Below are positions 1 to 37,684 of a stretch of DNA of 37,684 bases, one piece after another (positions within the stretch are counted from its first letter, which is position 1; each line of letters begins with the position of its first letter). The notes beneath the pieces are model-generated. The model saw only the letters and a program-made list of their open reading frames with translations, ran no database searches and was not told where the DNA came from. The position numbers and the translations under genes were made by a program. Source of the DNA: a virus; the IMG/VR virus record IMGVR_UViG_3300042876_001166, positions 1-37,684 of that record; one strand, given 5' to 3'.

Positions 1-11
1 AATACCCATCG

Positions 12-43
12 AGTTCTAATGCTGGTATTCTGGCATTAGAACT
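12..43. repeat. Long perfect hairpin upstream of tRNA-Lys
   Basis: A 10-bp perfect inverted repeat (GTTCTAATGC / GCATTAGAAC), extended by one A-T pair, encloses a 10-nt loop. No T-run follows on either strand, so it is not a clear intrinsic terminator. It may be the 3' end of an upstream transcript or a small dispersed repeat; the window does not decide. The rest of bases 1-190 shows no gene. Confidence 0.5.
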
Positions 44-195
44 TCCAAAATTCCTAAATCAATTTGCACGCAGCATCCAGAGCAACGCTTCGACAGCAAA
101 GCGAAAAATTGCTGTAATTAAAGCCTCGAATTAAACAAAGCCTCGGCATTATGGCAAGCGTTTTACTTAAAGCTTAAATTAGGAATTAAAAAATG

Positions 196-223
196 TTGCA
201 AATTTATGAAAAAAGATTATAAT
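196..223 (+). promoter_or_regulatory. Sigma-70 promoter of tRNA-Lys
   Basis: TTGCAA (196-201) and a perfect TATAAT (218-223) are separated by 16 bp in an AT-rich stretch. Transcription would begin near base 230, a few bases before the mature tRNA at 237. Spacing and match are those of a strong stable-RNA promoter. Confidence 0.75.
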
Positions 224-236
224 GTCTAAATCGTTT

Positions 237-312
237 GGGTCGTTAGCTCAGCCGGTAGAGCACCGCACTTTTAATGCGATGGTCGTGCGTTCGAATCGCA
301 CACGACCCACCA
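237..312 (+). tRNA. tRNA-Lys (anticodon UUU)
   Basis: Cloverleaf read by eye: acceptor stem GGGTCGT (237-243) pairs with ACGACCC (302-308), followed by discriminator A and an encoded CCA at 310-312. The D arm contains AGCTCAGCCGGTAGAGC, the anticodon loop is CTTTTAA with TTT, and the T arm contains GTGCG-TTCGAAT-CGCAC. Its 3' end is a typical attachment site for tyrosine integrases, and an integrase remnant lies about 70 bases downstream, pointing towards it. Confidence 0.97.
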
Positions 313-331
313 ACGATACCGATTTAAAATC

Positions 332-364
332 AAGCAGTTACTGAGAAATCAGAACTGCTTTTTT
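332..364 (+). terminator. Intrinsic terminator after tRNA-Lys
   Basis: AAGCAGTT (332-339) pairs with AACTGCTT (353-360). An inner CTGA-GAAA-TCAG stem-loop follows after one bulged A, and the hairpin runs into TTTTTT (359-364). It would end the tRNA transcript. It could also act for the integrase remnant on the other strand, but no comparable T-run is seen there. Confidence 0.8.
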
Positions 365-380
365 ATGCCTGAAATTTAGC

Positions 381-762
381 TTACGCGAGATTTACGCGAC
401 TTAGTTTTTCAACTGCCTCGCGAAGCCCCGCTACCTCTGCCTTGCAATAGTGGTCGGTGATCCTGCCAGATTTATGGCCCAGCAAATCCTGCCGATTTTC
501 AAAGCTCACATTGGCTGCCCGCAATCGACGTCCAAAGGTATGCCGTAGATCGTGTACGCGACATTGCGCGAGTCCTGCTCGCTCTCTCGCCTTACGCCAG
601 GCTCCCCCATTGATACGTTGCACAGGTTCGCCTTTAAACGTAAACACGTATTCAACATGTTTACCGCGTTGAGCTTCGATTATGGCCTTTGCCGTGCTGT
701 TTAACGGCACAATCCGATCTTCACCATTCTTGGTCCGATCCCCTGGCAAAACAAAAATACCC
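381..762 (-). pseudogene. Tyrosine recombinase/integrase, C-terminal remnant cut by the prophage
   Basis: The reading frame encodes the C-terminal catalytic part of a phage-type tyrosine integrase. It has an R-KNG-RIVPLN strand, the box II motif HDLRHTFGRRL (H-x-x-R), LLGHKSGRITDHY with the active-site Tyr, and a short tail. The N-terminal DNA-binding domains and the first catalytic Arg region are missing. The frame stays integrase-like up to VLPGDRTKNG and loses similarity just upstream, at bases 750-765, where the Mu-like end begins. An ATG at 800 lies in prophage DNA and is accidental. The gene ends about 70 bases from tRNA-Lys, the usual layout of an integrative element using the tRNA 3' end. 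The missing half should lie beyond the right edge of the window, on the other side of the prophage. Confidence 0.85.
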
Positions 763-830
763 TGTAACGCCGCGCGATTTTTGGCGAAGTTTTGCGACAT
801 ATTTGGCGGGGAAATTCTACCAAATAACAG
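763..830 (+). repeat. Prophage end with transposase-binding-like repeats (fibre end)
   Basis: Two direct TTTGGCG cores lie at 780-786 and 802-808, exactly 22 bp apart. Their flanks are alike: GCGATTTTTGGCGAA and GCGACATATTTGGCGGGGAA. A third, inverted partial copy (CCAAATAAC) lies at 820-828. The same core occurs on the opposite strand at the immunity end. The 22-bp period matches adjacent MuA sites. Binding itself is inferred. Confidence 0.65.
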
Positions 831-1509
831 CCGAAATTGCCCCCATATCGTCTGCCGATTTAGCCAACTGAGCCAACAGCAAATCCAACCGATTTAACGC
901 ATCAGTCACATGCGCTTCTACCGCCAGCGCAACATCGTTAATTTGCTGCGCTGTATGGTCACGTCGAGCCCAATTATCGGCAGAATCCTTGCACATAAAT
1001 TTATAAGGCTCACCGCTTACACCTAGCGCTTGTGACTTAGCAAAACGAGCATTCAAAAATGCCTGATCATCCTTAGTCGACGGATAATGATGAACAGTTC
1101 CAAGAGCATTATGATCAACGCCAGAAACAATATGAGCCGCACAAGCGGCCCTTAATTCTTTGATCTTTTCGGCCCTCACCAATGCATAGTCAATTGCCCA
1201 GGCCGTACCATTCCAAATGGAAAAATGATCCGGCTTAGGCGTGGCCGTTAAATGACCTGGCAAAGGCCCTAGCGCATCATGATTAACGTTATTGCCCGTC
1301 GACGTTTCAAAGGCAAGTCCGCGATGATCTTCGACATTAACCCAATCATTATTGACCATCACCGGCCAAAAGCCAGGAACGATTTCAGGGGCAACATCAA
1401 CGGAATAGACGGGCTCTAAATACTCACCGGGTTCGAGAGGGCTTTCATGGCAGTCATACTGGCCAATATAAGCGCCGGTGGCTTCATCATATAAATAAAC
1501 TGTTTTCAT
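817..1509 (-). CDS. Tail fibre assembly-like protein (DUF4376-type C-terminus)
   Basis: Protein of 230 aa (235 if a GTG at 1524 is used). The N-terminus (MKTVYLYDEATGAYIGQY) has the form of tail fibre assembly and tail-tip proteins encoded just after fibre genes. A WNGTAWA motif is followed by a helical part with RAACAAHIVSG and a Cys/His-containing core resembling DUF4376. The last residues are hydrophobic. It is the last gene of the late tail unit and its stop is within 60 bases of the prophage end. The ATG at 1509 directly follows the fibre gene stop (TAATATG), which favours translational coupling and this start. The family assignment is by motif impression only. Confidence 0.7.
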   Translation of the reverse strand: MKTVYLYDEATGAYIGQYDCHESPLEPGEYLEPVYSVDVAPEIVPGFWPVMVNNDWVNVEDHRGLAFETSTGNNVNHDALGPLPGHLTATPKPDHFSIWNGTAWAIDYALVRAEKIKELRAACAAHIVSGVDHNALGTVHHYPSTKDDQAFLNARFAKSQALGVSGEPYKFMCKDSADNWARRDHTAQQINDVALAVEAHVTDALNRLDLLLAQLAKSADDMGAISAVIW

Positions 1510-1510
1510 A

Positions 1511-2647
1511 TTAGTATTTGACACACATTAAGACACGATGACCAGCGGCCAAGTTAGCAGAGCCTGAACCGGCCGCATCGGTAGTGACTGAAGAATTTGC
1601 CGTTGTAGATTGCAACACGGTATTTGATGATCCATTTGATGCGGCGGCGTTATACGCCGGCATCCCATGGGTATGGGATGGCATCTGACCAACCGTTGCC
1701 GATCCGACCGTACCACCTTGAACCAAGGCATAATTAGCCGGAAACCAAGGCATCCCAAACGTAGTAGATCCATTGCCAGCACCCCAGGTCGTCCCAATCG
1801 CCGCAAACAACGCCGCATACGTTGTCCGGGAAATATTCGTGGCAACCGTAGGGCAAGCCAAATAGCCGGCCGGCGCGGCAGTTCCGGCAAACGCTTTAAT
1901 AAAGCCAACATCATCCAAACCATTAACAGGCAGGTATGCCATACACCTAACAATCCCACCTGGGTAACCTATCCAAACAGAATAATCGCCCGCTTGAGTT
2001 TTGATATTTTTACTGCCAGGCGTAATCAAACTGGCGGAGTAAACCAAGGTTTGTGCGCCCGTGTGGTGTAGACGCTTAACCCGCCCGGCGGCCAGTGTAA
2101 TAGCCGAGATAGATGCTGCTCCAGTAACGTCTACGGTATCCCCATTCGCCGCATCCAGATCGATTGTCGCAGCACTGGCAATATCGGAACCCAATTGCTG
2201 ATACAAATTACGAACTGAAAAATCCTGACTGGGCGAACCATTCAGCGCAGCGCCACCCGGCGCAGAACTGGATATAGTCCATGCCGTCAACGATACGCCA
2301 GAACCCTGAACAGTCGAGACATTAACTTCCAGCGCGCCAGTTGTAGGGTTGTATGACGTTACGTCGCCCAGCATCCAATTGGTTGCATCAACAGTCGATG
2401 CAACCTTAACCGTCATGCCTGGTACATAACTCTTATCGGCTTCAACCGTCAAAGCAATAAGCCCGGTGCCAATACTCAAACTCGTGACACTGGTCGAGTT
2501 GACGGCGTTCAACGTCATTGCAGCGGCCATGGCATTCGCCTCGGTACGAAACAACGGTAACGCCGCCAGAAACGCATCGGCCTTGGTAATAAAATCCGCC
2601 GGCGTATCGCTACGCGACGGAACGGGAGGAAGCGCAGTAATAGCCAT
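1511..2647 (-). CDS. Tail fibre protein with C-terminal phage collar domain
   Basis: Protein of 378 aa. The N-terminus (PPVPSRSDTPADFITKADAFLAALP) is the short head of many tail fibres that attach to the tail tip. The middle is Ser/Thr/Gly/Ala-rich beta structure. From about residue 245 a phage tail-collar domain is seen: VGFIKAFAGTAAPAGYLACP, then TTYAALFAAIGTTWGAGNGSTTFGMP, and near the C-terminus QMPSHTHG. The His-rich SHTHG loop is typical of this domain, which forms the receptor-binding tip. The gene overlaps the upstream 299-aa protein gene by one base. No invertase or alternative fibre module is seen, so host range is not switchable in the Mu manner. Confidence 0.85.
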   Translation of the reverse strand: MAITALPPVPSRSDTPADFITKADAFLAALPLFRTEANAMAAAMTLNAVNSTSVTSLSIGTGLIALTVEADKSYVPGMTVKVASTVDATNWMLGDVTSYNPTTGALEVNVSTVQGSGVSLTAWTISSSAPGGAALNGSPSQDFSVRNLYQQLGSDIASAATIDLDAANGDTVDVTGAASISAITLAAGRVKRLHHTGAQTLVYSASLITPGSKNIKTQAGDYSVWIGYPGGIVRCMAYLPVNGLDDVGFIKAFAGTAAPAGYLACPTVATNISRTTYAALFAAIGTTWGAGNGSTTFGMPWFPANYALVQGGTVGSATVGQMPSHTHGMPAYNAAASNGSSNTVLQSTTANSSVTTDAAGSGSANLAAGHRVLMCVKY

Positions 2648-3546
2648 TAAGTCAGTCCTTCAATATCCAATGTACAGATTGATTCTGTTGGATAAGCAAT
2701 GGTGATGGAAAAGTCTTTATAAAAACCGTAAATCACGGTTGAGCTGTATTCGTCGGTGCCGGCATAGACAATCGGCGTGGCCCGGTAACTGGCCAGCAGC
2801 GCATGCAGCTGGTCAACATAGCCGGAATCAACCCATAATGTGAAATTGGCATGCTTGTTAAATGTCCGCTCCAGAATCGTATAATTTCCAAACGTATCAC
2901 GGGTTTTAACGCTGTAATCCTGAATACCAACCTTGACGCCAAACTGTGTGCCGCCAATGATCTTCTTAAAGCCCATCACCAACGCACCCATCAAAACCGT
3001 ATAACCCGGATCGCTTAAAATAATCTGGATAGTCGGCGCGGAATACGGCGGCAAATCGTAGGCAACAAAATCGGTCTTGCGGACAATCGGCTCATAAAAA
3101 TAAGCATACCAATCAGTAATGCCGCTATCGGAAACCAACGACGTAGTTTTGTCATACACCACGCCGTCGATCGCATCGGTCATTTTGATACGCACCGAGG
3201 CGGCGGCAATGTTCAACAGCGCCACGGAATCAATCCGGCCTATCGTCGCAAAGGTCACATCAATACTGTCGGCATTCGATGCCTGAGAAGTGATGGATTG
3301 ATCAAACAACTTCCAGCGGTTGGTCGCGCCCACTTCCAGCCACCAAGTCGGCGACGTGGCCGGCGTATGACCGATATTGCCAGCCTGCAATGACTCGTAC
3401 ACCTTATGCACATCGGCGGCGACCACTCGCACCCGCGCACCCAGCGCATAAGTAGTGCCAACCGCCCAAGCTGTGTAATCGGTTTCGGGGATATTGCAGG
3501 CCGTTAACGCCGCATCATTAACAATAAAAGGGCGGATCAGCATCAT
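2647..3546 (-). CDS. Putative distal tail/central fibre-like protein
   Basis: Protein of 299 aa, following the tape measure gene with an overlapping start. Residues about 24-70 (AWAVGTTYALGARV, then AGNIGHTPATSPTWW) look like the small aromatic carbohydrate-binding module found in phage tip proteins. The rest is beta-rich. In long-tailed phages with Mu-type replication this position holds tip proteins between tape measure and fibre. No sheath, baseplate wedge or spike genes are present here, so this protein and the fibre must form most of the tip. Exact family not recognised. Confidence 0.55.
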   Translation of the reverse strand: MMLIRPFIVNDAALTACNIPETDYTAWAVGTTYALGARVRVVAADVHKVYESLQAGNIGHTPATSPTWWLEVGATNRWKLFDQSITSQASNADSIDVTFATIGRIDSVALLNIAAASVRIKMTDAIDGVVYDKTTSLVSDSGITDWYAYFYEPIVRKTDFVAYDLPPYSAPTIQIILSDPGYTVLMGALVMGFKKIIGGTQFGVKVGIQDYSVKTRDTFGNYTILERTFNKHANFTLWVDSGYVDQLHALLASYRATPIVYAGTDEYSSTVIYGFYKDFSITIAYPTESICTLDIEGLT

Positions 3547-6500
3547 GCGACTACCCTCGTTGCCGGCAGGCCATCGCCTTCCCAGCGTTTAATGATCTTG
3601 GCCACGTCGGCAGTATTTTGGGCAATCGCCACGCTTTGTGCTTGCTGCTCGATGCGCAATTGCCGTAATTGCTCGGCAACCGCATCGTTGCTTTGCGCCA
3701 CCGTAGTCATGGCCGTCGCCACCGGACTGGGAGCCATGCCGGGAAACAACTGAGCAGGGTTGCCGGTCGGCATAAAAGTATTGTTAGGGTTGGCTGGCAA
3801 CAAATCAGTCGCCTTGCTGATGCCTGCCAGGCTGGCCAGGCTCAAATAGCGTTTGTAGTCCACAGCCGTGGCAAACGTGTCTTCAGTCAACAACTTCATG
3901 CTGTCGCGCAATTTTTCGTTTGCGGCATAATAAGTATCGGCGGCTTCCGCCAATGACAATAACTGGTTATAGCGCTCGCGACCGGCGACAGTATCCAGCC
4001 GCTGAGCATTGACCAAATCGCGGTAGGCTTGCCGGCTATCCGGCAGTATTAAATTCATGTCCAATAACGACTGAGTCAGCCGGCGCGTGGTATTGGCCAA
4101 CTGCTCGGACTCGCTATAAAACTTGCTGTAATAATCCTGGAATTGCGCCTGAAACTCCTTAATGCCGCCGGCCAGCGTCACCAAGCCATCGGCCATTGCC
4201 ACCGCATCGCCCTTAAAGCTGCTGCCAACCAAATCAATCGCATCCAGCACCACGGCTTTTTCGGCGACCAGGCGCGTGGCGGTTTCAAACAAGCCTTCGC
4301 CGAGTTTTTGATATTTGGCGATCAAGCTGCCGAAAATCGCCGTCGTCATGGTATCCAGCTGGGTGGATAGCACATTGTTCAGCGTTTTGATCATGTCTTC
4401 GGAAGACATGCCGTATAAGCTGATTTTCAGGCTTGGAATCACGTAGTTATTCACCGCATTGGTCATGTCCGCACCAAACTCGGTAGCCATTGCGATCATT
4501 GAAGTGCCCATGCCCCTGAACATCTTTGACAAGGAATCCTGAAACTCAGGGTCAAGCGAACTCAGCATTTCGGAAACCGTGGTTTTCTTGGAAAACCAAC
4601 TTTTTTTCGTGGTGGTGATTTCAGTATATTGCCTGCCGGAAATTTGGCCGCCAGCAAGCAACTCGGCAAGCGAGGTTCCGCCAGCGTAAATGCCGCCGCC
4701 TGTGATTTCACGTTTAGTGGTGCCAAATATGCCCTTTAACAAAAATTTTGACACCGGATCATTGGTCGTAAAACTTAAGATCATGCGCAAATGAGGGTCT
4801 AGCATGGCTTTAGTGGAAGGTATGTTTGAGAACGTTCCCAATGGGCCGACATTAGGCGTTTGCAAACCACCAGCCTGAAACAGTCGAGTAATCGAGTCGG
4901 TAATACCAGTTTTCAACGCCGCCACGCCGGAATTGATGCCGCGCAACTCGCGGTATTCCTTGGCGTGAATGTCTTTCAAAAGCTCATAGGTATTGTTGAT
5001 CGATTCCGATTTTGCCGTAGGATCGCCCAGCACCGTGCCACTATCTGGCGACGTTGGAATGGCGGCGGTGCCAACGGCGCTACTGTTCGATGATGAAAAC
5101 CCCAAACCCGCCATTACTGCCAACATGGCGGCCACACCGGCAAAACCCAGCCAGCCGGATTGTGAGAAGAATTTAGCGGCACCTGCGGCAATACTGACCA
5201 CGGTTTCTTTAAGCTGCATCGCAATACGAATGGCGGAAAGCCCCATTTCGATGGCATGAAAAGCCTTAGCGGCCGCCGATTTTTTCTCAAATAAGTTGGC
5301 GGTTGCCCCGGCGATCTGGCTCATACCGGCGATGGCGGAAACCGTTTTTTCTTTCTCCAGTTGCTTTTCTTTCGCCAACCCTTTTGCAATCAACGAAGCA
5401 TTGGCAATGGGATTTTTCTGGGCTTCCTTCAAACGCTCTGAATTATCCGCCTGTGCCGCTGCAAATTTATTCATTTGCTCAGACAAATCGGTAAAAGCAC
5501 CGGTCAACAAATGAATGCCACCCAGCGCCCCGTCAAATACATCGGCACTAGTAGCGCCCATCTTGCTCAAACTATCGTCGACCTTATTCAACCATTGGTC
5601 ATACTCTTCGGCCGACTTAGCCGCCTGATCCAACTCGGAGTTAATCGCCTTATCCGCCGCGTCGTAATTCGACTGACTCATGCCGCCAGAATAGAAATGC
5701 GAAACCGCCGGAACCGTCGGATTGGCCTTTTGCTGAGATTTATCCCGCGCATCATCGGCCTTGGCCAGCAGCATGATGTATTGCTCCAGGCTGATATTGC
5801 GGGTGTTGTAGGCGCGGCTATATTCATCGACGGTATCGATAAACACTTGATCAGATGTGCGGGCCTGGTCGCGCAAGGCTTGATAGCGCTCCTCGATTTT
5901 TAACGCTTCTTGCTTGGCTTTATTCAAGGCCTGTTGGGCGGCGTGTTCGGCTTTAGTTGCGGCTGTTTTTTCATCCGCTTTCGCTTTCTTTTCCGCCTCT
6001 TTCCGTTTATCCGAATCAATACCGGCCAAATCGTCCAGCCATTGCTGGGTTTGAGCAATGGCTGTCTGACTGGCGGCGCGCTGTTGCTGCGATTTAGCCA
6101 GGTCATCTTCAGCCGCTTTTTGCTTGCGTAAGGCATCAAGCCGGTTTTTTTCCAGATTGATGTCGTAACCGGAATAATCCGATATCGCCTTGCCGATAGC
6201 GCCAGATTGGTTATAGGTTTTAATCCGCGCTTCCAGGTGGCTGATTTGATCATCAACAGCACTACTCATATTGCGCCGCAGGATATTCAGGCTATTAGTC
6301 ATAGAACTGACAATGCCTTTAACTAGCCCCTCGCTTTTATCCTGCATCAGCGTATCTTCAAATTGATGCCAGGCGTCCGATAAATTGGAAATCTTACCGT
6401 TCAAGGTTTCCATCGCAATGGCATTGCTGCCGTTGGCCAGTTCCCCCATTTTTTTAATAATGGCGTCGATCGCATCGCGGCCTATCTCGCCTTTTGCCGA

Positions 6501-7187
6501 CATTTCCATAATCTCGGCGCCGGTTTTATTCATCGCTTCGGCTGCCAGCTTATAGATCGGTATACCGCGCTCAGCCAAAATCACCATGTCTTCCTGCTGC
6601 AACTTGCCTTTGCTGTAGGCTTGACCTAATTGCAATGCGATGGCAGTAAGCGTTTCCTGGCTGCCGCCTAATTTGCTCGCCTGATCGGTCAATGCCTGCA
6701 TGACTTCGCGCGTTGGGTTTAGCCCCATGCCTTGCAGCGTGACAAAGGTCTTGGTTAAACCATCGATCTCGTATGGCGTGCGCGTGGCGAAGTCCTGGAT
6801 GAATTTGAACTGCGCGGCGCCGGCTTGGGCGGAACCCGTAATTGATACCAATTGCGCCCGCAACATCTCCATGCTGCGGTTGGTATTAAGAATATCGCGG
6901 GCCAGGGTAGCAGCCACGCCGACCGATAAAATGCTGCCAGCCATACCGGCTATGCTGCCGCGCACGACAGAGGCAAGATCGGCGGTTTGCGATCTAACCG
7001 ACGCAACGCCTTTGCCCAACTCCTGAGTCGATCGATTGGCGGCATTCATGCCGGCGGCCATATCGGCCCCAGCTTTTTGGGCATCCTTGCCCAGATCGAC
7101 CACGGAACGGTCCACCTGATTAACAGACGCAACGGCCACTTTGCCGTCGGCTGTAATTCTCAGTTTCAGTTCCATGTCGTTATTCAT
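3543..7187 (-). CDS. Tail tape measure protein
   Basis: Protein of 1214 aa, the longest gene in the window. The tape-measure domain lies at about residues 70-270, including NRSMEMLRAQLVSITGS, ATRTPYEIDGLTKTFVTLQG, GMGLNPTR and LAERGIPIYKLAAEAM. A Lys/Gln/Ala-rich coiled coil follows at about 330-470. A hydrophobic stretch (WLGFAGVAAMLAVMAGLG, about residue 680) follows and probably enters the host membrane during DNA delivery. The C-terminus is helical. Its place directly after the chaperone pair and the overlapping ATGA start are typical. The length predicts a long tail, by the usual rule that tape length sets tail length. Confidence 0.93.
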   Translation of the reverse strand: MNNDMELKLRITADGKVAVASVNQVDRSVVDLGKDAQKAGADMAAGMNAANRSTQELGKGVASVRSQTADLASVVRGSIAGMAGSILSVGVAATLARDILNTNRSMEMLRAQLVSITGSAQAGAAQFKFIQDFATRTPYEIDGLTKTFVTLQGMGLNPTREVMQALTDQASKLGGSQETLTAIALQLGQAYSKGKLQQEDMVILAERGIPIYKLAAEAMNKTGAEIMEMSAKGEIGRDAIDAIIKKMGELANGSNAIAMETLNGKISNLSDAWHQFEDTLMQDKSEGLVKGIVSSMTNSLNILRRNMSSAVDDQISHLEARIKTYNQSGAIGKAISDYSGYDINLEKNRLDALRKQKAAEDDLAKSQQQRAASQTAIAQTQQWLDDLAGIDSDKRKEAEKKAKADEKTAATKAEHAAQQALNKAKQEALKIEERYQALRDQARTSDQVFIDTVDEYSRAYNTRNISLEQYIMLLAKADDARDKSQQKANPTVPAVSHFYSGGMSQSNYDAADKAINSELDQAAKSAEEYDQWLNKVDDSLSKMGATSADVFDGALGGIHLLTGAFTDLSEQMNKFAAAQADNSERLKEAQKNPIANASLIAKGLAKEKQLEKEKTVSAIAGMSQIAGATANLFEKKSAAAKAFHAIEMGLSAIRIAMQLKETVVSIAAGAAKFFSQSGWLGFAGVAAMLAVMAGLGFSSSNSSAVGTAAIPTSPDSGTVLGDPTAKSESINNTYELLKDIHAKEYRELRGINSGVAALKTGITDSITRLFQAGGLQTPNVGPLGTFSNIPSTKAMLDPHLRMILSFTTNDPVSKFLLKGIFGTTKREITGGGIYAGGTSLAELLAGGQISGRQYTEITTTKKSWFSKKTTVSEMLSSLDPEFQDSLSKMFRGMGTSMIAMATEFGADMTNAVNNYVIPSLKISLYGMSSEDMIKTLNNVLSTQLDTMTTAIFGSLIAKYQKLGEGLFETATRLVAEKAVVLDAIDLVGSSFKGDAVAMADGLVTLAGGIKEFQAQFQDYYSKFYSESEQLANTTRRLTQSLLDMNLILPDSRQAYRDLVNAQRLDTVAGRERYNQLLSLAEAADTYYAANEKLRDSMKLLTEDTFATAVDYKRYLSLASLAGISKATDLLPANPNNTFMPTGNPAQLFPGMAPSPVATAMTTVAQSNDAVAEQLRQLRIEQQAQSVAIAQNTADVAKIIKRWEGDGLPATRVVA

Positions 7188-7528
7188 TTTTTCTGCCTAG
7201 CCTCTCTAAATACCGTTAATGCCGCGTCTTCCATCACCTGCAAATCCTCGAACAGTGCCGCACGTCCTTTCATCCGCTTGATCCGGAACACCGACTCCAC
7301 CGCCGCATAATCCAGCCCAAACACTTCGCCCATGCCGCCGATCCGCCACTGGCTGGACAGCGAGATAAACATCATCACGGCATCCCAGTTTTCCGGATAA
7401 ACCTTAAAATGCAGGTCGGCCGCTTTAAATCCGGCCGGTAACTCAATGCCCAACGCTGCGCAATCGGCGGCAAATTCGGCGTTTTTAGACTTGCCGCCAT
7501 TCGCCCACCACTGCGCGGCCTCGATTAG
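7184..7528 (-). CDS. Tail assembly chaperone extension (GT/DUF1799-like), made by -1 frameshift
   Basis: This frame lacks a convincing start: the only early candidate is a TTG at 7453 without a Shine-Dalgarno sequence, and the frame is open well upstream into the preceding gene. Its protein (LIEAAQWWANGG at the junction, GLDYAAVESVFR in the core) resembles the DUF1799 family encoded between the chaperone and the tape measure in long-tailed phages. A slippery A-AAA-AAC at the end of the upstream gene, just before its TAA stop, would move ribosomes into this frame at CTA (7528-7526). That adds 114 residues to the 114-residue upstream product (228 aa in all), as in lambda G/GT. The stop overlaps the tape measure start. 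Confidence 0.8.
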   Translation of the reverse strand, partial: LIEAAQWWANGGKSKNAEFAADCAALGIELPAGFKAADLHFKVYPENWDAVMMFISLSSQWRIGGMGEVFGLDYAAVESVFRIKRMKGRAALFEDLQVMEDAALTVFREARQKK

Positions 7529-7869
7529 TTTTTTCTTTTTGCACCAACGATGCTTTCAAACCAGGCCGCAATCACGCTGGGGCGCACCGGGTAAATTTCC
7601 AGCAGTTTGTCACGCATGACAGGGGAAAACTCCACCGGTTGGCCTTGGTCGTCGGTCACGTCGTCCCAACCCACGAACACCTTAACCACCAAGTCGTTAT
7701 CAGTAATTTCCTTGGCTTGCGATTTCTCAATCAACTCATCGATCTCGGATTGCGCCAGGCGCAAAAAATGCGCCTTAAAGGTTTTCGGTGAGGTCTTGCC
7801 GTTGCCGTCCAGAAAGTCGACTTTGACAGGGTAAACAATATGGTCGGATTGGCCTGCTAGTTGAAACAT
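7525..7869 (-). CDS. Tail assembly chaperone (G-like)
   Basis: Protein of 114 aa starting MFQLAGQSDHIVYPVKV. The ATG at 7869 has an AAGG Shine-Dalgarno sequence 8-11 bases upstream. A longer in-frame extension to 7956 would translate a non-coding repeat and is rejected. The fold pattern (beta strands, FKAHFLRLAQSEIDELIEK helix, VGWDDV, then SPVMRDKLLEIYPVRPSVIAAWFESI) is that of tail assembly chaperones acting with the tape measure protein before tube assembly. The 3' end carries the frameshift site. It lies between the tail tube and tape measure genes, the expected place. Confidence 0.85.
   Translation of the reverse strand: MFQLAGQSDHIVYPVKVDFLDGNGKTSPKTFKAHFLRLAQSEIDELIEKSQAKEITDNDLVVKVFVGWDDVTDDQGQPVEFSPVMRDKLLEIYPVRPSVIAAWFESIVGAKRKN
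7528..7534 (-). promoter_or_regulatory. Programmed -1 ribosomal frameshift site A-AAA-AAC
   Basis: On the minus strand the end of the upstream chaperone gene reads AGA AAA AAC TAA. The heptamer A-AAA-AAC is in the X-XXY-YYZ phase and is followed at once by the zero-frame stop. After slipping back one base the frame continues CTA ATC GAG GCC into the next gene. G/GT-type frameshifting is conserved in tail chaperone genes of many long-tailed phages. The use of this site is inferred. Confidence 0.8.
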
Positions 7870-7925
7870 GTTTTTGCCTTGTGAGTAATAAGTGGGTAAG
7901 TGGTGAGTGGTGAGTGGGCAGTAGA

Positions 7926-7958
7926 AAGTGGGGAGAAGGATGGTTTTACTCCCCACTT
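7926..7958. repeat. Hairpin in a GTGAGTGG-rich intergenic repeat
   Basis: The 113-base gap between the tail tube and chaperone genes is made of short repeats (GTGGTGAGTGG, GTGGGTAAG) on one side and the complementary type (CTCCCCACTTCC, TACTCCCTAC) on the other. At its centre AAGTGGGGAG and CTCCCCACTT form a perfect 10-bp stem with a 13-nt loop. The composition is unlike the neighbouring phage genes. It may be a dispersed repeat carried in from a bacterial genome, or an RNA structure that adjusts expression between tube and chaperone. Confidence 0.55.
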
Positions 7959-7982
7959 CCTACTCCCTACTAACCAAGCCGC

Positions 7983-9146
7983 CTATTTAGCGACGATGAT
8001 CAATTCATCATTGCCGTTGATCGGCATAAACTGCATGCCGAATTCCAGCATCGCAATACCATCGGAATCGGCGTATTTCGGCGCGGTAATCTGCATGGAT
8101 GGCGAGACGACAGAAATGATATTGCCGGCGGTTAAACCGTGTTTGATGCCGAAAACACCGGTCGCGGCATTTTTGGCACTGGTCCACCAGTCTTGCGTCG
8201 CCACCGTCACCGCCTCGATAGTGGCGCTGCCGACCGGCTTGCGGTTGGTGATCAATACCGACTCGGCTCCCACCAGCTGCCGATAAACCACGCTGTTAGC
8301 AACATCGAACGTCAGTTTTTCCAGGATCGCGGCGGTATAGCCTTGCAAGTTAAGATCGGTGGTGTTCGCAGTCGATACGGTTTGCGGCGCCTGGAAGCCG
8401 GAAAAAGACACCGACGGCAAAGCACTGTCGGAAATAGTCCCCAGCAAACCGGTAAAGCTGAATTTCAGCACCGGCAAGGCTTTTGCCGACAGATCGATCG
8501 ACACCGTGCCGCGCGCGCCGAGTAGGATATGCCGCACGCCGTCCAGGTTGAAATACAACGACAGCGAGGTGCTGGCACCGAAGGCGCTAGTCGGCGCATA
8601 TTGAGCCATTGCCCCGATGCTGTATTGACTGGTCGCATCCGGCGCACCCGCCCAGGCTTTGGAAACCGTGGCGATCTTGGTAGTGCCGTTATATGAAATA
8701 ATCTCCCGCGCCGTACCGTTATTGGTGCCGGCCGTGATGCCGATCGTCGCGCCGTTATAAGCGCCGTCCACAGCCGAAGCGCCGGCCGCCAGTTTGATCG
8801 ATGTCGTCGAGCCGCCGACTTGCGCGGTGCCGACCACGGCCGCCGCCAGCAAGGTTTCAGTAAAGGCGCAGGCCGTCATCAGCTTGCCCCAGGGTGGCGC
8901 GGTGCCAGCCGTACCGGAACCGACCAGCTCGACCTCGAAATCCAACTTGGCAAAATTGCTAACCCGAATCTCGCCGGACGATCCAAAATATGGCCGGATA
9001 AAATCCCGCTGCACCACGTCGCCTTCCAGCGGCGACAGCGTTAAATTCCTCAGCAATAACGCATCGGCGCCGGTAGGGGAAGCGTCCACGCCATAAGTGC
9101 CTTCCAGCTTGGCGATGATGACGCGCTTATTATTTAATAGCGACAT
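7983..9146 (-). CDS. Major tail tube protein (siphovirus type)
   Basis: Protein of 387 aa, beta-rich, beginning MSLLNNKRVIIAKLEGTYGV. The core has RPYFGSSGEI and FEVELVGSG. An inserted bead-like domain at about residues 110-180 (AAGASAVDGAYNGATIGI, then YNGTTKIATVSKAW) is of a kind often found in phage tube and decoration proteins. A strong SD (AGGAG) precedes the ATG. Position before the chaperone pair and tape measure supports the tube role. No sheath gene is adjacent, which argues against a Mu-type contractile tail. Confidence 0.82.
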   Translation of the reverse strand: MSLLNNKRVIIAKLEGTYGVDASPTGADALLLRNLTLSPLEGDVVQRDFIRPYFGSSGEIRVSNFAKLDFEVELVGSGTAGTAPPWGKLMTACAFTETLLAAAVVGTAQVGGSTTSIKLAAGASAVDGAYNGATIGITAGTNNGTAREIISYNGTTKIATVSKAWAGAPDATSQYSIGAMAQYAPTSAFGASTSLSLYFNLDGVRHILLGARGTVSIDLSAKALPVLKFSFTGLLGTISDSALPSVSFSGFQAPQTVSTANTTDLNLQGYTAAILEKLTFDVANSVVYRQLVGAESVLITNRKPVGSATIEAVTVATQDWWTSAKNAATGVFGIKHGLTAGNIISVVSPSMQITAPKYADSDGIAMLEFGMQFMPINGNDELIIVAK

Positions 9147-9149
9147 GGA

Positions 9150-9317
9150 TTACTCCTCGTTATTGTTACGGCGTTCGCCGGTTATCGGGTCCAGAATCCA
9201 GCGGCCGTGGCCGGGATCGTGCGGTATTTCGGCCTTAGGGGCCTGCTCTTCAGCTGTCCGGACTTCGGCAGGCTGATGGGAATCGGATTGTTGTGCGGCT
9301 TTATCTTTTGCGGCCAT
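9150..9317 (-). CDS. Small charged phage protein (55 aa)
   Basis: Short gene encoding MAAKDKAAQQSDSHQP at the N-terminus and PGHGRWILDPITGERR near the C-terminus. The ATG at 9317 has GGAG 8-11 bases upstream, and the stop lies 3 bases before the tail tube start, where this gene's last codons supply the tube gene's SD. The N-terminal half is polar and probably disordered. The conserved-looking C-terminal motif suggests a real phage family. Its role is unknown; it lies between tail terminator and tube genes. Confidence 0.7.
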   Translation of the reverse strand: MAAKDKAAQQSDSHQPAEVRTAEEQAPKAEIPHDPGHGRWILDPITGERRNNNEE

Positions 9318-9346
9318 GACGGTCTCCAATGCTTTAAAAATGAGGT

Positions 9347-9775
9347 TTAACGCGCCGCCAGCAGCATGGAGATTTCCATCTCATGAAACGGGTGCTGGAT
9401 GGCCAAGTCGTTAACCACCCGCGCCTCGCCAAGATAAATGGCATTAGCCCCAAGTTGGCCAGGCTCCAAACAAGCGAAAATCAGCTGCTCGATAGCCGCC
9501 AACTGGATAACACCGTCAAATTGATCGGAGGTGATGCCAGGCTCATGAATGGCGACGACTAGACTTACCCGTTCCTTGCTCCAGCCGCCAACGGCGTCGG
9601 CGCGATGCGACACAGCCGGCACATAACAAATGGCAGGGAAATCGTTGGCGTTAACGGGTTTTTTGTAGCCGATGAAATGCTTGGCGGCGCGGCCATACCG
9701 CGTTGTAAAAAACGCGGTTAGCGGCGCGTCGGCAATGAGTTTGGTGCGGGCGGCTTGTAGAGCTTCGATGCTCAT
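9347..9775 (-). CDS. Putative tail terminator / tail completion protein
   Basis: Protein of 142 aa, starting MSIEALQAARTKLIADAPL. It is an alpha/beta protein with strands AICYVPAV, VSLVVAIHE and HEMEISMLLAAR, and a helix IQLAAIEQLIFACLEP. This pattern fits small terminator proteins of the gpU/gp11-like kind. As first gene of the tail transcription unit, just before the tube gene, a terminator role is the best reading. No catalytic motif is seen. A late promoter lies 37 bases upstream. Confidence 0.6.
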   Translation of the reverse strand: MSIEALQAARTKLIADAPLTAFFTTRYGRAAKHFIGYKKPVNANDFPAICYVPAVSHRADAVGGWSKERVSLVVAIHEPGITSDQFDGVIQLAAIEQLIFACLEPGQLGANAIYLGEARVVNDLAIQHPFHEMEISMLLAAR

Positions 9776-9811
9776 CCGGGTCTACCTGTAGCGCGTATTG
9801 ATGACGGCTAC

Positions 9812-9854
9812 AGTGTAGGGGCTGAGGATATTGCGGAGAATGTGAAAGGGTTCA
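9812..9854 (-). promoter_or_regulatory. Late promoter P-tail (Mor/C-type activator site)
   Basis: Read on the minus strand: activator dyad TGAA-CCCT-TTCA (9854-9843), then CATTCTCCGC, a 15-bp spacer, and -10 box TACACT (9817-9812). The same arrangement with identical spacing occurs at 14545-14587 and 23806-23848. No good -35 hexamer is present. With the start expected 7 bases after the -10 box, the dyad is centred near -43, where Mor/C proteins of Mu are known to bind. It would drive the tail genes from 9775 down. Confidence 0.75.
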
Positions 9855-9866
9855 GAACACCGAAAT

Positions 9867-9890
9867 CAATTTAATATGGCAATTAAATTG
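9867..9890 (-). terminator. AT-rich inverted repeat at the end of the deacetylase gene
   Basis: CAATTTAAT (9867-9875) and ATTAAATTG (9882-9890) form a perfect 9-bp repeat with a 6-base loop, overlapping the stop codon of the 499-aa gene. There is no long T-run after it, so termination is uncertain. It lies exactly at a unit boundary, just before the tail promoter. Confidence 0.35.
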
Positions 9891-11382
9891 CGGACTTTCC
9901 ATATTCCATAAATTCATCGAACCTCATATCATCAATGAGCCCTGCGTTTTTCTTTGTCTGAAAATAATCGAGTAAATCAAGATAGTCCTGTGTTACCCAA
10001 GTCTCCGAGTCTGCGGCGGCACCAAACTTATGGCTGTAAAACACCACTGAACACCCCCAAGCAATAGCTGTATCGATAGCGGTTTTGGCCTGCGCTAATG
10101 TAGTCGAGTTATTAAGCGCGATGCTATTGATCGCCAACGGGTTATAGGCTCCCTTATAAAACCATTGGTAATTTTTTTGTGTCGAACGAGCGCCTTCAAT
10201 CCCTAAGCTAGCGGCAACATCAAGCGATATACTGGGAACGTTTCCAGCCATTGCCCCCTCCGGCCACGCCATGTATTTGCAATCTGATAGGCCAAGCGTC
10301 TTTAGCCCATTAATATTTCTAAGCATTTCAGTACGCGGGTCAGTACCCGCCCCGCTTCCCTGGCCGTCAAATCGAGCTGCACCATGTAGCCCCATGTAAC
10401 AAAGTGGATCTGAGGCCATTTGCTGCATTTGTGCCAGCGTCGCATAATTAGCACTGCCAACGCGGTCAAAAATATTGAACATCGATGTTTTTATATTTCG
10501 CCGCCGCGCTTGTATATAGCCGATGCTGTAGCCTGTGTCTCGATTATCATCCATTGTGAAACAACATTTTGGACGCTCTTGGTAGCCTTCAAGGAATGAA
10601 TCAACATATAAATGTGAATATCGCGCAGTATCGCCAAACAATTTGACGCGATATGAGACAATCGGCTGGGCAAAATCAATACCCGCCGTGCCATTTGCTA
10701 CCCACGATGCGGTAAACGGGTCAATACTTGCTGTACGTTTGTCGATTGCAATAACGTTCCAGCCCGGATGCACTTTGTAGCTCAAGTCAGCGCGGGATCG
10801 GTTTGTACCTGATAGTCCGGCGCCATTTGACAACCACAGCTCAAGTCCACTGCTGGCAGCATCCCACTGCAAAGGGGCGTAAAAAACAAACAACGATGGA
10901 ACATTAGCAAGATCGTTCGACATTGCTATCGACTTATTATCAGCTTGAATATACGCCGATCCCGCCGGGTTGTTGACAACGGTATTCAGATGAATTGTTT
11001 TTGCAGACGATTTATGAAAATCAGTCGACTCTGCAACAAGGCTGTTATTAGTGACGACGGCTGCGTAATCGGCTACAGCATCGGTAATGTCAATAAATGT
11101 CGGTAATGTGCCTAGTTTCTCAACATAAGATGTCGCCGGCCATACCTCCCTGCTTTCAGCATAAACTTTCATTTCATAATTAATTACACCATCTAATGCT
11201 GAAATAATAAGCTGAATGTCCGTGTCAAACGGCCCAAAAACCCTATCACTGCTAACCTTTACCGGTCCATTCTTAACCCCACCAGTGGTAATCCATTCCA
11301 CTAAGGCGCTACCCGTCACGGTCAGCAGCTGGCCGGCGCGCAATAATTCGCCGGTTTTATCCGGTGCAGTCAGTTGTTTCAT
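9883..11382 (-). CDS. NodB-like polysaccharide deacetylase-fold phage protein
   Basis: Protein of 499 aa. Residues about 1-75 form a small beta domain (GELLRAGQLLTVTGSALVEW, FGPF). About 100-270 is a beta-sandwich-like region ending HLYVDSFLEGYQ. From about 272 a NodB homology domain follows: FTMDDN (D278, D279, motif 1), YMGLHGA (H333, motif 2), YMAWPEGA (motif 3, of the RxPxG type) and VVFYSHKFG near 446-454 (motif 5). The canonical HxxxH of motif 2 is incomplete, so metal binding and catalysis are uncertain. It may modify or bind host surface glycan as a virion adhesin. It lies between connector genes and the tail promoter and is visibly more AT-rich than its neighbours, which suggests later acquisition. 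Confidence 0.7.
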   Translation of the reverse strand: MKQLTAPDKTGELLRAGQLLTVTGSALVEWITTGGVKNGPVKVSSDRVFGPFDTDIQLIISALDGVINYEMKVYAESREVWPATSYVEKLGTLPTFIDITDAVADYAAVVTNNSLVAESTDFHKSSAKTIHLNTVVNNPAGSAYIQADNKSIAMSNDLANVPSLFVFYAPLQWDAASSGLELWLSNGAGLSGTNRSRADLSYKVHPGWNVIAIDKRTASIDPFTASWVANGTAGIDFAQPIVSYRVKLFGDTARYSHLYVDSFLEGYQERPKCCFTMDDNRDTGYSIGYIQARRRNIKTSMFNIFDRVGSANYATLAQMQQMASDPLCYMGLHGAARFDGQGSGAGTDPRTEMLRNINGLKTLGLSDCKYMAWPEGAMAGNVPSISLDVAASLGIEGARSTQKNYQWFYKGAYNPLAINSIALNNSTTLAQAKTAIDTAIAWGCSVVFYSHKFGAAADSETWVTQDYLDLLDYFQTKKNAGLIDDMRFDEFMEYGKSAI

Positions 11383-11739
11383 TTAGCCTCTCCCTAAAGT
11401 GAGCGTGCTATAACCGGTGCCGGTGGGCTCTGTCAGCCCCAGCGCCGTGCGATTAAGTTGTATAACCATCGCCTTGGCGCTGGCTTCGTATTGTTTTGCT
11501 TTGTCGATCAGCGGCGAGTTTTCGCCGATGGCACCTTCGATGCATGCCAAGCGTTTTGCCCAGGTTGAGGCGATGGCCGTCAGCGTGGCATTCGGCAGGG
11601 CGATAGTGGCGGCCTGGGCCGGCGTAATGCCGATATTGCCCAGCGCCAGATCGACATACACATCGGCTTCGCCCAGGTTTAACGCCGATACGGTAACGGA
11701 CGGATCGACACAGTCGCCCAGGGTTGCGTATTTAGCCAT
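11383..11739 (-). CDS. Putative head-tail connector protein
   Basis: Protein of 118 aa, mostly helical: MAKYATLGDCVDPSVTVSAL at the N-terminus, then ATLTAIASTWAKRLACIEGA and DKAKQYEASAKAMVIQLNRT. Small helical proteins of this size between coat and tail genes are often head completion or adaptor proteins. The exact family is not recognised. It overlaps the HK97 gp10-like gene's stop region (stop and start adjacent) and runs directly into the deacetylase gene, so all are in one unit. Confidence 0.5.
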   Translation of the reverse strand: MAKYATLGDCVDPSVTVSALNLGEADVYVDLALGNIGITPAQAATIALPNATLTAIASTWAKRLACIEGAIGENSPLIDKAKQYEASAKAMVIQLNRTALGLTEPTGTGYSTLTLGRG

Positions 11740-12204
11740 TTAGGATGCCTGCGCCAGTTTGGCCGCCAGAACCGATAGCGCCCGTTCCTGCATGTGTTGC
11801 TGGCGGTTATCAAGATCGGCAAAGAAGAAAGGATGGGCCTTGCTGCCGGGGTGATTGACCGCGCGGCGGATAATGTAACCACCGCCGCCGGCCATTGGGA
11901 TTTTCAAACCTTTCCGACCGGGTTTAGGGGCAATGACATGCGGATCGGTGCCGCCCTCAACCCAACCCGCATACTCGGCATTGGCATAAACCTCGGCGGA
12001 ACCATTGCCGCCGGGATGCCAATTAATCGCCTGTTGCAGCTGGCCAGTGCGTGGTTTAAACGCATGGCCGGCATCGATCCAATCATGGGTATCGTCCACA
12101 TAGCTTTCCGCCGCCGCATTGGCTACCAGTTGAGCATTGCGCGTATCCCTCAAGGCCTCCAAAACCGATGGCGTATTGCCGGGATCGATGCTGATCGAAA
12201 TCAT
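11740..12204 (-). CDS. HK97 gp10-like tail/neck completion protein
   Basis: Protein of 154 aa. The middle has YANAEYAGWVEGGTDPHVI followed by APKPGRKGLKIP and RRAVNHPGSKAHPFFF. The pattern of a YA..VE.GT.PH strand pair and a HPG-KAHPFF segment is characteristic of HK97 gp10-type proteins, which join head and tail. The N-terminal helix (VLEALRDTRNAQLVANAAAES) fits. The gene overlaps the end of the Glu/Ala-rich protein gene upstream. Confidence 0.75.
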   Translation of the reverse strand: MISISIDPGNTPSVLEALRDTRNAQLVANAAAESYVDDTHDWIDAGHAFKPRTGQLQQAINWHPGGNGSAEVYANAEYAGWVEGGTDPHVIAPKPGRKGLKIPMAGGGGYIIRRAVNHPGSKAHPFFFADLDNRQQHMQERALSVLAAKLAQAS

Positions 12205-12743
12205 TCTTCAATCACCCAACCCGCAGCCAGCCAGTTGTCCACTTCATCCGGATGCACGTCGGCTTCGGTGGGGCCGCCTTCATGTATCGGCTCTTCCCGG
12301 CACATGGCCACCAGGGCCACTTCCTCGGGTTGATTTTGTTCAGCATCATCCGCAGCATGGTCAAATCTGGAATCAAGACCGGCTCCCTTAAAACCAAGTC
12401 CATTGTCACTCTCGGCAGCGGCGCCATTAACATCCAAACCTGCATCTTGCTCCTCCTTTTGAATACCATCAGCCGAACCGGGCGCGGGAGCAGGTTCTAA
12501 CCCTTCCTTAGCCTCTCCCGTGTTGTCCGTTATCTGGCGTCCAATGCTTGCAGTGTCCCATTCCGTGGTCTCGGAGGTGTTGGTTGCATCCGTTTGGGGC
12601 GCGGCACCCTCTTGGGTGGACTCCACGCCCGCTGTGCTTTGATTCGCATCCGCCAAGGCGGGAGCCGCCGACGGGTTGTCCGCCATTGGCTCCCTTTTCT
12701 CAGGGCCATTCTTCGCGGCCGCGCCGCCTTTTTTAGTCGCCAT
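12201..12743 (-). CDS. Low-complexity acidic phage protein with short conserved C-terminus
   Basis: Protein of 180 aa. Residues 1-145 are rich in Ala, Glu, Asp, Gly, Thr and Pro and probably disordered. The last 35 residues (MCREEPIHEGGPTEADVHP, then EVDNWLAAGWVIEE) look folded and may be the functional part. A similar layout (disordered N-terminus, short C-terminal motif) occurs in Mu gp35-like proteins next to the coat gene, but the match is only by position and shape. Starts 3 bases after the coat gene stop, so it is probably made at virion-protein levels. Confidence 0.6.
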   Translation of the reverse strand: MATKKGGAAAKNGPEKREPMADNPSAAPALADANQSTAGVESTQEGAAPQTDATNTSETTEWDTASIGRQITDNTGEAKEGLEPAPAPGSADGIQKEEQDAGLDVNGAAAESDNGLGFKGAGLDSRFDHAADDAEQNQPEEVALVAMCREEPIHEGGPTEADVHPDEVDNWLAAGWVIEE

Positions 12744-12746
12744 GGC

Positions 12747-13883
12747 TTACCCCAGCAAAGTTGCGGTATGCTCGGGTTTGAAGTTCGCCGCGCCCCAGGC
12801 AATGCTGATTTCGATGCTCACCTGGCGATATTGCATATACATCGCCACTTCAAACGTCAAGCCGCTACGCGGATCGGTCAGCATATAACGGTCTACCGCC
12901 ATATCGCCTTCATCCGGCAATGCCGGCGCGCGGGTTGCCAATACGATGGCCGACCGGCTAAACGCCAGATTGGCCGCGTAACTATTGCCAACAGTCATGG
13001 CGACATCGTTCGCCACGGCCGCCCGCAAACCCGGTTCGTTCAGCGCCAGCGATCCGGCCGCCAAGGCCGTGCCGACTACATGTTTATCGGTGTTACCGTT
13101 AAACGTCACCACATCGCCGGCCAAAATGGTGCCTGTGCCGGTGTCGGCCGCAATGGCGGTCGCGCCAATGGCATACCCCGCCACGTTATTGACTAAATAG
13201 TTAGCGCCGGTGCCTTTTGTATGATTTTTCACTTGCGCCGATTCGCGAACCGACATGCCATGCAGATCGATCAATACCCCTTGGCGCTGCATCAGGTCGG
13301 AACCGGCCATTTGCGCTTGCGATTGCTTGCCGCGGAATGTAGCGCCGGCAGTCGTATTAACGACCAGTTGCAAATCAGACGGGGGAGCACCGTTATCGAC
13401 CAAAACCTGGCGCACAAACGCCGCGTCGGAATAATCGCCAGCGGTGCCAAATGGCGTAGTGCCGGCCGTGCCGTATGCGCGGGACGAAGTTTTATAAAGC
13501 AAGGCCAGATCGGACTCGATCTCGTTGCATAAGGTGCGCATCGCTTGCGCAATCTGCTGGGCACGAATGCTCAACACACCGGGGCCGTTATTCACGCCGA
13601 GCGATTGCTCGCCGTTCCAGCGGAATCTCACCCCTCTGGATTTGCTAATGGTAATGGTACGGTTACCGATAGATTGATCACCGTCATCGGGCGGGGTAAC
13701 GCCTGGCGTAATGTCGGACGCTGCCGATGCCGGCGCAACCGGTGAGCGTACCACTTCATCTTTCGCGGCACGCGCAACGTCGGCATTTAGTGTCACGGCG
13801 GGGATAAAGCCAACCTGCTCGCGGGAAACCACGTCCAGCGCCGCATACAGATCGGGGATTAAATTAGTTAATGTATTGGCCAT
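12747..13883 (-). CDS. Major capsid protein, P22 coat-like
   Basis: Protein of 378 aa. The N-terminus (MANTLTNLIPDLYAALDVVS, then REQVGFIPAVTLNAD) and the segments SIGNRTITISKSRGVRFRWNG and EIESDLALLYKTSSRAYG are typical of the P22 gp5 coat family, including the long N-terminal helix and the spine helix. Residues about 222-275 (GYAIGATAIAADTGTGTILA, VTFNGNTDKHVVG) form a beta insertion. SD AGGAA precedes the ATG at 13883. The scaffold gene directly upstream and the absence of a head protease fit P22-type assembly. This differs from the Mu coat (gpT) and marks mosaic origin. Confidence 0.85.
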   Translation of the reverse strand: MANTLTNLIPDLYAALDVVSREQVGFIPAVTLNADVARAAKDEVVRSPVAPASAASDITPGVTPPDDGDQSIGNRTITISKSRGVRFRWNGEQSLGVNNGPGVLSIRAQQIAQAMRTLCNEIESDLALLYKTSSRAYGTAGTTPFGTAGDYSDAAFVRQVLVDNGAPPSDLQLVVNTTAGATFRGKQSQAQMAGSDLMQRQGVLIDLHGMSVRESAQVKNHTKGTGANYLVNNVAGYAIGATAIAADTGTGTILAGDVVTFNGNTDKHVVGTALAAGSLALNEPGLRAAVANDVAMTVGNSYAANLAFSRSAIVLATRAPALPDEGDMAVDRYMLTDPRSGLTFEVAMYMQYRQVSIEISIAWGAANFKPEHTATLLG

Positions 13884-13896
13884 GTCGGGTTCCTAT

Positions 13897-14502
13897 TTAA
13901 ATAACTTTGCCGCCGTCGCGGACGAATTTCTGCCGGTCGGCATGATCCAACGCCTCAAACTCGGCGCGGGTTTTGGTTTGCACGTTGTTGCCGCCGTTTT
14001 GAGGCGCGCCGGAACCGGTGCCGCCATCGGCCTTTGCCAAAAACGGCTTGGATTCCAGCAAGGCTTTCACCGCATCGGCAACCGGCTTGCCGTCGATAGT
14101 GACGTTGCCGTTGTCGTCGACCTTGGCCTTGCCGGCCAGCAAGTCTTTAACCGTGGCCGGGTCAACCGCATCGACGGATGCCGCCAACAACGCATTACCG
14201 ATCGCGGCCTGTTCGTATTTGGATTTATAGGTGCCGGCTTCGGCTTTGTGGGTGTCGGCCAGCTCTTGCAGCTTGCCTTGCGCTTGCAGATTGGCTTCGG
14301 TTAAAGACTTGATGTCTTTATGGCCGGTGGCTTTTTCCAGTTGCGTGGCAAAGTCGGCTTGTTGAGCGACCAACGCCTTGGCGACTTCGCCTTGCACGTC
14401 AACGGCTGGCGCGGCGGGTGCGGTTGGGGACGCTGGCGGGGTTGGTGCGCCGCCGGCATTACCGGTGTCGGCATTGCGAAGTGAGTAACGGACTTTAAAC
14501 AT
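13897..14502 (-). CDS. Head scaffolding protein
   Basis: Protein of 201 aa starting MFKVRYSLRNADTG. The ATG at 14502 has an AGGA SD nine bases upstream, so a longer in-frame start at 14541 is rejected. An Ala/Pro-rich N-terminal linker is followed by a long helical region (about residues 40-110: VAKALVAQQADFATQLEKAT, LQELADTHKAEAGTYKSKYE). Next is a short strand segment and a Gly/Asn-rich tail ending with a charged helix (FEALDHADRQKFVRDGG). This is the usual layout of GP20-like scaffolds. First gene of the coat unit, 43 bases downstream of a late promoter -10 box. Confidence 0.75.
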   Translation of the reverse strand: MFKVRYSLRNADTGNAGGAPTPPASPTAPAAPAVDVQGEVAKALVAQQADFATQLEKATGHKDIKSLTEANLQAQGKLQELADTHKAEAGTYKSKYEQAAIGNALLAASVDAVDPATVKDLLAGKAKVDDNGNVTIDGKPVADAVKALLESKPFLAKADGGTGSGAPQNGGNNVQTKTRAEFEALDHADRQKFVRDGGKVI

Positions 14503-14544
14503 GTTCGGAATCCTGAGCTGGGTGGAAAAAATGAATTCCACGAC

Positions 14545-14587
14545 AGGATACGAAACGGCAATGCGGCGAAGAATGTGAAGCGCTTCA
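14545..14587 (-). promoter_or_regulatory. Late promoter P-head (Mor/C-type activator site)
   Basis: On the minus strand: perfect dyad TGAAGCGCTTCA (14587-14576), then CATTCTTCGC, a 15-bp spacer and -10 box TATCCT (14550-14545). It is the best-conserved member of the three-copy family. It lies in a 273-base gap between two genes, directly after a hairpin terminator, so it restarts transcription for scaffold, coat and connector genes. Bases 14588-14760 hold nothing else recognisable. Confidence 0.8.
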
Positions 14588-14760
14588 GAAGCTCATCATT
14601 CAGGGTAGAAAAGCGGGGAATTTTTCGGGCGATGCCGAAAGCATGGAAATTTAGTCTGGCGAGGCGATCAAGACCCTCTCAAATCCTCCCATTAACGGCA
14701 AATTAACGGGTATAAACTAAAAATGCTGGGGCAGTGTTGCGGGTAATTGATAAAAGCGGC

Positions 14761-14782
14761 TAAAACGGGCTTATTTTAAGCC
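14761..14782 (-). terminator. Intrinsic terminator of the terminase-portal-MuF unit
   Basis: On the minus strand GGCTTA-AAA-TAAGCC forms a 6-bp stem with a 3-base loop, followed by CG and TTTT. It overlaps the TAA stop of the 75-aa gene and lies about 170 bases before the next late promoter. Confidence 0.6.
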
Positions 14783-15003
14783 GTGGCGTCTTCGGGTGTG
14801 TTTTCAACGATTTCAACGCCGGATGACACGGCATCTTGCAGCATGGCGATCGTTACTTCGGGCATGCCGATGCCGACCGGCATATAGCCAAAGCGCTCTA
14901 TATAAGCCTGCATGGCTTTAGAAAACTCATTTGTATTGTTGGGGCGCCCTTCGATGGCGGCCAACAGATCGCCAATGGGGCTAGTCGCTGCATTAGTTTG
15001 CAT
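14776..15003 (-). CDS. Hypothetical phage protein (75 aa)
   Basis: Encodes 75 aa with a helical N-terminal half (SPIGDLLAAIEGRP, NEFSKAMQAYIERFGYMP) and an acidic C-terminus. An AGAG-type SD lies before the ATG at 15003, and the gene overlaps the end of the MuF gene. As the last gene of the packaging unit it may be a small head or immunity-like partner of the MuF protein's C-terminal domain. That idea rests on position only. No family recognised. Confidence 0.6.
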   Translation of the reverse strand: MQTNAATSPIGDLLAAIEGRPNNTNEFSKAMQAYIERFGYMPVGIGMPEVTIAMLQDAVSSGVEIVENTPEDATA

Positions 15004-17113
15004 TGCTCAAAATCTCTTTAAACAGTTTCGATAACGCCGGGTAAAAATGGTTAGTCGTTTTATGCCAAAAATCGCTATCGCTGCCCAGTAAAGCGGCCAG
15101 GTTAGCGAAAACCTCGGTTTGCGATGATCCGGGGTTTTTCAGGTAGCTATTGCTATGTCCGCCAATACCATGCGGACCATGGCCTAAAATCTTGTTTTTA
15201 GCAGCCGAGCCAACCAGATCGGAAAAATTACCAACCAAACCCTTTTTATAATTCTGGCTGCGCTGTTTCGTATCAACATTGCCGTTAATGGCCTCGACAA
15301 ACGAAACCGCATCCTGCCGGCCAATAGCCTCAAGTGCCAGACTCATCCGAACGTCACGCGCCAAAATATCATCGACGTGTGCCGTTTCCTTGGCAAAAAA
15401 GCCTTCTATCTCTTTCAAGGATAGCCCCAGCTTTTTTGCCTGATCGTTTAAATACGCTTTTCTTGCTGGTTTGTCTAGCGCAATTATCGTTTCGGTCAGG
15501 TTTTTATAACTCTCGGCCCGCTGGATTAAGAAAGCATCTTTGCTTTTACTGCTGCGACCAAAGCCGGACGCCTGAACAATCGCATCGGTTTCTTTGCGAA
15601 TGGTATCGGTGAAATCTTCAAACGAACTGCGATAGGTGTAGCTGCGGCCATTGGCATGATCGAGATAATGGCCATACTCATGACGCCAAACGCCTTGCGC
15701 CTGATAGTCACCAAGATCATAGTTGCCCATATGGATTTGGCGACTGGCTCGACGATACCAAGCGCCGCCGCCTTCCTTAGTCGCCAAGCCGCTGAAATCG
15801 CCATCATGCTGCTGTATGGCCGCCTTGATCCAGACAGGCGACCCCTTGAAACTGGCGTCATGCCAAGGCGCTTGCTCGGTGTCGGGCTTCCAGTATTCGG
15901 CAGTTTTGGCGGCCTTAACTTGTTGCTTCAGGTCTTTGACCATTTCAAAAAATGGATCGATGGTCGATTTGTATTGCTCCAGCGTAATCAAGCCCAAACC
16001 ATCGGGACGGACCAGCTTCTCGATAGGCGTACCTTTATCGATGGCCGTTTTAGCCCATTCCGGCAACAGCTCCCGCTGCTTCTCTTTCGACAGGTTGCGC
16101 AACCATTCGGCGTAATTCTGCTGGCCTTTCTGCTTGATCGGCGTGACGCGCGGAATCAGCAGGCACATGCAATGCGGGTGAGCTTTGTGCTTCGGCACGG
16201 CGTCCTTGGTAAAAACGCCTTTGCCCAGGCCCATTTCAACACTTGCGTAATAGTCGCAGATGTCGGTCACCGGATGGCTGGCCGATAGCCGCCATTGATA
16301 ACCGACAATGCTTTCGTCGTTTTCGGTGCTGGCGATAACAGACCGATGCATGGCAGTGGCCATCTCGGTACGGGCGATGCGTTTCAGGCTATACAACTGC
16401 TTGTCGTACAGCCACCATTTAACGGCTTTGTCGGCCAGTTCCTCGCGGCCTTTCTCAACTGCCAATTTGATTTGGCTGAAAACCCGTTCGGCCGCCGCCC
16501 GGGTGCCGGTGGATTTTAATGACAAAATACGGTCTTCAATCTCGGAAACCGTGGCTTGCCAGCTTTCCCGGGCGCTGGGGTCGTGAATCATCGCTACCGC
16601 CGACTCATGCAACTCCTTAACCCAATCGTCGGCATAGGTTTCGACGATCTTGAAGCGCTGGCCGCCATTGGCCCGCTCAATGCTGCGCTGCATGGCGTAA
16701 ACGGTTTTATTAACGCTATTGCCGTGTTTAACGCTGTCTTGCATGACTTTCGTCAACCCTTTGCGGGCGGATTCATCCCAATTCCATAGCCGATCCGATA
16801 GTTTTAAACCATCCGGCCATTGCTGGTTAAAGGCTTTCTCGGCCAGCTTGGACACCGTAGCGTTCTGCGGAATAGTTGGAAGGTTGGTGGTAGCCAATGA
16901 AACGGCATCGGTAATACCGACCTTGATCGCCGCCTGCATGGCCGTTAAATACTCGGTGAGCTTATCTTGCACGGCCGGGGTGATTTCGCGGCCTTCGGCT
17001 TGCAGGGTTTTGACCAGCTGGCCGACGAAATCGGCTGCTTCGCCCTCGATCTTGCCTTCGTGTTTGATGATCTCTTTCGCCAGGCGGCGGTAGAGTTCGG
17101 GGTAGTCGGTCAT
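14993..17113 (-). CDS. MuF-type minor head protein fused to a HEYGH zincin domain
   Basis: Protein of 706 aa. Residues 1-330 are a phage minor head/MuF protein: helical N-terminus, then RIARTEMATAMHRSVI (about 245-260), YQWRLSASHPVTDICDYYAS and KHKAHPHCMCLLIPRV (about 308-323) with the conserved Cys/His set. After a linker (about 330-410) a second module follows. It contains WRHEYGHYLDH, a HExxH zinc-protease motif at H478-E479-H482, and QTEVFANLAAL with E667 as a possible third ligand. MuF proteins enter the cell with phage DNA, and MuF fusions to toxin domains are known, so an injected protease or toxin is plausible. Typical MuF proteins without fusion are much shorter. Catalysis is inferred from the motif alone. 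Confidence 0.8.
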   Translation of the reverse strand: MTDYPELYRRLAKEIIKHEGKIEGEAADFVGQLVKTLQAEGREITPAVQDKLTEYLTAMQAAIKVGITDAVSLATTNLPTIPQNATVSKLAEKAFNQQWPDGLKLSDRLWNWDESARKGLTKVMQDSVKHGNSVNKTVYAMQRSIERANGGQRFKIVETYADDWVKELHESAVAMIHDPSARESWQATVSEIEDRILSLKSTGTRAAAERVFSQIKLAVEKGREELADKAVKWWLYDKQLYSLKRIARTEMATAMHRSVIASTENDESIVGYQWRLSASHPVTDICDYYASVEMGLGKGVFTKDAVPKHKAHPHCMCLLIPRVTPIKQKGQQNYAEWLRNLSKEKQRELLPEWAKTAIDKGTPIEKLVRPDGLGLITLEQYKSTIDPFFEMVKDLKQQVKAAKTAEYWKPDTEQAPWHDASFKGSPVWIKAAIQQHDGDFSGLATKEGGGAWYRRASRQIHMGNYDLGDYQAQGVWRHEYGHYLDHANGRSYTYRSSFEDFTDTIRKETDAIVQASGFGRSSKSKDAFLIQRAESYKNLTETIIALDKPARKAYLNDQAKKLGLSLKEIEGFFAKETAHVDDILARDVRMSLALEAIGRQDAVSFVEAINGNVDTKQRSQNYKKGLVGNFSDLVGSAAKNKILGHGPHGIGGHSNSYLKNPGSSQTEVFANLAALLGSDSDFWHKTTNHFYPALSKLFKEILSNAN

Positions 17114-17328
17114 TGCGTAGCGACTCTCCGCATCATGACACCGTCTCGGACCCAGCGTCTAACGTACAAATTGCAGCCAACCATCAAACACACACCATTA
17201 GCCATGCCTATATGTGTCGCACTGGCTTTGCATCCACAATGGCATCGTCTTCTGTTTCGCGAATTAATTGACTCCATGTATCGCGGATGCTCAGTAGCTG
17301 ACCCAAATTTCCCAAAATCAGCACTCAT
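17110..17328 (-). CDS. Small Cys-rich phage protein (72 aa)
   Basis: The core is RRRCHCGCKASATHIGMANG, then VCLMVGCNLYVRRWVRDG. A CxCGC cluster plus a later Cys and several Arg residues suggest a small metal-binding or nucleic-acid-binding protein. The start ATG (17328) overlaps the TGA of the zinc-ribbon gene, and its own stop overlaps the MuF start, so it is translated as part of a coupled chain. Function unknown. Confidence 0.7.
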   Translation of the reverse strand: MSADFGKFGSATEHPRYMESINSRNRRRCHCGCKASATHIGMANGVCLMVGCNLYVRRWVRDGVMMRRVATQ

Positions 17329-17609
17329 CGTTCGCCATCAACATACACGCCGCAAGCCGGGCATAACTCGCCATCGGGCGTAATCAAAAACAACTCGTTG
17401 CCGCAGTTGCATCGCCAGATATAACCGTCTTGGGGATAGCATAGGCCTTGAAAAACACCCTTATCGGTTTTGCACTCCGGGCATTCGATCCGGGTTTCTC
17501 CCGACTGTGCGACAGCGGTCCACTCATGTCCGCAACCCAAACAACGGGCGGGGCCTGCACGGTGTGGAGCGCGGTTTAGCTTGGCTTGCTGTAGGTCGAT
17601 AACGGTCAT
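17325..17609 (-). CDS. Zinc-ribbon protein
   Basis: Protein of 94 aa (MTVIDLQQAKLNRAPHRAGP at the N-terminus). Three Cys pairs are visible: CLGCGHEW, ECPECKT, and WRCNCGNELF with LCPACGVY. They form one or two zinc ribbons. The ATG at 17609 overlaps the TGA of the small membrane-protein gene; an upstream TTG at 17615 is less likely. It sits between portal and MuF genes. Function is not known; it may bind nucleic acid or stabilise a head protein. Confidence 0.75.
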   Translation of the reverse strand: MTVIDLQQAKLNRAPHRAGPARCLGCGHEWTAVAQSGETRIECPECKTDKGVFQGLCYPQDGYIWRCNCGNELFLITPDGELCPACGVYVDGER

Positions 17610-17770
17610 TTGCAAGAGTTATCGAAAATCTTGTGATGCCATACCGAAACCTCTGCACATGCTCCAGAACCATCAATAAAACTCACGGCGATAATGAACA
17701 ATTCTAAGAAGCCGATAAGTTGACAGGCGAATAAAAACAGCCAACAGACAATTTGTAAAAAGGCTCTCAT
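17606..17770 (-). CDS. Small membrane protein (54 aa), translationally coupled
   Basis: Short gene with ATG at 17770 overlapping the portal stop (ATGA), and its TGA overlapping the ATG of the zinc-ribbon gene. The N-terminal 30 residues are strongly hydrophobic (FLQIVCWLFLFACQLIGFLE), one transmembrane helix. The tail contains two Cys and WHHKIFDNS. Perfect four-base overlaps at both ends argue for a real gene. Role unknown. Confidence 0.6.
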   Translation of the reverse strand: MRAFLQIVCWLFLFACQLIGFLELFIIAVSFIDGSGACAEVSVWHHKIFDNSCK

Positions 17771-19092
17771 ACCGCCGCCTTCTTAACCCTATCCCCATAA
17801 ACATCGCCCATCGCATCGATCTCGGTGTCGATCGCGGTCATGACGCTGGGTGATACGTCGTCGCCCAATACTTGCCGGGCCAGGCGTTTTTTCAGCGCCT
17901 TGTCGAATTCCGCGCCCAGGCCCAATGTGATGGCATCCAGCGCCGTGCTGATCTCCGATGCCAGATCGGTCAGGTTAAAATCGTCCGGATAATCGATATG
18001 GCCATCGAAGGTTTTGCCCTGCCACAAATACACCAGTTGGGCAATTTCGCACTCGGCGGCCTCGCACATCTCGGCCATGCCGCTCAACGAGCTATTAGCT
18101 TCCTGGAAGTGAAACGACAACGCGACGCCGCTTTGCTGCACGCCGCCGACAAACTCCAGATTGGCGACCCGGTAAATATTGACCACGATGTCGGCGATCA
18201 TCTCCAGATACAGTTTGACCGGGCCATCGGGCGGCGCCACGTAACCGGGCTTCCCGCCGCCGTTGGGGTTATAGGTCAAGGCGTTCTCGGTGCCGATTTG
18301 CATATCCTTCAGCTTTTCGGCTTCGGCCTGATCGTTAACCGGTATCGTCAGAATAGCGAAGGTTTGCGCCCGGAACAGCTCGCGCAGCTCCGAGCGGGTA
18401 TTGAACAAATCCCAATTCAGCCCGGCCAGATCGAAAAACCAACTCTGGCTATGGCTATCGTTGGGGTTCAACGGCTTGGCGATATGCAGCCGCACCACCG
18501 GCACCCGGCCGATGTTGTACTCGCCTTGATCAATCGGATCGGAACCGTCTTTATTTTCGCTTAATGTCCAGCCGGTTCTGGTATAGGTTCGGTAAAGCGT
18601 TTTGCCGTCGTCCACTTCGCTAAACGTCACCGATGTCCAAGCGCCGGCGGCGTCTTTTTTCTCGGCGACCAGTTGGCTTTTCAACCGCAAGGCCAAATAA
18701 GGCAAGGCCTGATCGGCCTTGGTTTGGCCTTGGGTCTTGGGCTTGTCGACGATCACATAAACCGTGCCCAATATCATCGCCAGGCGTTGGTAGCTGAACA
18801 GCAAAGTATTCAGCTTGCTGCCGGCGCCATCGGCGTTTTCGACAAAGGCCGAATACAAATCATCGGTCTCGCGATTAACATCCTTGCGCCATAAAAAGCC
18901 CATGAACACATCGACGATCTTGCGGCTAAAGTTGGGATATACCGCCAGCTGCTTGCGACGCAAAAACTTATCGTCGGATTCGCGCGGGTGGCGGATCAGA
19001 TAATAACCGTAGACAAACCCGCCCAGGCCGCTGTAGGCGTCCAGCAGGAATTGGTCGGAAGTGCGGTCGATGACGGGGTCGGCTACAGCCAT
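17767..19092 (-). CDS. Portal protein (DUF4055-type)
   Basis: Protein of 441 aa. Motifs YLIRHPRESDDKFLRRKQLA, YPNFSRKIVDVFMGFLWRKD, YQRLAMILGTVYVIVDKP, GRVPVVRLH and the SLSGMAEMCEAAECEIAQLV helix are those of DUF4055 portals. The protein forms the ring at one head vertex through which DNA is packaged and ejected. It overlaps the large terminase gene by ten bases and is followed by MuF, the usual order terminase-portal-MuF. The C-terminus is helical with GDDVSPSVMTAIDTEI. Confidence 0.88.
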   Translation of the reverse strand: MAVADPVIDRTSDQFLLDAYSGLGGFVYGYYLIRHPRESDDKFLRRKQLAVYPNFSRKIVDVFMGFLWRKDVNRETDDLYSAFVENADGAGSKLNTLLFSYQRLAMILGTVYVIVDKPKTQGQTKADQALPYLALRLKSQLVAEKKDAAGAWTSVTFSEVDDGKTLYRTYTRTGWTLSENKDGSDPIDQGEYNIGRVPVVRLHIAKPLNPNDSHSQSWFFDLAGLNWDLFNTRSELRELFRAQTFAILTIPVNDQAEAEKLKDMQIGTENALTYNPNGGGKPGYVAPPDGPVKLYLEMIADIVVNIYRVANLEFVGGVQQSGVALSFHFQEANSSLSGMAEMCEAAECEIAQLVYLWQGKTFDGHIDYPDDFNLTDLASEISTALDAITLGLGAEFDKALKKRLARQVLGDDVSPSVMTAIDTEIDAMGDVYGDRVKKAAV

Positions 19093-20462
19093 TTCAGCCT
19101 CATGGGTGTGTAAATGTTTCCGGTGTTGCCGTTACTAGCGGCATGCACGCCCAAGCCCAGCGCCCAAAAGCGGTCGGCGTGGCCGTTTTCTGAACGTTCG
19201 GCGGTAAAGCGGATATTGCCGGCGGCGGTGGTGACCTTGGTCACGGCCCGCAGATCGGCGCGAATTTTTGGGTTGTAAGGAATGCGCAGTTTCTGATCTT
19301 CCATGCGGCCGCGTACCGGATAAGCCAGCTCTTCCTTGACGCGGTTGGTAAAGGTCACGGCCTCCACCCGGTATTGGCCAAACTGCTTCTGGGCATCATC
19401 GGCCCAGCCGATACCCAAGCCGGTGGCATCGATACAAGTGCGGTCCATCAGCGCCATGATCGGCCATAACACCTTTTCCTGATCGGGCTTGCTCATGTTC
19501 TGTAATTCGATGACGGCGCGGGTGTATAGCACATCGCCCAGCAGCTCCAGCACCCACAGCACCGTTAAATCTTTCTTGCGGCCAATATCCAGACCGGCGA
19601 ATAACCTAGCGCCACGGCGCTTGCTTTCTTCCAGGTCGATTTCCCAAACTTCCTTCTCGCCATACTCGCAACGGGTGATCAGGTCATATTCCAAAAAAGC
19701 CGAATCGTCGTCGGCCGGCTCGCACATGTATTCCTGCAGGAAGCTTTCTTCGTCCGCGCAGCCGGACTTGATGAAGTCGAAATAAGCTGCCTCATCCATG
19801 TCCTGCACTTCATGATCATCGGGCAGCGCCTTTTGCAGCTTGTACAAAAAGCCTTGGTCCAGCGCATCTTGCAGCGTCACCCGGTGCAGGCTGATTTTTT
19901 TGGGATTGCCGTGCTCGCGCACTTCGCGGATCAGCTGGTTGAAAAAGTTATGGCTGCCCCGGTGGGTGCTGATCAGCTCCATCGAGCCGCCCCAGGTAAT
20001 ACCGGGATAGGCGATCGACCACAGCTTGCGCGGGTCGGGATGCAGGGCGAACTCATCCAGAATACGCCCGCCGCGTTTACCGGCCTGCGCGTCCGGGTTG
20101 GATGACATGCTGTGTATGCGCTTGCCGCTGGCAAACTCCAGCACATAGGCCGTTAATTTGGTTTTTTCGTCAATGACCTTTTCGCCCAGGTCGGCGGCGG
20201 CAATTTGCAGGATGCCGGCCCACATCTTGCAATCCTCGATGAATAGCCGGGCTTGCAGGTCGTCGCGGCTGGATACCCATTGATCCCAACGCTGACCCAC
20301 CATCGCCGTGCGTTCGTCGGCTTTATAGGCAGTCGACCAGCTGACGCCGATTTGGCGGGATTTTTCCATCGCCTTCAGGCGCGAATCATCCTTGATCCAT
20401 TTCTCTTGAAACGGCAGGAAGATGGCGTCGGGATTAGCGGGGATGATGCGGGCATTAGCCAT
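19083..20462 (-). CDS. Terminase large subunit (Mu gp28-like)
   Basis: Protein of 459 aa with an N-terminal ATPase (KSRQIGVSWSTA, adenine/Walker A-like, about 34-45; GGRILDEFALHPD with D136-E137 as Walker B). The C-terminal RNase H-like nuclease has FAGLDIGRKKDLT (D292), CIDATGLGIG (D345) and HADRFWALGLG (D430) as the metal triad. These features and the gp27-like gene upstream place it with Mu gp28-type headful terminases. The start overlaps the end of a 40-codon gene. All catalytic residues expected are present. Confidence 0.92.
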   Translation of the reverse strand: MANARIIPANPDAIFLPFQEKWIKDDSRLKAMEKSRQIGVSWSTAYKADERTAMVGQRWDQWVSSRDDLQARLFIEDCKMWAGILQIAAADLGEKVIDEKTKLTAYVLEFASGKRIHSMSSNPDAQAGKRGGRILDEFALHPDPRKLWSIAYPGITWGGSMELISTHRGSHNFFNQLIREVREHGNPKKISLHRVTLQDALDQGFLYKLQKALPDDHEVQDMDEAAYFDFIKSGCADEESFLQEYMCEPADDDSAFLEYDLITRCEYGEKEVWEIDLEESKRRGARLFAGLDIGRKKDLTVLWVLELLGDVLYTRAVIELQNMSKPDQEKVLWPIMALMDRTCIDATGLGIGWADDAQKQFGQYRVEAVTFTNRVKEELAYPVRGRMEDQKLRIPYNPKIRADLRAVTKVTTAAGNIRFTAERSENGHADRFWALGLGVHAASNGNTGNIYTPMRLKWL

Positions 20463-20577
20463 AAATTAACGCCCTAATTTCTTCGGCGAAGATGACCAGC
20501 AGACAGGCCGTAATAGAGATTACTTTTCCGGAAAGCACTATGCGATTCATCCGTTCAAGCGTCAGCCAGTCGTCCAT
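20455..20577 (-). CDS. Very small membrane-segment protein (40 aa)
   Basis: Encoded between the two terminase genes. The ATG at 20577 overlaps the TAA of the small terminase (TAATG), and its stop overlaps the first codons of the large terminase. The protein (MDDWLTLERMNRIVLSGKVI, then ITACLLVIFAEEIRALIYG) has one hydrophobic stretch. It may exist mainly to couple translation of the two terminase genes, or be a genuine small protein. Confidence 0.45.
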   Translation of the reverse strand: MDDWLTLERMNRIVLSGKVISITACLLVIFAEEIRALIYG

Positions 20578-21131
20578 TACGCCGCCATGCCCAGGGCTTC
20601 ACGAATGCGGGCAATGCCGGATTCCGACACGCCTTCGGCCTTGGCCGCGCTGGTGGCGGCTTGCGCGGCTTTTTCGTTGGCTTTGCGCTCTGCCTCTTCC
20701 TCAAATTCTTTTTTCCACTTGGCGCTGCCAATGGCGCTACGGTTCAGGTCGGCGATGGCGCGGACCAGTTTGGGCACGGCTTTCATCCGATCGCCTATGT
20801 CCATGACGCTGGCCGACTCAAACATGTCCATAATCTGATCCATAGCCACCATCTCATTGGCCTCCATTAGCGCCGCCTTATCCTCATCGGATGCACCGCG
20901 CAAGGCCTTGGCGATTTCCATGCGCTCGCGGGCACGGGACATGGATTTTTCCATCTTGGCTTGTAGATCGGAACCGTGGCGATGCACGCTGGTCTTGCTG
21001 ATTTGATAGCCCTGTTCGCTCAACCAGGCGGCAATGCCGACGTAATCGCTAAAACCGCCATCGATCAGTTTGGCATTGAGTGCGGTTAACATTTCGTCAG
21101 GTAATGTGGCGACGGCGCTACGCGGCGGCAT
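20577..21131 (-). CDS. Terminase small subunit (Mu gp27-like, DUF3486)
   Basis: Protein of 184 aa. The N-terminal HTH region (LPDEMLTALNAKLIDGGFSD, YVGIAAWLSEQGYQISKTSV) with SVHRHGSDLQ is characteristic of the gp27/DUF3486 family. A long helix (SRARERMEIAKALRG) and a central hydrophobic helix (AVPKLVRAIADLNRSAIG, KWKKEFE) follow, then an Ala/Glu tail. It binds the phage end for headful packaging. The gene is directly upstream of the large subunit. Confidence 0.88.
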   Translation of the reverse strand: MPPRSAVATLPDEMLTALNAKLIDGGFSDYVGIAAWLSEQGYQISKTSVHRHGSDLQAKMEKSMSRARERMEIAKALRGASDEDKAALMEANEMVAMDQIMDMFESASVMDIGDRMKAVPKLVRAIADLNRSAIGSAKWKKEFEEEAERKANEKAAQAATSAAKAEGVSESGIARIREALGMAA

Positions 21132-21424
21132 TACTTCAACTCCGGCCGAGCCAACCCGTCTTCACTAATAAACCCCTGCCGGGCGTCGTCGCCCTTAGCG
21201 GTCAACGTCGCATGCCATACACCGCCGGGCTGGGTAGCCAGCACCATATTGCGCGAATGAAGCCAGCGCAGGTCTTCGCGTAGCCTCTCGGTATCGACGG
21301 CTTGTTTGTCGTCGGCTAGTGTTCGCTTTATATCGAATTCATGCATCGTGACCGTCGGCACGTTGCTCAAAATCTCTAAAATGGATAACCGCCGTCTGGC
21401 GGTCATGTGTTGGTTGTACTCCAT
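21131..21424 (-). CDS. Winged-helix phage protein (Mu gp26-like position)
   Basis: Protein of 97 aa: TARRRLSILEILSNVPTVTM, HEFDIKRTL, RLREDLRWLHSRNMVLATQP and GVWHATLTAKGDDA. The helix pattern plus the wing (WHATLTAKG) suggest a winged helix. In Mu-like phages a small protein of this type often precedes the terminase genes. It may regulate or assist packaging. Its stop overlaps the start of the small terminase. Confidence 0.65.
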   Translation of the reverse strand: MEYNQHMTARRRLSILEILSNVPTVTMHEFDIKRTLADDKQAVDTERLREDLRWLHSRNMVLATQPGGVWHATLTAKGDDARQGFISEDGLARPELK

Positions 21425-21427
21425 GTG

Positions 21428-21697
21428 TTACTCCAGATTATGATGTTTCTCAATATCGTGATGCCGCCATTCCACGCGCCGCACGCCATAGCCCCGCAAT
21501 TTGTTCGCCAGTTCCCGCCGATCCCGATGGCTGACGCGGCCGTCCAACCCTTCCAAGCGGGCAATGCCCAGATCGTTAATCAGCACTACCATGTGATACC
21601 GATAGCCGCCGGACATTTCGCACATCGGCTTATCCACATCCACCGTATCCGGATAACACCTTACATGCAGCATTAACGGGGCGATGTGGATAGCCAT
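21428..21697 (-). CDS. Hypothetical phage protein (89 aa)
   Basis: Mixed alpha/beta protein with YRYHMVVLINDLGIARLEGL, SHRDRRELANKLRGYGVRRV and EWRHH. The last part could contact nucleic acid. Its ATG overlaps the stop of the DUF2730-like gene upstream and its stop is 3 bases before the next ATG. Function unknown. Confidence 0.7.
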   Translation of the reverse strand: MAIHIAPLMLHVRCYPDTVDVDKPMCEMSGGYRYHMVVLINDLGIARLEGLDGRVSHRDRRELANKLRGYGVRRVEWRHHDIEKHHNLE

Positions 21698-22053
21698 TAT
21701 TGGTGATCCCTCAAGAATGTATCCATCCTAACCACTAGCTTTTCCAGCGGCTCAAACGCGCCAACCAGTTTACTAACCGTCTTGTCTACATCCGAAATGG
21801 CATCCGACTGTTTACGGATTTCATCGTAAATTTTCCCTAAGTCTTTATGGTTCGGGGTATTTTTAACCACCTCTTCAAGACGAGTGATTCGGGTACATTT
21901 GTCGTCCAACTTGGCATTCACATAGCCTTTCAAATCTTCAATCGATTTGGTGGTGGCCCTGTCGCGCCTGTCGATGCGGATATAAATAAACATGCCAACA
22001 CTCACCAACAAGCTAAGAACGCTCAGCCCCAGTTTTATCCATTCGATAATCAT
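21697..22053 (-). CDS. DUF2730-like membrane-anchored coiled-coil protein (Mu gp25-like)
   Basis: Protein of 118 aa with an N-terminal transmembrane helix (LGLSVLSLLVSVGMFIYIRI) and a long coiled coil (DDKCTRITRLEEVVKNTP, KLVGAFEPLEKLVVRMD). This is the layout of the DUF2730 family found between lysis and terminase genes in Mu-like phages. The function is not established. ATGA overlap with the TraR-like gene. Confidence 0.75.
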   Translation of the reverse strand: MIIEWIKLGLSVLSLLVSVGMFIYIRIDRRDRATTKSIEDLKGYVNAKLDDKCTRITRLEEVVKNTPNHKDLGKIYDEIRKQSDAISDVDKTVSKLVGAFEPLEKLVVRMDTFLRDHQ

Positions 22054-22313
22054 CGCCCTTGTTTCTCCCTAAGCTCTTCCTCGCGAGCACAATCAATGCA
22101 TAGCTCAACACCCGGCACCGCTTTCCGCCGCGCCTCCGGTATCTCGTTGCCACAGGCGTCGCACCATTCCAGCGACACCGCATTAGGATCGATCGCCGTG
22201 CGTTGCTGATGCTGCAACAGCGCCAGATCGGCGTTGAATTGCTCGGCATATAAGCCTTTATCGTCCTCGTTCATATGCTCGTCGGGGACAAGCAAGGCGC
22301 TTAAATCACTCAT
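22050..22313 (-). CDS. TraR/DksA-type C4 zinc-finger protein
   Basis: Protein of 87 aa. A helical N-terminal part (KGLYAEQFNADLALLQHQQR) is followed by WCDACGNEIPEARRKAVPG and VELCIDCAREEE, a four-Cys zinc finger (C51, C54, C72, C75). Phage TraR-like proteins can bind RNA polymerase through the secondary channel and alter promoter use without ppGpp. Start at 22313 is chosen because it gives the usual MSD start; an upstream in-frame ATG at 22328 is also possible. It overlaps the o-spanin stop. Confidence 0.85.
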   Translation of the reverse strand: MSDLSALLVPDEHMNEDDKGLYAEQFNADLALLQHQQRTAIDPNAVSLEWCDACGNEIPEARRKAVPGVELCIDCAREEELREKQGR

Positions 22314-22617
22314 GTTCAGGCGTTCCATTGCCAGCAGCTGGCGTCCGTGTTGAATCGACAATCACTTCCAGTTCCTCGGCGTATTGGCGTTGCAGGCGGT
22401 TACGCTCGGCCAGGCGGCCATTGGCGTCATCACTCAGACAGGCCAACTCGCTGGCTGTTATCGCCGGCAACGCTGGCCGGCTCGGACGCGACAGCGGCGC
22501 TATTTGGGGCGACGTAGCCGGCGCCGGCGTCTGACACGCCGCCCCAGTCATTATCAAGATAGGAACGATCAGCCAAATGGGCGCGTTCAATAATGGTTTC
22601 TTCGCGATGTTTCTCAT
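22306..22617 (-). CDS. o-spanin (Rz1-like lipoprotein)
   Basis: Protein of 103 aa with a signal sequence (LLNAPIWLIVPILIMTGAAC) ending in a lipobox-like GAAC, then a Pro/Ser-rich stretch (SPQIAPLSRPSRPALPAI). It starts inside the i-spanin gene in another frame and ends beyond it, a well known spanin layout. It would be acylated, sit in the outer membrane and fuse the two membranes together with the i-spanin at lysis. The C-terminal half (about residues 58-103) is longer than in classic Rz1. Confidence 0.75.
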   Translation of the reverse strand: MRNIAKKPLLNAPIWLIVPILIMTGAACQTPAPATSPQIAPLSRPSRPALPAITASELACLSDDANGRLAERNRLQRQYAEELEVIVDSTRTPAAGNGTPEHE

Positions 22618-22801
22618 GAATCTCTTCCAGATTTTTGTCCAGCTGCTCGCGGTGCGTGGCTTGCGACAGCACGGCTTCGGTGATGGTTTTTTGAATTTCG
22701 GCGGTGTGCTGCTGGTGCTGTAGCCGGTTGCGGTAGATCAGGATGGCATTGAGCAAACCCAGCACCACGATCAACCCCAGCAGAATCAGATAAACGCTCA
22801 T
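22430..22801 (-). CDS. i-spanin (Rz-like)
   Basis: Protein of 123 aa starting MSVYLILLGLIVVLGLLNAI at 22801. A longer frame to 22864 would overlap the holin and is rejected. One N-terminal transmembrane helix is followed by a coiled coil (HTAEIQKTITEAVL, REQLDKNLEEIHEKHREE), as expected for an inner-membrane spanin. The start overlaps the holin stop and the Rz1-like gene is nested in another frame. Confidence 0.75.
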   Translation of the reverse strand: MSVYLILLGLIVVLGLLNAILIYRNRLQHQQHTAEIQKTITEAVLSQATHREQLDKNLEEIHEKHREETIIERAHLADRSYLDNDWGGVSDAGAGYVAPNSAAVASEPASVAGDNSQRVGLSE

Positions 22802-22995
22802 TTCAGTCTCACCGGGGCGCTGGTGATGGTGCGCAAGTAGACGTTGCCGGTCGATACCAGGCACATGTAGCCCAGATAACCCCAGCTCGGCAGATAATCC
22901 CGGACCAACTCCAGGTTATCCGCCAGCAACGGCAGTACGGCGGCGGCGATGTTGAACCAGAAGGTTCGGCTGTTAAGAATGTGCTTGCTGTCCAT
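22798..22995 (-). CDS. Putative holin
   Basis: Protein of 65 aa with two hydrophobic segments: NSRTFWFNIAAAVLPLL and WGYLGYMCLVSTGNVYLR. The NVYLRTITSAPV ending resembles a small holin type in which SKTFW and LRxxT motifs flank the membrane parts. It lies between the lysozyme and the spanin genes, as expected. It would open the inner membrane to release the endolysin, which lacks its own signal. Confidence 0.75.
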   Translation of the reverse strand: MDSKHILNSRTFWFNIAAAVLPLLADNLELVRDYLPSWGYLGYMCLVSTGNVYLRTITSAPVRLK

Positions 22996-23234
22996 TACGC
23001 CTCCAAGGAGCGGATAAATTTCAAATAACGGCGATGGGAGATGCCGCTGTTCATCAAATCAAACAATGCCGTACTAACGGCCTTTTTTTCGGCATTCCGC
23101 CAGTATTCGGCTCGCTTCCGATAAAACACTACATCGTCCTCGGCGACCAATAAACGATGCTCAGATAAGCACTGCTGCCGGCGAACAAACTCGACATTCG
23201 GATGATGGGCAATGAAATGGTATGGATTAGGCAT
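22995..23234 (-). CDS. Hypothetical lysis-region protein (79 aa)
   Basis: A soluble, helical, basic protein: PNVEFVRRQQCLSEHRLLVA, DDVVFYRKRAEYWRNAEKK and ISHRRYLKFIRSLEA. It has overlapping starts and stops with lysozyme and holin. It has no membrane segment, so it is not a second holin. It might be an antiholin-like or regulatory partner, but only its position suggests this. Confidence 0.65.
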   Translation of the reverse strand: MPNPYHFIAHHPNVEFVRRQQCLSEHRLLVAEDDVVFYRKRAEYWRNAEKKAVSTALFDLMNSGISHRRYLKFIRSLEA

Positions 23235-23784
23235 GGTTGCTCTCGAATAAAGCCCGCTCGGCGGCGCGGCGTGTGATTAAACCGGGGAGTTTTTGTTTCT
23301 TGCCGTTCACCGTACCCATCACCCACTTATCAAACTCGGCGGCGGCGCCGGCGTAATCCGCGGCATGCAGCTTTTTGCGCAGGGTGGAGGTGGCATAGTT
23401 GCCCTGGCCAATATTGAAAATCAGCGAGACCAGCGCATCGAATTGGTTTTGATTGAGTTTGACGGGGGTGACTGAGCTCAGGAATAAAGCGGTTTGCGCA
23501 ACATCGCGGCTCAGCAATGCAAGCACTTGATCACGGCTGATATGCAATACCACCTGCGCATGCTGAGTTAATACACTGCGGCTTTGGCATTCGCTTACCA
23601 TTTGTGCCAGCACGTCTGATGAGATATTGAATAAACCGCAATCGTGCTTGGGCAGCAATACATGGCCGCAACCAATAGTCAGCCGATTGGCCGGACAAAG
23701 ATAAGCCGATTGACGCAATCCTTCGAAGCGCGCGATCAGGTCGACGCAAGCAGTGGAAACAGTAGTGGGGTTATCGGCGTGCAT
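23227..23784 (-). CDS. Endolysin, GH24 lysozyme (E-C-T variant)
   Basis: Protein of 185 aa. The active-site pattern E-8-C-5-T is seen in FEGLRQSAYLCPANRLTIGC (E21, C30, T36), as in GH24 lysozymes in which Cys replaces the Asp of T4. LNQNQFDALVSLIFNIGQG, GLITRRAAERALF and the TLRKKL helix are other family hallmarks. No signal-anchor or signal peptide is evident, so export relies on the holin. It is the first gene of the late lysis unit; the ATG at 23784 has GGAG upstream and lies about 15 bases after the expected transcription start. Confidence 0.92.
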   Translation of the reverse strand: MHADNPTTVSTACVDLIARFEGLRQSAYLCPANRLTIGCGHVLLPKHDCGLFNISSDVLAQMVSECQSRSVLTQHAQVVLHISRDQVLALLSRDVAQTALFLSSVTPVKLNQNQFDALVSLIFNIGQGNYATSTLRKKLHAADYAGAAAEFDKWVMGTVNGKKQKLPGLITRRAAERALFESNHA

Positions 23785-23805
23785 AGACTCTCCAAGGTTT
23801 TGGAA

Positions 23806-23848
23806 AGTCTACGGGAGGGTGATCAAGCGAAGAATGTGAAGCCCTTCC
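23806..23848 (-). promoter_or_regulatory. Late promoter P-lys (Mor/C-type activator site)
   Basis: On the minus strand: dyad GGAA-GGGC-TTCA (23848-23837, one mismatch to TGAA-N4-TTCA), then CATTCTTCGC, a 15-bp spacer and -10 box TAGACT (23811-23806). The -35 position holds no good hexamer, as in activator-dependent promoters. It would drive lysis, terminase, portal and MuF genes. Confidence 0.75.
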
Positions 23849-23909
23849 TAATCCACGCTTTATCGTCTGCGGTGAAAATGGCCTGGCTTTTTAAGCATAA
23901 GGAGTTCAA

Positions 23910-24212
23910 ATGAAAAAAACAATCGCATTATTTTGGGCGGTGATCTTTGCCGCCTTCTTCCTGTTTCCCGTCGCCGCCCAGTCGGCGGCGGGCGATGAGG
24001 TCCGCATCGATCGGCAAACGGTCACCATCCAAAAGCAGGCGATCCCTGCAATCTTGGCTGTATCCGCCGCCGATCTCAAACGCCTCAATCGTTTCAGCAC
24101 CCGACCGGGTTTTGTGGTGCCGCTGACCGTAGCCAATACCAAAGCCTTCACACCAAGGCAGATGGCAAGCATCGTAAGCGACGGTTACAAAGACGATCCG
24201 CACATCGTTTAA
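23910..24212 (+). CDS. Moron: secreted or periplasmic small protein
   Basis: Protein of 100 aa on the plus strand, opposite to its neighbours. A strong SD (AAGGAG) precedes the ATG. The first 28 residues are a Sec signal peptide: KK, then IALFWAVIFAAFFLFPVA and a likely cleavage after AQSA. The mature part has a basic alpha/beta mix: DRQTVTIQKQAIPAILAVSA, FVVPLTVANTKAFTPRQM. A strong terminator follows within 10 bases. An independently placed single gene with its own terminator is the classic moron layout; such genes may be expressed in the lysogen. No family recognised. Confidence 0.75.
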   Translation: MKKTIALFWAVIFAAFFLFPVAAQSAAGDEVRIDRQTVTIQKQAIPAILAVSAADLKRLNRFSTRPGFVVPLTVANTKAFTPRQMASIVSDGYKDDPHIV

Positions 24213-24221
24213 GCGCAACAG

Positions 24222-24248
24222 AAAAAGGCCGGGAAACCGGCCTTTTTT
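24222..24248 (+). terminator. Intrinsic terminator of the moron gene (bidirectional)
   Basis: AAAAAGGCCGG-GAAA-CCGGCCTTTTT: an 11-bp stem with a GNRA-type GAAA loop, followed by a T-run. A-run and T-run flank the GC stem, so it can also stop minus-strand transcripts coming from the antirepressor region before the late promoter. Confidence 0.9.
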
Positions 24249-24267
24249 GTTGTTATTGAATGGAAAA

Positions 24268-24441
24268 TTAACGCGGAAAATCCCGCCTTGCCTGCTCGCG
24301 AACCGCCATCAACTCCATGACCAGGTTCACAATCAGCAAGGTTTGTTTGTCCAGCTTTTCGGGCTTCGCGTCCAGTTCCGCGATGGGTGCCATCAAGGGT
24401 TTTGGCCTCGCGGCGCTACGGGGGAATTCGATGACGTTCAT
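24268..24441 (-). CDS. Small phage protein (57 aa)
   Basis: ATG at 24441 has a strong GGAGGG SD and overlaps the stop of the antirepressor C-terminal gene (ATGA). The protein reads MNVIEFPRSAARPKPLMAPI then AELDAKPEKLDKQTLLIVNL and a helix ending in REQARRDFPR. It is soluble and helical. No family recognised. The minus-strand transcript would end at the terminator that follows. Confidence 0.65.
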   Translation of the reverse strand: MNVIEFPRSAARPKPLMAPIAELDAKPEKLDKQTLLIVNLVMELMAVREQARRDFPR

Positions 24442-24989
24442 ACCAAACCCTCCGCAGCAGTCAAATCACATTTTCTCTTGGCGTGAAAAATAATCTGGCG
24501 CACATGATTACGGGTAATTCCAAGTTCGTCAGAAATTTGGTCACGTGTCATGCCGCATCTGACCATGTCGCAAATCAAGTTGTATTGCTGTTTTTTGCGG
24601 GTTTTCTCATATTTCTCAAGTTCTTCAACGGTGATATCCACCTTAGCCTTGCCAAGCTTCTTTGTGGCGGTATTCAACAATGCCTTGCAGGCATGAACTT
24701 GATCCAGCGTTAATGGCTTGTCCAGATCGGGAATAATAAAGCCTGCGAGCTGGGCTGTATTGGATGATTGACTGACATGACCTTCGGACCAGTATTGCCA
24801 CAGCACATCGTCGCATTCGGCTTGGTAGCGTTCGACCTTTTCCCTGCTTTCCGGCTTAACCTTGCGAGGATCAATGCTATAAAGATAAGCAGGCAGCTTG
24901 CGAAGCGGCATTGCTAGCATTGCTTGAGTGCCGCCCGGAGTAGGTGTTTCGATCATCGCAACACCCCAAGATTTGCCTTTGTTATTCAC
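24438..24989 (-). CDS. Antirepressor, C-terminal part (P22_AR_N second half plus HTH)
   Basis: 183 aa from a GTG start. The first 80 residues (PLRKLPAYLYSIDPRKVKPE, REKVERYQAECDDVLWQYW) are the second half of the P22_AR_N antirepressor domain. The first half is in the preceding frame (24986-25123). The join needs a -1 shift at the lysine codon before the TGA. The C-terminal part has LTLDQVHACKALLNTATKKL and an HTH-like MTRDQISDELGITRNHVRQI, in the place of the usual C-terminal domain. It may be a reinitiated second protein, the 3' half of a recently broken gene, or part of a frameshift product. Antirepressors bind phage repressors and induce lytic growth. Confidence 0.7.
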   Translation of the reverse strand: MNNKGKSWGVAMIETPTPGGTQAMLAMPLRKLPAYLYSIDPRKVKPESREKVERYQAECDDVLWQYWSEGHVSQSSNTAQLAGFIIPDLDKPLTLDQVHACKALLNTATKKLGKAKVDITVEELEKYEKTRKKQQYNLICDMVRCGMTRDQISDELGITRNHVRQIIFHAKRKCDLTAAEGLV

Positions 24990-25123
24990 TTTACTGTTTG
25001 TGAGGCCCAGCTTAGACCAAGTGCATCGGCAATGGGTTTTACTGGTGTAAAAGGCTGATTGTCATTATCGATCAGATACAGCGTGTCGCTCAAAAAAGCG
25101 ACGGGTATAAGTTGAGTGTTCAT
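24986..25123 (-). CDS. Antirepressor, N-terminal fragment (P22_AR_N first half)
   Basis: 45 aa: MNTQLIPVAFLSDTLYLIDN, then FTPVKPIADALGLSWASQTVK. It matches the start of the P22_AR_N domain (IPFHGDTLYLVDHNGEPY-like). It stops at TGA exactly where the domain should continue, and the rest of the domain follows in the next frame, with a GTGA stop/start overlap. It lies directly below the C4-like RNA leader, as ant does in P1. The break could be natural or mutational. Confidence 0.7.
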   Translation of the reverse strand: MNTQLIPVAFLSDTLYLIDNDNQPFTPVKPIADALGLSWASQTVK

Positions 25124-25144
25124 GATGTTTCTCGTGTAATGATG

Positions 25145-25275
25145 GATTACCCGGCAGCATGACGCCAAATCATGGGTGCCGGACTGAACAGGTTGGCGTA
25201 CCGGATACACGAGAACCGGCCCGCCTTGCGGCGGCCTGCCCAGCCCGACATAATGAAGAGCTGAAGCGATGCACA
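25145..25275 (-). ncRNA. C4-like antisense RNA leader of the antirepressor
   Basis: The segment has the landmarks of the C4 RNA that controls antirepressor synthesis in P1/P7 and related prophages: ATGTCGGGCTGGGC, then GGTACGCCAACCTGTTCAGT, CCGGCACC and GATTTGGCGTC. It folds: CCGGCA (25182-25177) with TGCCGG (25156-25151), an inner ATGA/TCAT pair, and a CCGCC-GCAA-GGCGG hairpin. It is upstream of, and co-directional with, the antirepressor fragments, as in the c4-icd-ant operon. RNA boundaries are approximate. Confidence 0.6.
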
Positions 25276-25355
25276 TAAAAAAACCGCATGATGCGGCCAT
25301 GTGCCGTGTAATTCCGAGACGCCAATCCCGAGCACTGGATTTTGCCAGTGCCCAA
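25170..25355 (-). CDS. Possible Ash/Icd-like small ORF overlapping the C4-like RNA
   Basis: Open frame of 61 codons from TTG 25355 (or 39 codons from ATG 25289: MRFFYVHRFSSSLCRAGQAA). The segment RFSSSLCRAGQAAARRAGS and SGTPTCSVRHP is like the Ash/Icd-like ORFs that overlap C4 leaders. Such frames recur wherever this RNA is conserved, so the coding signal may be a by-product of RNA conservation. No clear SD. Confidence 0.3.
   Translation of the reverse strand: MGTGKIQCSGLASRNYTAHGRIMRFFYVHRFSSSLCRAGQAAARRAGSRVSGTPTCSVRHP
25277..25296 (-). terminator. Hairpin plus T7 in the antirepressor leader
   Basis: On the minus strand CCGCA-TCA-TGCGG (or 6 bp with a 1-base loop) is followed by TTTTTTT. 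It lies upstream of the C4-like core and could end transcripts coming from the lipoprotein region or work as part of attenuation. Similar hairpins precede C4 leaders in other prophages, as far as known. Confidence 0.6.
25332..25351 (-). other. Hairpin GCACTGG/CCAGTGC upstream of the C4-like leader
   Basis: Perfect 7-bp stem with a 6-base loop, about 35 bases upstream of the T7 hairpin and directly after the lipoprotein stop region. It may protect or process the leader RNA, or be an operator. No further evidence. Confidence 0.4.
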
Positions 25356-25383
25356 TCAGATTAGCCTCTCGGCGTGGGGCTTG

Positions 25384-25740
25384 TCAATTTTTAGCCGCTG
25401 GCTGAATATTTTTAGATCCGTTGCAAGCGTAATATTCGGCAATCGAATTGCTCACTTCACCGCCCTTGGCATTGCCGGTAAATCCGCTAGCGGCAAAAAA
25501 CTGCTGATTTTCTTTGCTGGTAATCACAACGGTATTGGCTTGGTATTTTGTAGCCCGCTGCTTATACCAATCCATGCACTGGTTTCCGGGTTGGCTGCAA
25601 GATTCCTGCATTTTGTACACGCAGCCGGCATCCGGCACCGTGAATTCCAAGCGCACATATTCCCAATTGGGATAACGCATATTGGTACTGCATCCCATGG
25701 CCGACAAGCAGAGGGCCGCCAAAATCACTTTCTTCTTCAT
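25384..25740 (-). CDS. Lipoprotein (DUF4156-like)
   Basis: Protein of 118 aa with a clear lipoprotein signal: KKK, hydrophobic VILAALCLSAM, lipobox GC (Cys17). The mature part has NWEYVRLEFTVPDAGCVYKM, four further Cys likely in disulfides, and ANTVVITSKE, resembling DUF4156-type periplasmic proteins. An AGGAG SD precedes the ATG at 25740. A longer frame to 25851 runs through a hairpin repeat and is rejected. As a lysogen-expressed surface protein it may alter superinfection, but that is only a possibility. Confidence 0.8.
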   Translation of the reverse strand: MKKKVILAALCLSAMGCSTNMRYPNWEYVRLEFTVPDAGCVYKMQESCSQPGNQCMDWYKQRATKYQANTVVITSKENQQFFAASGFTGNAKGGEVSNSIAEYYACNGSKNIQPAAKN

Positions 25741-25799
25741 ACACGCTCCTTTTTGAAAACTGCCGAGTATAGCCATTAATTGTGAAAATTCACCGTAGG

Positions 25800-25822
25800 G
25801 TGGGCACGGTGTTCGTGCCCAC
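25800..25822. repeat. Dispersed-type hairpin GTGGGCACG/CGTGCCCAC
   Basis: Perfect 9-bp stem, 5-base loop, between the HU and lipoprotein genes, embedded in GTAGGGTGGGCACG. Hairpins of this type occur as small interspersed repeats in many proteobacterial genomes. No T-run follows on the minus strand, so its role as terminator is doubtful. Confidence 0.55.
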
Positions 25823-25834
25823 GAGGCCGGTGGC

Positions 25835-26110
25835 TTACCCCGCCACCGCATCCTTCAACGCCTTGGCGGCCTTGAGCTTGATGCGCTTGCCGGCCGGGAT
25901 GTCGATCTCTTCGCCGGTGGCCGGGTTGCGGCCTTTGCGGGCGGCGGTGTCGGCCACGCTAATGGTGCCGATGCCGTGCAGGGTGATTTGTCCCTGGCTG
26001 ACCAGCTCGGCGGCTATTACTTCAGCCAGCTTTTTCAGTATGACATCGGCGCCGACTTTGGTGACAGCTGCACCATCGGCTAGGTGGTTTACAAGGTCTT
26101 TATGGTTCAT
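25835..26110 (-). CDS. HU/IHF-family DNA-binding protein
   Basis: Protein of 91 aa starting MNHKDLVNHLADGAAVTKVG. It contains the HU motif GRNPATGEEIDIPAGKRIKL with the DNA-contacting Arg and Pro in the arm, and ends FKAAKALKD-like (KLKAAKALKDAVAG). The ATG at 26110 has GGAG upstream; an upstream extension to 26173 has no such signal. Mu transposition needs HU and IHF, so a phage-encoded copy may support transpososome assembly independently of the host. Confidence 0.9.
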   Translation of the reverse strand: MNHKDLVNHLADGAAVTKVGADVILKKLAEVIAAELVSQGQITLHGIGTISVADTAARKGRNPATGEEIDIPAGKRIKLKAAKALKDAVAG

Positions 26111-26138
26111 GGGATTACTCCGTGGGTTGAAAAATCGG

Positions 26139-26381
26139 TTAGCGTTGTTGGTATGTATTGAGATAAATGGCAATTAATAACTTCAATGCATATCCAAGCC
26201 ATGCCAAAAGCATGCAAAACACCCAAGTGTAGATAAAAGCCTTTTTATCGAATTCACCAATTGAAATGACTGTGATGGCAATATCTAGGGCGTTCGTAAT
26301 AAACAAAGCCGCCGCGCTTAAGATAAAAGTTTCGGCGATGAAGGTTGCAGATTTGGTGGTGTAAAGTTTTTTATAAAACAT
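26139..26381 (-). CDS. Small two-helix membrane protein
   Basis: 80 aa starting MFYKKLYTTKSATFIAETFI. Two transmembrane segments: FILSAAALFITNALDIAITV and WVFCMLLAWLGYALKLLIAI. A positive N-terminus suggests N-in topology. SD is weak. It is placed between HU and the Mor activator. A superinfection or lysis-timing role is conceivable; nothing in the sequence shows it. Confidence 0.65.
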   Translation of the reverse strand: MFYKKLYTTKSATFIAETFILSAAALFITNALDIAITVISIGEFDKKAFIYTWVFCMLLAWLGYALKLLIAIYLNTYQQR

Positions 26382-26407
26382 TGAATTAGTCCGTAAATGA
26401 AAAATCG

Positions 26408-26800
26408 TTATGCAAATAAATCCAGATTCACCTGCACCGGCTCGCCTTGCGAGCAGATGCTGATAATCTGCCGCTCGGTCAGGCCGTATTGACGACACAG
26501 GCTAAAATTACTTTCGCCGGCATTGCGTGCCTGGCGGATGCGCTCGTTTCTAACCGCCCGCACGGCTGCGGCGGCGTTGGGTATGTTCATTAATTCACCG
26601 CCAAATATCTGGCAAAACTGGCAGGCGGCGGCATAGCCCAGCAACTCACTAAGACGATGCTCCGGCGTGGCTTTCTCAGGAACCGACAAATGCCCGCCGC
26701 CGTATGCACTCCAGATTTTCCACATCACATCCTCACCGCAATATTCGGCGATTTGTTGCAGGCTGGCGGGTAGCAGTTGCAGGGGCAGCGGGGCAGTCAT
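26408..26800 (-). CDS. Mor/C-family transcription activator
   Basis: 130 aa, the size of Mu Mor (129). The C-terminal half has the family signature GGELMNIPNAAAAVRAVRN, then ERIRQARNAGESNFSLCRQY and GLTERQIISI, i.e. the beta strand, linker and HTH of Mor/C. The N-terminal half is the helical dimerisation part (SLQQIAEYCGEDVMWKIW). It is the only Mor/C-like gene in the window and lies last in the early array. It is the best candidate to activate the three dyad-bearing late promoters directly; Mu uses two proteins (Mor then C). Confidence 0.87.
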   Translation of the reverse strand: MTAPLPLQLLPASLQQIAEYCGEDVMWKIWSAYGGGHLSVPEKATPEHRLSELLGYAAACQFCQIFGGELMNIPNAAAAVRAVRNERIRQARNAGESNFSLCRQYGLTERQIISICSQGEPVQVNLDLFA

Positions 26801-27306
26801 GGCTGTTGGGCCTCGTCGATTTGGGTTTGCAGTTTGTCGATCTCGATTTGCAGATCGGCCAATTTATCCAGCGCTTCTTCTGTCGGGGCTTTTTGATACG
26901 CGGCTTCCAACCGTGCAAAATCGGCTTTCAATTCCTGCATGCGAAACGCCGCATTCAGTAAAAACTTGATCTTGGCACGATTGGCGGCGGCTTTGGCTTT
27001 CGGATAATCCGGTTCCGGCAATTCGGCGTTGGGATAAACCCGCGACGGCAGCAACGCCCGCAACTGGCTGGGGCTGGGCCAGCGTGGCGACTGGCTGGCC
27101 AGCGCGGTAAATGCCGACCGCAAGCGCGGCCCGTCCAGCGCCTCGTCCCAGCCAATCGGCCAGCTTTTGGCGACGTGATACCAGACGCCGGCGGTATGTT
27201 GCACGGTTTCCGCGCCTGGGCCGCCTTCCAGATGCAGCACCACCAAGCCCATCAAGCCTTTGCCGATGGCCTTGCGTAGCCATTCGATTTCGGTCGCGTT
27301 ATCCAT
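26797..27306 (-). CDS. Conserved early phage protein of unknown function
   Basis: 169 aa starting MDNATEIEWLRKAIGKGLMG at 27306, where a strong GGAGG SD is seen; a longer frame to 27372 is rejected. Conserved-looking segments: PRLRSAFTALASQSPRWPSP, QLRALLPSR and PELPEPDYP-like (AELPEPDYPKAKAAAN). The C-terminus is a coiled coil. Proteins with this RLRAAF..RWP.P.QL pattern are seen in the early region of Mu-like phages. Its stop overlaps the Mor start. Confidence 0.65.
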   Translation of the reverse strand: MDNATEIEWLRKAIGKGLMGLVVLHLEGGPGAETVQHTAGVWYHVAKSWPIGWDEALDGPRLRSAFTALASQSPRWPSPSQLRALLPSRVYPNAELPEPDYPKAKAAANRAKIKFLLNAAFRMQELKADFARLEAAYQKAPTEEALDKLADLQIEIDKLQTQIDEAQQP

Positions 27307-27751
27307 TGCCGAAATCCTCCAGGGCTTGCAGGGCTTGGGCGGTTTTGCTGGTTTTACCCTGCTTAGGTCCAAATGCGGGCGGCATTGGCAAAATCAAACC
27401 AGTTTCGTCGGCAGGAACTACGTTGACATCCTCCAGCACCCGTTTCAGATAGTTATGATTGGTCAACGGCTTGCCGCCCTTGGCTTGCACGCTTTCCACC
27501 GTTTGCCGCATGGCTTTGGCAACCATTAACAAAGACCCCAACCCCAACGCCTCGCGGGCCAGTTTTAACGCCCTATCGTTGGCCAGATCGCGACTAACGG
27601 CACGGAATAATCCCAAATAGCCCACCAAGGCGGTACCGGCATCGGTATCCAGTTTCGACAATATCCCCAGCAACTCCCGCCCGGCCTCGTCTTGCGCCAG
27701 TGCGTCCAGGCTGATGCGGGTGTGGCAGACTGGGCATCTATTCAGTTGCAT
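27299..27751 (-). CDS. Early phage protein with N-terminal zinc knuckle
   Basis: 150 aa starting MQLNRCPVCHTRISLDALAQ at 27751, with a GGAGG SD. CPVCH may form half of a zinc site. The middle (DEAGRELLGILSKL, YLGLFRAVSRDLANDRALKL, AREALGLGSLL) is helical and of a type seen in early regions of Mu-like phages of B3/D3112 type. The role is unknown; a DNA-replication accessory role is a guess from position. Confidence 0.65.
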   Translation of the reverse strand: MQLNRCPVCHTRISLDALAQDEAGRELLGILSKLDTDAGTALVGYLGLFRAVSRDLANDRALKLAREALGLGSLLMVAKAMRQTVESVQAKGGKPLTNHNYLKRVLEDVNVVPADETGLILPMPPAFGPKQGKTSKTAQALQALEDFGNG

Positions 27752-28211
27752 CGGCCGTTTCCTCCGCTTGCGCATCTCTAGCCGCCTGATACGCGGGATA
27801 ATCCAGCACTTCTATCGACTCGTTATGCTTTTTGATGTGGGCAATGAATGTGCCGGGGTTATTGAACCAGGGAATGGTTTGCAAAAAGGCATCATTGAAG
27901 CCCTTATCCTTGCAATCCTTTTTTCCCCATATCTTGATATTAATCGCTTGTTGTTTAACAGGGACTAGCCGTTTTTTCAGGAAATAAAAGCGCTTTGAAA
28001 TCTCCGGCATGTCACCGACGGTCGTCTCTTTACCGCCCCAAATATCAGTGCCTTTGATATAGCCGTTAACGTAAACAGCTATTTGCAACTTCATTTTTTC
28101 CTGAATCACCTGCGCGCAGATCAAATAACCATCGCAACGCAAATAGACGCTGCCGAAGGGTGAAGACAGCCTAGATTTAACCTCATCCCATTGTTGTTTA
28201 GTAGGCTGCAT
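27738..28211 (-). CDS. Hypothetical early protein (157 aa)
   Basis: Alpha/beta protein: TKQQWDEVKSRLSSPFGSVY, LRCDGYLICAQVIQEKMKL, QIAVYVNGYIKGTDIWGG, then a basic part (FYFLKKRLVPVKQQAINIKI) and an acidic tail. The pattern is a beta sheet with basic face, possibly nucleic-acid binding. It is more AT-rich than its neighbours. It overlaps both neighbours by 14 bases. Family not recognised. Confidence 0.65.
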   Translation of the reverse strand: MQPTKQQWDEVKSRLSSPFGSVYLRCDGYLICAQVIQEKMKLQIAVYVNGYIKGTDIWGGKETTVGDMPEISKRFYFLKKRLVPVKQQAINIKIWGKKDCKDKGFNDAFLQTIPWFNNPGTFIAHIKKHNESIEVLDYPAYQAARDAQAEETADATE

Positions 28212-28431
28212 TTATTCCTCCCATTTCCAAGAACTCCCGGCCTTTCTCGGTGATTTCTAAATGAGAACAATCGCCGCCTTTATGGGAAGGAAACGGACTT
28301 TTTAGATAAACATTCTTCGCAAATCCTTCTTTTATCAGTTTGTTTACAACGCCTGGATTAATAGAACACGTTGGAATTGGCCGGTAATCCAAGTTTTTTA
28401 GTTCTTGAAGACTGTGCTTGGTTAATGTCAT
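28198..28431 (-). CDS. Small winged-helix-like protein (77 aa)
   Basis: Starts MTLTKHSLQELKNLDYRPIP at 28431, with AAGGAAGG upstream and the ATG overlapping the GemA stop. The ending HLEITEKGREFLEMGG is the beta-wing and last helix of winged-helix repressors, and SINPGVVNKLIKEGFAKNVY could be the recognition helix region. It is probably a small DNA-binding regulator. The frame upstream to 28563 lies inside GemA and is not used. Confidence 0.65.
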   Translation of the reverse strand: MTLTKHSLQELKNLDYRPIPTCSINPGVVNKLIKEGFAKNVYLKSPFPSHKGGDCSHLEITEKGREFLEMGGINAAY

Positions 28432-28889
28432 CTCACCCGCCTTCCTTCCTTCTCCGCATTTTTCACCAGCGCCGCAATAATCCCGCTCAGCTGTGTATGG
28501 TCGCAAAACTCCAGCTTGTCCTTTTTGTACATGTGCTTGGCCATGGCGCCGGCATATTCCCAAGGCCGGCCTGCCTCGGCCAGCATCGCCTCGATCTTGC
28601 TCAGTTTTCCGGCCCGATCCGATGCGCTGGGCAGGTTGTTCGGCTTGCGGCCGGCTTTCTTTGTAGTCTTGGTAAACACCGCGCCGGATTTCTCCAGATG
28701 CCGGACCACCTTATCCATGCCTTCCGGCGATAAATCCTTGCTGGACTTGACACCGCCGATGGTCAACAGCATGGCGCGGTAAGTTTCGTCGTCCATACCC
28801 AGCTGGGTTTTGCCGATGTGTATCTTGCCGATCGCAGCATGGCGGCGTTGGGCATGCTTGGGGTTGGTGTAGGTATATGGCTTGCTCAT
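28428..28889 (-). CDS. GemA-like regulatory protein (Mu gp16, DUF1018)
   Basis: 153 aa. HAQRRHAAIGKIHIGKTQLG, MDDETYRAMLLTIGGVKSSK and DLSPEGMDKVVRHLEK are the DUF1018 signature, followed by a KAGRKPNN linker and the second conserved half (SKIEAMLAEAGRPWEYAGAM, AKHMYKKDKLEFCDHTQL). GemA of Mu affects host gene expression and DNA topology. It is in the early array, as in Mu. Confidence 0.88.
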   Translation of the reverse strand: MSKPYTYTNPKHAQRRHAAIGKIHIGKTQLGMDDETYRAMLLTIGGVKSSKDLSPEGMDKVVRHLEKSGAVFTKTTKKAGRKPNNLPSASDRAGKLSKIEAMLAEAGRPWEYAGAMAKHMYKKDKLEFCDHTQLSGIIAALVKNAEKEGRRVR

Positions 28890-29590
28890 GGGTGATGCTC
28901 CAATCCGGGCGCGGCGGCGGTTCCGTCAACGCCGCGATTAAGGTTTGCATTACGGCCGGCGCGTTCACCGGCAGTCATATCGTTCCAACGGGCGTTACTC
29001 GTGGTTTTGCCGTTATTGACGCGCGGCTTTAGATCGGAGGTGCTGGGGTGATGTTTCGCCATATAGGCGGCAATGGCATTGGCGGTTTTATCGTTCGGCG
29101 CCAATGCCGCAACCTTTTCGTGCACGCTCCATACCCAGGCCAGGCAAAACGTATCCGCCCGCGCGGTTTTATTAGCCGGGCCGCAGCGTTTCAGGGCGGT
29201 ACGAATGTAAGCCGCCCTGTCTTTTTTGAGCTGGCGCAGTAAGACTTCAAACGCATAACCGGCCAGTTCCGGCGCGGATCCGCAGCCGATGAAACGCCAT
29301 TGCGCATTGAATACCGAGCTAAATGAGACGAATAGCACCCGGCAACCGAATGCATTGCTGCACATGGTCGCCAACCCTGATTCCCATTTAGTCGGCTTGG
29401 TTTTGACCGTGGCATTTTTGCCGATACTACTGACCTCGGAGGCGGCCACGTCATCCATATCGACGTTGAATTTTTCCATCAAGGCCTGAGCCTGGCGCAT
29501 AGCGGCCGCCGCCTCATTCGGGTTGTTGCTGCCAGCCAGGCGCAGGCATTTCTTGATCTTGTCCAGGGCTTTTTGTTGTTCGGTTTTCAT
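28886..29590 (-). CDS. DUF2786-family protein
   Basis: 234 aa starting MKTEQQKALDKIKKCLRLAG at 29590 (ATGA overlap with the upstream stop). The N-terminal segment (KCLRLAGSNNPNEAAAAMRQ, AQALMEKFNVD) is the DUF2786 signature. The middle part (WESGLATMCSNAFGCRVLF, GYAFEVLLRQLKKDRAAYIR, ADTFCLAWVWSVHEKVAALA) is the usual second domain of these proteins. Ends in a Gly/Asn-rich tail. Common in Mu-like early regions; biochemical role not established. Confidence 0.85.
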   Translation of the reverse strand: MKTEQQKALDKIKKCLRLAGSNNPNEAAAAMRQAQALMEKFNVDMDDVAASEVSSIGKNATVKTKPTKWESGLATMCSNAFGCRVLFVSFSSVFNAQWRFIGCGSAPELAGYAFEVLLRQLKKDRAAYIRTALKRCGPANKTARADTFCLAWVWSVHEKVAALAPNDKTANAIAAYMAKHHPSTSDLKPRVNNGKTTSNARWNDMTAGERAGRNANLNRGVDGTAAAPGLEHHP

Positions 29591-29919
29591 GATGCCCAAT
29601 ACCCCACATTTATTCCTATCCACAACAAGGCCAAGTGCCTGAATGCGAGTTCAGGGAACTGCGAATGGACTTCGTTGATGGCCTCTACCATAGTTTCGGT
29701 GCGTTTATGCGCGTGAACCATGACCTCGGCGGCTTTACCGATAACGTGATCCGTCAGCTTTTCACCTAAACGTAATGATTCGATTTCTTGGTCGATTTGC
29801 CGATGGCGAATGTGCTCCAGGTGCTTAACATGTTGCTGACAAGGGTTGACCTTTTTACGGCAAATATCTGGATCGTCACCGCATTCATTCAGGCAATCGC
29901 AATTAGGCTTGTTACTCAT
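29587..29919 (-). CDS. Hypothetical early protein with Cys-rich N-terminus
   Basis: 110 aa. CDCLNECGDDPDICRKKVNP with CQQHVKHLEHIRHR could bind a metal; the remainder is helical (ESLRLGEKLTDHVIGKAAEV, EAINEVHSQFPELAFRHLAL). Its stop overlaps the DUF2786 start, its start is 2 bases below the DUF3164 stop. No family recognised. Confidence 0.65.
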   Translation of the reverse strand: MSNKPNCDCLNECGDDPDICRKKVNPCQQHVKHLEHIRHRQIDQEIESLRLGEKLTDHVIGKAAEVMVHAHKRTETMVEAINEVHSQFPELAFRHLALLWIGINVGYWAS

Positions 29920-29921
29920 CG

Positions 29922-30542
29922 CTATAACCCCGCAATATCCATGGAAATTTGGCTGTACTTATCGGTATCGCCAACCCGCTCGTACAACCGCAAATACTGA
30001 CTTGTACTGGTAATCTGAATGCTATCCTTCAGCGCCTCCATGGCCTGCCGCCATTTCGGGTGCTCGATCTTTACCCGCATCAGCCCAAAGATTCGGGCAG
30101 TATTGATGTTGCCTTGCTGATCGGTTTGAAAGGCATGCTCGATCAGAGTACGAATCTCCACGTTGCTGTTTGCCGCCCATTCGTGAATGCATTCATCGAT
30201 CAAGGTTTTGGCAACCTGCAAGCGCTCGTCGAACGCTAGACTATCGCTCACGGCCAGCAACACCTTGTATTTGCCGTCGAAACTGACCAGGGACAGGTTG
30301 CCTTTTTTGCCGCCCCATTTCGTGCCGTATTGCTCGGCGGACAGCGCCACAAAGGCGGCTATGTCGGCCAGTGCTTGGGTTTTGAATGCCCGCATTTGCT
30401 CTTGCACGCCCGAGGCGGCGTGAATGATGGCGGCGACGGTATCGTCCCGCAGCAAATCCAATGGCTTAATCGCATCCTCGGGGACTAAGCGGCCGTAACT
30501 GTCGGCGCGATAGCCGGCCGGGATAATGGTTTTTTCGGTCAT
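29922..30542 (-). CDS. DUF3164-family protein
   Basis: 206 aa. GYRADSYGRLVPEDAIKPLD, then DDTVAAIIHAASGVQEQMRA, YGTKWGGKKGNLSLVSFDGK, AVSDSLAFDERLQVAKTLID and ECIHEWAANSNVEIRTLIEH are the DUF3164 pattern found in early regions of Mu-like phages. The function is not known. A C-terminal beta/helix (MRVKIEHPKWRQAMEALKDS, IQITSTSQYLRLYER) is conserved in type. Confidence 0.88.
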   Translation of the reverse strand: MTEKTIIPAGYRADSYGRLVPEDAIKPLDLLRDDTVAAIIHAASGVQEQMRAFKTQALADIAAFVALSAEQYGTKWGGKKGNLSLVSFDGKYKVLLAVSDSLAFDERLQVAKTLIDECIHEWAANSNVEIRTLIEHAFQTDQQGNINTARIFGLMRVKIEHPKWRQAMEALKDSIQITSTSQYLRLYERVGDTDKYSQISMDIAGL

Positions 30543-30558
30543 GGGTTCTCCAGTTTTG

Positions 30559-30969
30559 TTATTCAGTCATCCAGTCCGGCCGGACGGTTATTCGTTGTCT
30601 CTGGCCGCCGCCATAATGACGGGCGACGAGTTTTTTCATTTCGATTCGATGGCGTTCGCTGGGCCCGGCGAAATCGCCGCGTAAAAACTGTTGCGCGGCT
30701 TGGTTGTCCAGTTTGGCTACCACCAGCATCGATTCCGTTTCATTCATGCTGCGATAGCGCTTTCGGGCTATCTCGCGCAGGCAGGCGGCCATGTCGTGTG
30801 TTTTCAGCCATATCAATGTGGCTTTGCGGCTATAAAGCTTGGTATTGAGCCGCTTGGCGACGCTGCCGGGAAAGTCGGGCAGTTGCGCAATGCCAATGAC
30901 CAGATACGAATGCGCGACACCACCCAGCTTGGCTATTTCCACGTTATCGATCAGCGTATCCCGGCTCAT
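30559..30969 (-). CDS. Hypothetical early protein (136 aa)
   Basis: Starts MSRDTLIDNVEIAKLGGVAH at 30969; a longer frame to 31047 begins inside the upstream gene and is rejected. Features: SYLVIGIAQLPDFPGSVAKR, MAACLREIARKRYRSMNETE, and a basic C-terminus (HYGGGQRQRITVRPDWMTE). The start overlaps the stop of the membrane-anchored protein. No family recognised. Confidence 0.65.
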   Translation of the reverse strand: MSRDTLIDNVEIAKLGGVAHSYLVIGIAQLPDFPGSVAKRLNTKLYSRKATLIWLKTHDMAACLREIARKRYRSMNETESMLVVAKLDNQAAQQFLRGDFAGPSERHRIEMKKLVARHYGGGQRQRITVRPDWMTE

Positions 30970-31184
30970 GATCCACCCGCCGGCCAGTTGGCCCACATCA
31001 CCGCCACCACCGCCGCCAAGCCGATAATCGCCGCCCAATAGGCCCATTTATCCGATTTGGCATACTGCAGCTCGGCTTGCAGATAGTTCATGTGCTCCCG
31101 CTGGGCGTTGACCTTGGTCAACAGGTAGTCCGCGTAGCTGTTATGCTTGGTTATTTCGGTCATATCGTCTTGCGTTGCGGCCAT
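30966..31184 (-). CDS. Small C-tail-anchored membrane protein (72 aa)
   Basis: Soluble coiled-coil N-terminal part (ADYLLTKVNAQREHMNYLQA, ELQYAKSD) and one C-terminal transmembrane helix (YWAAIIGLAAVVAVMWANW). GGGGG-type SD precedes the ATG at 31184. Function unknown. Confidence 0.65.
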   Translation of the reverse strand: MAATQDDMTEITKHNSYADYLLTKVNAQREHMNYLQAELQYAKSDKWAYWAAIIGLAAVVAVMWANWPAGGS

Positions 31185-31194
31185 GATTCCCCCT

Positions 31195-31422
31195 TTAGTT
31201 AATCGTGGGCTTGTTGGTAACGGATTGAATAAACGCCTGGGTTTGCGGCATATCCATATGCTGCGTGGCCACCCAGACTTCGGCGGCGTTGGTTAAAAAG
31301 CCGCCCAGCTCGATGGCAGCCGATTCCGCATGCCCGCTGGCGGCCTCGTTGGGCGTTTGCAGCAGATCGGCGCGGATGCTTACGCCTTGCTCGGTATCTT
31401 CGATAACGATGATGTATTTCAT
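31195..31422 (-). CDS. Small early phage protein (75 aa)
   Basis: Alpha/beta protein: MKYIIVIEDTEQGVSIRADL, AESAAIELGGFLTNAAEVWV and QAFIQSVTN. The first strand-helix pattern is common to small early proteins of Mu-like phages, but the family is not recognised. GGGG SD upstream, tight spacing on both sides. Confidence 0.65.
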   Translation of the reverse strand: MKYIIVIEDTEQGVSIRADLLQTPNEAASGHAESAAIELGGFLTNAAEVWVATQHMDMPQTQAFIQSVTNKPTIN

Positions 31423-31424
31423 TT

Positions 31425-31727
31425 TTACCCCTTGTGTTCACAGGCCTGGCAGGCATCCCACCAGGCGGTTTTTGCCGCGCCGCCAAACGGGCGCGGGGCT
31501 GTATGTCGGTTTTTGCAGTCGGTTCGCTCGATTGCGCGCTGTGCATGCGGGCACACCACCACGTCGATGTAATGCTGGGCAAACTTCTTCAGGATGTTGT
31601 CCGGGTTGGGGTAATGGCCGGTGGCCACCATCCGCACCGCGCTGTCTTTAATCCCCAGCGCATCCGATAACGCCTTGGTGCCGATCTCGTCGCGCTTGGC
31701 TTTAAAGGCCGTTATTAGGTCAGTCAT
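31425..31727 (-). CDS. Small HTH-like protein with Cys/His C-terminus
   Basis: 100 aa from ATG 31727 (in-frame starts at 31733 and 31739 also exist). MTDLITAFKAKRDEIGTKAL and SDALGIKDSAVRMVATGHYP suggest a helix-turn-helix of the Cro/repressor kind. The second half has VVCPHAQR, DCKNRH and WWDACQACEHKG, perhaps a zinc site. A regulator is likely; target unknown. Confidence 0.65.
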   Translation of the reverse strand: MTDLITAFKAKRDEIGTKALSDALGIKDSAVRMVATGHYPNPDNILKKFAQHYIDVVVCPHAQRAIERTDCKNRHTAPRPFGGAAKTAWWDACQACEHKG

Positions 31728-32088
31728 GGTCATTACCATTAACGCTATAACTCACCGTTTTCCCGCTATTCGGATCAAACACCTGTTTCGCCAACGCCCT
31801 AACCACCGGCGCTTTCGGCCCCAAGTCCTTAACCAGCGTATAGCGATAGCTGCCGTTGCTGGTCAGCTTGCCGTCCGGCTCCCGGCGTCGGGTCAGCATC
31901 CCGGCGCAGGACAGCTTGTTCAGCCAGCCGCGCAAATTGCTTTCGGCATTTTTCTCGCTGCCATCGCACACCGTCAGCATGATCTCCGCCAGCGTCATGC
32001 TCTTATTCTTCCGCAGCACCCACCAAGCCTTGGCCCGCAGGCCAATGGTCACGGTGCGTGGTGATGGCTTGCCTTTCCGTTTAGCCAT
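31720..32088 (-). CDS. Winged-helix DNA-binding-like protein (122 aa)
   Basis: AKAWWVLRKNKSMTLAEIML, ESNLRGWLNKLSCAGMLTRR and NGSYRYTLVKDLGPKAP make a winged helix (helix-turn-helix plus YRYTL wing). Proteins of this type are common in Mu-like early regions. The N-terminus is Arg/Lys-rich. Overlaps both neighbours. Confidence 0.72.
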   Translation of the reverse strand: MAKRKGKPSPRTVTIGLRAKAWWVLRKNKSMTLAEIMLTVCDGSEKNAESNLRGWLNKLSCAGMLTRRREPDGKLTSNGSYRYTLVKDLGPKAPVVRALAKQVFDPNSGKTVSYSVNGNDHD

Positions 32089-32326
32089 TGATTACGGCTC
32101 CATCACCAGCGGATTTGCGTATATCGGGAATGCCCGCCGGCATCTCGGCCCAATGCGTTATTACAGCGCTGAACATCGGCCATCCATCCACATCGAACCA
32201 ATCATCATTCTCGTGAAACCCAAACCAAACCGGAGAATCACATGACGGAGCGCATGCCAATACCGTAATTCCGTCATCTGGCAGCTGTTCATCAACACTG
32301 ACCCAGGTGATTTTTTCCTCAATCAT
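32081..32326 (-). CDS. DUF551-domain protein
   Basis: 81 aa from ATG 32326 (SD in AAGGGGG; ATGA overlap with MuB stop). WVSVDEQLPDDGITVLACAP, then VWFGFHENDDWFDVDGW and VITHWAEMP are the DUF551 pattern seen in many prophages. Function unknown. A longer frame to 32365 starts inside the MuB gene. Confidence 0.85.
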   Translation of the reverse strand: MIEEKITWVSVDEQLPDDGITVLACAPSCDSPVWFGFHENDDWFDVDGWPMFSAVITHWAEMPAGIPDIRKSAGDGAVING

Positions 32327-33054
32327 TTCGCCCCCTTCCGCAACGACCGCATCGCATCCTCGCAAAGCAAATAACCCTTAACATCCGCCTCAACCAACGC
32401 CGACTTATTCAGCCTCACCGCCAGCGTTTCCAGCGTCGAAACCGCCGACGCCATCAGCCGGTACCGGCCCCGAGACTGGTCCAACACCAGCTTGGCGATG
32501 CCGTCGTCAACCTTCACCTCGCACAGCTGCTGCAAATACAGCTGCGTGTCGGCAAAGTTGGCCGGCTTAAAGTCCACCACCGCGCTAATCCGGGTGGCGA
32601 TGTGCGCCAATTTATGCTCGGCAAAGCGGTGCTTTTCCGAGGTGTGGCAAACCAGGATCAGCAACACGCCCACCTGTTCGGCAATGCGCCGCAAATACTC
32701 AATGACGTTAGCTTTGTCGTTCAGGCCGTGCTGCGCTTCATCCAGGATGATCGGCTGGCGGCGTTGCGCCATCGCCTCGTTAATCGCTTTTTGCAAGGCA
32801 AAACCTTTCAGGTCGCCGATGCCCAACTCATACGCCAGCAGGTCGCGGACATAGTTCATGGTCATGCCCGGCAAGCCTTCCACATAGATGGCGTTGCGTT
32901 CCGCGCCAAAATGGTCAACGGTGCGGGTCTTGCCGGCGCCGGGTTCGCCGGCCACCAAGATGCCCATCGCCTCGCGGGCCGCGCCGGTTTCCACGGCTTT
33001 AACGGCGGCCATAAAGGCGTCGTGATTGCTGGTTTGTACGTAATTCAGTTTCAT
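32323..33054 (-). CDS. MuB-like AAA+ ATPase (transposition target protein)
   Basis: 243 aa. Walker A GEPGAGKT (36-43), Walker B PIILDEAQHG (D105, E106), sensor-like LLILVCHTSEKHRF and DTQLYLQQLCEV. MuB-type ATPases bind target DNA as filaments, deliver it to the transpososome and give target immunity. This one lacks a clear separate N-terminal HTH domain and is shorter than Mu B (312 aa), as in B3/D3112-type phages. It follows the transposase by about 70 bases, as expected. Confidence 0.88.
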   Translation of the reverse strand: MKLNYVQTSNHDAFMAAVKAVETGAAREAMGILVAGEPGAGKTRTVDHFGAERNAIYVEGLPGMTMNYVRDLLAYELGIGDLKGFALQKAINEAMAQRRQPIILDEAQHGLNDKANVIEYLRRIAEQVGVLLILVCHTSEKHRFAEHKLAHIATRISAVVDFKPANFADTQLYLQQLCEVKVDDGIAKLVLDQSRGRYRLMASAVSTLETLAVRLNKSALVEADVKGYLLCEDAMRSLRKGAK

Positions 33055-33125
33055 CGTTATAATCTCCGTGCTTTTTGTTGAAAGTTGTTGTTCAAAGCCG
33101 CTCGGCAGTTGGCGCTATCGAGCGG

Positions 33126-35417
33126 TTACTCTTCCCCTACGGCCTTGCGGCTGTCGTCCATCAAACGTCTCATCGTTTCCACATAGCTCAGTCGCTCTTC
33201 CTCCGGTTGTTGTTGGCTAAAATCGGCTTGCACGATCTTTAGCGGTTCCAAGGTCTCGGCCGGCATGTATTCCACCCGCTGTAAAACTTCGCCGTCGATG
33301 ACTGTTCCGTCTTCCATATCTACTAAATCGATCTTTTCCTGAAGGCTTTTTTTCTGTCTGACTTTCCGTTTTTCCTTCAGGTCGTCCATCATTGACACAG
33401 GGAAACCGGCTACTTTGTTGCCGTCCCAAACCGCTTCGCAGATGAATACCCCTTGTAAATCGCTGATCCATACGACGCTTGGGTCGCGCAAATCAAACGC
33501 CATCCGCACCTTGGTTTTGGCGGGCAGCTCAAGCAGTTTTTTGTTGAAATAGATATTGTTCAGGAAGCGCACTTCGCCGCGGCTTGGCATCCGCTCTTTA
33601 AACGGCCGGTACAGTGTGGCTTTTTCTTCATCGCTCAAATGACAAGCCCAACTATCATCAAACTTTGAGTGATACACCTCGGCAGGCGTCTTACCGCCCA
33701 ACGCACTGTGCTTATGCTGGGTGTTGTACCAATGGATTCGCTCTTCGCACAGCCGTTTAAACTCATTCCACGGCGTTACAAACTCCGGTATCTCGCCCTT
33801 GGTTTTTGCGCTATTGATGGCAACGGTATTCTTGCGCATTGCCTCGCCATCCATGCCCGTACCCTGAAAGGTCGGTAATTTTTTAGCGACTGCAATCATG
33901 GTAATGTCCCAAATCCCCTCGATAATGCCGCGCCCTTGCGGGTTACCGGGGATACCTGTTTCATGTCGAACCCCAAGCCTTGCTAGCATCCCACCGGCTG
34001 GGCAATCGATGGTTTTTGCCGTCTGGCCGGAACCGTTATCGCTGTAATAAACCAGCGGCTTCCCGTATTTGGTCATGCCGTTGCCCAGTGATTCGGAAAC
34101 GGCTATCTGGTTCTCTGAAAGGCTAAAGGCCCAGCCCACAATAAACCGGCTCGCCGCATCAATGATCAGCGTCACTTCCGGCGCGAAAGCAACCCGCTCT
34201 TTATCCGGGTGACGCACTTTGGCCTTAAAACTATGACCATCGCCCACCCACACTTCATTGCTGCTCATGTTTGACCAATCGCGGCGAACAAACGCCTGAT
34301 AGGCTTTGTATTCGGAACCGGTCGAGCGGCCCCACTCCAGCACCAAGGCCGGAATTTTCTTTCTCAGTCGAAACACCGCGTCATAACTCGGCACTTTCTC
34401 GGTAAAGCCGTGCGCCTCCCAATCGTTGGCAAACTCACGATGCGCCTCTTTAAGCGTCGGCTTTTGTGGTTTTCGATAACAAGCCAGAAACACAGGCAGC
34501 CACCACACCGTTTTCCAATCGGTTTCCGTGCGGGTTTTTTTGGGGATGCAGCTGTTGGTATCATTGCGCAAGCGTTGCCATTTCTCGACGGTGCTTTTCG
34601 ATAGCTTACCCAGCCTTTTTTCATTGACCTTAGCGTTGCAAAGCAGCACGGCGTCCCGCATATCAAGGGTTAACGTATTCTCCTGAAACCCAGCATTGAT
34701 AAAGTCCACCGCCTTTTCAACGGAGCCCGGAAACTGCTCGACAAAGTTCAGGATGTACTGGCGCGCACCGTCGGTGAGGCGTTGTTTTTCGGTGGTTTTT
34801 ACTGTCAATACTGTGATTTCGTTCTTTCCAGAGCCTCCTGAATGTCCTGATGTATCAGGTGCATCCAAAAGCTGATCGCCAATAGCCCCTTTTCCGTCAG
34901 TGTCCAATAAAGGTCCGGCGCCAGATTGATCAGCCCCATTTCTTCCAGTCGCAGTTCCTCCACCAACGATTTCGCCTCGCCTCTGGAAAACCCCTCCATT
35001 TCGTCCGACTCCGGGTGACTGGATACACTCCGCTGTTCCTCGTTGGCTAATATCCAGGTCAGCGCTCGAAATTGATACAAGCTCAGTTCCTGAAGCATTG
35101 CCCAACATTCCACTGTCATCCCCTCTGTTAATAGGGGCTTGTGTGCCGTTAATGGTGTTTTGCCTGTTTGATTCGCATGGTTCATTGAGATATTTCCTTT
35201 TTATACGTTGTAAATTTACTGCATCCTGATGCTCGGTAGGCAGCTTGGAGATCAGGAACCATTTTTTCTCGGTGCCTCTGATTTTTTCCGGCTTATAGAC
35301 CCAATTGCCGTTATCTTTGTCCGCCATGCGGCGTACAGTTTGTGGGCTTTTGCCTATCGCTGCCGCAATTTCCTCGGCATCGGCATACCTGTTTTTATCG
35401 ATCTCGCTCATTGCCAT
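33126..35417 (-). CDS. MuA-like DDE transposase
   Basis: 763 aa. Residues 1-75 are a MuA N-terminal winged-helix domain (YADAEEIAAAIGKSPQTVRR, KWFLISKLPTEHQ) for the internal operator/enhancer. Residues 78-204 are an unusual Gly/Ser/Asn-rich linker coding in a second frame for another protein. From about 210 follow the end-binding helices. The catalytic core holds D393 (VWVGDGHSF), D460 (VYYSDNGSGQ) and E500 (GNPQGRGIIE). Then come HWYNTQHKHSALGGKTPAEV and a beta-barrel (MuA C-terminal type) to about 660, and a charged tail for MuB contact. Start 35417 or 35411 (AAGG SD fits the latter). Larger than MuA (663 aa), mainly because of the linker. Confidence 0.93.
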   Translation of the reverse strand: MAMSEIDKNRYADAEEIAAAIGKSPQTVRRMADKDNGNWVYKPEKIRGTEKKWFLISKLPTEHQDAVNLQRIKRKYLNEPCESNRQNTINGTQAPINRGDDSGMLGNASGTELVSISSADLDISQRGTAECIQSPGVGRNGGVFQRRGEIVGGGTATGRNGADQSGAGPLLDTDGKGAIGDQLLDAPDTSGHSGGSGKNEITVLTVKTTEKQRLTDGARQYILNFVEQFPGSVEKAVDFINAGFQENTLTLDMRDAVLLCNAKVNEKRLGKLSKSTVEKWQRLRNDTNSCIPKKTRTETDWKTVWWLPVFLACYRKPQKPTLKEAHREFANDWEAHGFTEKVPSYDAVFRLRKKIPALVLEWGRSTGSEYKAYQAFVRRDWSNMSSNEVWVGDGHSFKAKVRHPDKERVAFAPEVTLIIDAASRFIVGWAFSLSENQIAVSESLGNGMTKYGKPLVYYSDNGSGQTAKTIDCPAGGMLARLGVRHETGIPGNPQGRGIIEGIWDITMIAVAKKLPTFQGTGMDGEAMRKNTVAINSAKTKGEIPEFVTPWNEFKRLCEERIHWYNTQHKHSALGGKTPAEVYHSKFDDSWACHLSDEEKATLYRPFKERMPSRGEVRFLNNIYFNKKLLELPAKTKVRMAFDLRDPSVVWISDLQGVFICEAVWDGNKVAGFPVSMMDDLKEKRKVRQKKSLQEKIDLVDMEDGTVIDGEVLQRVEYMPAETLEPLKIVQADFSQQQPEEERLSYVETMRRLMDDSRKAVGEE
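34805..35185 (-). CDS. Overprinted gene inside the transposase linker (126 aa)
   Basis: Open frame offset by +1 in the transposase gene. The ATG at 35185 is preceded by AAAGGAA with 9-base spacing, a good SD. The product reads like a real folded protein: MTVECWAMLQELSLYQFRAL, TWILANEEQR, GFSRGEAKSLVEELRLEEMG, LYWTLTEKGLLAISFWM, a winged-helix-like pattern with balanced composition and CTG/GAA-rich codons. The transposase frame over the same bases gives low-complexity G/S/N/D protein with many GGA and AGG/CGA-type codons. So the nested frame appears to carry the selected information. A DNA-binding regulator co-expressed with transposase is one possible role. Not recognised as a known family. 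Confidence 0.62.
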   Translation of the reverse strand: MNHANQTGKTPLTAHKPLLTEGMTVECWAMLQELSLYQFRALTWILANEEQRSVSSHPESDEMEGFSRGEAKSLVEELRLEEMGLINLAPDLYWTLTEKGLLAISFWMHLIHQDIQEALERTKSQY

Positions 35418-35454
35418 ACCTTGCGCAGTTCGCGGAATCTATCGCTGATTTTCA

Positions 35455-35898
35455 TCACCTTCCCCCCAATAACTTCTTAAGTGCCTGTTCCTGCTTACGA
35501 AGCTCTTCTTTCATATTGCTCAACTTGCCCAGCTGAGCCTCCAACGCCTCGCGCCCTACCGACAACTTCGCCCCGCGAATATCCGCCAGCCAGGCCAATA
35601 ACTCATGTGTTTCCAGGGCCGCTTCCAAGGCCGGCAAATACGCCACCGGAAACCGCCAGCCCTCGCGGCTTTCCGCCGTCCAGGTATCCAACTGAGTTTT
35701 AGTGATTTCATGCCCAACCAACTCACTCATCCGCGCCGCAATCTGATGCCGCGACTTTGGCGATGCCTTGATCAAGTCGCTCAATAGATGCTTCAACTCG
35801 GCGCCAATATCTAACGAGCCGGGTTTGTTGCCGCGTTCCACCGGCACCGGATATTGGTCGTCAAATAAATCGACGGTCAACGCTTCACGCCGCGTCAT
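35455..35898 (-). CDS. Hypothetical early protein (147 aa) before the transposase
   Basis: Starts MTRREALTVDLFDDQYPVPV at 35898. The middle has AELKHLLSDLIKASPKSRHQ, IAARMSELVGHEITKTQLDT, WTAESREGWRFPVAYLPALE, and the C-terminus is a coiled coil (GKLSNMKEELRKQEQALKKL). The SPKSRHQIAARMSELVG.EIT...L..WT part resembles a small HTH regulator type found beside B3-like transposase genes. Its start lies within the Ner gene end, so both are co-translated. Confidence 0.72.
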   Translation of the reverse strand: MTRREALTVDLFDDQYPVPVERGNKPGSLDIGAELKHLLSDLIKASPKSRHQIAARMSELVGHEITKTQLDTWTAESREGWRFPVAYLPALEAALETHELLAWLADIRGAKLSVGREALEAQLGKLSNMKEELRKQEQALKKLLGGR

Positions 35899-36241
35899 GT
35901 TCACGAACTCGTTTATCTTTTACATTGACGCCGGGAGCGAAACGCTTAAACTTTAAGCCTCGAAACCCGCGCGGTTTGACCTCGCCATTTTCTAAGTAGC
36001 GGCTCGGCCAAATCTCTTTTGGATGCTTTCCAAGAGCCTCGGCAATGCGTTGCTCGGCGATGGGATAACTGGTAATCATCGCGCGGGAAAAGGTGGAGCT
36101 GGTGGTCAGACCGTGTTCCTCCGCCAGAGCCTTCAACGTCCAACCCGCCTTATGCAAGGCGGCAACGATGTCGGCAGGGTGCCAATCCTCGACGGAAATT
36201 TCTTCCTCGGGATTGGCTTTTTTTGGGTCTTTATTGGTCAT
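35885..36241 (-). CDS. Ner-like regulator (Nlp/HTH_35 family)
   Basis: 118 aa from ATG 36241 (AGGA SD 8 bases upstream); ATG 36262 lacks an SD. The core DWHPADIVAALHKAGWTLKA, LAEEHGLTTSSTFSRAMITS, YPIAEQRIAEALGKHPKEIW, PSRY is the Ner/Nlp HTH domain almost end to end. In Mu, Ner shuts down early transcription and repressor expression after the first round. Here the C-terminus is longer by about 35 basic residues. Its gene is first after the early promoter. The RNA start at about 36271 leaves a 30-base leader. Confidence 0.85.
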   Translation of the reverse strand: MTNKDPKKANPEEEISVEDWHPADIVAALHKAGWTLKALAEEHGLTTSSTFSRAMITSYPIAEQRIAEALGKHPKEIWPSRYLENGEVKPRGFRGLKFKRFAPGVNVKDKRVREHDAA

Positions 36242-36277
36242 GCTTTTGTCCTGTTTGTTCATGTCTAAGGCGTAGAC

Positions 36278-36306
36278 ATTACACTCCAAAATTTTGGAGT
36301 AGTCAA
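36278..36306 (-). promoter_or_regulatory. Early promoter Pe
   Basis: On the minus strand TTGACT (36306-36301), exact 17-bp spacer, TGTAAT (36283-36278). It is the best sigma-70 promoter in the prophage. It reads into ner and the transposase genes. Downstream of the -10 box GTCTA-N5-TAGAC (36277-36263) forms a further dyad at the RNA start. Confidence 0.88.
36283..36300. promoter_or_regulatory. 18-bp palindromic operator in the Pe spacer
   Basis: ACTCCAAAATTTTGGAGT is a perfect 18-bp palindrome filling the space between -35 and -10 of Pe. A protein bound here would block RNA polymerase. Ner is the first candidate, because the motif differs from the GAGCGCAAT half sites near the repressor gene. 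Confidence 0.75.
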
Positions 36307-36330
36307 CACCAAAAACATATAAATTTTCAT

Positions 36331-36459
36331 GAGCACAATTGGCTAAAACATGGATTATGGAGTTTTTATGGAATCGTTTGTATATCAAAGACTTGCATTG
36401 TGCTCACGCGAGCGCAATGAAATCACCAGAATGAGCGCAATTGCCGCGCGATTGCGCTC
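36331..36459. promoter_or_regulatory. Operator cluster of GAGCGCAAT half sites
   Basis: Five 9-bp half sites: GAGCACAAT 36331-36339 (+), ATTGTGCTC 36397-36405 (-), GAGCGCAAT 36410-36418 (+), GAGCGCAAT 36433-36441 (+), ATTGCGCTC 36451-36459 (-). Pairs two-three and four-five are inverted. The last touches the repressor start codon. They are probably operators of the prophage repressor, allowing autoregulation and repression of the early promoter. Confidence 0.78.
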
Positions 36460-37161
36460 ATGACTATCGGGGCAAGATTGAAGGAATGGAGAGCCTTAAA
36501 AAAACTGGGCCAAAAAGAGGCTAGCTCCATATCTGGAGTGTCTTTTAGCACTTATCAGAATTATGAGATGGATATAAGCCCACCAGGAGCAAAGTCACTG
36601 ACAGGCTTTATTAAGGCGGGCATCAACGCCAATTGGCTAATGACAGGCGAAGGCCCAATGCTGCTGGAAGACGCCAAGCAGTTGCCGCCTGGCCTGCGTA
36701 TCGAGATCGATAAAGTGCTGGCTGAAGGTGGAGACCCAGAGGCCGCCATCCGCCAAGATGCTGCAACGCATAAACTCTGCGCTGAGTATCAAGCCGCGCA
36801 AGCGCTACTTGAATCAATAGTGAGCGAGGTAGGCGTTACCCTGCCTAAAAAGACGTTCGATAGCTTTAAAACACTGCTGTGGCTCAGTGACGGCGAGGAA
36901 AACACGCTTGCAAAGGCGGCAATAATGGAATTGGCCACCTATATCAACAAGCAGACTGCGCCTGTCCCAACATCGCCCATCGATTATGCGCTACTGCAAA
37001 ACTTGATCGAAATGCTGGAGAAAGCCTTGTCTAAACGCCGGCTGGTGCTTGAGCCGGCCCGCAAAGCGGCGGCCATTCAGATAATGTATGAATATTGCAT
37101 GCTGGATGAAACCCAAGCCACGCCGGCCACGGTAGAGCGCTTCCTTAAACTAGTCGCCTAG
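36460..37161 (+). CDS. Prophage repressor, XRE-type HTH
   Basis: 233 aa. The N-terminal HTH (IGARLKEWRALKKLGQKEAS, SISGVSFSTYQNYEMDIS, then FIKAGINANWLMTGEGPM) is of the CI/XRE type with the NWLLTGEGP ending common in phage repressors. No LexA/S24 protease domain is visible: the C-terminal 150 residues are helical (LLESIVSEVGVTLPKKTFD, LLQNLIEMLEKALSKRR). Induction would thus not be by self-cleavage, which fits the presence of an antirepressor. The ATG directly follows an operator half site and has no SD, so translation may be leaderless-like or weak. Confidence 0.88.
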   Translation: MTIGARLKEWRALKKLGQKEASSISGVSFSTYQNYEMDISPPGAKSLTGFIKAGINANWLMTGEGPMLLEDAKQLPPGLRIEIDKVLAEGGDPEAAIRQDAATHKLCAEYQAAQALLESIVSEVGVTLPKKTFDSFKTLLWLSDGEENTLAKAAIMELATYINKQTAPVPTSPIDYALLQNLIEMLEKALSKRRLVLEPARKAAAIQIMYEYCMLDETQATPATVERFLKLVA

Positions 37162-37273
37162 GCCGCGCAATAGCTCACAAGGACAATAGGCAAGAAACCG
37201 CGTGTGCATGACTATGCGGCGGCCTAGACACAGGCATGAGTTTTCTTAAATTAACAGCCTAAAAGGAGGCAGC

Positions 37274-37684
37274 ATGACAGCCCGCAAGGATGATAGACAA
37301 AAGGTCCTGGAAGATAAATTGGAAGAACAGATAGGAGGTGCGGAGCCTGAGCCACAGACAGATCATCGGCCTGTTGGCGTTTCGATCAATATCAATGGCG
37401 GTGTTTTTGGTGATGGCACCGTGATTGGAGGCACAAATACCACCACCATCATCAATTTGAGCCAACTGGTGTACCAGCCAACGCTGATTATCAACTTGAT
37501 AGACGATCCATCGTATAGAGAAGCCGGCGATCTGCGCGGACTTTTTGGCTTTCGCCAAAAAACAGGCGTTAATTCCGGTAAAAATATTCGCCAAATAAAA
37601 CGCAAATTCAGCGATTCATGGTTAAATTTGCTCCAAATAACCCGCAAACCCAAAATCAGCCGCTATGCGACCCAACCCCAATGA
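37274..37684 (+). CDS. Unknown protein downstream of the repressor, reaching the prophage end
   Basis: 136 aa, ATG 37274 with a perfect AGGAGG SD (37264-37269). N-terminus is charged (TARKDDRQKVLEDKLEEQIG). Residues about 40-62 hold SININGGVFGDGTVIGGTNT, a Gly/Asn beta-repeat pattern similar to motifs in some bacterial conflict-type proteins, then LVYQPTLIINLIDD. The last about 45 residues are basic and are encoded by the transposase-site repeats, so this tail may be a by-product. Same transcript as the repressor; a lysogen-expressed accessory or exclusion protein is plausible. No family recognised. Confidence 0.6.
   Translation: MTARKDDRQKVLEDKLEEQIGGAEPEPQTDHRPVGVSININGGVFGDGTVIGGTNTTTIINLSQLVYQPTLIINLIDDPSYREAGDLRGLFGFRQKTGVNSGKNIRQIKRKFSDSWLNLLQITRKPKISRYATQPQ
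37542..37665 (-). repeat. Immunity-end repeats (transposase-binding-like sites)
   Basis: On the minus strand, reading from the edge inwards: GCTGATTTTGGGTTTGCGG, then GCGGGTTATTTGGAGCAAA, GCGTTTTATTTGGCGAATA (core 37595-37589), and CGCCTGTTTTTTGGCGAA (core 37559-37553, with TTTTTGGC/GCCAAAAA forming an inverted repeat at 37542-37561). They resemble the sites at 763-830 in mirror orientation, as expected for the two ends of a Mu-like element. Confidence 0.65.

Follow-up and report, generated by a model that had tools for sequence, protein, structure and literature searches.

The locus described here raises the question of how a reading frame that begins directly at the stop codon of a tail gene, and lies in another phase, comes to be translated. 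The window, by which we mean the whole stretch of 37,684 nucleotides of viral DNA that was analysed (IMG/VR record IMGVR_UViG_3300042876_001166), contains a Mu-like gene set with a terminase, a portal and a scaffold, together with a repressor-like gene at 36460-37161 (+) and a DDE transposase at 33126-35417 (-) (phrog_310, E 5e-128); this marks the record as a transposable phage of the Mu type. On its minus strand the zero-frame tail assembly chaperone gene, G (7525..7869, 114 aa), starts at ATG 7869, with AAGG 7 nt upstream, and has the final codons AGA AAA AAC TAA. These contain the slippery heptamer A_AAA_AAC (7528..7534), in phase with G and abutted by the zero-frame stop TAA (7525..7527). 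The second frame, T (7184..7528), is in the -1 frame, opens at the C of AAC with CTA ATC GAG and stays open for 114 codons followed by TGA; it would be read only as a GT fusion. A sequence-only reading of this DNA had claimed the in-phase heptamer with TAA directly after it, the 114-codon -1 frame with a DUF1799-like product and a fusion of 228 aa. The positions of the heptamer and stop (7534-7528 and 7527-7525) agreed with this claim, the -1 frame proved to be open and to encode the expected domain, and the predicted length of the fusion was reproduced when 114 + 114 codons were re-derived from the sequence. Upstream of G lies a tail protein gene (7983..9146 (-); phrog_290 minor tail protein, E 3.7e-26), and T is adjoined by the tape measure gene (3543..7187 (-); PF20155 TMP_3, E 1.5e-30). 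Two overlapping frames thus stand directly upstream of a tape measure gene, which is the G/GT layout. The T stop (TGA 7186-7184) and the tape measure ATG overlap as ATGA (7184-7187, minus strand), and this overlap could couple translation of the fusion to synthesis of the tape measure protein.

Comparison with protein families placed both products among tail chaperones. T matched PF08809 (DUF1799) in Pfam (E 2.3e-16, 60.2 bits with a cut-off of 26) and phrog_680 in PHROGs (E 2e-24). G matched phrog_569 (E 3.7e-13), a family that was found in all 20 aligned G proteins, the window's among them; Phage_TAC_4 (PF08748) was matched by 12 of these 20, and the window's own G had no match in Pfam, Phage_TAC_4 included. 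One further family, phrog_17368, was matched by both proteins, weakly at the front by G (E 0.02) and at the rear by T (E 4e-8), a pattern that a single protein formed by fusion would give. The model of T had a pLDDT of 83 and contained a predicted helix at residues 2-9, right after the slip (block pLDDT 89). When it was compared with BFVD the matches were tape measure chaperones, the best being that of phage Solomon (E 2.9e-4); a search of solved structures (PDB) with G and T gave no credible match for either. The nearest genome match for T was in Methylomonas sp. SURF-1, and the identity of the window's T was 31-45% to most of the aligned relatives and 65-69% to the nearest.

The slip site does not resemble a chance occurrence. 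When both strands of the full window were searched for a stop immediately behind X_XXY_YYZ (Y = A or T), seven places were found, and only at the G/T junction were more than 60 codons open on both sides (142 upstream and 114 in the -1 frame). The next best place, at 23937 (-), is an in-phase CCCAAAA plus stop with 124 open codons upstream and 23 in the -1 frame, and is probably due to chance.

Relatives of T were gathered from viral contigs (36, 80, 80 and 80 loci), from genomes (13 loci) and from 21 phage records hand-picked from lists of 49 and 8 in which one phage was present more than once. The window included, this amounts to 311 places, some contigs having entered twice via different scans; one of the six peptides used in the first contig search overlaps the A run, and the peptides of the later searches do not. 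The alignment of relatives that had been proposed as a check on the heptamer and its phase gave a uniform answer, with a slippery heptamer in phase at 309 of 309 assessable places. At the expected position the heptamer was A_AAA_AAC in 203 cases and G_GGA_AAC in 101 (304/311), and one or the other stood one codon off the automatic anchor at L025 and L275, which brings the AAC type to 306; the remaining three were A_AAA_AAG (L018, L019) and A_AAA_AAA (L222). Two places were not assessable, namely L033, which is truncated, and L177, in which no G was found and homology to the relatives does not extend past the slip point. Clustering at 90% T identity reduced 308 places to 118 clusters, 78 with A_AAA_AAC, 37 with G_GGA_AAC, two with A_AAA_AAG and one with A_AAA_AAA; elsewhere in their G frames, over 11,681 in-phase positions, neither A_AAA_AAC nor G_GGA_AAC occurred. 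In all 21 phage records T is in the -1 frame relative to G with A_AAA_AAC or G_GGA_AAC, and the stop touches the heptamer in 20 of them and lies 3 nt away in PseuP_222. Since the two heptamers encode Lys-Asn and Gly-Asn, respectively, it is the X_XXA_AAC pattern and not the amino acid sequence that appears to have been selected. The frames, the heptamer, the abutting stop, their conservation and the homology that begins at the slip point are direct observations.

It is very unlikely that T is a separate gene translated from a start codon of its own, at TTG 7453 or later. Most of the 21 phage records deposit T as a separate CDS, and the ORF listing of the window offers an 89-aa ORF from TTG 7453, just the false start that a plain annotation had been expected to produce, and such starts are what gene callers set. 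TTG 7453 is the first ATG, GTG or TTG in T and lies 75 nt downstream of its beginning, no SD-like sequence was found ahead of it, and its use would remove the conserved first 25 residues. The homology of T starts at the leucine codon made by the slip, upstream of any start codon, and the conserved residues L1, W8, G11 and G12 as well as the predicted helix precede the first possible start. The claim that T has no credible start therefore held. Relatives with a conserved T start codon preceded by an SD sequence, which would have favoured a separate gene, were looked for; the first start codons found in the relatives were scattered over places well inside T. The T genes deposited for RC1 and RS1 start at CTG, made up of the heptamer's final base plus the stop, that is, at the slip site itself.

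A shift in the mRNA, caused by transcriptional slippage on the run of A residues, is just as improbable. At the site the window reads A5-G-A6, and certain insertion sequences as well as dnaX of Thermus rely on slippage of this kind, as stated in the available part of a review (PMC5009743). In 37 of the 118 clusters, however, the heptamer is G_GGA_AAC, in which no run exceeds three bases, and the arrangement of the frames is unchanged; moreover, the phase of the heptamer relative to the zero frame is fixed, and polymerase slippage needs no such phase. A sequencing error or a decayed gene has a negligible probability, for single-base shifts are common in homopolymers but the slippery junction recurs at every assessable place, in isolates as well as metagenomes, and the relatives refute it. 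When weighed against the relatives, all three of these explanations were rejected.

We consider it about 95% probable that the locus undergoes programmed -1 ribosomal frameshifting as a lambda-type G/GT tail assembly chaperone pair. This reading follows from the membership of both G and T in tail-chaperone families and their site between a tail protein and a tape measure gene; from the in-phase heptamer and the long -1 frame behind it, with a slippery heptamer present at all assessable places and the two main heptamers absent from the other in-phase positions of G; and from the T homology and the confident helix, both of which begin at the slip. Frameshifting of the tail chaperones G and GT is established and well known in long-tailed phages, and Xu, Hendrix and Duda reportedly described it in 2004. 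It is treated in a review (PMC5009743), according to the available text of which G of lambda binds the tape measure protein and T binds the tail tube. For the phage studied here, the occurrence and rate of slippage are inferred, as are the roles of both proteins. Most ribosomes would end G at TAA, and a minority would slip one base back on A_AAA_AAC and thereby produce the 228-aa GT fusion. By analogy with lambda, the tape measure protein would be coated by G and by the G portion of GT, T would recruit the subunits of the tail tube, and the rare slip would set the G:GT ratio.

The window shares with lambda the gene order, the -1 direction, a heptamer lying in phase towards the end of G and a tape measure gene as the next gene. 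The G and T families differ from those of lambda, the window's being Phage_TAC_4-like and DUF1799. These families are found in T1-like and other siphophages (Smarc2, Solomon, HK639, AAS23); in those whose DNA was compared (Solomon's not among them) the heptamer has the same position as in the window and the stop abuts it. In Smarc2 the T family is deposited within a joined frameshift gene, and the paper on Solomon, the top structural match, reports in the part available a frameshift associated with the tape measure chaperone; both phages further support the frameshift reading. The system itself is known, since the frameshift already stands in the annotation of phages that carry this T family, and the window appears to be a real and well-supported further case of it, differing from the Smarc2, Solomon, HK639 and AAS23 group in being a Mu-like phage. 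In the literature searched, DUF1799 is named in one paper, without the word frameshift. Similar shift sites, G_GGA_AAC and A_AAA_AAC, are given for the g-t genes of the haloarchaeal HCTV-1 and HCTV-2 in the text seen of PMC5009743; these, unlike the window, are archaeal viruses. A_AAA_AAC also occurs near the end of the first frame of IS1 insA-insB' (PMC12428005, seen in part), which encodes a transposase and not a tail chaperone. As a counterpoint, the available text of PMC5009743 states that A_AAA_AAC is less slippery than A_AAA_AAG in E. coli.

The stop that touches the heptamer is shared by nearly all relatives. It follows directly at 290 of 306 AAC-type places and in 107 of 115 AAC-type clusters (58/63 at 70% identity). 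In the 107 clusters the stop is TGA in 68, TAA in 27 and TAG in 12, and the eight exceptions have their stop at 3 nt (six clusters), 12 nt (one) or 24 nt (one). The first position of T is Leu (CTN) in all of these clusters. As a control we counted the internal CTN leucine codons of T, of which 104 of 898 create a zero-frame stop; the leucine was thus ruled out as the sole cause, and the stop has been retained beyond what the leucine needs. No abutting stop is present in lambda, where GGGAAAG lies 15 nt ahead of the G stop, or in P2, where the distance is 18 nt; HK97 has no X_XXY_YYZ near the G stop under the strict pattern and hence stands outside this comparison. In the A_AAA_AAG and A_AAA_AAA clusters (L018, L019, L222) the stop is 27-30 nt downstream and does not touch the heptamer, and there may be a trade-off between the strength of the heptamer and the place of the stop, as judged from these three clusters only.

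A conceivable, though doubtful, proposal is that in the TAC_4/DUF1799 family the abutting stop is part of the switch, with slippage and release factor in competition at the A site; termination would then gate the G:GT ratio and thereby tail assembly. If the ribosome slipped while the stop occupied the A site, this would account for the use of all three stops at a retained abutting position, and also for the absence of this stop in the three clusters with A_AAA_AAG or A_AAA_AAA. The proposal draws on a published effect, namely that a stop at such a position lowers -1 slipping and adds sensitivity to release factor in bacteria and mammalian cells (PMC4373837, available part), and on the stop found directly after the site in some dnaX genes (PMC5009743, likewise). 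The plain alternative, that G needs no residues past the slip site, would leave the same pattern in the sequences. The family-wide abutting stop seems to be the less recognised part of the G/GT frameshift; no statement that the stop is kept beside the heptamer in these phages was found in the literature searched, which covered few subscription journals. It is the aspect that deserves a bench test. The relatives form a large natural collection of -1 slip sites that are almost invariably followed by a stop codon, and with them it could be tested in a natural bacterial system whether this codon has already arrived at the decoding site when the slip occurs.

In E. coli dnaX an SD-like stretch upstream and a structure downstream of the slippery heptamer have known roles in frameshifting. 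They are also covered in the available part of the review (PMC5009743). Some A_AAA_AAC relatives may resemble dnaX in combining a slippery A6 heptamer with such elements. In dnaX the heptamer is A_AAA_AAG, the SD ends 10 nt upstream, where some relatives have their SD-like element at about 7 nt, and the early stop is in the -1 frame, whereas in the window the stop is in the zero frame. A possible downstream hairpin in the window (7493..7519 (-); GCCGC arm 7519-7515, GCGGC arm 7497-7493) is weak, with a fold of -10.8 kcal/mol that is no better than in synonymous shuffles (z +0.2), and the same holds for the SD-like element (-2.8 kcal/mol, z +0.36). The window alone gives stimulators no support.

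For the clusters, the 48 nt after the slip were compared with sequence elsewhere in T by means of synonymous-codon shuffles. In the A_AAA_AAC clusters the stretch after the slip was more stable (mean z -1.27 versus -0.25, n = 78, p 4e-9); the clusters are related by descent, and this and the other binomial, Wilcoxon and Fisher values of the stop, hairpin and SD tests are only indicative. The junction of 58 window-like A_AAA_AAC clusters (of the 78, the others being dropped for a differing T start or family) aligns without gaps. A helix of columns 15-22 with 33-40, picked after the sequences had been viewed, starts 7 to 8 nt past the heptamer with 75.4% of cells paired, and a slide by +3 columns is nearly equal (74.1%) because the GGC repeats permit two registers. 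In the picked helix 25 cells were changed on both sides, compared with 10.8 in shuffles, and none of 500 shuffles reached 25. The consensus that RNAalifold derived from the 58 sequences was weak (-1.85 kcal/mol, covariation term +0.02). The gain in stability and the two-sided changes support a downstream hairpin for the A_AAA_AAC group taken together. An SD-like stretch about 7 nt upstream was present in 56% of the 78 clusters with A_AAA_AAC (mean z -0.74, p 2e-4), and this signal was also examined through glycine codon choice. The G_GGA_AAC clusters (mostly L059-L138) showed neither the hairpin signal (z 0.09 versus 0.07, n = 37, p 0.52) nor the SD signal (p 0.42) that was seen in the A_AAA_AAC clusters, and the two heptamers may use different helpers.

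The frameshift reading would also correct annotations, both for the window phage and for many of its relatives, that omit T or give it a false start. The deposited record of S-LBS1 (L041) names the chaperone G (1151-1531) an ABC transporter ATPase component and draws an antisense CDS (1492-1665) across the slip site.

Follow-up and report, generated by a model that had tools for sequence, protein, structure and literature searches.

MuA is among the best studied transposases, and the Rz1 gene of phage lambda lies in the +1 frame relative to Rz. The embedded, out-of-frame Rz/Rz1 spanin genes of lambda are described in PMC5295617 and PMC6139136. MuA tolerates insertions at its Ialpha/Ibeta junction and can even gain activity from them (PMC3362531), and a codon-usage criterion is available for telling the older from the newer of two overlapping frames (PMC3744397). 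In the literature searched, no MuA transposase with a nested gene is reported, and an earlier note on this DNA, made from the sequence alone, knew of none. Here, we describe a locus in a Mu-like phage that, judging from sequence comparisons, is very probably a true dual-coding gene, specifying a MuA-like transposase and a separate protein nested within it.

A reading frame nested in a MuA-like transposase gene

The window (the whole stretch of DNA analysed, i.e., 37,684 nucleotides forming positions 1 to 37,684 of IMG/VR record IMGVR_UViG_3300042876_001166) is a Mu-like phage record with the following features around the transposase:

33126..35417, minus strand: MuA-like DDE transposase, 763 aa, uninterrupted (ORF, Pfam, phrog, alignment to annotated phage transposases)
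35202..35417, minus strand: transposase residues 1-72, Ialpha-like N-terminal domain (alignment to homologue N-termini)
34797..35201, minus strand: transposase residues 73-207, low-complexity G/S/N/D linker (alignments, composition, codon usage)
34518..34796, minus strand: transposase residues 208-300, presumed end-binding Ibeta/Igamma region (position inferred from alignment)
34805..35185, minus strand: nested gene, +1 frame, 126 aa plus stop, predicted MarR-like winged-helix protein
35194..35200, minus strand: Shine-Dalgarno AAAGGAA of the nested gene (sequence)
34806..34808, minus strand: TTG in the transposase frame, overlapping the nested stop TGA; possible internal transposase start (sequence)
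35455..35904, minus strand: upstream early gene, 149 aa (ORF; same place in several relatives)
35885..36388, minus strand: Ner-like early DNA-binding protein ORF, start codon uncertain (ORF)

The transposase matches phrog_310 transposase (5e-128) and Pfam Mu-transpos_C (5e-11, above cut-off), and contains the DDE catalytic and Mu-transposase C-terminal domains, with D393, D460 and E500 invariant in the alignment. Its N-terminal domain aligns across homologues and is fused to the end-binding domain, and residues 208-300 are conserved in all homologues. The nested ORF opens in transposase codon 78, AAAGGAA (35200-35194; predicted duplex -5.6 kcal/mol) being followed by ATATCTCA and then by the ATG (35185-35183). 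The ORF, its coordinates, +1 offset, start and Shine-Dalgarno are thus all as first described in the earlier note, and alignments place it between the N-terminal domain and the presumed end-binding region. The description of the linker as low-complexity with atypical codons likewise holds: G, S, N and D make up 44% of the transposase-frame residues over the nested bases, and the codon score of the linker is -0.39 versus +0.13 for a catalytic control segment, the nested frame scoring +0.02. When codons were resampled with the transposase protein fixed, the +1 frame stayed open in 4.5-6.4% of trials, and an open +1 frame is only mildly surprising from the window taken alone; in the converse test, with the nested protein fixed, the transposase frame stayed open in 0.08% of trials.

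The upstream early genes have counterparts elsewhere, the 149-aa type upstream of the transposase in L008-L011 and the same Ner-like protein (DWHPA...) upstream of the transposase in most relatives. A divergent 233-aa ORF with a helix-turn-helix-like start (36460-37161, plus strand) is probably a phage repressor facing the early operon.

Homologues and distribution of the nested gene

Relatives were reached via the transposase, by scans of viral and genome contigs. Homologous nested ORFs, complete or near-complete, were found in 16 distinct transposases (window included), always in the +1 frame; their starts fall at transposase codon ~71-83, in the stretch separating Ialpha from the end-binding domain. 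Carriers come from the subfamily of the window and from very remote subfamilies, and many of these Mu-like phages occur in methane-oxidising bacteria. The comparison of linker lengths proposed in the earlier note gave a clear pattern: all close relatives with a long linker (L008, L012, L013, L088/L089, L090, L092, L094, L135 and L136) have a +1 ORF of 94-157 aa, whereas no nested ORF is present in five short-linker close relatives (L009, L010, L011, L091 and L093) or in about 130 remoter short-linker transposases, the +1 frame of short-linker relatives showing stops or no such ORF. The same transposase occurs in annotated Mu-like phages (Mannheimia, Haemophilus SuMu, Klebsiella, Pseudomonas), where its linker is short and holds no nested ORF.

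A search of 311 genomes from the order of the L136 Methylobacter genome gave further nested +1 cases at the same position (L170, L167, L168, L169 and L185), the transposases of L167-L169 being only 23-26% identical to that of the window; L157, at the end of a contig, is a partial case. In a scan with the window-like subgroup, the nested protein of L206, whose transposase is of the remote kind, matched that of the window directly (E 4e-13). No new nested case was found in 369 genomes of the wider class and 399 genomes of the order of L135, and the family therefore seems to be concentrated in the phages of a single bacterial order.

The nested proteins align to one another across members, although the window copy shares no more than about 20-36% identity with the rest. 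A profile built without the window recovers the window copy (E=1.6e-9), and leave-one-out profiles recover every member (weakest L136, E 0.0023), while unrelated ORFs score no better than E 0.5. Direct searches with the window nested protein gave no match in phage records, plasmid records or viral contigs, nor did searches of phage records with two better-conserved nested members and the stand-alone copy described below; a profile of 10 members varied too much to be used in scanning contigs. A Shine-Dalgarno of the AGGAG or GGAG type is present at the homologous site in most relatives; when single members are tested by synonymous resampling, its strength is not significant, since it is dictated in part by the transposase residues.

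Two other loci are of note. L204 (1775-2251; transposase from 1465) has a 158-aa +1 linker ORF, with an AGGA motif before its start and P(open) 0.002, for which no similarity to the nested family could be detected (hhalign prob 0.1), and which may be another gene, unrelated to this family, nested at the corresponding site. In L162, a 64-aa ORF (1027-1218) overlaps an upstream in-frame extension of the transposase (1110-1218), and the transposase start is likely a later ATG.

Selection on the two frames

In a frame-blind DNA alignment of L008 and L013, 24, 22 and 51 differences fall at nested codon positions 1, 2 and 3, respectively, and across the frame-blind alignments the least variable sites are those of nested position 2, i.e., transposase position 3, normally the most variable. 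Under simulated selection on the transposase frame alone, the observed nested identity was reached in 0 of 300 simulations in each of six pairs, and under simulated selection on the nested frame alone the transposase frame was kept open in no pair (P=0). In the L008/L013 pair, nested-frame selection alone accounts for the transposase-frame identity; in the other pairs the linker is slightly more conserved than under this simulation, except in the window/L136 pair, where it is less so. Synonymous resampling agrees with the simulations in both directions. The transposase frame is stop-free in every complete member, versus 2-9 stops expected given the nested proteins. The simulations and the codon-position differences show that the nested protein is under purifying selection beyond that arising from the transposase frame, and that the transposase frame is constrained chiefly to avoid stops, its linker residues being nearly unconstrained in most pairs. 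The earlier note had proposed a second gene nested in the transposase linker, and the retention of frame and start among homologues, together with selection acting mainly on the nested frame, bears this out; the outcome it had named in advance as refuting, i.e., no conservation of the nested frame or its Shine-Dalgarno and selection on the transposase frame only, is not what the homologues show.

That a low-complexity linker simply leaves the +1 frame open, with no second protein made, is refuted by the conservation and selection tests and hardly deserves any credence: although P(open) is about 0.05 for the window alone and long chance ORFs do occur in GC-rich relatives, the latter mostly have the opposite codon-usage pattern, while here a homologous protein lies at the same place in 16 transposases, is recovered by the leave-one-out profile and is under purifying selection in its own frame. 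Long alternative ORFs in L054, L058, L111, L112, L126, L128 and L132, where the transposase frame has the better codon usage, were rejected as chance occurrences; L125 was not counted among these.

In most pairs the linker residues are almost free of constraint, and in the window, L136 and L092 a TTG overlaps the stop of the nested gene; both could also be explained by three consecutive genes (an Ialpha protein, the nested gene and a shorter transposase) with an accidental long transposase ORF. This arrangement is very unlikely, since no complete member has a stop in the transposase frame despite those expected and nested-frame selection never keeps this frame open in simulation, since Ialpha is fused to the remainder of the protein in relatives without the nested gene, and since the internal TTG start is not conserved. 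Translational coupling through this TTG was likewise rejected as a general mechanism, homologues often ending in TAA without it.

Relative age of the two frames

Measured against the rest of the same transposase, codon usage averages +0.01 in the nested frame and -0.29 in the linker, which falls under even the third frame; the nested frame is better than the linker in 13 of 14 members (P=0.0002). One element has, besides the copy nested in its transposase, a stand-alone homologue of the nested gene (L160 1483-1857; L167 3931-4308). This homologue lies upstream, between the transposase and a Ner-like gene; it has a Shine-Dalgarno of its own, and the other frames are interrupted by stops. Judged by the criterion of PMC3744397, the codon usage makes the nested frame probably the older gene and the transposase linker the newer, overprinted reading; the stand-alone homologue points the same way. 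The L160 stand-alone homologue has a C-terminal tail (MAKAQAKAEGGEV) similar to the end of the neighbouring Ner-like protein.

The window and L010, which has no nested gene, are 64% identical in Ialpha and 71% in the catalytic part, with a linker of 135 residues in the window versus 35 aligned in L010 and no real similarity between them, and may be regarded as a near empty-site pair. Remote transposases offer what appears to be another empty-site-like pair, L203 (reverse 1291-3393, without the nested gene) and L168 (reverse 919-3309, with it), which share near-identical Ialpha stretches. On the catalytic tree, the nested state requires five changes, at least two of them forced, so gain, loss or exchange of the module has happened more than once.

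The reverse and more classical direction, in which the nested gene arose de novo over an older transposase linker and the stand-alone copy is a later duplicate, would fit the long linker in both major transposase lineages and the fact that a stand-alone homologue has been seen so far in just one element. Nevertheless, codon usage consistently suits the nested frame and not the linker, the linker of the nearest relatives is short and unrelated, and the predicted fold is common and ancient, all of which makes a de novo origin improbable. The earlier note had held that the linker was extended to host a second protein; the long dual-coding linker stands, but codon usage and the stand-alone homologue indicate that the polarity is probably reversed. 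With the nested frame as the older one, a pre-existing gene would have come to lie at the insertion-tolerant Ialpha/Ibeta junction, the transposase reading across it as a disordered linker.

Predicted structure and possible role of the nested protein

AlphaFold models of two members, of moderate confidence (mean pLDDT 75 and 71), agree on a winged helix: two helices precede a third, after which come a wing of two strands and a long C-terminal helix. In structure comparison, MarR-family regulators (MepR, MexR) and TubR match best, with VIA Z scores of 9-10 (up to 9.9); by Foldseek, the best E is about 0.03, with no match under E 0.001. A MarR-type winged helix, probably dimeric through the long C-terminal helix, is the likely fold on these models, and the winged-helix character first read from the sequence is upheld, as a prediction, by both AlphaFold and structure comparison. 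No convincing family could be assigned from Pfam, NCBIfam, PHROGs or PADLOC, and no MarR model of Pfam or NCBIfam was matched; phrog_7665 (E 0.0065, covering just 25 residues of one member) was rejected as the nested family.

Regarding expression, ribosomes from the transposase start would read straight through to give the full-length MuA-like transposase, while others would initiate internally at the Shine-Dalgarno and ATG near codon 78 to give the 126-aa +1 protein, so that both proteins would come off one message and the nested protein would be made at the same early time as the transposase. Because one message would serve both, its synthesis may be tied to that of the transposase, and we tentatively favour, at somewhat less than even confidence, an early regulator or transposition accessory factor. 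A fuller scenario is quite conceivable, if also short of an even chance: a pre-existing regulator gene was captured inside the transposase, persists as a present/absent module in divergent lineages, and encodes a transpososome or early-operon regulator.

DNA binding is plausible for some members, and the wing is basic in one subgroup; it is not obvious in general, because acidic members with a third helix that is not basic are numerous, the window protein being strongly acidic (net -9, pI 4.9). Mu-like early regions carry host-directed genes. This background and the acidic, non-basic character of many members fit the main rival on function, namely that the nested protein is real but acts in host takeover, anti-defence or protein binding through its winged helix, and not in transposition or early transcription. 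Its position inside the transposase, its apparent exchange with the transposase between phages and its MarR-like fold speak against such a role, none of them decisively, and PADLOC finds nothing; a host-directed or protein-binding role is a serious possibility, though clearly below an even chance.

Comparison with known systems

A conserved protein family lies inside a MuA-like gene and was missed by the annotation libraries searched. If confirmed, the locus would represent an unusual nesting, in which the inner gene is older and the newer reading is a disordered stretch of an essential enzyme. Such a locus would illustrate how a linker that tolerates insertions can accommodate another gene, and it would bring a hitherto overlooked component into the regulation of Mu-like transposition. 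The same screen could be applied to other genes whose long linkers are of low complexity and use atypical codons.

Nested out-of-frame genes are already known, both as lambda Rz1 and as overprinted viral genes, while the older-inside polarity is unusual. As at the Rz/Rz1 locus, a complete same-strand, out-of-frame gene lies inside a phage gene and both products are selected. Rz and Rz1 are partner lysis proteins, whereas the host gene here encodes a DDE transposase and the nested protein belongs to an unnamed winged-helix family; moreover, it is the nested rather than the enclosing frame that looks older. The window transposase shares with the MuA family (PMC3362531) the order Ialpha, end-binding, DDE catalytic and C-terminal region and the insertion-tolerant Ialpha/Ibeta junction, but its linker is about 100 residues longer than that of the nearest gene-free relative and encodes the +1 protein. 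With MarR-family regulators (MepR, MexR, MarR) and plasmid TubR, the nested protein is predicted to share the order of three helices, a wing and a long helix (VIA Z 9-10 across 80-90 residues); unlike them, it has no sequence-family match, many members are acidic, and the gene lies inside a transposase. Finally, as in de novo overprinted viral genes (PMC3744397, PMC8227390), one DNA gives two proteins and the newer frame is atypical in codon usage and composition, whereas at this locus an essential enzyme appears to contain the newer, disordered frame, and the nested gene appears to be the older of the two.
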